A DNA stretch of 34,727 nucleotides from an uncultured Oscillospiraceae bacterium (lineage in GTDB: Bacteria > Bacillota > Clostridia > Oscillospirales > Oscillospiraceae), in the NCBI GenBank assembly GCA_944382995.1, contig CALWOF010000009.1, positions 1 to 34,727 on the forward strand. The letters are read 5' to 3'. Below the pieces are notes generated by a model. The model was not told the DNA's origin, did no database searches, and worked only from the letters and a program-made list of their open reading frames with translations. Positions 1 through 34,727 of this stretch are shown in pieces. Every line of letters begins with the position of its first letter. Position 1 is the first letter of the stretch. The position numbers and the translations under genes were made by a program.

Positions 1-1344
1 AACTATGTGAAGCCCCAGATCCGCCCCACCACCCAGGCCAACTACGAGGCGAAAATCTATCAGCACATCATCCCGGAACTGGGGAAGATCCCCCTGAACC
101 AGCTGGCCCAGAAGGACCTCCAGCAGTTCTATGCCCGGATGAAAACGAGCGGGCGGCTCATCCGCACAGAGCAGTTCGGCAAGGGCCTCTCCGACTCCAT
201 GGTGCGCGGCCTCCACGCCGCCTGCCGGTCCGCTCTGGAAAAGGCGGTGCAGGAGGAACTGATCCGTACCAACCCGGCGGTGGGCTGTAAGCTGCCGCCC
301 AAGCGGGGCCGGGAGATGCAGGTTCTGGGTCGGGAGGAACTCCAGCGGTTCCTCATCCAGGCCCAGGCGGAGGGATACTTTGAGTTGTTCCTTCTGGACT
401 TATGCACCGGCCTGCGGCGGGGCGAACTGCTGGCCCTCCAGTGGGACGACCTGGACTTCAAGACCGGGACCCTGACCGTGAACAAGCAGGTCTACGAGGT
501 GAAGGGACAGCTCCAGGTGAGCGTCCCGAAGACCCGCGCCTCCATCCGCAGGCTGGTCCTGCCGCCCGGCGTGGTGGAGGTGCTGCGGGCGTATCGGGAG
601 ACGGTGGACTCCCGGTGGATGTTCCCCTCGCCGGTCAAAGAGGATATGCCCATGACGCCGGGAGCGGTGCGCCGGCGGCTCCAGATCATTCTGGAGCGGG
701 CCGGGTGTAAGAGAATCAGATTTCATGATTTACGGCATACTTTTGCCACGCTATCTCTGGAGAGCGGTATGGATGTGAAGACCCTCTCCGCCATGCTGGG
801 CCATGTGTCGGCGGCAACCACCCTGGACATCTACACCCATGTCACCGGGGACATGCAGAGCGAGGCGGCGGCCAAAATAGATCGGGGGCTGGGCAACGAG
901 GTACGGGCAGAATCCGTTCAGGCAGAGCAAAACCCGACCGCAGACTTCCAGCCGGTGTTGAGAAAGACCCGGAAGCCCGGCACCGGGTGCATCTCTCAGA
1001 TCAATGACCACCTGTTCGAAGGCCGCTACTCTCCCACCTGGCCGGACGGCACCAAGCATTCCAAATGCGTCTACGCCCACACCCGGGACGAGTGTGAGGC
1101 GAAGCTGAAGGCGCTGATTCAGCGGATGAACGCGGAGCGGCAGGCTCTGCGGAACCAAGCACGGGGCGTCACCCCGCCGGACAAGCTCACCAAAACACAG
1201 AAGAAGATCTGGACGTATATGAAGTTCCATCCGGACGAGACAAATTACAGCGTGATCGCCCGGGGTTCCGGGGTGACCCGGCATACGGCGGCAAAATGGT
1301 ATGAGATGATCAGGGGGATGTTAGTAGTGGGCGAGATAAAATGA
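1..1344 (+). CDS. Tyrosine recombinase/integrase, 5' end cut by window edge
   Basis: Site-specific integrase that would move a mobile element in and out of the chromosome. The frame is open to the window edge: a GTG at 7 is possible, but the reading continues upstream (N-Y-V-K-P...), so the true start is outside. About 445 residues are visible. An N-terminal core-binding (SAM-like) region is followed by the catalytic domain, with Arg in CTGLRRGEL (about residue 137 from the GTG), HDLRH (about 240), the LGH box, and the Tyr nucleophile in DIYTHV (about 275). After the catalytic domain comes an unusual extension of about 150 residues. It contains a segment (GRYSPTWPDGTKHSKCVYAH) resembling the AP2-like arm-binding domain normally found at the N-terminus, then a helix-turn-helix-like tail (VIARGSGVTRHTAAKWYEMI). 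The gene is GC-rich, unlike the AT-rich genes that follow. The family call is sound; which element it moves is unknown. Confidence 0.9.
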   Translation, partial: NYVKPQIRPTTQANYEAKIYQHIIPELGKIPLNQLAQKDLQQFYARMKTSGRLIRTEQFGKGLSDSMVRGLHAACRSALEKAVQEELIRTNPAVGCKLPPKRGREMQVLGREELQRFLIQAQAEGYFELFLLDLCTGLRRGELLALQWDDLDFKTGTLTVNKQVYEVKGQLQVSVPKTRASIRRLVLPPGVVEVLRAYRETVDSRWMFPSPVKEDMPMTPGAVRRRLQIILERAGCKRIRFHDLRHTFATLSLESGMDVKTLSAMLGHVSAATTLDIYTHVTGDMQSEAAAKIDRGLGNEVRAESVQAEQNPTADFQPVLRKTRKPGTGCISQINDHLFEGRYSPTWPDGTKHSKCVYAHTRDECEAKLKALIQRMNAERQALRNQARGVTPPDKLTKTQKKIWTYMKFHPDETNYSVIARGSGVTRHTAAKWYEMIRGMLVVGEIK

Positions 1345-1743
1345 CTTGGCGATTGCAGAGAAACTATCTAAGCACAGTCGGAGAGACGGTGAAGTAGAGT
1401 AGGACACGGTGGCTGGTGAGAACTTGGTTCGGTGGTATCTATATATCTTTGCTCGACAACCCCTTTGAAGAATACGTTCTGACAAATCTGAAGATGCTGA
1501 TCTTGGATGTGCCCTTGAAGATGTACACAAAGGCCACCGGTATATCCCTCAGCGAAATTTCCGAAGTCTCCACTGCCTTCGAGGCACCGTGTCATCACCA
1601 TATAGACAAGCATGGGCGGGTTTCAAAATTTTTACAACCCTCCCATGTCATTAGCCTATTCATTTTTAGTGGTGAGATTGATCGTAATTTTGTTCCGCAC
1701 ACCGATGGCCTGGCCAAAACTACATTAGCGATAATACTATCTG
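1345..1743 (+). other. Gene-poor stretch after integrase; one doubtful ORF
   Basis: No recognisable gene lies between the integrase stop and the operon promoter. An open frame at 1416-1775 (119 codons, MRTWFGGIYISLLDNPFEEY start) has no convincing ribosome site and resembles no family I know. It also overlaps the promoter of the next operon at its end. Open frames on the minus strand at 1321-1613 are equally unconvincing. Base composition drops here from GC-rich to AT-rich, so this is probably a junction or degraded mobile-element sequence. Confidence 0.35.
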
Positions 1744-1772
1744 TTGAATTGGCACGATATTTAGTATATAAT
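1744..1772 (+). promoter_or_regulatory. SigA-like promoter of the AT-rich operon
   Basis: -35 TTGAAT (1744-1749), 17-bp spacer, and a perfect -10 TATAAT (1767-1772). Transcription would begin near 1779 and read toward the NTPase gene. Confidence 0.7.
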
Positions 1773-1798
1773 TAATTGCAGATAGCAGGTATCAAATC

Positions 1799-1828
1799 AG
1801 CCGTGTGGGATCTCCATGCGGCTTTTTT
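1799..1828 (+). terminator. Leader hairpin with T-run (possible attenuator)
   Basis: An imperfect stem (AGCCG..TGG / CCA..CGGCT) is followed by TTTTTT. It lies only about 20 nt after the predicted transcription start and about 40 nt before the NTPase start codon. It could be an attenuator of the operon or the end of a very short RNA of about 50 nt. Confidence 0.5.
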
Positions 1829-1867
1829 ACCAATTGAAACATTTGGCATTGAGCGAAGGTGTTATCT

Positions 1868-4147
1868 ATGAAAGAAAAGACTGTTAGTGGCTGTACTGAA
1901 TTAAAAAACATCATAGACGGTATAGGTACAGTGCAAACTGCTTGGGGACTTATTGTTACAGGGGCTTTGGTACTTGCATTTGCTTTTTGTGTTCTTACAT
2001 TTACTAATAGAGTAAATAAAGCAACTAAAGCACAAATTCAGCGGTTTCAAAAAGATGGAAAATATCTTCCGTCAATATACATTGAATTAAACAATTCAAT
2101 GGAGTACCTACGCTATTTCATATTTTCGTATAGATGGAAGCATCGTATTATTAGGCAATACAATCATCTGTTTCATGGATACGAAGGGAAACGACTAAAG
2201 CAATTGCTCGGATCTGGCATAAAATATACCCTATCTTACTTTGCGCCATTTTCACAGCTAAACTCTGCACTGTCTGTCATGCATGACGAACTTGAGATGT
2301 TAAGAAAAGAAAGCAAAGAGTTACATGCTGAACATGGAGAGGTCGTCTGGGCAATTACTAATAGTACATATAAACATGTCTATGCTGTTAAGCATTTGCA
2401 AGATTTATGTACTATAATGAGTCAGAAAAATGTGATTCTTGTGGGGAGCGCTGGTAATGGGAAAACCAACCTTTTGTGCCGAATGGCTGAAGTTGCAGTT
2501 GCCAACAAAATGCCCTGCCTACTTGTGAATTCGAGAGATATCAAGGAAGATTGCACAGAATATATCACTAAAAAGCTCCCTATCCTTCCTAAACTACGAA
2601 ATATAACATTGCTTTATTTGAGATTAATATCTCTGATGCTCTTCTTTCAAAGAAAGTATTTCTATATATTTATCGATGCAATTAATGAAAATGATCGGGA
2701 GGTTTTTACAAATAGCATTGCAACACTGCTCGAAACATTTTCAAAATATGGCCGTATTCGAATACTTTTGACTTGCAGACGTGAATACTTTGATTCTCGT
2801 TATAAGGCTCTGTTTTCTGCTGGTGAAGAGGTGCCTTACATTTTTAATTTGCAGGAAGCAGAGTATGATGAGCGAGCAACTATGAAGATGATAAAGGCAT
2901 ACATGGAGTATTTTAACGTCCGTGGACCGTTTTCCCTTGAAACACGGGAGAAACTAAGGAATTCCTTGTTTTTGACTCGTATTTTCTTTGAAGTAAACAG
3001 CAGCCGTGATGAATGTATGCTGGAGTTTCGAAACGCAGAAATATATAAGCTCTATTTTGATAAAATTGCTTCTGAGAATATGGGAGTTGATCTAAGTGCG
3101 GTTGTTAATAGTATTGCTCGATATATGTTTGCCGAATTTCAGTTTGATCAAATTCCAATAGAAGAATTGCACTTATCATTTGATGAACTGGACTCTTTGA
3201 GAAATTTGTTGGATAACAATTTGATAATCAGTCGCTCTGTTCATGCTGGAACAGGTATTACCGAGCACGAAGAAGAGTATGTCTACTTTGTCTTTGATGA
3301 GTTACGAGATTTTTGCTTGGCAAGATATCTTTTAACCTTAGATGAGAGCAAATCTTCCTCGGAATATGTAGCATTCTTTTCAAATGTGACAAAACTCTTC
3401 GAGCAAAGGTTATCACCTGTTGAGGGAATGGTCAAATATGCATATCATCATTTTAGGATGACTGCGAGGACCGATTTGTGTGAAAAGATTCTAAAAACAT
3501 TTGGTGAATCAGATGTACAGAGTATCTTAGATTGGGAGAAACGTGACCTGTACAGACAAAGAACATTTAATAATTTTGGCTTTTCATTGGTTTTTTCTGA
3601 AGGTGACAATATTGCTTCGTTTGAAATTGACTACATCCTGCATTGTGTGGAAAACGACTGCAGTCATTACTGGGAGATATTCTGGTTCCTTTTAGGGAAC
3701 GAATATTCTGGGTTTAAGCCAAATATCCACTTGGCCATCGATATTTTGCTTCGTTGTGAAAATGATGAGACCCCTGAAAAAATTCTGAAATACTTTTTCG
3801 ATGACAAAGTAGAAAAATATTATTCTCATTCTTACAAGGAACGCAGAGTCGATAATCTAAAGGAGTGGCTTGACGCTATTAAAAAGAATAATGGAACGCT
3901 ATCTGAAAGTTTGAAAATTATGGTTACCATCTTGGCAGCGTACGACCCAACGGAGTTTGCACTTAAAGAATACCATGAATTCGTCATGAACGAAGATTTT
4001 TTTAAACAGATTCAGGAAAGTGACCTTTGCAATCCAATAAAATTACTTGTAAGTGAATTCAAAGACTGGATGACGCCAAAACCAACTGATCAAAATGCGC
4101 TTCAGATACTAATGGACATGTTGAAATCGGAGGGATACCATGAATAA
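1868..4147 (+). CDS. Membrane-anchored STAND/NACHT-like P-loop NTPase
   Basis: Large NTPase of 759 residues, first gene of an overlapping four-gene AT-rich operon. ATG 1868 is chosen because GAAGG ends 8 nt upstream; an in-frame GTG at 1859 would sit on that site. A hydrophobic helix (about residues 22-46, GLIVTGALVLAFAFCVLTF) suggests an N-terminal membrane anchor. A charged, partly coiled region follows. Walker A is GSAGNGKT (193-200) and Walker B is FIDAINE (D270, E274). An arginine-containing strand ILLTCRREYFD (about 300) and FDELRDFCLARYLL (about 478-491) resemble the sensor and post-ATPase winged-helix region of NACHT/STAND proteins. The C-terminal 250 residues are helical, with no domain I recognise. 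STAND NTPases often act as sensors in defence, but that role is inferred from architecture and context only. Confidence 0.75.
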   Translation: MKEKTVSGCTELKNIIDGIGTVQTAWGLIVTGALVLAFAFCVLTFTNRVNKATKAQIQRFQKDGKYLPSIYIELNNSMEYLRYFIFSYRWKHRIIRQYNHLFHGYEGKRLKQLLGSGIKYTLSYFAPFSQLNSALSVMHDELEMLRKESKELHAEHGEVVWAITNSTYKHVYAVKHLQDLCTIMSQKNVILVGSAGNGKTNLLCRMAEVAVANKMPCLLVNSRDIKEDCTEYITKKLPILPKLRNITLLYLRLISLMLFFQRKYFYIFIDAINENDREVFTNSIATLLETFSKYGRIRILLTCRREYFDSRYKALFSAGEEVPYIFNLQEAEYDERATMKMIKAYMEYFNVRGPFSLETREKLRNSLFLTRIFFEVNSSRDECMLEFRNAEIYKLYFDKIASENMGVDLSAVVNSIARYMFAEFQFDQIPIEELHLSFDELDSLRNLLDNNLIISRSVHAGTGITEHEEEYVYFVFDELRDFCLARYLLTLDESKSSSEYVAFFSNVTKLFEQRLSPVEGMVKYAYHHFRMTARTDLCEKILKTFGESDVQSILDWEKRDLYRQRTFNNFGFSLVFSEGDNIASFEIDYILHCVENDCSHYWEIFWFLLGNEYSGFKPNIHLAIDILLRCENDETPEKILKYFFDDKVEKYYSHSYKERRVDNLKEWLDAIKKNNGTLSESLKIMVTILAAYDPTEFALKEYHEFVMNEDFFKQIQESDLCNPIKLLVSEFKDWMTPKPTDQNALQILMDMLKSEGYHE

Positions 4148-4511
4148 TGAGGTTTTTTTCAAGAAAACTCCAAGAATGTCCCTGATTGGTATATGCCATT
4201 TTTTTGGAGTAAAAAGAAAAAGTTATGCAGGGTCAATAGTGGAACGAATTTACGATTATTACTGCAGAGGTGCCATCAACCTGCATCTTGAGTATTTTTT
4301 GTACTATCGAAAAGAATTTTCAGACTTCGAATCCTTTTTAGAGAAAAAATTCAATCTGTTTCCCAACGAAATCAAAGACAAAAAATCCTTGCTACTATGT
4401 CATAAATCACTTACTTTTGAAGCCGATGGGCATATAACTGATTTGTTAGAGGACGAAGCTATAAAAGGTACATTTCGAAAATATATGGGAGCGTATATCG
4501 ATGATAATTAG
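4140..4511 (+). CDS. Small protein of unknown function in NTPase/rSAM operon
   Basis: A 123-residue protein I do not recognise. Its start overlaps the NTPase stop by 8 bp, and a good ribosome site (GGAGGG at 4129-4134) precedes the ATG, so it is very likely translated and coupled. The N-terminal part (MSLIGICHFFGVKRKSYAGS to IVERIYDYY) has the rhythm of a small helix-loop-helix nucleic-acid-binding unit such as SAP, but the match is weak. The rest is rich in aromatic and charged residues, without signal peptide or membrane segment. It is AT-rich like its neighbours. Its conserved-looking position between the NTPase and the serine-motif protein suggests a shared system. Confidence 0.6.
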   Translation: MNNEVFFKKTPRMSLIGICHFFGVKRKSYAGSIVERIYDYYCRGAINLHLEYFLYYRKEFSDFESFLEKKFNLFPNEIKDKKSLLLCHKSLTFEADGHITDLLEDEAIKGTFRKYMGAYIDDN

Positions 4512-4899
4512 AGATGGGTTTGTAACAAATAGTTCTTCCACGAACTTTATGATTATTAGTAAAGAAGAATTGAGTAGTGATTATTTGCTCGAAAAGCTCG
4601 GCTTTAGAAAGGGCTCAAGCATAAGCGCTGCTGCATTTTCTCTGGTTGATGATATCGTTAGTGCAACAAAATCTGGAGTTCGTTGGTTTGAGGTTGATCA
4701 AATCAATTATGAAAATATTCTAAAGATTTTCGGGAAAGAGAGTGCTGAAAAGTTCAAAAAGATGTCGAAAAAGGGCTATCACACTTATATCGGTCACACC
4801 AATTCTGATGACGATTACTTGACTTCTTTCATGACAACAGATTCTTTTGTAATTGACGAAAAAGATTTCTATATGGATGGAAAGAACTGTGGTTGGTAA
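4501..4899 (+). CDS. Small protein with N-terminal GFVTNSSST motif, possible substrate of adjacent radical SAM enzyme
   Basis: A 132-residue protein that starts inside the end of the previous gene (11-bp overlap), with GGGAG at 4487-4491, 9 nt before the ATG. Residues 5-16 read DGFVTNSSSTNF. I recall similar N-termini (GFVSNSSSSSF type) on many short uncharacterised bacterial and phage proteins; this is memory, not a search. The remaining 110 residues are acidic and soluble-looking (YHTYIGHTNSDDDYLTSF), with a single Cys near the C-terminus (NCGW). There is no secretion signal. The next gene, a radical SAM/SPASM-like enzyme, starts on this gene's stop codon, so peptide modification of the Ser-rich motif is a reasonable but untested guess. 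Confidence 0.6.
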   Translation: MIIRDGFVTNSSSTNFMIISKEELSSDYLLEKLGFRKGSSISAAAFSLVDDIVSATKSGVRWFEVDQINYENILKIFGKESAEKFKKMSKKGYHTYIGHTNSDDDYLTSFMTTDSFVIDEKDFYMDGKNCGW

Positions 4900-5993
4900 T
4901 GATTTACTACAAGGACAATCGATTTGGATTTATTGAGCTGTTCAATGATGAAACAGGAACTCTTATAAGAAGTAACATATTAGATAATGGCATTGAAACT
5001 GGACAGTTACCCCCTATGCGTTCTTTCCCGGAGTTAATTGACATCGGTATTATGGGTGCATGTGATGCGGGTAAAACGGGTCTTTGTCGCAACGCTGGTG
5101 TAGATTGCTATCAACGTGGAATATCATCATGCGAGAAAAATATGGATTTCGATGATTATTCCGCAATAATCAATCAATGTAAGGGACGAGTATTTCAAAT
5201 AGCTTTGGGCGGTGCAGGAGATCCTAATAAACATGAATTCTTTCCTGACATACTACACATCACAAGAGAGAATAGAATAGTTCCAAATTATACTACAAGT
5301 GGTTACGCACTAACTGATAAGGAAATTGAACTAACAAAAAAATACTGTGGGGCTGTAGCGGTGTCTTACTATTCTAAACTTGATAAATACGGCAATGAAG
5401 ATAACCCCTCAACAATTTCGGCATTGGAACGTTTTGTTAAGGCGGGCTGTATTACTAATGTCCATTACGTTCTTTCGAAAAAAAGCATAAAAGAAGCGAT
5501 TTATAGAGTGAAAAATGGTGTATTTCCCAAAGGAATTAACGCTGTAGTGTTTTTGCTCTATAAGCCAATAGGACTTGCATCTCGAAAGCATGTCATAGAT
5601 TGTGGAGATCCAGATTATCTTGAGTTGCTTCGCTTAGTTGCATCAGCAGACAGTAGTTGGAGATACGGATTTGATACTTGCCAATCTCCTGCAATATACA
5701 AATTTGCATCCAGCATTGCAATAGAGTCCATTGAATTCTGTGAAGCGGCCAGATTTTCTATGTACATTAATTCGAGATGTATCGCATTTCCTTGCTCTTT
5801 CGGAATAGAAGACGATACTTTTTCTGTTGATTTGAAACAACACACTTTACGAGAAGCATGGGAATCAGAGAGCTTTGCTAAATTTCGGAAACAACAATCT
5901 GAAATGTGTTCAAACTGTAATGCAGGTGTATGCAGAAGTTGCGGGTTAGGGCTTGAGATAAATCTTTGTGGAAAAGTAAAGAAGTATTTGTAA
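4899..5993 (+). CDS. Radical SAM/SPASM-like enzyme with non-canonical cysteine motif
   Basis: A 364-residue enzyme. ATG 4899 is chosen because it shares one base with the previous stop (TAATG); an upstream in-frame TTG at 4893 is less likely. The cluster motif reads GACDAGKTGLCRNAGVDCYQ, that is C55-x7-C63-x6-C70 instead of the canonical C-x3-C-x2-C, with C78 also close by. The surrounding CDAG..C..CYQ frame is still that of a radical SAM core, and ALGGAGDP (102-109) matches the glycine-rich SAM-binding motif. The C-terminus carries seven cysteines (C294, C299, C337, C340, C345, C348, C357) in a pattern close to SPASM domains, which bind auxiliary iron-sulfur clusters in peptide-modifying enzymes. 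Likely substrate: the Ser-motif protein encoded just upstream (inference). Confidence 0.8.
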   Translation: MIYYKDNRFGFIELFNDETGTLIRSNILDNGIETGQLPPMRSFPELIDIGIMGACDAGKTGLCRNAGVDCYQRGISSCEKNMDFDDYSAIINQCKGRVFQIALGGAGDPNKHEFFPDILHITRENRIVPNYTTSGYALTDKEIELTKKYCGAVAVSYYSKLDKYGNEDNPSTISALERFVKAGCITNVHYVLSKKSIKEAIYRVKNGVFPKGINAVVFLLYKPIGLASRKHVIDCGDPDYLELLRLVASADSSWRYGFDTCQSPAIYKFASSIAIESIEFCEAARFSMYINSRCIAFPCSFGIEDDTFSVDLKQHTLREAWESESFAKFRKQQSEMCSNCNAGVCRSCGLGLEINLCGKVKKYL

Positions 5994-6028
5994 TAGCTAT
6001 CAAATTCTACACCAAAAAACAAAGAAAA

Positions 6029-6060
6029 CCTCCCCTTGGAGCTCGTGCTCCAAGGGGAGG
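6029..6060 (-). terminator. Terminator of tRNA-Pro
   Basis: A perfect 14-bp stem (CCTCCCCTTGGAGC and its complement) with a 4-nt loop directly abuts the tRNA CCA end. On the minus strand it is followed by a T-rich run (TTTTCTTTGTTTTTT). It also faces the converging radical SAM gene that stops at 5993. Confidence 0.85.
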
Positions 6061-6136
6061 TGGTCCGAGTGGGGAGACTCGAACTCCCGGCATCTTGCTC
6101 CCAAAGCAAGCGCGCTACCAACTGCGCTACACCCGG
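6061..6136 (-). tRNA. tRNA-Pro (anticodon UGG)
   Basis: An intact 76-nt cloverleaf read on the minus strand. The acceptor stem CCGGGTG pairs with CACTCGG (one G-T wobble). The D stem is GCGC/GCGC, the anticodon stem CTTGC/GCAAG has the loop TTTGGGA (anticodon TGG), and the T stem GGGAG/CTCCC has loop TTCGAGT. CCA is encoded. It borders the AT-rich island and is the only intact member of a decayed array. A TGGTCA / CATATT pair 17 bp apart lies about 30 nt upstream (weak promoter). Confidence 0.95.
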
Positions 6137-6250
6137 TTATAAAGTTTTCTGATTGTGGTCAAATATGGGGTCAGCGCCGGTTTTTGACCAGTTCCCGGCG
6201 ATGGGCAAAGCTCCGTCCGCCTTAGCGTCCCAGAGCTTTCCGGGATTTTA

Positions 6251-6319
6251 AGAAAGTGCGGCTCGAACTCCGGCCTCACGCTCCCAAACCACGCGTTCTA
6301 TCAACTGAACTACACCCGG
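6251..6319 (-). pseudogene. Decayed tRNA-Pro copy 1 (near full length)
   Basis: Read on the minus strand it begins CCGGGTG like the intact tRNA and has the anticodon loop TTTGGGA. Its D stem is GTTC/GAAC, a paired change from GCGC/GCGC, so it was once under selection. The anticodon stem has a mismatch at the loop end, the T stem does not pair, and no matching 3' acceptor strand or CCA follows. Its upstream flank resembles that of the intact tRNA (shared TGGTCAAAAA block). Confidence 0.8.
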
Positions 6320-6460
6320 ATATGGAATTGTTTTATCTGTGGTCTTTTATGTGGTCTTGGTCGCTTTTTGACCAGCGGCCTTGTGGAACTGGTTCCCGCT
6401 TCTGGTAGTGTCCCAGCGGGTTGTGGGATTGCGGTTTTATCCTCATGGATGGGCGGGGCG

Positions 6461-6501
6461 GGCTCCCAAATCACGTGCGCTACCAACTGCGCTACACCCG
6501 G
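6461..6501 (-). pseudogene. tRNA-Pro copy 2, 5' half only
   Basis: Acceptor 5' strand, D arm (identical to the intact gene) and anticodon loop TTTGGGA are preserved. Homology stops just after the anticodon loop, and unrelated GC-rich sequence replaces the 3' half. Confidence 0.8.
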
Positions 6502-6567
6502 ATATTCAGTTTTTCTGCATGATACCATGCGGAGAAGGAAAAAGCAAGTTTTTCGTGTCTGTGGGCG
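6468..6567. repeat. Direct repeat of about 100 bp (partner at 6690-6789)
   Basis: The block covering the tRNA 5' half, the promoter and about 20 bp further upstream recurs at 6690-6789 at roughly 85-90% identity by eye, indicating tandem duplication of a promoter-plus-tRNA unit. Confidence 0.75.
6519..6547 (-). promoter_or_regulatory. Promoter of tRNA-Pro copy 2
   Basis: Minus strand: TTGCTT (6547-6542), 17-bp spacer, TATCAT (6524-6519). It ends about 17 nt before the tRNA 5' base, the spacing expected for a tRNA promoter. Confidence 0.65.
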
Positions 6568-6683
6568 GCGCTGTGGTCAAGCCCGATTTTGCGGGAGTTT
6601 TTCAACCGGGGAATTTCCGCCGCAAGCTACTGTCCCAAGGACTTCCGGGGTTCCGCTTTTGGGGGAATGGATAGGTCATCTAT

Positions 6684-6723
6684 CCTCCCAAACCACCCGC
6701 GCTACCAACTGCGCTAATCCCGG
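6684..6723 (-). pseudogene. tRNA-Pro copy 3, 5' half only
   Basis: 5' acceptor strand (CCGGGAT), D arm and anticodon loop TTTGGGA are followed by unrelated sequence, breaking at nearly the same place as copy 2. A small hairpin (GGATAG/CTATCC, 6669-6685) replaces the 3' side. Confidence 0.75.
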
Positions 6724-6739
6724 ATATTCGGTTTTCTGC

Positions 6740-6768
6740 ATGATACCATGCGAGGGAGGAAAAAGCAA
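6740..6768 (-). promoter_or_regulatory. Promoter of tRNA-Pro copy 3
   Basis: Minus strand: TTGCTT (6768-6763), 17-bp spacer, TATCAT (6745-6740). The same arrangement as copy 2; the strongest promoter-like element of the array and its most upstream one. Confidence 0.65.
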
Positions 6769-6789
6769 GTTTTCCGTGTCTGCGGGCAC

Positions 6790-7495
6790 GCCCGATCTCA
6801 CGGATCTTTCACGGAGAACAGGGGCGGCTGCAGCCACGTCTTTATTGTACCGGTTTCCAGCGCAAAGTCAAGTCCATTCCGCCGGCGACCGCTGCAGCCC
6901 GGCAGACCGGGCGACCCATATTCACGGATCTTCGTATATTACGCTTTGTATTTTGCAGTGAAACCTGCAAAAATTTTTGAGACAATTTGACGAGTTCCGA
7001 CAGGAAATCCCCGTGTTCTCCCCTCTGCAACAGGAAATTTCACACGGAATTTACCGGGTTTTTTCTCTGTTTTTTGTGTCCTATTCTCTTTATTTTCTAA
7101 AATATTCCATATTCCAGATAATATTTTTATTTACATAAAATTTTTGATAATTTTCGTTTACAAACAGTTATCCACATTCTCCACAGGGTTTTCAACAGTC
7201 GGATTTCCCTTATATATCAACAGCTATATAAACTATTGTATTTTTCTTCCAGCTCCTGTCATGCGGATCTACTCTGCGTTGATTTTCCCATTTTTCTTTA
7301 CATAATCCATAAATTCAAAAAACTTCTCCATCTTTCCACTTGCTTTCTGCAAAACAGATCGTATATGACGAGGCCCTGGGGTGTCCCGTCAAAAAAGCAA
7401 GTCCAGCGCCTTTACAATATGCAATCTGCATAGTCCCTCTTTATTCATCCAGCCGCCAGGCGCAGGCAGGCCGCCCGCAGGCCCGCAAAATTTAC
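6790..7495. other. Gene-free AT-rich stretch
   Basis: No coding frame here has a plausible start or recognisable product. 7030-7350 is markedly AT-rich against a GC-rich chromosome and contains the DnaA-box-like run described separately. The rest holds nothing I can name. Confidence 0.6.
7168..7197. promoter_or_regulatory. Cluster of three DnaA-box-like 9-mers
   Basis: TTATCCACA (7168-7176) is a perfect DnaA box. TTCTCCACA (7177-7185, one mismatch) abuts it head to tail, and TTTTCAACA (7189-7197, two mismatches) follows after GGG. On one side (7080-7165) lies a long A/T-only-like tract. This resembles an origin or DnaA-binding locus. The usual oriC neighbours (dnaA, dnaN, rpmH, gidA) are absent, so the role is open. 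Confidence 0.5.
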
Positions 7496-7532
7496 GCCGG
7501 GCCTCCGGAGGAAGCCCCCCCGGAGGCCCGGC
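7496..7532 (-). terminator. Terminator of the rimI-GNAT-tsaD run
   Basis: A perfect 13-bp stem (GCCGGGCCTCCGG and its complement) with an 11-nt loop, 10 bp past the tsaD stop. It is followed on the minus strand by an A/T-rich run (TAAATTTTG). Confidence 0.7.
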
Positions 7533-7541
7533 GCCCGGTCC

Positions 7542-8549
7542 TTATTCACTGATGTCCCTGGTGGCATATGCGTTCAGGTCCATGCCCGCCGTATGGCCCG
7601 CCAAATACTCATAATACCCCTGGGCGCCGATCATAGCGCCGTTATCACCGCAGAGCTTCAGCGGCGGCAGGTACAGCCGGATGCCCGCGTCATCGCAGGC
7701 GCGCTGCAGGTCAGCCCGGATGACGGAGTTTGCCGCCACGCCGCCGGCGGCGCAGAGGATCTTCCGGCCGGTCTGCCGTGCCGCCTCCATGGCCCGGGGC
7801 ACCAGCGTGTCGCTGACAGCCTGGGCGAAGTCCCGGGCCAGGGCCGCCCGGTCCAGGGGCTCCCCCACCTGCTGGGCGTGGTGGGCCAGATTCACCACCG
7901 CCGTCTTGAGGCCGGAGAAGCTCATGTCCAGCTCCGCCCCCTCCACATGGGCGTGGGGCAGGGTGTAGACACCACCGGCGGACTGCTGGGCCAGCTCGTC
8001 CATGGGCCGTCCGCCGGGATAGGGCAGGCCCAGCACCCGGGCCGCCTTGTCGAAGCACTCCCCCGCCGCGTCGTCCCGGGTAGCGCCCAGGATCTCCATG
8101 TCCGTGTAGTCCCGGACGTCCACGATCAGGGTGTTGCCGCCGGAGATGGCCAGGGCCAGGAAGGGCGGCTCTAAGTCCGGAAAGGCCAGGTAGTTGGCGG
8201 CGATATGGCCCCGGATGTGGTGCACCGGGATCAGGGGCACCCCCAGGGCGTAGGCCACGGATTTGGCGAAGCTCAGGCCCACCAGCACCGCGCCGATGAG
8301 GCCCGGGGCATAGGTCACCGCCACCGCGTCGATATCCTCGCGGGTGCAGCCCGCCTCCCGGAGAGCCTGTTCCGTCAGGGCGGCGATGGCCTCCACGTGC
8401 TTGCGGGAGGCGATCTCCGGCACCACGCCGCCGTAGAGGGCGTGGAGGTCCGCCTGGGAGGCGATGGCGTCGGAGAGGACGGTGCGGCCATCCTCCACCA
8501 CGGCCACGGCCGTCTCGTCGCAGGAGGATTCAAAGGCCAGGATCTTCAT
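7542..8549 (-). CDS. tsaD: tRNA N6-threonylcarbamoyladenosine transferase TsaD
   Basis: Transfers the threonylcarbamoyl group to A37 of ANN-decoding tRNAs, working with TsaB and TsaE (not in this window). 335 residues, the normal length. The start at 8549 (MKILAFESSCDETA) is the family N-terminus; an upstream extension of the frame is spurious. Visible landmarks are ESSCDET, the metal-binding HHIRGH (HxxxH), the SGGNT phosphate loop, GATRDDAAGECFDKAARVLG, SFSGLKTA and AAGGVAANS. It is the last gene of the rimI-GNAT-tsaD run, 19 bp after the GNAT stop. The rimI-tsaD pairing is common in Firmicutes. Confidence 0.97.
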   Translation of the reverse strand: MKILAFESSCDETAVAVVEDGRTVLSDAIASQADLHALYGGVVPEIASRKHVEAIAALTEQALREAGCTREDIDAVAVTYAPGLIGAVLVGLSFAKSVAYALGVPLIPVHHIRGHIAANYLAFPDLEPPFLALAISGGNTLIVDVRDYTDMEILGATRDDAAGECFDKAARVLGLPYPGGRPMDELAQQSAGGVYTLPHAHVEGAELDMSFSGLKTAVVNLAHHAQQVGEPLDRAALARDFAQAVSDTLVPRAMEAARQTGRKILCAAGGVAANSVIRADLQRACDDAGIRLYLPPLKLCGDNGAMIGAQGYYEYLAGHTAGMDLNAYATRDISE

Positions 8550-8568
8550 GTGTTCACGCTTCTTTCTC

Positions 8569-9162
8569 TCACTGCTGCCACTCCACCTTCTCCCCCGGGC
8601 CCCGGTCAGGGTCAAAGGGGATGCGGACATAGCGGCTGAACTTGTCCGGGGCGAAGGTGCTCTCGTAGACATAGCGGTGCTCCGCCATCAGGGCGGCCTC
8701 GTCCACGTCTCCCACCGCCCAGTAGAGGGTCCTGTAAGGCACGCCGAACATGGCCGTGTCGTACCCGGCGGTCCGGGCGCCGCTGCGGGCGTAAAAGCCC
8801 AGCCGCCGCTCCGCCATCGCCGGGTCCGGGGCGTAGCAGGGGATCTCGCTCTCGCCGAAGATCACCGTGTCCGCCTCCGCCTCCCGGAGCTTCTCCAGGA
8901 TCGCGGCCCCCAGGCCGCCGTTGCGGCGGGCGGGGGACACGCACAGATAGTCCAGCAGGGCCCAGCCGGGGTGACCCAGCCACAAAAACGCCTCGCCCAC
9001 GATGTCGTCCCCGTCGAAGAGACACCAGGGGCGGTACCGGTCCGCCGCCCACATCTCCTCCATGTTCCGCAGGGGCTTGAGCTCCGCAGAGGGAAAGGCC
9101 TCCTTCAGGTCCCGGTCATAGACCGTCCGCAGCTGCTCCAGTGTCGGTATCCGCAGTTCCAT
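8569..9162 (-). CDS. GNAT family acetyltransferase
   Basis: A 197-residue acetyl-CoA-dependent N-acetyltransferase of unknown substrate. ATG 9162 is chosen because AAGGAG lies 7 nt upstream. The start lies inside the end of rimI, a 47-bp overlap in another frame, so the two are translationally coupled. The GNAT core shows as LLDYLCVSPARRNGGLGAAI (beta4 and the acetyl-CoA pyrophosphate loop, here RNGGLG), followed by a C-terminal half with FYARSGARTAGYDTAMFG. No membrane or export signal. It sits between rimI and tsaD, where many Firmicutes have no gene. Involvement in translation or protein N-terminal modification is possible but unproven. Confidence 0.85.
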   Translation of the reverse strand: MELRIPTLEQLRTVYDRDLKEAFPSAELKPLRNMEEMWAADRYRPWCLFDGDDIVGEAFLWLGHPGWALLDYLCVSPARRNGGLGAAILEKLREAEADTVIFGESEIPCYAPDPAMAERRLGFYARSGARTAGYDTAMFGVPYRTLYWAVGDVDEAALMAEHRYVYESTFAPDKFSRYVRIPFDPDRGPGEKVEWQQ

Positions 9163-9619
9163 CAGCAAACTCCTTTGTCATGATGATGGCATCCTCCTTC
9201 GGATGCTCGTAGTAGTTCTTCCGCCGGCCTGCGCTGCGGAAGCCCCGGCTGCCGTACAGGGCGATGGCCCCGTAGTTGGACGCCCGGACCTCCAGCGTCA
9301 AAAACGCCAGGCGGTGGGCCTGGGCAAAGTCCAGGAACACCTGGAGAAGCTTTTTCGCCACTCCCTGCCGGCGGCACTCCGGCCGCACGGCCACGTTGGT
9401 GATATAGCCCTCGTCCAGCACCACCAGCAGCCCGGCGTAGCCCGCCACGCGGCCCTGGTCGTCCAGGGCCACCAGGAAGGCGGCGCAATCGTTCTCCAGC
9501 TCCTCCACCAGCATGTTCCGGGACCAGGGGGTGGTGAAGCAGATCCGCTCCAGCTCTGCCACCTCGTCCACATGGTCCCCGGTCATGGGGACGATGTGCA
9601 CATGCATCTCATCTCTCAT
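9116..9619 (-). CDS. rimI: Ribosomal protein S18 alanine N-acetyltransferase RimI
   Basis: A 167-residue GNAT enzyme expected to acetylate the N-terminal alanine of ribosomal protein S18. The start at 9619 is preceded by AAGGAG, 8 nt away. Typical RimI features are ERICFTTPWS near the N-terminus, YITNVAVRPECRRQGVAKKL (acetyl-CoA loop RRQGVA), LEVRASNYGAIALYGSRGF, and RKNYYEHPKEDAIIM at the end. The last 15 residues run into the next gene's start region and look like a non-conserved tail. First gene of the three-gene run ending in tsaD, 87 bp after polA. Confidence 0.93.
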   Translation of the reverse strand: MRDEMHVHIVPMTGDHVDEVAELERICFTTPWSRNMLVEELENDCAAFLVALDDQGRVAGYAGLLVVLDEGYITNVAVRPECRRQGVAKKLLQVFLDFAQAHRLAFLTLEVRASNYGAIALYGSRGFRSAGRRKNYYEHPKEDAIIMTKEFADGTADTDTGAAADGL

Positions 9620-9706
9620 GGTTCTCTCTCCTTTTCCGTGGCCGTCCGGCCAGCAGGGGACCCTGCCGCCGTCTCTCCGCGCCTCACTCTGCTCTCCCGT
9701 CCCTCT

Positions 9707-12355
9707 CTAGCCCTTGGCCTCCAGCCAGTTTTTGCCCCAGTGGGCGTCCGCCGTCAGGGGCACGGAGAGGGAGACCACGTTCTCCATCTCCTCCCGCAGA
9801 AGCCGGGCGGCGGTCTCCGCCTGCGGCTCCGGGCACTCCACGATCAGCTCGTCGTGGACCTGGAGCACCAGCCGGGCCTCCGGCAGCTCTTGGCGCAGGC
9901 GGTCCCGCACCGCCACCATGGCCAGCTTCATGATGTCTGCCGCCGTGCCCTGGATGGGCATGTTCAGCGCCACCCGCTCGCCGAAGGCGCGGAGGTTGTG
10001 GTTGGAGGAGGTCAGCTCCGGCAGGTCCCGCCGGCGGTGGAAGATGGTCTCCACATACCCGTCGGCCTTCGCCCGCTCCACGATGTCGTCCATATACCGC
10101 CGGACGCCGGGGAAGGTGGCGAAGTAGGCGTCCATATAGTCTTTGGCCTCCGCCACGGTGACGCCGATGTCCTGGCTGAGGGAGAAGGCGGAGATCCCGT
10201 AGACGATGCCGAAGTTCACCGCCTTGGCCCGGCGGCGCATCTCATGGGTCACGTCGGCCGGGTCCACCCGGAACACTTTGGCCGCCGTCTGGGCGTGGAA
10301 GTCCCCGCCGGAGAGAAAGGCGGAACGCATGGCCTCGTCTCCGGAGATGTGGGCCAGGAGCCGCAGCTCGATCTGGGAGTAGTCCGCGTCCACCAGGACG
10401 CAGCCGTCGGCGGGGATGAACATCCGCCGGATCTCACTGCCCAGGTCCGTCCGGGTGGGGATATTCTGGAGGTTGGGCTCCGCGGAGGAGAGGCGGCCGG
10501 TGGCCGTCACCGTCATCTGGAAGGAGGTCCGCACCCGGCCGTCCGGGTCCATGGCCTTGAGAAGCCCGTCGGCGTAGGTGGATTTCAGCTTGGCGTACTG
10601 GCGGTACTCCAGCACCGCCCCCACGATGGGGGCCTCGTACCGGAGCTTCTCCAGCACGTCGGCGTTGGTGGACCAGCCGGTCTTGGTCTTTTTTCCGTGG
10701 GGCAGGCCCAGCTTTCCGAACAGAATCTCCCCCAGCTGCTTGGGGGAGTTGATGTTGAACTCCTCCCCGGCCATGTCGTAGATGGCCTTTTCCCGCTCCG
10801 CGATGTTGGCGGAGAGCATCTCCCCGAAGGAGACCAGCGCCCCCTTGTCCACCCGGCAGCCGGCGGTCTCCATCTCCGCCAGCACCCGGCACAGGGGCAG
10901 CTCCGCCGTCTCATAGAGGTCCCACAGCTGCTTCTCCCGGAGCTTGGGAGCCTGGGTCTCGTACAGGGCGTCCACGGCGGAGGTGTGGCAGTGGAAGGCC
11001 GTCTCCGCCTGGACCGTGTCCCCCAGAGGGGAGAAGGCGTCCGGCTCCAGGTAGAGGGGCTTCATCAGCTCCGCATTGTAATAGGAGACGAACAGCCGCT
11101 GGAGATCATAGCTGCCCGCCGTGGCGTCCAGCAGATAGGCCGCCAGGGCCGTGTCAAAGATGAACCCCTCCGCCGGCAGACCGTTTTCCAGCAGCGTCCG
11201 CATCAGATCCTTCACGTTGTGGGAGACCTTTTTGATGTCAGCGGAGAACAGCGCCCCCAGCAGGGCGTTCCAGTCCCCCTGATATCTGCTGAAAAACAGC
11301 TCCGCGGAGCCGGCAGCGTCCGCCCCGGTCTCCCAGTCCACCATCACGCCGGTCAGGTCCGGCAGGGCCAGCAGGGACACGTGGTCCGCCGCCCGCCACT
11401 GTTCCAGCAGACGCTCCGCCTGATCGGGAGACGTGACCTGCTCCACGGTGACGGTGACGTCCGGCCGCTCCGCCGCCTCTGTCTGCCCCGGCGCCAGGCC
11501 GAATTTCTCGATGAGCTTTGTGAACTCCAGCTTCAGAAACAGCGGGTAGGCGTCCGGGCCGGGCTTTTGCACCAGGTTGTCCTCCGGGTGGAAGTCCAGG
11601 GGCGCGTCGGTGACGATGGTGGCCAGCCAGTAGGAGGTCCGGGCGCTCTCCTCCCCCTCCGTCAGTTTTTTGATGGCGGCGGGCTTGGCGTCGATGTCCG
11701 GCAGCTTGGCGTACAGCGTATCGATGCTGCCGTACTGCTGAATCAGGGCCATGGCGGTCTTCTCCCCGATGCCGGGGACGCCGGGGATGTTGTCGGAGCT
11801 GTCCCCCATCAGGGCCTTCAAATCGATCATGTGGATGGGAGCGAAGCCGTACTGCTCCCGGAAGGCAGCCTCCGTCATATCCTTGGTGGTGGTCTGCCCC
11901 ATGCGGGTGGACACCAGCTTCACCATCGTGTGGCCCGTGATGAGCTGGAGGGAGTCCTTGTCGCCGGTGACCACCACGCAGTCCCAGCCCGCCGCCTCGC
12001 ACCGGCGGGAGATGGTGCCGATCAGGTCGTCGGCCTCCCAGCCCTCCAGCTCATAGCGGGGGATGTTCAGGGCGTCCAGCACCTCCTTGAGCACCGGCAC
12101 CTGGACCCGCAGCTCCTCCGGCATGGGCTTGCGGGTGGCCTTGTAGGCCTCCGACGCCTTGTGGCGGAAGGTGGGGGCGTGGACGTCGAAGGTGACGCAC
12201 ACCGCGTCCGGCGCCTCCTCCCCCTCCAGCCGCAGGAGGGTGGTGAGGAAGCCGAAGACGGCGTGGGTGTAGAGCCCGTCCCGTGTGGTGAGGGGGCGGA
12301 TGCCGTAGTAGGCCCGATTCAGGATGCTGTTTCCGTCGATGACCATGAGCTTCAT
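9707..12355 (-). CDS. polA: DNA polymerase I
   Basis: 882 residues, the usual size. It fills gaps and removes RNA primers during repair and Okazaki-fragment processing. The start at 12355 (MKLMVIDGNSILNRAYYG) has GGAGGG 7 nt upstream; a further upstream ATG is in frame but lacks a ribosome site. Order: 5' nuclease domain (1 to about 290, with GWEADDLIGT and GDSSDNIPGVPGIGEKTA), a 3'-5' exonuclease-fold domain (about 310-480), then the polymerase domain with motif A DADYSQIELR (about 655), motif B RRAKAVNFGIVYG (about 710) and motif C VHDEL (about 833). The exonuclease motif I acidic pair (DxE) is absent (LLALPDL in its place) and motif III is not evident, so proofreading is probably lost, as in Bacillus Pol I. 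Confidence 0.97.
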   Translation of the reverse strand: MKLMVIDGNSILNRAYYGIRPLTTRDGLYTHAVFGFLTTLLRLEGEEAPDAVCVTFDVHAPTFRHKASEAYKATRKPMPEELRVQVPVLKEVLDALNIPRYELEGWEADDLIGTISRRCEAAGWDCVVVTGDKDSLQLITGHTMVKLVSTRMGQTTTKDMTEAAFREQYGFAPIHMIDLKALMGDSSDNIPGVPGIGEKTAMALIQQYGSIDTLYAKLPDIDAKPAAIKKLTEGEESARTSYWLATIVTDAPLDFHPEDNLVQKPGPDAYPLFLKLEFTKLIEKFGLAPGQTEAAERPDVTVTVEQVTSPDQAERLLEQWRAADHVSLLALPDLTGVMVDWETGADAAGSAELFFSRYQGDWNALLGALFSADIKKVSHNVKDLMRTLLENGLPAEGFIFDTALAAYLLDATAGSYDLQRLFVSYYNAELMKPLYLEPDAFSPLGDTVQAETAFHCHTSAVDALYETQAPKLREKQLWDLYETAELPLCRVLAEMETAGCRVDKGALVSFGEMLSANIAEREKAIYDMAGEEFNINSPKQLGEILFGKLGLPHGKKTKTGWSTNADVLEKLRYEAPIVGAVLEYRQYAKLKSTYADGLLKAMDPDGRVRTSFQMTVTATGRLSSAEPNLQNIPTRTDLGSEIRRMFIPADGCVLVDADYSQIELRLLAHISGDEAMRSAFLSGGDFHAQTAAKVFRVDPADVTHEMRRRAKAVNFGIVYGISAFSLSQDIGVTVAEAKDYMDAYFATFPGVRRYMDDIVERAKADGYVETIFHRRRDLPELTSSNHNLRAFGERVALNMPIQGTAADIMKLAMVAVRDRLRQELPEARLVLQVHDELIVECPEPQAETAARLLREEMENVVSLSVPLTADAHWGKNWLEAKG

Positions 12356-12399
12356 GGGGAGTCCCTCCTGCCCGCAGGCTGATTTTTCCATAGAGATAT

Positions 12400-12428
12400 A
12401 GTATATCCCAAATCCGGCGTTTTCGCAA
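12400..12428 (-). promoter_or_regulatory. polA promoter
   Basis: Minus strand: TTGCGA (12428-12423), 17-bp spacer, TATACT (12405-12400), about 45 bp before the polA start codon. Confidence 0.7.
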
Positions 12429-12442
12429 GGCGGGTTTGCCCC

Positions 12443-12471
12443 TTGCCGGAGGCGGAAACATCTGATAGAAT
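12443..12471 (+). promoter_or_regulatory. Promoter of the 170-residue unknown gene
   Basis: TTGCCG (12443-12448), 17-bp spacer, TAGAAT (12466-12471). It diverges from the polA promoter and argues that the downstream gene is transcribed on its own. Confidence 0.6.
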
Positions 12472-12520
12472 GGAGCCATCAAAATCTGCGCCGCTGAAGG
12501 CGCGGCAGGGGGCTTGTGCT

Positions 12521-13033
12521 GTGGGCAGATCAAAATTGAAAGATACAGATACAATATCTTACGCCATGGACCTAAACGAAGCCAATGTCCAGGCCATCTT
12601 CAATCGGTGTATCGCCAAGGAGGGAACGCCGGAGGATCAGTGCTTCAACAGCATATTGTTTTCCCGTCTGCGGGGGTACAGCCCCGACGCGGAGCGCATC
12701 GTTGTGTTTGACCGGGAAAATTTTTTAGCCAATAAGAAATGTATCCAATACCTCTATGGTCAGTTGAAGAATGTCCATGCGGGGAACAAAACCTTGCAGA
12801 TCAACGAGGCGTTTCTCACCTATTCCGGCACATACTGGACGACCAACAAGGGCGTTCTGCTGGAATTTTTGTATTTGGGTGCCGCAGTTACTGACTATCA
12901 GTTTGTTCGCATTTTTGACAGCAAAACGAACTCCACCAAGTTAAATACGGATATCATCACCCCCACCCTCTCCCCGAAAGACCCGGCCTTCCCGGCGTGG
13001 TGGGAGGTCCACAAGGGCGAGTGGGAGGAATGA
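12521..13033 (+). CDS. Hypothetical protein
   Basis: About 170 residues, no family recognised. The start is uncertain. GTG 12521 follows AGGGGG by 8 nt and lies after the predicted transcription start. ATG 12566 (MDLNEANVQAIFNRCIAKEG) has no good ribosome site but is where the protein-like sequence clearly begins. The chain is soluble-looking with Trp/Tyr-rich middle and end parts (FLTYSGTYWTTNKGVLLEFLYLG; PAWWEVHKGEWEE); no signal peptide or membrane helix. Its composition is slightly less GC-rich than its neighbours. Palindromic repeats begin 5 bp after the stop. It stands alone between the polA promoter and a membrane protein gene, so context gives no function. Confidence 0.6.
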   Translation: MGRSKLKDTDTISYAMDLNEANVQAIFNRCIAKEGTPEDQCFNSILFSRLRGYSPDAERIVVFDRENFLANKKCIQYLYGQLKNVHAGNKTLQINEAFLTYSGTYWTTNKGVLLEFLYLGAAVTDYQFVRIFDSKTNSTKLNTDIITPTLSPKDPAFPAWWEVHKGEWEE

Positions 13034-13037
13034 CCCT

Positions 13038-13110
13038 GTAGGGGCGCATACCATGCGCCCGCGTTCCCCGCGCCGGTTTCCCCCCCCGGGCGGCAGCTTG
13101 CCGCCCCTAC
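13038..13110. repeat. Palindromic intergenic repeat with GTAGGGGCG ends
   Basis: GTAGGGGCG (13038-13046) is matched by its complement CGCCCCTAC (13102-13110), with further inner inverted pieces (GGGCGCAT/ATGCGCCC type and GGCGGCAGCTTGCCGCC). A related GGTCGGCCCCTACGG piece follows at about 13158-13172. It looks like a short non-coding repeat of the REP/MITE kind. Confidence 0.55.
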
Positions 13111-13178
13111 GGCATGGAACGGGGCCGTTTCATCATCGCAAAACAGGCCGACACGCAGGTCGGCCCCTACGGCTTTTC

Positions 13179-13210
13179 ATTCCTAATTCCTAACTCCTCA
13201 TTCCTTATTG
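13179..13210. repeat. Half copy of the TAGGAATTAGGAG palindromic repeat family
   Basis: A run of ATTCCTAATTCCTAACTCC-like units matches the right arm of the full copies at 13630-13746 and 24606-24713, but no left arm is present. Confidence 0.6.
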
Positions 13211-13245
13211 ATTTTCTCTGCCGCCCCGCGGCGCAAGGAGGCATT

Positions 13246-13641
13246 ATGGATCGTCGTCCCACCCACATCTTGCTGCTGAAGGCCGCCCGGGCCCTGGAGC
13301 TGACCATCGCCGCCGTGATCCTGGTGGTGATCGTCTGCGGCGCTGTATTCCTGTTCTGGCAGACCGGACGGACGCTCCTCCTCTCCCCGGAGGCATTCTC
13401 GGTGGGGGACTTCCTCTCCGGCGCCCTGCTGCTGGTGATGGGGGTGGAGTTCGTGAAGCTGCTGGCCCTCCACACCGCCGACGCGGTGGTGGACGTGCTG
13501 CTGTTCACCATCGTCCGGCAGATGATCGTCAGCCACACCGACGCAGTGGAGACGCTGCTGGGCGTGGCCGCCGTGGCGGGGATCTTCGCCGTCAAGAAGT
13601 TTTTGCAGACCAGGGAAGACGCGGAAGAAGATAGGAGATAG
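13246..13641 (+). CDS. PsiE-like small integral membrane protein
   Basis: 131 residues. The ATG at 13246 has AAGGAGG 5 nt upstream. An in-frame extension back to 13114 crosses repeat sequence and is rejected. Four hydrophobic segments are visible: about 18-39 (LTIAAVILVVIVCGAVFLFW), 57-77 (FLSGALLLVMGVEFVKLLAL), 85-99 and 108-125, with charged ends. Length and layout match the phosphate-starvation-inducible PsiE family, whose molecular role is not known; a phosphate link here is only by family name. The last codons (DRR and the stop) lie inside a palindromic repeat. Converges with the PAP2 gene. Confidence 0.7.
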   Translation: MDRRPTHILLLKAARALELTIAAVILVVIVCGAVFLFWQTGRTLLLSPEAFSVGDFLSGALLLVMGVEFVKLLALHTADAVVDVLLFTIVRQMIVSHTDAVETLLGVAAVAGIFAVKKFLQTREDAEEDRR

Positions 13642-13746
13642 AAGTGAGGAGATAGGAGCCTCGGTGTCCGGCGAAGCCGGACGAATCCAATCGCCGCCGC
13701 AGGCGGCTCCGAAATTCCTATCTCCTAATTCCTAACTCCTAATTTC
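13630..13746. repeat. Full palindromic repeat, copy A, between two convergent genes
   Basis: The left arm GATAGGAGATAGAAGTGAGG.. (13630-13658) is roughly inverted at 13714-13746. Inside are two 3-nt-loop hairpins: GTCCGGC/GCCGGAC (13666-13682) and GCCGCC/GGCGGC (13693-13707). Both flanking genes end inside the arms, so the repeat supplies their stop codons. It may also act as a two-way transcription end. The same design is seen at 24606-24713. Confidence 0.75.
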
Positions 13747-14271
13747 CCCCAGCTTCTTCCGCAGTCTCTTGGCGATCCAGGCGCCCGCCGTTCCGACAGC
13801 GGCTCCCAGGACGATGCCGCCCAGCACGTCGGTGGGCCAGTGCATATAGAGATAGAGCCGGGAGAAGGCGATGAGGGAGGCCAGGACCAGGGCCGGCTTC
13901 CACAGGGGACTGCCGGCGGCCCGCAGGGCGAACACCGCCGCGAAGGACGCCGCCGTGTGGCCCGAGGGGAACGAGGCGTCCCCCGGCGGGGCGGTCAGCA
14001 GCTCCACCGCCGTGTTCACCGCGAAGGGCCGCACCCGGTCCACCAGGGGCTTGAGGAGCAGGTTGCAGCAGATCAGGTCCAAAATCAGGCCCAGGGACAG
14101 CGACACCCCCGTCCACCGCTGCCGCTTCAGCAGGAGCAGGATCACCGCCAGGGCGATCCAGATCTCCCCGTGGTCGCAGGTCCAGCTGATGACGGGCAGC
14201 ACCGCGTCCAGAAGGCCGCAGCGCAGATGGGCCTGGATCCAGTCCAGGGCCGCCAGCTCCGCCGTCTGCAT
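13732..14271 (-). CDS. PAP2-family membrane phosphatase
   Basis: A 179-residue integral membrane phosphatase, of the type that dephosphorylates undecaprenyl pyrophosphate or other lipid phosphates at the outer face of the membrane. The start at 14271 (MQTAELAALDWIQ) follows GGGGGAGAGG; longer in-frame starts exist but lack the family's N-terminus. All three signature motifs are present: KPLVDRVRP (KxxxxxxRP), PSGH, and SRLYLYMHWPTDVLGG (SRxxxxxHxxxD). Several hydrophobic helices lie between and around them (IWIALAVILLLL, VSLSLGLILDLICCNLLL). The final residues (EIRS and stop) are coded within a palindromic repeat. The substrate cannot be told from sequence; BcrC-like undecaprenyl-diphosphatase is the commonest role. 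Confidence 0.88.
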   Translation of the reverse strand: MQTAELAALDWIQAHLRCGLLDAVLPVISWTCDHGEIWIALAVILLLLKRQRWTGVSLSLGLILDLICCNLLLKPLVDRVRPFAVNTAVELLTAPPGDASFPSGHTAASFAAVFALRAAGSPLWKPALVLASLIAFSRLYLYMHWPTDVLGGIVLGAAVGTAGAWIAKRLRKKLGEIRS

Positions 14272-14424
14272 GGCCTCTCCCCCTCTCATCTCCGCCCGGT
14301 CCGCCGGGCTGTCTTTGTCCAGCATCATATCACGGATCTGCCACAGGCCGCAATGGTTTTTTCCGCCCGCTTCGCCGATGTGCACAAATCTGGACAGAAT
14401 TTTCCATATTTTTGCCAACGGCCG

Positions 14425-14453
14425 TTGACAAGTCCCGGAGAACGTGGTAGGAT
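14425..14453 (+). promoter_or_regulatory. Promoter of riboswitch-ABC transporter operon
   Basis: Consensus TTGACA (14425-14430), 17-bp spacer, TAGGAT (14448-14453). Transcription would start near 14460, just before the riboswitch. Confidence 0.8.
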
Positions 14454-14470
14454 ACTTCAAAATTGGATCG

Positions 14471-14640
14471 CTCAGATAGAGGCGCGGCGTCCATCAGTAC
14501 CGCACCGGCAAGGCCAGGCAGCCGCCGGACGGGAAAGGGTCCGCCGCCGAAGTGCCGGAATGATGCCTGTCCTTTCGGTGCTGGGCCGTCAGGGAATACC
14601 TGCCGGACTGTCACAAACCTTTGTGAAGCGCTATCGATGG
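14471..14640 (+). ncRNA. Lysine riboswitch (L box)
   Basis: Conserved L-box blocks appear in order: AGATAGAGGCGCGG and ATCAGTACCGC at the 5' end, GGGAAAGGG then CCGCCGAAGTGCC in the middle, and GCTGGGCCGTCAGGGAATAC then GCCGGACTGTCAC near the 3' end. These match the order and wording of the known lysC L box. It lies between a consensus promoter and a strong terminator, which fits lysine-dependent premature termination upstream of a transporter. Edges are approximate. Confidence 0.85.
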
Positions 14641-14682
14641 CTGTTCGGAGCGCCCCGCCGGGGCAGCTTTCCGTATTTCCCA

Positions 14683-14712
14683 TGGACCGCTTGACAAAGC
14701 GGTCCATTTTTT
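14683..14712 (+). terminator. Riboswitch-controlled terminator
   Basis: Stem TGGACCGC/GCGGTCCA, loop TTGACAAA, then TTTTTT. It ends 79 bp before the substrate-binding protein gene; the expression platform of the lysine riboswitch. Confidence 0.85.
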
Positions 14713-14790
14713 GTCCTCCCGCCGCCAGCGGCGGACGGCGGCGAGGACCTGTGTTCGCCGCGGAATCTGTTTTGGAAGAGGTAGATCACA

Positions 14791-15699
14791 ATGAAGAGAA
14801 TGCTGAGCTTGCTGATGGCCCTGGCCATGATGCTGTCCCTGGCCGCCTGCGGCGGCGGGGACACCGCCCCCGAGGACGACGCCGCCGGTGAGACCGCCGG
14901 CGCCGAGACCCAGGAGCCCGCCGAGGGCGGCGCCTCCGGCGTGGAGGACGGCGTGCTGACCATCGCCATGGAGTGCGCCTACGCCCCCTACAACTGGACC
15001 CAGAGCGACGACTCCAACGGCGCCGTGCCCATCAAGGACTCCACCGAGTACGCCAACGGCTACGACGTGATGATGGCCAAGAAGATCTGCGAGGCCAACG
15101 GCTGGGAGCTGGAAGTGGTCCGCACCGACTGGGACTCCCTGGTGCCCGGCGTCCAGTCCGGCGTGTATGACGCGGTCATCGCCGGTCAGTCCATGACCGC
15201 CGACCGCATGGAGCAGGTGGACTTTGCCGGCCCCTACTACTACGCCTCCATCGTCTGCGTCACCAAGGCGGACAGCCCCTACGCCTCCGCCCAGGGCATC
15301 AGCGACCTCTCCGGCGGCACCTGCACCGCCCAGATCGCCACCATCTGGTATGACTCCATGCTGCCCCAGATCGAGGGCGCCCAGATCCAGACCGCCGCGG
15401 AGACCGCCCCCGCCATGCTGATGGCCCTGGAGACCGGCACCGTGGACTTCATCTGCACCGATATGCCCACCGCCATGGGCGCCGTGGCCGCCTATCCGGA
15501 CATGGTGATCCTGGACTTCACCGACTCCGACGACAACTTCGTGGCGGACGAGGGCGACATCAACATCGGCGTGTCCGTCATGAAGGGCAACACCGCGCTC
15601 AAGGACGCCATCGACAGCGTGCTCTCCTCCATGACCGTGGACGACTTCAACGCCATGATGGACGAGGCGATCGCCATCCAGCCCCTGAGCGAGGGCTGA
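14791..15699 (+). CDS. ABC transporter substrate-binding lipoprotein, probably lysine
   Basis: A 302-residue solute receptor anchored to the outer face of the membrane. The signal peptide MKRMLSLLMALAMMLSLAAC ends in a lipobox (LAAC, lipidated Cys20). A low-complexity Gly/Ala/Glu linker runs to about residue 50, then the family 3 substrate-binding fold (ECAYAPYNW, NGYDVMMAKKICE, WDSLVPGVQSGVYDAVIAG, DFAGPYYYA). AGAGG precedes the ATG. It is the first gene behind a lysine riboswitch, which points to lysine or a related cationic amino acid as ligand. The acidic surface is consistent but not proof. Followed by permease and ATPase genes. Confidence 0.92.
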   Translation: MKRMLSLLMALAMMLSLAACGGGDTAPEDDAAGETAGAETQEPAEGGASGVEDGVLTIAMECAYAPYNWTQSDDSNGAVPIKDSTEYANGYDVMMAKKICEANGWELEVVRTDWDSLVPGVQSGVYDAVIAGQSMTADRMEQVDFAGPYYYASIVCVTKADSPYASAQGISDLSGGTCTAQIATIWYDSMLPQIEGAQIQTAAETAPAMLMALETGTVDFICTDMPTAMGAVAAYPDMVILDFTDSDDNFVADEGDINIGVSVMKGNTALKDAIDSVLSSMTVDDFNAMMDEAIAIQPLSEG

Positions 15700-15724
15700 G
15701 AGACCACAGCCAGCATCCCCAGGA

Positions 15725-15748
15725 CCGGGGGCGGGCCGCCGCCCCCGG
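15725..15748 (+). other. Intercistronic GC hairpin
   Basis: A perfect 10-bp stem CCGGGGGCGG / CCGCCCCCGG with a 4-nt loop and no T-run. It lies between the binding-protein and permease genes. Such hairpins often stabilise the upstream message, so that receptor is made in excess over membrane parts; that role here is inferred. Confidence 0.5.
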
Positions 15749-15837
15749 CCGGGGCCTGTCGGAGGGCGGGCCGGTCCCCGGCCCCTCCTCCGATGTGCCT
15801 CACACATATTTTATTTTAGAGAAGGGAGCTCTCCCCT

Positions 15838-16725
15838 ATGGAACGATTCGCACAGCTGGGCGCCGACATCGTCAAGCTCTGGGCGCAATGCGGCGGCGAC
15901 TATCTCAGCGGCATCCAAAACACGATCATCCTGGCTCTGGTGGCCACGGCCATCGGCTGCATCATCGGCCTGATCTGCGGCATCCTCAACACCATCCCCT
16001 GCGCCAAGAACGACCCGCCCGTCAAGCGCTTCTTCGTCAAGCTGATCCGGGTGATCGTCCGGATCTACGTGGAGGTGTTCCGGGGCACGCCCATGATGCT
16101 TCAGGCGGTGTTCATCTACTACGGCCTGCCCTACTTCACAGGCAACGCGGTCCAGTGGCCCAGCGTGTGGGCGGCGGCCATCCTGGTGGTGTCCGTCAAC
16201 ACCGGCGCCTATATGGCCGAGTCCGTCCGGGGCGGCATCATCTCCATCGACCCCGGCCAGACCGAGGGTGCCAAGGCCATCGGCATGACCCATGTGCAGA
16301 CCATGACCAGCGTGATCCTGCCCCAGGCCATCCGCAACATCATGCCCCAGATCGGCAACAACTTCATCATCAACATCAAGGACTCCTCGGTCATGTTCAT
16401 CATCTCCTTTACGGAGTTCTTCGCCGCCCACCGGGGAGCCGTGGGCGCCACCTACCTGTACTTCCCCTCCGCCACCATCGAGATGGCGGGCTACCTCACC
16501 ATGACGCTGATCGCCTCCTTCCTGCTGCGGCTGGTGGAGAAGCGGATGGACGGCAGCAGCGACTACGAGCTGGTCCAGGACGACGCCCTGACCATGACCG
16601 CCGGCACCTACAGCCATCCGGACCGGGGCACGCCCTTTGACGAGCGCAGCGCCGCCCTGGACGCGGAGGTCCGGGAGCGCAAGCGCCAGGAACTGAAATA
16701 CGGCAGACCCAAGGGGGATCGGTAA
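15838..16725 (+). CDS. Polar amino acid ABC transporter permease
   Basis: 295-residue membrane component of a HisM/GlnP-type importer. GAAGGGAG precedes the ATG. Membrane helices are visible at about 20-50 ([20 protein letters not shown]), 80-110, 115-135, and toward 215-235. The EAA loop that contacts the ATPase reads [20 protein letters not shown], and [11 protein letters not shown] is the family's periplasm-side signature. A hydrophilic tail of about 55 residues after the last helix ([15 protein letters not shown] onward) is longer than usual and of unknown use. Only one permease gene is present, so the channel is presumably a homodimer. The ATPase gene starts 1 bp after the stop. Confidence 0.92.
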
Positions 16726-16726
16726 C

Positions 16727-17467
16727 ATGAGCGAGACGATTTTACAGATCCGGCATCTGAGCAAGTCCTTCGGCGACCACGAGGTGCTGCGGGACATCGA
16801 CTTCACCGTGGCCAAGGGGGACGTGACCAGCATCATCGGCGCCTCCGGCTCCGGCAAGAGCACCCTGCTGCGGTGCATCAACCTGCTGGAGACCCCCACC
16901 AGCGGCGAGATCCTCTACCACGGCCAGTCCGTCACCGGGGCCGGCGTCAACGCGCCGGAGTACCGGTCTCACGTGGGCATGGTGTTCCAGTCCTTCAACC
17001 TGTTCAACAATATGACGGTGCTGGACAACTGCATGGTAGGCCAGATCAAGGTGCTGAAAAAGGACCGGGAGACCGCCCGCCGGCGGGCCATGGAGTATCT
17101 GGAGAAGGTGGGCATGGCCCCCTACATCCACGCCAAGCCCCGGCAGCTCTCCGGCGGCCAGAAGCAGCGGGTGGCCATTGCCCGGGCCCTGGCCATGGAC
17201 CCGGAGGTGCTGCTGTTCGACGAGCCCACCTCCGCCCTGGATCCAGAAATGGTGGGTGAGGTACTCTCTGTCATGCAGGCCCTGGCCCAGGAGGGCATGA
17301 CCATGCTGGTGGTGACCCACGAGATGGCCTTCGCCCGGGATGTCTCCACCCACGTGGTCTACATGAACCAGGGCGTCATCTGTGAGGAGGGAACGCCGGA
17401 GGCGGTCTTCGGCGATCCCCAGCGGCAGGAGACGCGGGACTTCCTCTCCCGGTTCCGCAGGAGCTGA
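16727..17467 (+). CDS. Polar amino acid ABC transporter ATP-binding protein
   Basis: A 246-residue ATPase of the GlnQ/HisP class that powers the importer. Walker [10 protein letters not shown] (about 36-44), Q-loop VFQSFNLF, signature LSGGQKQR, Walker [15 protein letters not shown], switch His in VVTHEM. It starts one base after the permease stop, so the two are co-translated. A good intrinsic terminator follows 16 bp after its stop, closing the riboswitch-led operon. Confidence 0.95.
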
Positions 17468-17483
17468 CCCGCATACGACCCGG

Positions 17484-17513
17484 ATCCCGGAGGCGATGCC
17501 TCCGGGATTTTTT
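17484..17513 (+). terminator. Terminator of ABC transporter operon
   Basis: 11-bp perfect stem ATCCCGGAGGC / GCCTCCGGGAT with a 3-nt loop, followed by a T-run. Confidence 0.9.
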
Positions 17514-17545
17514 CCGGACGCCGCCATATTTTGTTGCATTTGCCA

Positions 17546-17575
17546 TTGGTCCTTGTGGTGAAATGCGGTTACAAT
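17546..17575 (+). promoter_or_regulatory. Possible promoter of nrdG
   Basis: TACAAT at 17570-17575 is a good -10. TTGGTC (17546-17551) is a weak -35 with an 18-bp spacer. The nrdG start is about 38 bp downstream. Confidence 0.4.
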
Positions 17576-17612
17576 AACAACATCTTGAGGGGTCATGGAG
17601 GAGTGAGGGGCC

Positions 17613-18308
17613 ATGCACATTCACGGACTGCAGAAGCTGGCAATGGTGGACTATCCCGGAAAGCTGGCCGCCACGGTGTTCACCGGCGGCTGTGACCTGC
17701 GCTGCCCCTTCTGCCACAACGCCCTGCTGGTGACCCGGCTGGCGGAGTCTCCGGAGCTTCCGGAGGGAGAGGTGCTGGATTTCCTCTCCTCCCGGCGGGG
17801 GCTTCTGGACGGGGTGGTGCTCTCCGGCGGGGAGCCGATGCTCCAGCCGGATGCGGCTGGATTCCTGCGGAAGATCCGGGATATGGGGTTTGCGGTGAAG
17901 CTGGACACCAACGGCACCCATCCGGACCGTCTGGCGGCCATTCTGGAGCAGGGCCTGGCGGATTACGTGGCCATGGACATCAAGAACCGGCGGGAAAAAT
18001 ACGCCGAGACCGTGGGCGTGCCGGGCTTTGACACCGCCCCGGTGGAGGAGAGCGTGCGGCTGCTGGAGCGCAGCGGCGTGGACCACGAGTTCCGCACCAC
18101 CCTGGTGCGGGAGCTCCACACGGCAGAGGACCTGGACGCCATCGCCCTCTGGCTGAGCGGGGCGCCCAGATATTTCCTCCAGAACTTTGTGGACTCCGGA
18201 AATCTCATCGGCCGGGGATATCACAGCTTTACAGCTGAGGAACTGCATGGCTTTGCGGAGCGGGTCCGCCCCTTCTTCGGCGCTGTGGAGCTGCGGGGCG
18301 TCAACTAG
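17613..18308 (+). CDS. nrdG: Anaerobic ribonucleoside-triphosphate reductase activating protein (radical SAM)
   Basis: A 231-residue radical SAM enzyme that installs the glycyl radical on NrdD under anaerobic conditions. ATG 17613 has GGAGTGAGGGG just upstream. The cluster motif CDLRCPFCHN (C-x3-C-x2-C, about residues 28-35) and the SAM-binding GGEP in VLSGGEPMLQ are intact, as are the LDTNGTHP and MDIKN strands. The N-terminus (LQKLAMVDYPGKLAATVF) is that of the subgroup often annotated as NrdG or pyruvate-formate-lyase-activase-like; the downstream nrdD makes the NrdD partnership likely. An NrdR-like box overlaps the stop codon. The gap to nrdD is 182 bp, and nrdD has its own promoter. Confidence 0.9.
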   Translation: MHIHGLQKLAMVDYPGKLAATVFTGGCDLRCPFCHNALLVTRLAESPELPEGEVLDFLSSRRGLLDGVVLSGGEPMLQPDAAGFLRKIRDMGFAVKLDTNGTHPDRLAAILEQGLADYVAMDIKNRREKYAETVGVPGFDTAPVEESVRLLERSGVDHEFRTTLVRELHTAEDLDAIALWLSGAPRYFLQNFVDSGNLIGRGYHSFTAEELHGFAERVRPFFGAVELRGVN

Positions 18309-18356
18309 ATATTGAAAAATTTCAGCGTTTTCTACGAAAAGCATCACAAGATATAG
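18305..18356 (+). promoter_or_regulatory. Pair of NrdR-box-like sites upstream of nrdD
   Basis: CTAGATATTG (18305-18314) and CAAGATATAG (18347-18356) each match 9 of 10 of the NrdR core CWATATATWG, with the same G substitution. They are 42 bp apart, four helical turns, so both face the same side. The second ends 13 bp before the -35 of nrdD. Repression by NrdR at high dATP is the expected role. Confidence 0.6.
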
Positions 18357-18369
18357 TGGTTCTTCTAAT

Positions 18370-18397
18370 TGACTTTGTCCCCGGACGTGGTAGAATG
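18370..18397 (+). promoter_or_regulatory. nrdD promoter
   Basis: TTGACT (18370-18375), 16-bp spacer, TAGAAT (18392-18397), giving a leader of about 85 nt. Confidence 0.65.
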
Positions 18398-18490
18398 TTT
18401 TTCATGGGGCGCAGACGGCGCCCGTTCGTATGTCTGTTCACAGATGGATTCTGAATTTGAAATATTTGAAATAGAGAAAGCAGGGAGTTT

Positions 18491-20881
18491 ATGTATCAGG
18501 TCGTGAAACGGGATGGCAAGATCGCATCCTTTGACATCTCCAAGATCAGCACCGCCATCACCAAGGCCTTTGAGGCCACCCACAAGGAGTACAACGCCGA
18601 CATCATCGATCTTCTGGCTCTGAAGGTCACGGCAAACTATCAGGAAAAGATCCGCGACGGCAAGATCACCGTGGAGGAGATCCAGGACAGCGTGGAGGAC
18701 ATCCTCAGCCAGGCGGGCTATGCCGACGTGGCCAAGGCCTATATCCTCTACCGCAAGCAGCGGGAGAAGATCCGCAACCTGAACTCCACCATGCTGGACT
18801 ACAAGGAGCTGGTGGACAACTACCTGCACATCAACGACTGGCGGGTGAAGGAGAACTCCACCGTCACCTACTCCGTGGGCGGACTGATCCTGTCCAACTC
18901 CGGCGCCATCACCGCCAACTACTGGCTCAGCGAGATCTATGACGACGAGATCGCCCAGGCCCACAAGAGCGGCGCCATCCATCTCCACGACCTCAGCATG
19001 CTGACCGGCTACTGCGCCGGCTGGAGCTTGAAGCAGTTGATCCAGCAGGGGCTCGGCATCCCCGGCAAGATCACCTCCACCCCCGCCAGCCACCTGTCCA
19101 CCCTCTGCAACCAGATGGTGAACTTCTTAGGCATCATGCAGAACGAGTGGGCCGGTGCCCAGGCGTTCAGCTCCTTTGACACCTATCTGGCTCCCTTCGT
19201 CAAGGTGGACAACCTGACCCAGAAGGAGGTCAAGCAGTGCATCCAGTCCTTCGTGTTCGGCGTCAACACCCCCAGCCGCTGGGGCACCCAGGCCCCCTTC
19301 TCCAACATCACGCTGGACTGGACCGTGCCCCGTGACCTGGAGAACCTGCCGGCCATCGTGGGCGGCAAGGAGATGGATTTCACCTACGGCGACTGCAAGA
19401 AGGAAATGGACATGGTGAACAAGGCGTTCATCGAGATCATGACCGAGGGCGACGCCGACGGCCGCGGCTTCCAGTACCCCATCCCCACCTACTCCATCAC
19501 CCGGGACTTTGACTGGTCCGACACGGAGAACAACCGGCTCCTGTTCGAGATGACCGCCAAGTACGGCACCCCCTACTTCTCCAACTACATCAACTCCGAC
19601 ATGGAGCCCAGCGATGTGCGCAGCATGTGCTGCCGTCTGCGCCTGGATCTGCGGGAGCTGCGGAAGAAGTCCGGCGGCTACTTCGGCTCCGGCGAGTCCA
19701 CCGGAAGCGTGGGCGTGGTCACCATCAACCTGCCCCGGATCGCCTACCTCAGCGCCACGCCGGAGGAGTTCTACGAGCGGCTGGACCACATGATGGACAT
19801 TGCCGCCCGGAGCCTGAAGACCAAGCGCACCGTCATCACCAAGCTGATGGACGCGGGCCTGTACCCCTACACCAAATACTATCTGGGCTCCTTTGACAAC
19901 CACTTCTCCACCATCGGCCTCATCGGCATGAACGAGGTGGGCCTGAACGCCAAGTGGCTCCGGAAGGACCTGACCCATCCCGAGACCCAGCAGTTCGCGA
20001 AGGACGTGCTCAACCACATGCGGGAGCGGCTGAAGGACTATCAGGAGCAGTACGGCGACCTCTACAACCTGGAGGCCACCCCCGCCGAGTCCACCACCTA
20101 CCGGCTGGCCAAGCACGACGTGGAGCTGTATCCCGACATCATCACCGCCGCCAAGAAGCCCGGTGACACCCCCTACTACACCAACTCCTCTCACCTGCCG
20201 GTGGGCTACACCAACGACATCTTCGAGGCCCTGGCCATCCAGGACGACCTGCAGACCCTGTACACCTCCGGCACGGTGTTCCACGCCTTCCTGGGCGAGA
20301 AGCTGCCGGACTGGCAGGCCGCCGCCAATCTGGTGCGGAAGATCGCGGAGAACTTCAAGCTCCCCTACTACACCATGTCTCCCACTTACTCCATCTGCCC
20401 GGACCACGGGTATCTGTCCGGTGAGCACTTCTCCTGCCCCAAGTGCGGAAAGACCTGCGAGGTCTGGAGCCGCATCACCGGCTACTACCGCCCCGTCCAG
20501 AACTGGAACGACGGCAAGGTACAGGAGTTCAAGGACCGGCAGGAGTATGAGGTGGAGAACTCCCGCCTGGAGGGCCGCCGTCTCTGCGACCGAGAGCCCT
20601 CCGGCCAGGCGGACACGGTCGGCAACACCGCCCCGGCGGACGGAGCGGACGGGCTGTTCCTCTTCACCACCGCCACCTGCCCCAACTGCGGCATCGCCAA
20701 GCGGGAGCTGGAAAAGGCCGGCCTCCGCTACCAGGTGATGGACGTGAACGAGCACCGGGATCTGGTGGATCAGTACGGCATCCAGCAGGCACCCACCCTG
20801 ATCGTCCGCCACGGCGGCGAGGTGGAAAAGCTGGTAAACGCCTCTGTCATCAAGAAGTTCGCCATGTCTCAGAACGCCTGA
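18491..20881 (+). CDS. nrdD: Anaerobic (class III) ribonucleotide reductase with C-terminal glutaredoxin-like domain
   Basis: 796 residues; makes deoxyribonucleoside triphosphates without oxygen, using a glycyl radical. An N-terminal ATP-cone (about 1-95, VVKRDGKIASFDISKI) gives allosteric control. The catalytic barrel follows (SVGGLILSNSGAITANYW, SMCCRLRLDLREL with a likely active-site Cys, GSVGVVTINLPRIAYL). A zinc site is formed by C636, C649, C652 and C656, and the glycyl-radical loop is RITGYYRPVQNWNDG with Gly664. After about 710 an extra domain is fused: LFLFTTATCPNCGIAKRELE, with C730-P-N-C733 as redox pair, plus QAPTLIV, typical of glutaredoxin/NrdH folds. It may deliver electrons in cis. 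A thioredoxin-reductase-like gene follows. Confidence 0.95.
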   Translation: MYQVVKRDGKIASFDISKISTAITKAFEATHKEYNADIIDLLALKVTANYQEKIRDGKITVEEIQDSVEDILSQAGYADVAKAYILYRKQREKIRNLNSTMLDYKELVDNYLHINDWRVKENSTVTYSVGGLILSNSGAITANYWLSEIYDDEIAQAHKSGAIHLHDLSMLTGYCAGWSLKQLIQQGLGIPGKITSTPASHLSTLCNQMVNFLGIMQNEWAGAQAFSSFDTYLAPFVKVDNLTQKEVKQCIQSFVFGVNTPSRWGTQAPFSNITLDWTVPRDLENLPAIVGGKEMDFTYGDCKKEMDMVNKAFIEIMTEGDADGRGFQYPIPTYSITRDFDWSDTENNRLLFEMTAKYGTPYFSNYINSDMEPSDVRSMCCRLRLDLRELRKKSGGYFGSGESTGSVGVVTINLPRIAYLSATPEEFYERLDHMMDIAARSLKTKRTVITKLMDAGLYPYTKYYLGSFDNHFSTIGLIGMNEVGLNAKWLRKDLTHPETQQFAKDVLNHMRERLKDYQEQYGDLYNLEATPAESTTYRLAKHDVELYPDIITAAKKPGDTPYYTNSSHLPVGYTNDIFEALAIQDDLQTLYTSGTVFHAFLGEKLPDWQAAANLVRKIAENFKLPYYTMSPTYSICPDHGYLSGEHFSCPKCGKTCEVWSRITGYYRPVQNWNDGKVQEFKDRQEYEVENSRLEGRRLCDREPSGQADTVGNTAPADGADGLFLFTTATCPNCGIAKRELEKAGLRYQVMDVNEHRDLVDQYGIQQAPTLIVRHGGEVEKLVNASVIKKFAMSQNA

Positions 20882-20906
20882 GCGCGGTCCTGAACAGCAG
20901 ACAGGC

Positions 20907-20935
20907 AAAAAGGAGGGACTCCGTCCCTCCTTTTT
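20907..20935 (+). terminator. nrdD terminator
   Basis: Perfect 12-bp stem AAAAAGGAGGGA / TCCCTCCTTTTT with a 5-nt loop, ending in a T-run, 26 bp past the nrdD stop. Confidence 0.9.
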
Positions 20936-20942
20936 CCGGCTG

Positions 20943-20962
20943 GGCGAAAATATATTTTCGCC
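20943..20962. repeat. Perfect 20-bp palindrome
   Basis: GGCGAAAATATATTTTCGCC is an uninterrupted palindrome just past the nrdD terminator. It is followed by looser inverted pieces (TTTTTCAG...CTGAAAAA, about 20971-21005). It could be an operator or part of a repeat element. The rest of the gap to 21160 holds no gene. Confidence 0.5.
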
Positions 20963-21160
20963 AAGCTGCATGCGTTTTTCAGCGCTCTGAAAAGCTCTGA
21001 AAAATAGTCGGTCGAATACGAAAGGCCAAAGCCGCCCTCTCTTTCCGCGCCTGCGGGCGCAGCCTTTCGCAGCGATCCTCCTTCCCGTTTTCCCGGATCT
21101 CCGGGTTTTTGACAGTCTGTTTTATCCCGTGCTTCAGTCCATACAAGGGAGGTCATCACC

Positions 21161-22081
21161 ATGGGACCCTATTTTGACATCGTCATCGTGGGCGGCGGGC
21201 CGGCGGGGCTCACCGCCGCCGTCTATGCCCGCCGGGCGGGGCGGTCGGTGCTGCTGCTGGAGAGGGAGAGCTTCGGTGGGCAGATCGCCTCCTCCCCCAA
21301 GGTGGAGAATTTCCCGGGGTTCTCCGCCATCTCCGGCGCGGAGCTCTCGGACCGGCTCTACAGCCAGGCGGAGGCCCTGGGTGCTCAGATCGAGCTGGAG
21401 GAGGTCCAGTCCCTCCAGCCGGGCACTCCTCACACCGTCACCACGGACTACGGCGTCTACCGGGCCGGCGCGGTGATCCTGGCCACCGGGATGCAGCACC
21501 GCTCCCTGGGTCTGCCGGGGGAGGACCGCCTCGCCGGCGTCTCCTTCTGCGCAGTGTGTGACGGCGCCTTTTACGCCGGCCAGGATACGGCGGTGGCGGG
21601 CGGCGGCAACACCGCCTTCCAGGATGCGCTGTATCTGGCGGACATCTGCCGCCATGTGACCCTGCTCCACCGGCGGGAGGAGTTCCGGGCGGACCCCGTT
21701 CTGGTGGAGGAGGCCCGGGGCCGGTCCAATATCACCCTTCTGCCCTCCACCGTGGTGACGGCACTGGAGGGGACCGACCGCCTCACCGGGCTGGTCCTGA
21801 AGAACACCGCCACCGGCGAGGTCTCCCGCCTGCCGGTCTCCGCGCTCTTTGAGGCGGTCGGCCAGCAGCCGGAGACCCGTGTGGCCGCCGCTCTGTTCTC
21901 GCTGGACCCGGCGGGCTTCCTCCCCGCCGGCGAGGACTGCCTGACCTCCATCCCCGGTCTCTTTGCCGCCGGGGACTGCCGGACCAAGGCCGTCCGCCAG
22001 CTGACCACCGCCTGTGCCGACGGCGCAGCGGCGGCCCTGGCCGCCTGCCAGTTCTGCCGGGAACTGGAGCGGCGGACGTGA
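21161..22081 (+). CDS. Thioredoxin reductase-like FAD/NAD(P)H oxidoreductase
   Basis: A 306-residue flavoprotein of the TrxB family. GGGAGG lies upstream of ATG 21161. FAD-binding VIVGGGPAGLTAA is at the N-terminus. The redox-active pair is CAVC (C130, C133; the usual form is CATC). The NAD(P)H loop reads AGGGNTAFQDALYL, where many family members have GGGNSA, and FAAGDCRTKAVRQLTTACAD is the FAD end. It passes electrons from NAD(P)H to a thioredoxin-like partner. Its place right behind nrdD, whose C-terminus carries a CPNC domain, suggests that domain or a thioredoxin as partner (inference). Nicotinamide preference cannot be read safely; the HRRxxFRA motif (HRREEFRAD) is compatible with NADPH. 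Confidence 0.9.
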   Translation: MGPYFDIVIVGGGPAGLTAAVYARRAGRSVLLLERESFGGQIASSPKVENFPGFSAISGAELSDRLYSQAEALGAQIELEEVQSLQPGTPHTVTTDYGVYRAGAVILATGMQHRSLGLPGEDRLAGVSFCAVCDGAFYAGQDTAVAGGGNTAFQDALYLADICRHVTLLHRREEFRADPVLVEEARGRSNITLLPSTVVTALEGTDRLTGLVLKNTATGEVSRLPVSALFEAVGQQPETRVAAALFSLDPAGFLPAGEDCLTSIPGLFAAGDCRTKAVRQLTTACADGAAAALAACQFCRELERRT

Positions 22082-22101
22082 TCCGCTCCCCCTGTACAGT
22101 G

Positions 22102-22137
22102 AGATCCCCGAACTCCCAGGAGTTCGGGGATCTTTTC
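22102..22137. terminator. Terminator between convergent genes
   Basis: 15-bp perfect inverted repeat AGATCCCCGAACTCC / GGAGTTCGGGGATCT with T-run on the plus strand (TTTT). It probably ends the thioredoxin-reductase transcript and may also serve the convergent dehydrogenase gene. Confidence 0.85.
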
Positions 22138-22156
22138 TGTGCTTGGGGAGGTGCCG

Positions 22157-23152
22157 TCACAGGCCGTTGACGATGTTGTCGGGCCGTTCCCCCGCTGCGA
22201 TCCGCTCCGCGTTGCGCCACATGTGGGCGTGGGCCCGGCGGAAGGAGGCCTCGGTGATGCCGCCCAGGTGGGGGGCCAGGACCACCTTCTCCCGTACCTC
22301 CGGCGGCAGATCCACCAGCGGGTGGTCCGCCGGAACCGGCTCCGGCGCCAGCGTGTCAAGACCTGCGCCGGCGATGCGCCCCTCTGTCAGTGCCCGGCGG
22401 AGGGCAGCATTGTCCACCAGGTCTCCCCGGGCGGTGTTGATGAGGATGGCCGTGGGCTTCATCCGCGCCAGGAAGGCATCGTCCGCCATGTGCCAGGTCT
22501 CGTCGGTGACGGCGCAGTGGAGGCTGACGATGTCGCACGTCTCCGCCAGCTCCTCCAGCGGCAGATACGTCACGCCCAGGCGCCGCTCCTCCTCGGGAGA
22601 GCGGCGGTGCTTTGAACAGTAGTACAGCCCGCAGCCGAAGGGGCGCAGCCGCTCCGCCGCAGCCCGTCCGATGTCCCCCAGGCCCACCAGGCCCACCCTG
22701 CAGGCGGAGAGCTCGGTGATGCCCTCCACCATGCACCGTTCCTTCATCTCCATCTGGCGGCCGTCCCGCACCGCCCGGTCCCCCTCCAGGGCACGGCGCA
22801 GGACCATCAGCATCAGCATGATCGCCTGCTCCGCCACGGCGCCGGCGTTGCAGCCCTTGTTGTTGCAGACATAGATGCCCCGTTCCCGGGCGGCGGAGAG
22901 ATCGATCCGGTCGAAGGCCACGCCCTCCGAGTGGATCATGCGCAGCCGGGGAAGCCCCGCCATCAGGGCTGCGGACACCGGCGTGATGGCGTCCGCGAAC
23001 AGGACCTCCGCCTCGCCGCCGGCGGCTATGATCTGCGCCTCCGTGCTCTCCTTATCCAGAAACACCAGCTCCTGGCGGTCAATGAACTCCATGGGGGGAC
23101 GGTATCTCCCGTAGCGGGCCGCGGGGCCCAGGATCAGGATCTTCACAGGCAT
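22157..23152 (-). CDS. D-2-hydroxyacid dehydrogenase family protein
   Basis: A 331-residue NAD(P)-dependent oxidoreductase of the D-isomer 2-hydroxyacid dehydrogenase family. The start at 23152 (MPVKILILGPAARYGRY) is preceded by GGAGG/AAGGAGG; a start 18 bp further up would overlap the -10 box. The Rossmann motif is VGLVGLGDIGRAAAERL. The catalytic Arg/Glu/His positions fit LINTARGDLVDNAAL (Arg), the following Asp/Glu region, and APHLGGITEASF (His). The substrate is unknown; the family covers phosphoglycerate, glyoxylate, lactate and other acids. It is divergent from a GntR/UTRA regulator across a palindrome-rich region, which may sense a related sugar acid (inference). Confidence 0.88.
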   Translation of the reverse strand: MPVKILILGPAARYGRYRPPMEFIDRQELVFLDKESTEAQIIAAGGEAEVLFADAITPVSAALMAGLPRLRMIHSEGVAFDRIDLSAARERGIYVCNNKGCNAGAVAEQAIMLMLMVLRRALEGDRAVRDGRQMEMKERCMVEGITELSACRVGLVGLGDIGRAAAERLRPFGCGLYYCSKHRRSPEEERRLGVTYLPLEELAETCDIVSLHCAVTDETWHMADDAFLARMKPTAILINTARGDLVDNAALRRALTEGRIAGAGLDTLAPEPVPADHPLVDLPPEVREKVVLAPHLGGITEASFRRAHAHMWRNAERIAAGERPDNIVNGL

Positions 23153-23168
23153 GCCTCCTTTTTCCTCC

Positions 23169-23197
23169 ATTATAGACGCCGGAGCCCCGGTTGTCCA
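23169..23197 (-). promoter_or_regulatory. Promoter of hydroxyacid dehydrogenase
   Basis: Minus strand: TGGACA (23197-23192), 17-bp spacer, consensus TATAAT (23174-23169). The leader is very short, so the ribosome site is nearly at the 5' end. Confidence 0.75.
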
Positions 23198-23265
23198 TGG
23201 GGAGATCCGCCAGGCGGCCGCCGACGGCAGACTGGATAGACCGGGACAGTCCGGCAGGTTGGATT

Positions 23266-23281
23266 CTGTCAAATCTGACAG
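23266..23281. promoter_or_regulatory. Palindromic operator candidate
   Basis: CTGTCA-AATC-TGACAG abuts the -35 of the GntR gene promoter and lies between the two divergent promoters. Confidence 0.5.
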
Positions 23282-23310
23282 TTGCGGAGGCGGAAAAAAT
23301 CGGATACAAT
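23282..23310 (+). promoter_or_regulatory. Promoter of GntR gene
   Basis: TTGCGG (23282-23287), 17-bp spacer, TACAAT (23305-23310). Confidence 0.7.
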
Positions 23311-23335
23311 AGGTAGTATCTTTGAGGTACTACCT
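23311..23335. promoter_or_regulatory. Palindromic operator candidate at transcription start
   Basis: AGGTAGTA and its exact complement TACTACCT are separated by 9 bp and lie right after the -10 box. The position is that of an autorepression site for the GntR-type protein encoded next. Confidence 0.55.
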
Positions 23336-23356
23336 ATTCAGAAACGAGGGATCGCC

Positions 23357-24082
23357 ATGAACGGTCAGCCAATGCAGACGAAAACCATCCGCTCCCAGCT
23401 GCTCGCCGACATGAAGGACGGCGCCTACGCCGGCTGTGAGCGCCTTCCCCGGGAGAGCGTCCTGGCGGAGAAGCTGGGCATCAGCCGGACCCAGCTGAGG
23501 GATATCCTGGCCTCGCTGGAGCGGGAGGGCTTCATCACCCGCCGCCACGGCGTGGGCACCATCATCAACCGGCATGTGCTCAACGTACAGACCCGCATGG
23601 ATATTGAGGTGGAATTCCTGGACATGATCCGCCAGAGCGGCTGTGAGCCGGCAGTGGCCTTCGTCCGGGTGGCGGACGGCACGGCGGACGAGAAGATCGC
23701 AGCCCAGCTGCAGATCCCGGAGGGCACGCCCGTCATCCGCATCGCCCGGCTCTGCACTGCCGACGGCAGGCCCGCCATCTACTGCGAGGACGTGGTGGAG
23801 AAGGCCCTGGCCAGAGGGGACTACACCATCCAGGACTTCAAGCTGCCCATTTTTCACTTCCTCCAGCAGTTCTGCGGCATCTATCCCTATCTGGACCTGA
23901 CGGACGTGCGGCCCGCCGCCGCGGACGCCGCCCTGGCGGAGGTGTTCCAGGTCCCCATGGGCACACCGCTGCTGAACATGGAAGAGGTGGACTACGACAT
24001 CGACGGGCACCCGGTGTTCTGTTCCAACGAGTATTTCGTGGACGGCATCTTCCGCCACACGGTGATGCGGAAAAAGCTGTGA
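23357..24082 (+). CDS. GntR-family transcriptional regulator with UTRA domain
   Basis: A 241-residue DNA-binding regulator. The start at 23357 follows GAGGG; the frame upstream to 23282 is promoter sequence. The N-terminal winged helix-turn-helix (about 8-75) has LPRESVLAEKLGISRTQLRD and REGFITRRHGVGTIIN, the GntR pattern. The rest is a UTRA-type ligand-binding domain (DIEVEFLDMIRQSGCEPA; GTPVIRIARLCTADGRPAIY; DGIFRHTVMR), as in HutC-type regulators that bind small metabolites. Likely targets are its own promoter and the divergent dehydrogenase, given the two palindromes between them. purE begins 30 bp downstream and would be read from the same promoter, so an effect on purine genes is possible. 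Confidence 0.9.
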   Translation: MNGQPMQTKTIRSQLLADMKDGAYAGCERLPRESVLAEKLGISRTQLRDILASLEREGFITRRHGVGTIINRHVLNVQTRMDIEVEFLDMIRQSGCEPAVAFVRVADGTADEKIAAQLQIPEGTPVIRIARLCTADGRPAIYCEDVVEKALARGDYTIQDFKLPIFHFLQQFCGIYPYLDLTDVRPAAADAALAEVFQVPMGTPLLNMEEVDYDIDGHPVFCSNEYFVDGIFRHTVMRKKL

Positions 24083-24112
24083 GATCCGAAGAGACAGAGA
24101 GGAGCGTTTGTG

Positions 24113-24601
24113 ATGAAAAAAGTCGCCGTGATCATGGGCTCTGACTCCGACTGGCCCGTGGTCCAGGGCGCCTGCACCCAGCTGGCTGCCCTGAGCATCC
24201 CCTATGAGGCCCACATCCTCAGCGCCCACCGCACCCCGGCCCAGGCGGCGGAGTTCGCCCGGTCCGCCAGGTCCGGCGGGTTCGGCGTGATCATCTGCGC
24301 CGCCGGCATGGCTGCCCATCTGGCGGGGGCCTTCGCCGCCAACACCACCCTGCCCGTCATCGGCTTGCCCTTAAAGGGCGGCGCCCTGGACGGGCTGGAC
24401 GCATTGCTCGCCACCGTCCAGATGCCCAGCGGCATCCCCGTTGCCACAGTGGCCCTGAACGGCGCCAAGAACGCCGCCGTGCTGGCCGCCCAGATCCTGG
24501 CGGTGGAGGACGAGGCCCTGGCCCGCCGGCTGGATGCGGAGCGGCAGAAGATGGAGGAGCAGATCGCGGAGAAGGACACGAAGCTCCAGGCGGAGCTGTA
24601 A
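24113..24601 (+). CDS. purE: N5-carboxyaminoimidazole ribonucleotide mutase
   Basis: A 162-residue enzyme converting N5-CAIR to CAIR in purine synthesis. ATG 24113 has AGAGGAG 9 nt upstream (a GTG one codon earlier is possible). Family landmarks are [10 protein letters not shown] (phosphate and substrate binding), SAHRTP (catalytic His), [18 protein letters not shown] and [20 protein letters not shown]. The last 25 residues form a charged helix. purK, needed for N5-CAIR, is not in the window. First gene of the purine run; a palindromic repeat separates it from purC. Confidence 0.95.
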
Positions 24602-24605
24602 CATT

Positions 24606-24713
24606 GAATCGGGAATGAGGAGTTAGGAATTCCGGTTTCCGGCTCCGCCGGACCCATTCCGAATCGCGCGCCCTTGGCGCGCTCCATCATTCCCAATTCC
24701 TAATTTCTAACGA
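24606..24713. repeat. Full palindromic repeat, copy B, between purE and purC
   Basis: The left arm GGGAATGAGGAGTTAGGAAT (24611-24630) is loosely inverted at 24688-24712. Inside lie hairpins TCCGGC/GCCGGA (24638-24652) and GCGCGCC/GGCGCGC (24666-24682), each with a 3-nt loop. This is the same layout as copy A at 13630-13746, but with different stem and loop bases in hairpin 2, so pairing is kept while sequence changes. Confidence 0.75.
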
Positions 24714-24732
24714 AAACAAGGAGGATTTTCCA

Positions 24733-25452
24733 ATGCAGAAGCTGGAACAGGTTTACGAGGGCAAGGCCAAGAAGGTCTTCCGCACCGACGACCCGGAGCT
24801 GTATATCGTGGACTACAAGGATGACGCCACCGCCTTCAATGGCCTGAAGAAGGGGACCATTGCAGGCAAGGGCGTCATCAACAATCAGATGACCAATCAC
24901 CTGATGCGGCGCATCGAACGGGCCGGCGTGCCCACCCACTTCGTCAAGGAGCTCAGTGAGCGGGAGACGCTGGTGAAGAAGGTCTCCATCGTGCCTCTGG
25001 AGGTCATCATCCGCAACATCTCCGCCGGCTCCTTCGCCAAGCGCTACGGCGTGGAGGAGGGCATCGTCTTTGACCGGCCCACCATCGAGTTCTCCTACAA
25101 GAACGACGATCTGGGCGATCCTCTCATCAACAGCTACCACGCCCTGGCGCTGAAGCTGGCCACGGAGGAGGAGATCGCCACCATCAAGAAGTACGCCTTT
25201 GCCGTCAATGATATCCTCAAGGCCTTCTGGGCGGAGTGCGGCGTCACCCTGGTGGACTTCAAGCTGGAGTTCGGCCGCCTCTCCGACGGCACCATCGTCC
25301 TGGCGGATGAGATCAGCCCCGACACCTGCCGCCTGTGGGACAGCAAGACCCATGAGAAGCTGGACAAAGACCGGTTCCGCCGGGATCTGGGCGGCGTGGA
25401 AGGCGCCTATGCCGAGGTCATGAAGAGACTGCTTGCCCATGACGATGACTGA
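24733..25452 (+). CDS. purC: Phosphoribosylaminoimidazole-succinocarboxamide synthase
   Basis: A 239-residue ATP-dependent ligase joining aspartate to CAIR to give SAICAR. AAGGAGG lies 8 nt before ATG 24733. Signature stretches are [10 protein letters not shown] (nucleotide-binding start), [49 protein letters not shown] and [14 protein letters not shown]. Standard bacterial length. It overlaps the start of purF, so translation is coupled. It begins right after a palindromic repeat and may depend on read-through from purE. Confidence 0.97.
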
Positions 25453-26905
25453 AAACGCCGCCTGCTTCCCCGAGCGCCATCTCCATGAGGAGTGCGGCGT
25501 GTTCGGTGTGTATTCCGAGTCCACCGCCGATGTGGCCTCCCTGGCGTATTACGCCCTGTACGCCCTGCAGCACCGGGGCCAGGAGAGCGCCGGCATCGCC
25601 GTCAACGACGATGGCGTCTTCTCCGCCTACCGGGATGTGGGGCTGGTCAGCGATGTGTTTCCGGCGGACCGGCTGGCGGCCCTGGGTACCGGCAACATCG
25701 CCGTGGGCCACGTGCGCTACGGCACCACCGGCTCCGACAACAAGCGCAACGTCCAGCCCATCCTGGTGAACCACTACAAGGGCCGCATGGCCCTGGCCCA
25801 CAACGGCAACCTCACCAACTCCTATGAGCTGCGGCAGGAGCTGGAGAGCCGGGGCTCCATCTTTCAGACCACCACGGACTCCGAGGTCATCGCCTACATC
25901 ATCGTCCAGGAGCGGCTGAAGGCCCCCTCCATCGAGGCTGCCGTCTCTGCCGCCATGGACCGGATCGAGGGCGCCTACTCCCTGGTGATCTCCTCCCCCT
26001 CCAAGCTCATCGCCGTCCGGGACCCCCACGGCTTCCGGCCGCTGTGCATGGGCCGGCTGAAGGACGGATCGGTGGTGTTCGCCTCTGAGTCCTGCGCTCT
26101 GAACGCCATCGGCGCCCGGTTCGAGCGGGACATCCGCCCCGGTGAGATCGTGGTGGCGGACAAAAACGGCGTCAAGTCCATCGAGACCCACTGCGGCAGG
26201 GCCCCCAAGCGGCTGTGCGTCTTTGAGTTCATCTACTTTGCCCGGCCGGACTCCGTCATCGACGGGTCCAGCGTCCACGTGGCCCGGCAGCGGGCCGGGG
26301 CCTTCCTGGCCCTGGAGCACCCGGTCCAGGCGGACATCGTGGTGGGCGTGCCGGACTCCGGCCTGGACGCCGCCCTGGGCTATGCCCGCCAGAGCGGCAT
26401 CCCCTACGGCATGGGGTTCATCAAGAACAAGTACATCGGCCGCACCTTCATCTCCCCCACCCAGGCCATGCGGGAAAATGAGGTCAACATCAAGCTGAAC
26501 CCCATCCGCTCCGTGGTGGAGGGCAAGCGGGTGGTGCTGATCGATGACTCCATCGTCCGGGGCACCACCTGCCGCCGGACCATCCAGCTGCTGCGGGAGG
26601 CCGGCGCCAGGGAGATCCACATGCGGGTCAGCGCGCCCCCCTTCGTGGCCGCCTGCTACTACGGCACGGACATCGACGACCCCGGCAAGCTCATCGCCAA
26701 TCATCACACGGTGGAGGAGATCGCCCAGATCATCGGGGTGGACTCCCTGGGGTATCTGAGCATCCAGGATGTGGTGAAGCTGGCGGACAACACGGAGTGC
26801 GGCTTCTGCACCGCCTGCTTCGGCGGCGGCTACCCCACCGCCGTTCCGAAGAACGGCCGCAAGGACCGATTTGCATGCAAGATCAGCGAGAGGGAGAAGG
26901 GTTGA
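25439..26905 (+). CDS. purF: Amidophosphoribosyltransferase
   Basis: A 488-residue enzyme for the first committed purine step, PRPP plus glutamine to phosphoribosylamine. The start may be ATG 25439, ATG 25445 or TTG 25433; all overlap the purC stop. The N-terminal propeptide (about 18 residues) precedes the nucleophile Cys19 in [10 protein letters not shown]. Glutaminase motifs [19 protein letters not shown] and AHNGNLTN follow. The PRPP loop is [16 protein letters not shown]. Cysteines of the Bacillus-type 4Fe-4S cluster can be seen ([16 protein letters not shown]), so this is the oxygen-sensitive clostridial/bacillar form. purM starts 2 bp after the stop. Confidence 0.97.
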
Positions 26906-26907
26906 CT

Positions 26908-27942
26908 ATGGAGAGTTTTTCTGAGAGCTATCGGAAATCCGGCGTGGACATCACCGCCGGCTACAAGGGCGTGAAGCTGATGGCCCCCTATGTGGCCCGG
27001 ACGAGGATCCCCGGCGTGGTGTCCGACATCGGCGGGTTCGGCGGCCTGTTCGCCCCCGACCTGGCCGGCATGCGTGAGCCGGTACTGGTGTCCGGCACCG
27101 ACGGCGTAGGCACCAAGCTCCGCATCGCCCAGCTGATGGACAAGCACGACACCGTGGGCATCGACTGCGTGGCCATGTGCGTCAACGACATCATCTGCTG
27201 CGGCGCAAAGCCCCTGTTCTTCCTGGACTATATCGCCATCGGCAAAAACGTACCGGAGAAGGTCGCGGCCCTGGTCTCCGGCGTGGCGGAGGGCTGTGTC
27301 CAGGCGGGCTGCGCCCTCATCGGCGGTGAGACCGCCGAGCACCCCGGCGTCATGGATGCCGGGGACTATGACCTGGCGGGCTTCTCCGTCGGCATCGTGG
27401 ACAGGCCCAGGATCCTGGACAGCTCCGCCATGGCGCCCGGCGACGTGATCCTGGCCCTGCCCTCCTCCGGCATCCACTCCAACGGCTACTCCCTGGTGCG
27501 GAAGGTCTTTCACGTGGAGCACGCCGATCTGTCCATCCACTGCGAGGACCTGGGGCAGTCTCTGGGAGAGGCCCTGCTGACCCCCACCCGCATCTACGTC
27601 AAGCCCGTGCTGGCGGCTATCGGCGCCGCGGAGGTCCGGGGCGTCAGCCACATCACCGGCGGCGGGTTCTTTGAGAACATCCCCCGGTGTCTGCCGGAGG
27701 GGCTCACCGCAAAGATCGAGAAGGCCGCCATCCGGACGCCGCCCATCTTCCGCCTGCTGCAGGAGACCGGCCGCATCCCGGAGCGGGATATGTTCAACAC
27801 CTTCAACATGGGCGTCGGCATGGTGGTCGTCGTCTCCCGGGACACGGCGGACAAGGCCCTCGCCGCCCTGCAGGCCCACGACTGCGGCGCCTATCCCATC
27901 GGCGAGATCGTCCGGGGAGAGGAGCGGGTGGTCCTATGCTGA
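26908..27942 (+). CDS. purM: Phosphoribosylformylglycinamidine cyclo-ligase (AIR synthetase)
   Basis: A 344-residue ATP-dependent enzyme closing the imidazole ring. ATG 26908 follows AGGGAGAAGG and is 2 bp from the purF stop. Landmarks are SGVDITAGYKGV, the SGTDGVGTKLRIA substrate loop, DCVAMCVNDIICCGAKPLFFLDY, GCALIGGETAEHPGVM, ALPSSGIHSNGYSLVRKV and SHITGGGFFENIPR. Normal length. The stop overlaps the purN start by 7 bp. Confidence 0.97.
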   Translation: MESFSESYRKSGVDITAGYKGVKLMAPYVARTRIPGVVSDIGGFGGLFAPDLAGMREPVLVSGTDGVGTKLRIAQLMDKHDTVGIDCVAMCVNDIICCGAKPLFFLDYIAIGKNVPEKVAALVSGVAEGCVQAGCALIGGETAEHPGVMDAGDYDLAGFSVGIVDRPRILDSSAMAPGDVILALPSSGIHSNGYSLVRKVFHVEHADLSIHCEDLGQSLGEALLTPTRIYVKPVLAAIGAAEVRGVSHITGGGFFENIPRCLPEGLTAKIEKAAIRTPPIFRLLQETGRIPERDMFNTFNMGVGMVVVVSRDTADKALAALQAHDCGAYPIGEIVRGEERVVLC

Positions 27943-28556
27943 GAAGAGCCCGCATCGCCGTACTGGTCTCCGGCGGCGGCACCAATCTGGAGGCCCTGCT
28001 GGGCGCACAGGCCACCGGCGGCATCCCCCACGGGGAGATCGTGCTGGTGTGCGCCAGCAACGAGACCGCCTTCGCCCTGGAGCGGGCCAGACGCCGGGGC
28101 ATCCCCGCCTTCGGCATCCCGCGCAGGGCCCTGGGACAGGAGAAATTCGAGGCGGCGCTGACGGAGAAGCTGGCGGACTACCGGGTGGACCTGATCGTGC
28201 TGGCCGGCTTCCTTTCCATTTTGTCGGAGGACTTCGTCCGGCGCTGGCCGGACCGGATCGTCAACATCCACCCCTCCCTGATCCCCGCCTTCTGCGGGAA
28301 GGGATACTATGGGCTGAAGGTCCACGAGGAGGCCCTGCGGCGGGGGGTGAAGGTCACCGGCGCCACCGTGCATCTGGTGAACGAGATCCCGGACGGCGGG
28401 CGCATCCTGCTGCAGAAGGCGGTGGAGGTGCTGCCCGGCGACACGCCGGAGGTGCTGCAGCGCCGGGTCATGGAACAGGCGGAGTGGGTCCTGCTGCCCC
28501 GGGCGGTGGAGCAGCTCTCCGCCCAGATCGCATCGGAAAAGGAGGATCACCTATGA
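27936..28556 (+). CDS. purN: Phosphoribosylglycinamide formyltransferase
   Basis: A 206-residue enzyme transferring formyl from 10-formyl-tetrahydrofolate to GAR. It begins within the end of purM (ATG 27936). Motifs are VLVSGGGTNLEALL (the family usually has SGxGSN), SNETAFALERA, VLAGFLSILSEDFV, and the catalytic Asn/His pair in NIHPSLIPAFCGKGYYGLKV with the later Asp in VHLVNEIPDGGRILLQ. The family usually reads VDEExDxGP here, and the E-I-P-D-G-G form fits the subfamily in clostridia. The stop overlaps the next start (ATGA). Confidence 0.95.
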   Translation: MLRRARIAVLVSGGGTNLEALLGAQATGGIPHGEIVLVCASNETAFALERARRRGIPAFGIPRRALGQEKFEAALTEKLADYRVDLIVLAGFLSILSEDFVRRWPDRIVNIHPSLIPAFCGKGYYGLKVHEEALRRGVKVTGATVHLVNEIPDGGRILLQKAVEVLPGDTPEVLQRRVMEQAEWVLLPRAVEQLSAQIASEKEDHL

Positions 28557-29269
28557 ATCTGGATCTCACCGCTCTTCTGCGGGGCAACCCCTATCCCGGC
28601 CGGGGGATCGTGCTGGGACAGACGGCGGACGGGAAGTCGTCCGTGACGGCCTACTTCATCATGGGCCGTAGCGCCAACAGCCGCAACCGGATCTTCGCCG
28701 AGGAGCCGGACGGCATCCGCACCGAGGCCGCGGATCCCGCCAAAATGGAGGACCCCAGCCTCATCATCTACCATCCCGTGCGGCAGATGGGCCGGGGGCT
28801 CATCGTCACCAACGGCGACCAGACCGACACCATCCTGGAGTTTCTGGAGCGGGGCCTCCCCATGGAGCAGGCCCTGCGCACCCGGGAGTTCGAGCCCGAC
28901 GGCCCCAACTGGACGCCCCGGATCTCCGGCCTCCTGAGCCCCGACGGCAGCTACAAGCTGTCCATCCTGAAGTCCGCCGACGAGAGCGGAACACGCTGCC
29001 TGCGGCAGACCTTCGAGTACCCGGGCCAGGCGGGCGTCGGGCACTTCCTCCACACCTATGCCGGGGACGGCTCTCCCCTGCCCTCCTTTGCCGGCGAGCC
29101 GGAGCAGGTGGCCATCGGCGGGGACATCGACGAATTCACCGACGCGGTGTGGAACAGCCTGGACGAGGCCAACAGGATCTCCCTCTTCGTCCGGTTCACG
29201 GATCTGGAGACCCGGGCCTTCCAGCAGCGCATCGTCAACAAGTATTCGGGAAAGGAGCCCCAGGCATGA
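28553..29269 (+). CDS. purO: IMP cyclohydrolase, PurO type
   Basis: A 238-residue protein matching the stand-alone archaeal-type IMP cyclohydrolase, which closes FAICAR to IMP in the last step of the pathway. AAAAGGAGG precedes ATG 28553, and the start overlaps the purN stop by 4 bp. Family-like stretches are LLRGNPYPGRGIVLGQTADG, AYFIMGRSANSRNRIF, LIIYHPVRQMGRGLIVTNGD, and GGDIDEF toward the C-terminus. The downstream PurH lacks its own cyclohydrolase domain, which makes this assignment strong by pathway logic. Its start and stop are both coupled to neighbours. Confidence 0.88.
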   Translation: MNLDLTALLRGNPYPGRGIVLGQTADGKSSVTAYFIMGRSANSRNRIFAEEPDGIRTEAADPAKMEDPSLIIYHPVRQMGRGLIVTNGDQTDTILEFLERGLPMEQALRTREFEPDGPNWTPRISGLLSPDGSYKLSILKSADESGTRCLRQTFEYPGQAGVGHFLHTYAGDGSPLPSFAGEPEQVAIGGDIDEFTDAVWNSLDEANRISLFVRFTDLETRAFQQRIVNKYSGKEPQA

Positions 29270-30444
29270 ACGAACTGGAACTGAAATACGGCTGCAACCC
29301 CAATCAGAAGCCCTCCCGCATCTTCATGCGGGACGGGGCCGACCTGCCCATCACCGTGCTCAACGGCAAGCCGGGGTACATCAACTTCCTGGACGCCCTG
29401 AACTCCTGGCAGCTGGTGCGGGAGCTGAAGGCCGCCACCGGCAAGCCCTCCGCCGCCTCCTTCAAGCACGTCTCCCCCGCCGGCGCCGCCGTGGGAGAGC
29501 CCCTGAGCGACGTGGACCGGAAGATCTACTTCGTGGACGAAGACGCGGAGCTGACCCCCATCGCCTGCGCCTACATCCGGGCCCGGGGCGCGGACCGGCT
29601 GTGCTCCTACGGTGACTGGGCGGCCCTGTCCGACGTGTGCGACGCCGTCACCGCCCGGTATCTGAAGTATGAAGTGTCCGACGGCATCATCGCCCCCGGC
29701 TACACCGACGAGGCCCTGGAGATCCTGAAAACCAAGAAGAAGGGCAATTACAACGTGGTGCAGATCGACCCGGACTATGTCCCTGCCCCCCAGGAGTACA
29801 AGGACGTGTTCGGCGTCACCTTCCAGCAGGGCCGGAACAACTTCGTCATCGACGAGGCCCTTTTGTCCAACATCGTCACGGAGAACAGGGACCTGCCGGA
29901 CGAGGCCAGGCGGGACATGATCGTCTCCCTCATCACCCTGAAATACACCCAGTCCAACTCCGTCTGCTATGTGAAGGACGGCCAGGCCATCGGCGTGGGC
30001 GCCGGCCAGCAGAGCCGCATCCACTGCACCCGCCTGGCCGGAAACAAGGCGGACACCTGGTGGCTGCGCCATCACCCCAAGGTGCTGGGCTTGCAATTTG
30101 TGGAGAACATCCGCCGGCCGGACCGGGACAACGCCATCGACGTGTACCTCTCCGACGAGTACGAGGACGTACTGGCGGAGGGCGTGTGGCAGAACACCTT
30201 CGCCGTAAAGCCCGAGGTCCTGACGGCGGAGGAAAAGAAGGCCTGGATCGCGCTCCAGTCGGGCGTCACCTGCGGCTCCGACGCCTTCTTCCCCTTTGGC
30301 GACAACGTGGAGCGGGCGAGAAAGTCCGGCGTGCAGTACATCGCCGAGCCCGGCGGCTCCATCCGGGACGACCATGTCATCGCCACGGCCAACAAGTACG
30401 GCATGACCATGTGCTTTACGGGAATGAGACTTTTTCATCACTAA
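29266..30444 (+). CDS. purH: AICAR transformylase (stand-alone, no IMP cyclohydrolase domain)
   Basis: A 392-residue phosphoribosylaminoimidazolecarboxamide formyltransferase. ATG 29266 overlaps the purO stop by 4 bp (ATGA). It begins directly with ELELKYGCNPNQKPSRIF and contains the catalytic ASFKHVSPAGAAVG (Lys-His), QSNSVCYVKDGQAIGVGAGQ, SDAFFPFGDNVERARKSGV, QYIAEPGGSIRDDHVIATAN and the ending MTMCFTGMRLFHH. The usual N-terminal MGS-like cyclohydrolase half (about 200 residues) is absent; PurO supplies that step. A four-helix-bundle gene unit lies right after its stop. Confidence 0.93.
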   Translation: MNELELKYGCNPNQKPSRIFMRDGADLPITVLNGKPGYINFLDALNSWQLVRELKAATGKPSAASFKHVSPAGAAVGEPLSDVDRKIYFVDEDAELTPIACAYIRARGADRLCSYGDWAALSDVCDAVTARYLKYEVSDGIIAPGYTDEALEILKTKKKGNYNVVQIDPDYVPAPQEYKDVFGVTFQQGRNNFVIDEALLSNIVTENRDLPDEARRDMIVSLITLKYTQSNSVCYVKDGQAIGVGAGQQSRIHCTRLAGNKADTWWLRHHPKVLGLQFVENIRRPDRDNAIDVYLSDEYEDVLAEGVWQNTFAVKPEVLTAEEKKAWIALQSGVTCGSDAFFPFGDNVERARKSGVQYIAEPGGSIRDDHVIATANKYGMTMCFTGMRLFHH

Positions 30445-30450
30445 TGTTCC

Positions 30451-30863
30451 AGATAGGAGCGAGAAGATAGGAGATAGGAGTTATGTCCGCGGACAGCATC
30501 ACCAAGCAAAAAAGCCTGGCTTTCGCCAAGCGCATCGTGAGAGTGTATCAATTCCTGACATCCGAAAAATCGGAATATGTGATCTCCAAGCAGCTTTTGC
30601 GCAGTGGGACCAGTATTGGGGCAAATCTTGCGGAAGCTGTCTATGCCAGCAGCCGGAAGGATTTTACCGCAAAGCTGTACATCGCGCTGAAGGAGTGCGC
30701 AGAGACGCTTTATTGGTTGGAACTGCTTTGCGAATGTGACTATTTGTCCGCCCCGACCTACACATCTCTTCGCTCAGATTGCGAGGAACTGCGAAAAATG
30801 CTGTCTGCCTCCACAAAAACTCTGAGGTAATATCTCCTATCTTCTATCTCCTCACTCCTCACT
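30451..30863. mobile_element. Inverted-repeat unit carrying a four-helix-bundle gene
   Basis: A 34-bp arm (30451-30484) is inverted at 30830-30863 with 28 of 34 positions matching. The arms consist of AGGAGATAGGAG-like units shared with palindromic repeats elsewhere in the window. The single gene inside has its ribosome site and the first bases of its ATG in the left arm and the last base of its stop in the right arm, so the unit is almost nothing but arms and gene. It interrupts an otherwise tightly coupled purine operon. Transposition has not been shown; no transposase is present. Confidence 0.65.
30483..30830 (+). CDS. Four-helix bundle protein (S23 / 23S rRNA intervening-sequence type)
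   Basis: 115 residues. The hallmark QLLRSGTSIGANLAEAVYAS, followed by SRKDFTAKLYIALKECAETLYWL, places it in the S23/IVP four-helix-bundle family. Members are encoded in intervening sequences of 23S rRNA, and the family is also related to the Avd proteins of diversity-generating systems; their biochemical role is poorly known, with nucleic-acid binding likely. GGAG 9 nt before ATG 30483 is the ribosome site. It is less GC-rich than the flanking purine genes, a sign of separate origin. It reads in the operon direction, so purD expression can continue through it. Confidence 0.88.
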   Translation: MSADSITKQKSLAFAKRIVRVYQFLTSEKSEYVISKQLLRSGTSIGANLAEAVYASSRKDFTAKLYIALKECAETLYWLELLCECDYLSAPTYTSLRSDCEELRKMLSASTKTLR

Positions 30864-30885
30864 GAAAGAAAGGTTGTGTGATCTC

Positions 30886-32163
30886 ATGAACATCATCGTG
30901 GTCGGCGGCGGAGGCCGGGAGCACGCCATCATCAAAAAGCTGAAAGAGAATCCGGCGGCGGAGACCATCTACGCCCTGCCGGGCAACGGCGGCATCGCCG
31001 CGGACGCGGTGTGCGTGCCGGAGATCGGTGCCCGTGACATCGACGCCATCGTGGACTTCGCCGCGTCCCACGCCATCGATTTCGCTGTGGTGGCGCCGGA
31101 CGATCCCCTGGCCCTGGGGTGCGTGGACCGGCTCCACGCCATCGGCATCCCCTGCTTCGGTCCGGACGCCAAGGCCGCCCGGATCGAGGCCAGCAAGGTC
31201 TTTGCCAAGGGCCTGATGAAGAAGTACCACATCCCCACCGCCCGGTACGAGGTGTTCGACGACCCGGCAAAGGCCCTGGACTACCTGCGCGGCGCCTCCT
31301 TCCCCATCGTCATCAAGGCCGACGGTCTGGCCCTGGGCAAGGGCGTGCTGATCCCCCAGACCCTCTCCGAGGCGGAGGCCGCCGTCAGGACCATCATGGA
31401 GGACCGGGCCTTCGGGGACTCCGGCAATGAGATCGTCATTGAGGAGTTCCTCACCGGGCCGGAGGTCAGCGTGCTGGCCTTCACCGACGGCACCGCCATC
31501 GTACCCATGGTGTCCTCCATGGACCACAAGCGGGCCGGGGACGGTGACACGGGCCTCAACACCGGCGGCATGGGCACCGTGGCCCCCAACCCCTGCTACA
31601 CGCCGGAGATCGCCAGGGCCTGCATGGACACCATCTTCCTGCCCACCCTGGCGGCCATGCGGGCGGAGGGCTGCCCCTTCAAGGGGTGTCTGTACTTCGG
31701 CCTCATGCTGACTCCCGACGGCCCCAAGGTCATCGAGTACAACTGCCGCTTCGGCGACCCGGAGACCCAGGTGGTGCTCCCCCTGCTGAAGACGGACCTG
31801 CTGACCGTCATGCAGGCGGTGGAAAACGGGACCCTGGCCGATATGAACGTGGAGTGGTCCGACGGCGCCGCGGCCTGCGTCATCCTGGCCTCCGGCGGGT
31901 ATCCGGGCCACTACGAGAAGGGAAAGCCCATCACCCTGCCGGATGCTCTGCCGGGGAATGTGACGGTCTATCACGCCGGCGACGCCCTGGCGGACGGGCA
32001 GCTGGTCACCAGCGGCGGCCGGGTGCTGGGCGTCACCGCCGCGGCCCCCACGCTGAAGGAGGCCCTCCGCGACGCCTATGCCGCCGCGGAGTCCGTGGAG
32101 TTTGAGGGAAAGTACCTGCGCCACGACATCGGCCGCCGGGCTCTGGCGGCCCTGGCGGACTGA
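30886..32163 (+). CDS. purD: Phosphoribosylamine-glycine ligase (GAR synthetase)
   Basis: A 425-residue ATP-grasp enzyme joining glycine to phosphoribosylamine. The start at 30886 (MNIIVVGGGGREHAI) is the family N-terminus. The ribosome site is weak (AAAGG about 12 nt upstream), perhaps because the repeat unit replaced the original leader. Landmarks are GGGGREHA, PGNGGIA, the PVIxKADGLALGKGV-like ATP-grasp strand (FPIVIKADGLALGKGV), DHKRAGDGDTGLNTGGMGT, and VIEYNCRFGDPETQ (metal and ATP binding). Single domain, normal size. Confidence 0.97.
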   Translation: MNIIVVGGGGREHAIIKKLKENPAAETIYALPGNGGIAADAVCVPEIGARDIDAIVDFAASHAIDFAVVAPDDPLALGCVDRLHAIGIPCFGPDAKAARIEASKVFAKGLMKKYHIPTARYEVFDDPAKALDYLRGASFPIVIKADGLALGKGVLIPQTLSEAEAAVRTIMEDRAFGDSGNEIVIEEFLTGPEVSVLAFTDGTAIVPMVSSMDHKRAGDGDTGLNTGGMGTVAPNPCYTPEIARACMDTIFLPTLAAMRAEGCPFKGCLYFGLMLTPDGPKVIEYNCRFGDPETQVVLPLLKTDLLTVMQAVENGTLADMNVEWSDGAAACVILASGGYPGHYEKGKPITLPDALPGNVTVYHAGDALADGQLVTSGGRVLGVTAAAPTLKEALRDAYAAAESVEFEGKYLRHDIGRRALAALAD

Positions 32164-32232
32164 CCGCCGCTCCCTCCGCTCCGCGGAGGCGATTCCAACA
32201 GCGCCCCATCCGGCGCCGGGAGGTTTGAAGAT

Positions 32233-34727
32233 ATGGTAAGACGCATCTATGTGGAGAAAAAAGAGCCCCTGCGGCAGGAGGCACAGAGCCTTCTGCGGGA
32301 GCTGCGGAGCTTTGTGGGCATCTCCGCCCTGGAGGAGCTGCGGGTCCTGAACCGCTACGACGCGGAGGGGCTGGACGAGGCCACCTTTGAGCGGGCGGTG
32401 GGAACGGTGTTCTCCGAGCCCCAGGTGGACGACACATTTGCCGTCCTGCCCGCCGGGGAGCGCATCGCCTTCGCGGTGGAGCCCCTGCCGGGCCAGTTCG
32501 ACCAGCGGGCGGACTCCGCCGCCCAGTGCATCCAGCTGATGACCCAGGGCGAGCGGCCCGCGATCCGCACCGCCAGGGTGTACCTGCTCTTCGGGGCCCT
32601 GACGCCGGCGGATGTGGAGGCTGTGAAGCGCTATGTCATCAACCCGGTGGAGTGCCGGGAGGCGTCCCTGGAGGTGCCGGAGAGCCTGACCCTGACGGCC
32701 GCCGTCCCGGCGGACGTGGCCGTTCTCACCGGCTTCACGGCCCTGGACCGGGCAGGTCTTTCCGCCCTGCTGGAAAAGCTGGGTCTTGCCATGGACCTGG
32801 AGGACCTGGCGTTCCTCCAGGCCTGGTTCCGGGACACAGAGCGGCGGGACCCCACCGTGACGGAGGTCCGGGTGGTGGACACCTACTGGTCCGACCACTG
32901 CCGCCACACCACCTTCTCCACCCATCTGGACGATATCCAGATCGACGACCTGAACGTCCAGGCGGCCTATCAGGACTATCTGGCCGCCCGGGTGGAGGTC
33001 TATGGGGAGGAGAAGGCGGCCAAACGCCCCCAGACCCTCATGGACATCGCCACCATCGGCGCCAAGTATCTCAAAAAACAGGGCCAGCTCCCCGAGCTGG
33101 ACGAGAGCGAGGAGATCAACGCCTGCTCCATCCGCGTCCCCGCCCAGGTGGACGGGAAGGAGCAGGACTGGCTGCTCATGTTCAAGAACGAGACCCACAA
33201 CCACCCCACGGAGATCGAGCCCTTCGGCGGCGCGGCCACCTGCATCGGCGGGTGCATCCGGGACCCCCTGTCCGGCCGGGCCTACGTCCACCAGGCCATG
33301 CGGCTCACCGGCTGCGGCGATCCCCGGACGCCGGTGGGCGAGACAGTCCCCGGCAAGCTGCCCCAGCGGAAGATCGCCCAGACCGCCGCCGCCGGCTACT
33401 CCTCCTACGGCAACCAGATCGGCCTGGCCACGGGGCTGGTCAGCGAGGTGTACCACCCCGGCTACATCGCCAAGCACCTGGAGTGCGGCGTGGTGGTGGC
33501 CGCCGCCCCGGCGGCCAACGTGGTCCGGGAGGAGCCCCAGCCGGGCGACATCGTGATCCTGCTGGGCGGGCGCACCGGCCGGGACGGCATCGGCGGCGCC
33601 ACCGGCTCCTCCAAGAGCCATGACAGCCACTCCCTGGCCACCATGGCCAGCGAGGTCCAGAAGGGCAACGCCCCGGAGGAGCGGAAGATCCAGCGGCTGT
33701 TCCGGGACGGGAGCGTCACCCGCCTCATCAAGCGGTGCAACGACTTCGGCGCCGGCGGCGTATCCGTGGCCGTGGGCGAGCTGGCTGACGGCCTCTCCAT
33801 CGACCTGGACGCGGTGCGGAAGAAGTACGACGGCCTGGACGGCACAGAGCTGGCCATCTCCGAGTCCCAGGAGCGGATGGCGGTGGTGGTGGCTCCGGAA
33901 AACGCCGAGAAATTCATCGCCGCCGCAGAGGCGGAGAATCTGGAGGCGTATCCGGTGGCCGTGGTGACATCCTCTCCCCGGATGGTGATGCGCTGGAGGG
34001 GCCGGACCATCGTGGACCTGAGCCGGGACTTTCTCAATACCAACGGCGCGGTGAAGCACGCCAGCGTCTCCGTCCCCGACCGAAGCAGCGTGGAAGTTTC
34101 CATTCCTGCCGGGAACGGGGAGACCAAAACGGTAAAAGGCGCGAAATTTGGAGTATCTTACAGAGGCTCTCTGCGTGAGATGGCCGCCAGTTTGAGATCC
34201 GCCTCCCGCCGGGGGCTGGCGGAGCGGTTCGATTCCACCATCGGGTGCGGCAGCGTGCTGATGCCCTTCGGCGGCAGGTTCCAGCGGACGCCGACTCAGG
34301 TGATGGCCGCCCTGCTGCCTGTCCTGCCGGGGCAGGAGACCGACCAGGCCAGCGTCATGGCCTGGGGCTTTGACCCGGACCAGATGATGGAGGATCCCTT
34401 CTTCGGGGCCTATACCTCGGTGGGTGTGTCCCTGGCCAAGCTGGTGGCCGCCGGCGCGGACTACCGGAAGGCCTACCTCACCTTCCAGGAGTTCTTCGAG
34501 AAGCTGCGCAGCGAGCCGGAGCGCTGGGGCAAGCCCTTCGCCGCCCTGCTGGGGGCGTTGGCCGCCCAGCTGGCCTTTGGCCGGGCGGCCATCGGCGGCA
34601 AGGACTCCATGTCCGGCACCTTCAACGACCTGGACGTGCCCCCCACCCTGATCTCCTTCGCCATCGCCCCCGTCAAGGCCGGCGAGGTCCTGTCCCCCGA
34701 GTTCAAGGAGGCGGGCCACCCGGTGTA
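32233..34727 (+). CDS. purL: Phosphoribosylformylglycinamidine synthase, large single-chain form, 3' end cut
   Basis: Converts FGAR, glutamine and ATP to FGAM. 831 codons are visible from ATG 32233, with no stop before the window edge. The N-terminus MVRRIYVEKKEPLRQEAQ and an internal size beyond that of small PurL fit the long clostridial form of about 1,200 residues, which normally ends in a glutaminase domain; that end is outside. Landmarks are TYWSDHCRHTTF (FGAM synthase linker/active region), FKNETHNHPTEIEPFGGAAT, SYGNQIGLATG, GGRTGRDGIGGATGSSKSH, RCNDFGAGGVSVAVGELADG and IGGKDSMSGTF. Adenine-rich GAAGAT lies near the start, but no strong ribosome site; 69 bp separate it from purD. Confidence 0.95.
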   Translation, partial: MVRRIYVEKKEPLRQEAQSLLRELRSFVGISALEELRVLNRYDAEGLDEATFERAVGTVFSEPQVDDTFAVLPAGERIAFAVEPLPGQFDQRADSAAQCIQLMTQGERPAIRTARVYLLFGALTPADVEAVKRYVINPVECREASLEVPESLTLTAAVPADVAVLTGFTALDRAGLSALLEKLGLAMDLEDLAFLQAWFRDTERRDPTVTEVRVVDTYWSDHCRHTTFSTHLDDIQIDDLNVQAAYQDYLAARVEVYGEEKAAKRPQTLMDIATIGAKYLKKQGQLPELDESEEINACSIRVPAQVDGKEQDWLLMFKNETHNHPTEIEPFGGAATCIGGCIRDPLSGRAYVHQAMRLTGCGDPRTPVGETVPGKLPQRKIAQTAAAGYSSYGNQIGLATGLVSEVYHPGYIAKHLECGVVVAAAPAANVVREEPQPGDIVILLGGRTGRDGIGGATGSSKSHDSHSLATMASEVQKGNAPEERKIQRLFRDGSVTRLIKRCNDFGAGGVSVAVGELADGLSIDLDAVRKKYDGLDGTELAISESQERMAVVVAPENAEKFIAAAEAENLEAYPVAVVTSSPRMVMRWRGRTIVDLSRDFLNTNGAVKHASVSVPDRSSVEVSIPAGNGETKTVKGAKFGVSYRGSLREMAASLRSASRRGLAERFDSTIGCGSVLMPFGGRFQRTPTQVMAALLPVLPGQETDQASVMAWGFDPDQMMEDPFFGAYTSVGVSLAKLVAAGADYRKAYLTFQEFFEKLRSEPERWGKPFAALLGALAAQLAFGRAAIGGKDSMSGTFNDLDVPPTLISFAIAPVKAGEVLSPEFKEAGHPV

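Follow-up and report, generated by a model that had tools for sequence, protein, structure and literature searches.

In FxSxx systems, a small protein that bears a motif and is predicted to be modified by a SPASM radical SAM enzyme occurs with an AP-ATPase in a conflict setting; there, in actinobacterial vWA ternary systems, the motif is C-terminal and a zincin peptidase removes it (Kaur et al. 2020, PMC7159879). Avs1 combines an MBL-fold component, a trypsin-like component and a STAND NTPase. Among phage proteins, PHROG holds two unnamed families, phrog_7293, whose function is given there as unknown, and phrog_7397; neither a link between the two nor a bacterial counterpart is stated in that resource. 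How does the present locus compare with these?

The window, by which we mean the whole stretch of DNA analysed, is 34,727 nt of contig CALWOF010000009.1 (assembly GCA_944382995.1) from an uncultured Oscillospiraceae bacterium of the gut. A first, sequence-only reading had placed in it an AT-rich operon of four overlapping genes, set between an integrase gene and a tRNA gene and differing sharply from the chromosome in base composition. All of these elements are in place, and the G+C content is 36.5% at 1868-5993 against 65.1% at 7500-34727. The features are as follows.

7 to 1344, plus strand: tyrosine integrase gene, its 5' end cut by the contig edge (Pfam Phage_integrase, E 9e-26)
1744 to 1772, plus strand: promoter-like site TTGAAT-17-TATAAT, a 10/12 match
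1799 to 1823, plus strand: terminator-like hairpin with a T-run, after the promoter-like site and ahead of the first gene; possibly an attenuator
1868 to 4147, plus strand: STAND NTPase, an N-terminal membrane helix followed by an Avs2-like NTPase core; 759 aa from ATG 1868, 762 aa from GTG 1859
4140 to 4511, plus strand: 123-aa partner protein with conserved EYxxYYxxEY, seen only in four-gene sets
4501 to 4899, plus strand: 132-aa tagged protein with a C-terminal Trp, the likely substrate
4501 to 4554, plus strand: N-terminal tag MIIRDGFVTNSSSTNFMI, with the invariant N-S-S at residues 10-12 (4528-4536)
4899 to 5993, plus strand: radical SAM/SPASM enzyme with cluster motif CX7CX6C and a SPASM C-terminus; ATG 4899, with TTG 4893 possible
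6061 to 6136, minus strand: tRNA-Pro(TGG) gene, the attachment site; the island ends within its anticodon region, near 6105

The NTPase gene overlaps the gene for the 123-aa protein by 8 bp (4140-4147), which in turn overlaps the gene for the tagged protein by 11 bp (4501-4511). The last overlap is 1 bp (TAATG) if the enzyme starts at ATG 4899 and 7 bp if it starts at TTG 4893. Two starts were corrected: the NTPase probably begins at ATG 1868, because AAGG lies upstream and the L007 relative starts with MKE, and the enzyme probably begins at ATG 4899. The single promoter proposed earlier fares less well. The 10/12 site at 1744-1772 is real as a match, but such sites are no more numerous in the region than in shuffled sequence (15 against a mean of 15.3), and the hairpin lies between it and the first gene; terminator-like hairpins are themselves as few as expected (2 seen, 2.6 expected). 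The tRNA was the sole match in an Rfam scan.

The operon unit is a mobile island. A near copy (L006) in Flavonifractor sp. An10 is 98.9% identical to window positions 1-6105 by blastn and includes the integrase as a 531-aa ORF at 2857-4452. The match stops inside the tRNA-Pro gene, in the anticodon region, and the copy then diverges into a stretch without a detectable tRNA gene; we therefore place the island end near 6105.

Which protein would the enzyme act on? The SPASM domain scores above its cut-off (PF13186, 28.1 bits against 21.5), and its Cys columns are invariant in alignments of 8 and 9 sequences. No Pfam radical SAM core model matched the window enzyme at E<=1. A three-Cys cluster motif is conserved; among 88 aligned enzymes it reads CX7CX6C in the window and 18 others and the canonical CX3CX2C in 34. 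The nearest solved enzymes in a profile search are weak matches (E 7e-7 to 1e-4), namely SkfB (E 7e-7), the SuiB-type 5v1q, anSME and PqqE. The earlier pairing of a SPASM enzyme with a candidate substrate is supported, with one change: the likely substrate is the 132-aa tagged protein. The 123-aa protein was considered for this role and rejected, as it has no tag, has no motif in common with phage proteins and is weakly conserved (3 invariant positions in 11 sequences).

The 132-aa protein begins with MIIRDGFVTNSSSTNF, and the general pattern of the tag is M(K)(I)(R)x(D/G)FV(T/S)NSSxSF, with FVTNSSS as its core in the window operon. The tagged proteins of the four-gene sets have the same tag type at the start and a C-terminal Trp in 11/11 compared. 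In all, 90 loci supply 267 distinct tag proteins, which blastp (E 1e-3, first 25 residues removed) groups into 89 body clusters. Remote kinship may merge some of these; the window protein's own cluster has 21 members, some with only remotely related bodies. The start Met lies nine residues N-terminal to the Asn in 252/267. The tag was also considered as a DNA or RNA signal and rejected: both AGY and TCN codons encode Ser at its three Ser positions, and selection therefore acts at the protein level. Comparison of the tag, the tag proteins and the 123-aa protein with solved structures gave no credible match.

We consider it highly probable, from co-occurrence and coevolution, that the enzyme modifies the tag, and N-S-S is the likely site of modification. 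SPASM chemistry would be compatible with an oxidation or a cross-link at Ser or Asn. The main competitor follows the leader logic of RiPPs, in which the N-terminus would be a docking leader, the enzyme would modify the bodies downstream, and the operon would yield a modified protein or a peptide signal. A conserved N-terminus ahead of a variable downstream part is indeed common among radical SAM peptide systems, the nearest solved enzymes are peptide modifiers, and the invariant C-terminal Trp of the set proteins could be the target. Yet N-S-S follows the tag prefix in 259/259 proteins found by a search that specified the prefix up to T/S alone, while its flanks vary, a pattern that suggests a reaction site more than a docking surface. 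The tag proteins have a median length of 135 aa (range 82 to 503 aa), one of them being a BRCT-domain protein, and the annotated or listed genes around the window operon include no peptidase or exporter gene. We regard the leader reading as unlikely.

Tag and enzyme occur together well beyond this island. In the order sample of 245 genomes (enzyme profile at E<=1e-15, 22-residue tag profile at E<=1e-3), the enzyme was detected in 7 and the tag in exactly the same 7 and none of the 238 others, weaker tag-profile matches (124/245 genomes at E<=10; best outside the enzyme genomes E 0.0024, 19.1 bits) being left uncounted. At the level of the phylum (299 genomes), the tag was counted in 9, all within the 10 enzyme-positive genomes, with two weak matches (0.0027 and 0.0047) left out. 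Judged by its score and gene context, the tenth enzyme, in genome G526, belongs to another SPASM family, and a regular-expression search finds no tag nearby. The two samples together comprise 15 different genomes with the pair. Tag and enzyme lie about 2 kb apart or less in every intact case; in G273 (L024), both genes are damaged and 4 kb apart. Some pairs belong to operons on the chromosome that have no NTPase gene; examples have as neighbours ABC-transport-like genes (L087-L089) or a gene for a membrane protein of about 290 aa (L023, L081-L083).

The pair is also a phage trait. Scanned with the enzyme profile, IMG/VR yielded 76 loci, and strict-pattern tagged ORFs lie near the enzyme in 68 of them, with up to 8 tagged proteins of unrelated bodies in a row after the enzyme on the same strand. 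Whole-record searches of the remaining 8 found tags in 5 (weak in L150) and none in three enzyme records of 6 to 38 kb. Among the 9160 ORFs concerned, 236/237 matches to the tag pattern are on the enzyme's strand, and one shuffle of the same ORFs gave 0 matches. The window enzyme used alone in the viral scan retrieved zero loci, and the tagged protein profile one locus only. The association holds when the search starts from the tag: 93/110 viral loci found through two tag-protein families are in enzyme-encoding records, the enzyme being in the locus DNA for 85, in the contigs of L107 or L122 for 3 and found by record search for 5. No enzyme was detected in the records of the other 17, some of which exceed 100 kb. 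Five further tag-only loci, the only ones of 586 pattern matches to pass a check, all have the enzyme in the record (5/5). Tag and enzyme need not be neighbours. The Escherichia coli phage RB16 encodes the enzyme and two tagged proteins, RB16p106 and RB16p111, both starting with MKIRSGFVSNSSSSSF and about 20 kb from the enzyme; the region adjoining the enzyme has no tag. Relatives of one of these tagged proteins occur in 174 phage records and relatives of the enzyme in 174, and the hosts, by which the two lists were compared, are nearly identical.

Phage and island proteins are related. The window enzyme matches phrog_7293 (E 3e-22), a family to which phage enzymes are closer (E 3.5e-94 for that of L164), and phrog_7397 is matched by the starts of two phage tag proteins (residues 1-31 and 1-22). 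When a profile was made from the set bodies, it picked up phage tag proteins in L143 (E 2e-10) and L155 (7e-5), with reversed sequences at 0.06 or above. The enzyme-tag pair is older and wider than the four-gene system, and its presence in large phages and other bacteria points to a putative, previously unknown protein modification.

Do the four genes themselves form one system? The earlier reading had named recurrence in different islands as support and homologues found mostly apart as refutation. We searched 105 loci, mostly an enzyme-first sample, using one profile each for the NTPase core, for the 123-aa protein and for the body of the 132-aa protein. The genes for the NTPase, a protein of about 123 aa, a protein of about 132 aa and the radical SAM/SPASM enzyme recur in one order at 13/105 loci, one a near copy, and neither the NTPase nor the 123-aa protein is found at any of the remaining 92. 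The sets come from Bacillota (window, L006, the Eubacteriales MAG L007, L009, L010 and L084), from plasmids of Agrobacterium, Rhodobacter and Rhizobium (L056-L058) and from IMG/VR contigs (L126, L134, L142 and L159). Judged by eye, the L007 set adjoins conjugation-like genes; the L058 NTPase is split into two ORFs. As a check free of the enzyme-first bias, of the 299 phylum genomes, 2 have a match to the 123-aa profile; the same 2 have a full-length NTPase, and both have the whole set. Two more NTPase matches in the phylum are partial only, in ORFs of more than 1500 aa. The proposal of one system thus survives the refutation set for it by the earlier reading, the genes recurring as a set across several islands.

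The description of the first protein as a membrane-anchored STAND-like NTPase holds. Walker A GSAGNGKT and IFIDAINE (hhhhDxxNE) are present and kept in relatives, and a single hydrophobic helix spans about residues 24-47. The core matches PADLOC Avs2 (E 5e-20), with STAND/NACHT models of Pfam only below their cut-offs; relatives in L007 and L057 reach 2e-22 and 1e-20, and all five NTPases scanned match Avs2 models. The profile match is confined to about positions 284-673 of 1504, and the window NTPase scores 46.2 bits with NCBIfam Avs2, whose cut-off is 1000. At 759 aa, the protein lacks the long C-terminal sensor found in proteins of Avs2 size. The N-terminus is interchangeable between sets. 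It is a membrane helix in the window and L007; in L009 and L084 (by scanning) and L010 (by alignment) it is a trypsin-like domain, with an MBL-fold gene alongside; in L057 (by scanning, E 1e-38) and others (by alignment) it is SMEK_N. The trypsin-like domain is near the cut-off in Pfam and matches LmuA and Avs1b in PADLOC, and its partner in L009 matches Avs1a (E 9.5e-48) and LmuA (E 7.5e-57).

These features suggest that the four-gene set is probably an immune system. Could tag, enzyme and NTPase instead make up a non-immune regulator that the island carries as cargo, either an assembly machine or a sensor of redox state, iron or SAM? The pairs in chromosomal operons without the NTPase would fit such a role, and the clusters of radical SAM enzymes are sensitive to oxygen. 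Against this, the Avs2-matching cores and the swaps among trypsin/MBL and SMEK effectors are the pattern of conflict systems, and the sets reside on islands, plasmids and IMG/VR contigs; we consider a non-immune regulator quite improbable. An enrichment of known defence genes around the sets was looked for and is weak: they lie beside 2/12 four-gene loci (L084, with CBASS-type SAVED-HNH and E1-E2 genes; L006, with a type I methylase) and 1/9 control loci (L011, with a type I-C Cas gene), so that the neighbourhoods are only modestly defence-like. Still less credible is a selfish module of the toxin-antitoxin kind, in which the NTPase would be toxic and the small proteins and enzyme would keep it quiet. 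The overlapping genes, the mobile setting and the membrane or protease effector domains would suit it, but a radical SAM enzyme is an unusually costly antitoxin part. In the loci and phylum genomes searched, no case was seen of the NTPase or the 123-aa protein without the other set genes, and by sequence the toxin-antitoxin and immune readings therefore look alike.

The strongest evidence for contact between enzyme and tag, indirect as it is, comes from their coevolution. Of 88 enzymes taken for a tree, after 17 loci (fragments or near copies) had been skipped, 8 without a tag label were omitted, leaving 80 rows. Tag type, defined by the residues at -4 and -1 from the Asn, changes 13 times on this tree against 33.4 times when shuffled, with 0/200 shuffles as low. 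Among the tree loci, the residue at -1 is Ser in 80/80 tags beside GS-clade enzymes and Thr in 133/139 tags beside the others; the six exceptions belong to alphaproteobacterial-type sets, which form one clade. Loci with at least two tags hold a single tag type in 44/45 tree loci and in 52/53 over all loci, the latter count (shuffled mean 7.7) including ten loci outside the tree that were assigned to a clade by hand. Nine body families span both clades, and in these the tag matches the enzyme's clade in 29/29 and 81/87. The tag variant thus tracks the enzyme clade and not the protein body, as direct contact between enzyme and substrate predicts. That the tag is a mere structural N-terminal strand of one broad fold travelling with the enzyme, as the remote relatedness of bodies within the window protein's cluster might hint, is hardly believable when the variant follows the enzyme across body families, the 89 clusters persist at blastp E 1e-3, and, in RB16 and the record of L147, tags that are not linked to the enzyme occur in its genome.

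The enzymes of the window and L007 fall in a phage-type clade (35 rows, support 100/99), apart from the enzymes of the other sets. A single origin of the four-gene sets with their enzyme was considered and rejected, since monophyly of the 11 set enzymes fails an AU test (p 1.9e-8), with the warning that the group was defined after the tree had been seen. Exchange of the enzyme is likely on this topology, and the grouping of the window enzyme with phage enzymes implies that module parts have been exchanged between phages and islands.

Taken together, we lean towards a mobile, Avs-like immune set whose tagged partner would be matured by a dedicated radical SAM enzyme. How might it work? The enzyme would recognise the tag at the start of the 132-aa protein and modify it, most likely at N-S-S. 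The matured protein and the 123-aa protein would then serve as a detachable sensor or regulator of the short STAND NTPase, a role suggested by gene order, exclusivity and size. A phage that perturbs the tagged protein or its partner would cause the NTPase to assemble and the swappable N-terminal module to act: the membrane helix here and, elsewhere, the trypsin-like domain with its MBL-fold partner, or SMEK. Assembly and effector action of this kind are taken from Avs-type systems. Large phages, for their part, would use the enzyme-tag pair on many of their own proteins. Because the pair is wider than the set and the tagged body has phage relatives, the bacterial set may monitor or mimic the phage module, and the phage kinship of both body and enzyme makes a decoy or guard logic attractive. 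It is possible, and we put it forward tentatively, that the tag is a universal N-terminal substrate mark of one radical SAM family and that STAND immunity is triggered through a tagged decoy that mimics phage proteins. Should that be true, both the type of protein modification and the principle by which phage is sensed would be new. A link between tag and enzyme would explain many hypothetical proteins of large phages, RB16 of E. coli included, and a motif of at least 89 phage and bacterial body clusters gains an enzyme partner and, with it, a testable chemistry.

The statement that no named system matches can be kept in part. No description of the four-gene system was found in excerpts of open-licence PMC articles, including PMC11291487, PMC3622015, PMC12390700 and PMC3468402, and searches of open-licence PMC with the tag motif strings returned no relevant paper, subscription papers and most preprints being outside the scope of both; the NTPase core is nevertheless Avs2-like. 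The enzyme resembles SkfB, SuiB-type enzymes, anSME and PqqE in its SPASM domain and profile matches, and differs from them in the spacing of its cluster cysteines, CX7CX6C, and in its presumed substrate, the tagged start of whole proteins. Nor do the tag proteins, at 82-503 aa and with no peptidase in the window operon, look like short RiPP precursors. Like the FxSxx systems, the four-gene set unites a STAND-type ATPase, a motif-bearing small protein and a SPASM enzyme; unlike theirs, its motif is N-terminal, different in sequence and common to phage proteins, and neither the zincin peptidase nor the vWA/AP-ATPase partners described there are found in the four-gene sets. With Avs2 the set shares its NTPase core and a swappable N-terminal effector, and with Avs1 the MBL-fold partner of L009, which matches Avs1a. 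It departs from Avs2 in an NTPase of half the size (759 aa against about 1500 profile positions) and in three extra genes, among them those for the radical SAM enzyme and the tagged protein. Avs-like immunity would thereby gain a short NTPase that leaves sensing to small partner proteins, one of which a radical enzyme matures.

A terminator-like hairpin followed by a run of T lies between the promoter-like site, which is immediately 5' of it, and the NTPase gene, and is a possible attenuator; inspection by eye revealed no obvious copy in the region upstream of the four-gene set of L007, from a Eubacteriales MAG. Downstream of the intact tRNA-Pro gene are three degenerate, spaced partial copies, which are perhaps scars left when this site was used for integration before.

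Window 1799-1823, hairpin and T-run resembling a terminator
Window 6270-6336, 6452-6518 and 6674-6740, partial tRNA-Pro copies (69-75% identity to 6087-6153)

Among 88 aligned radical SAM enzymes, the unusual cluster spacing CX7CX6C is found in the window enzyme and 18 others, and related phage enzymes display the further spacings CX5CX3C, CX12CX9C and CX7CX2C. The enzyme and proteins bearing the N-terminal tag also occur in other settings.

L008 5705-10845, one enzyme with three tagged proteins around it
L011 5048-9954, enzyme and tagged protein immediately behind type I-C Cas genes
L024 1183-6933, decayed tag gene/enzyme pair

At L008, BRCT domains are present in one tagged and one untagged neighbor. 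At L024 the tag gene has an in-frame stop and the enzyme gene lacks the SPASM end. A second type of chromosomal operon, without the NTPase, is seen at L023, L081, L082 and L083, where a ~290-aa membrane-like protein and the enzyme are encoded with a 477-510-aa tagged protein and a ~315-aa protein.

Three Bacillota four-gene sets have an NTPase with a trypsin-like N-terminus.

L009 3659-10448, trypsin-type set
L010 4426-11193, trypsin-type set
L084 2181-8967, trypsin-type set

In these, an MBL-fold gene precedes the set and a ~305-aa gene, M1E1E6-like by Pfam at L010, follows the enzyme gene. At L009, the MBL-fold gene in front has PADLOC matches to LmuA and Avs1a.
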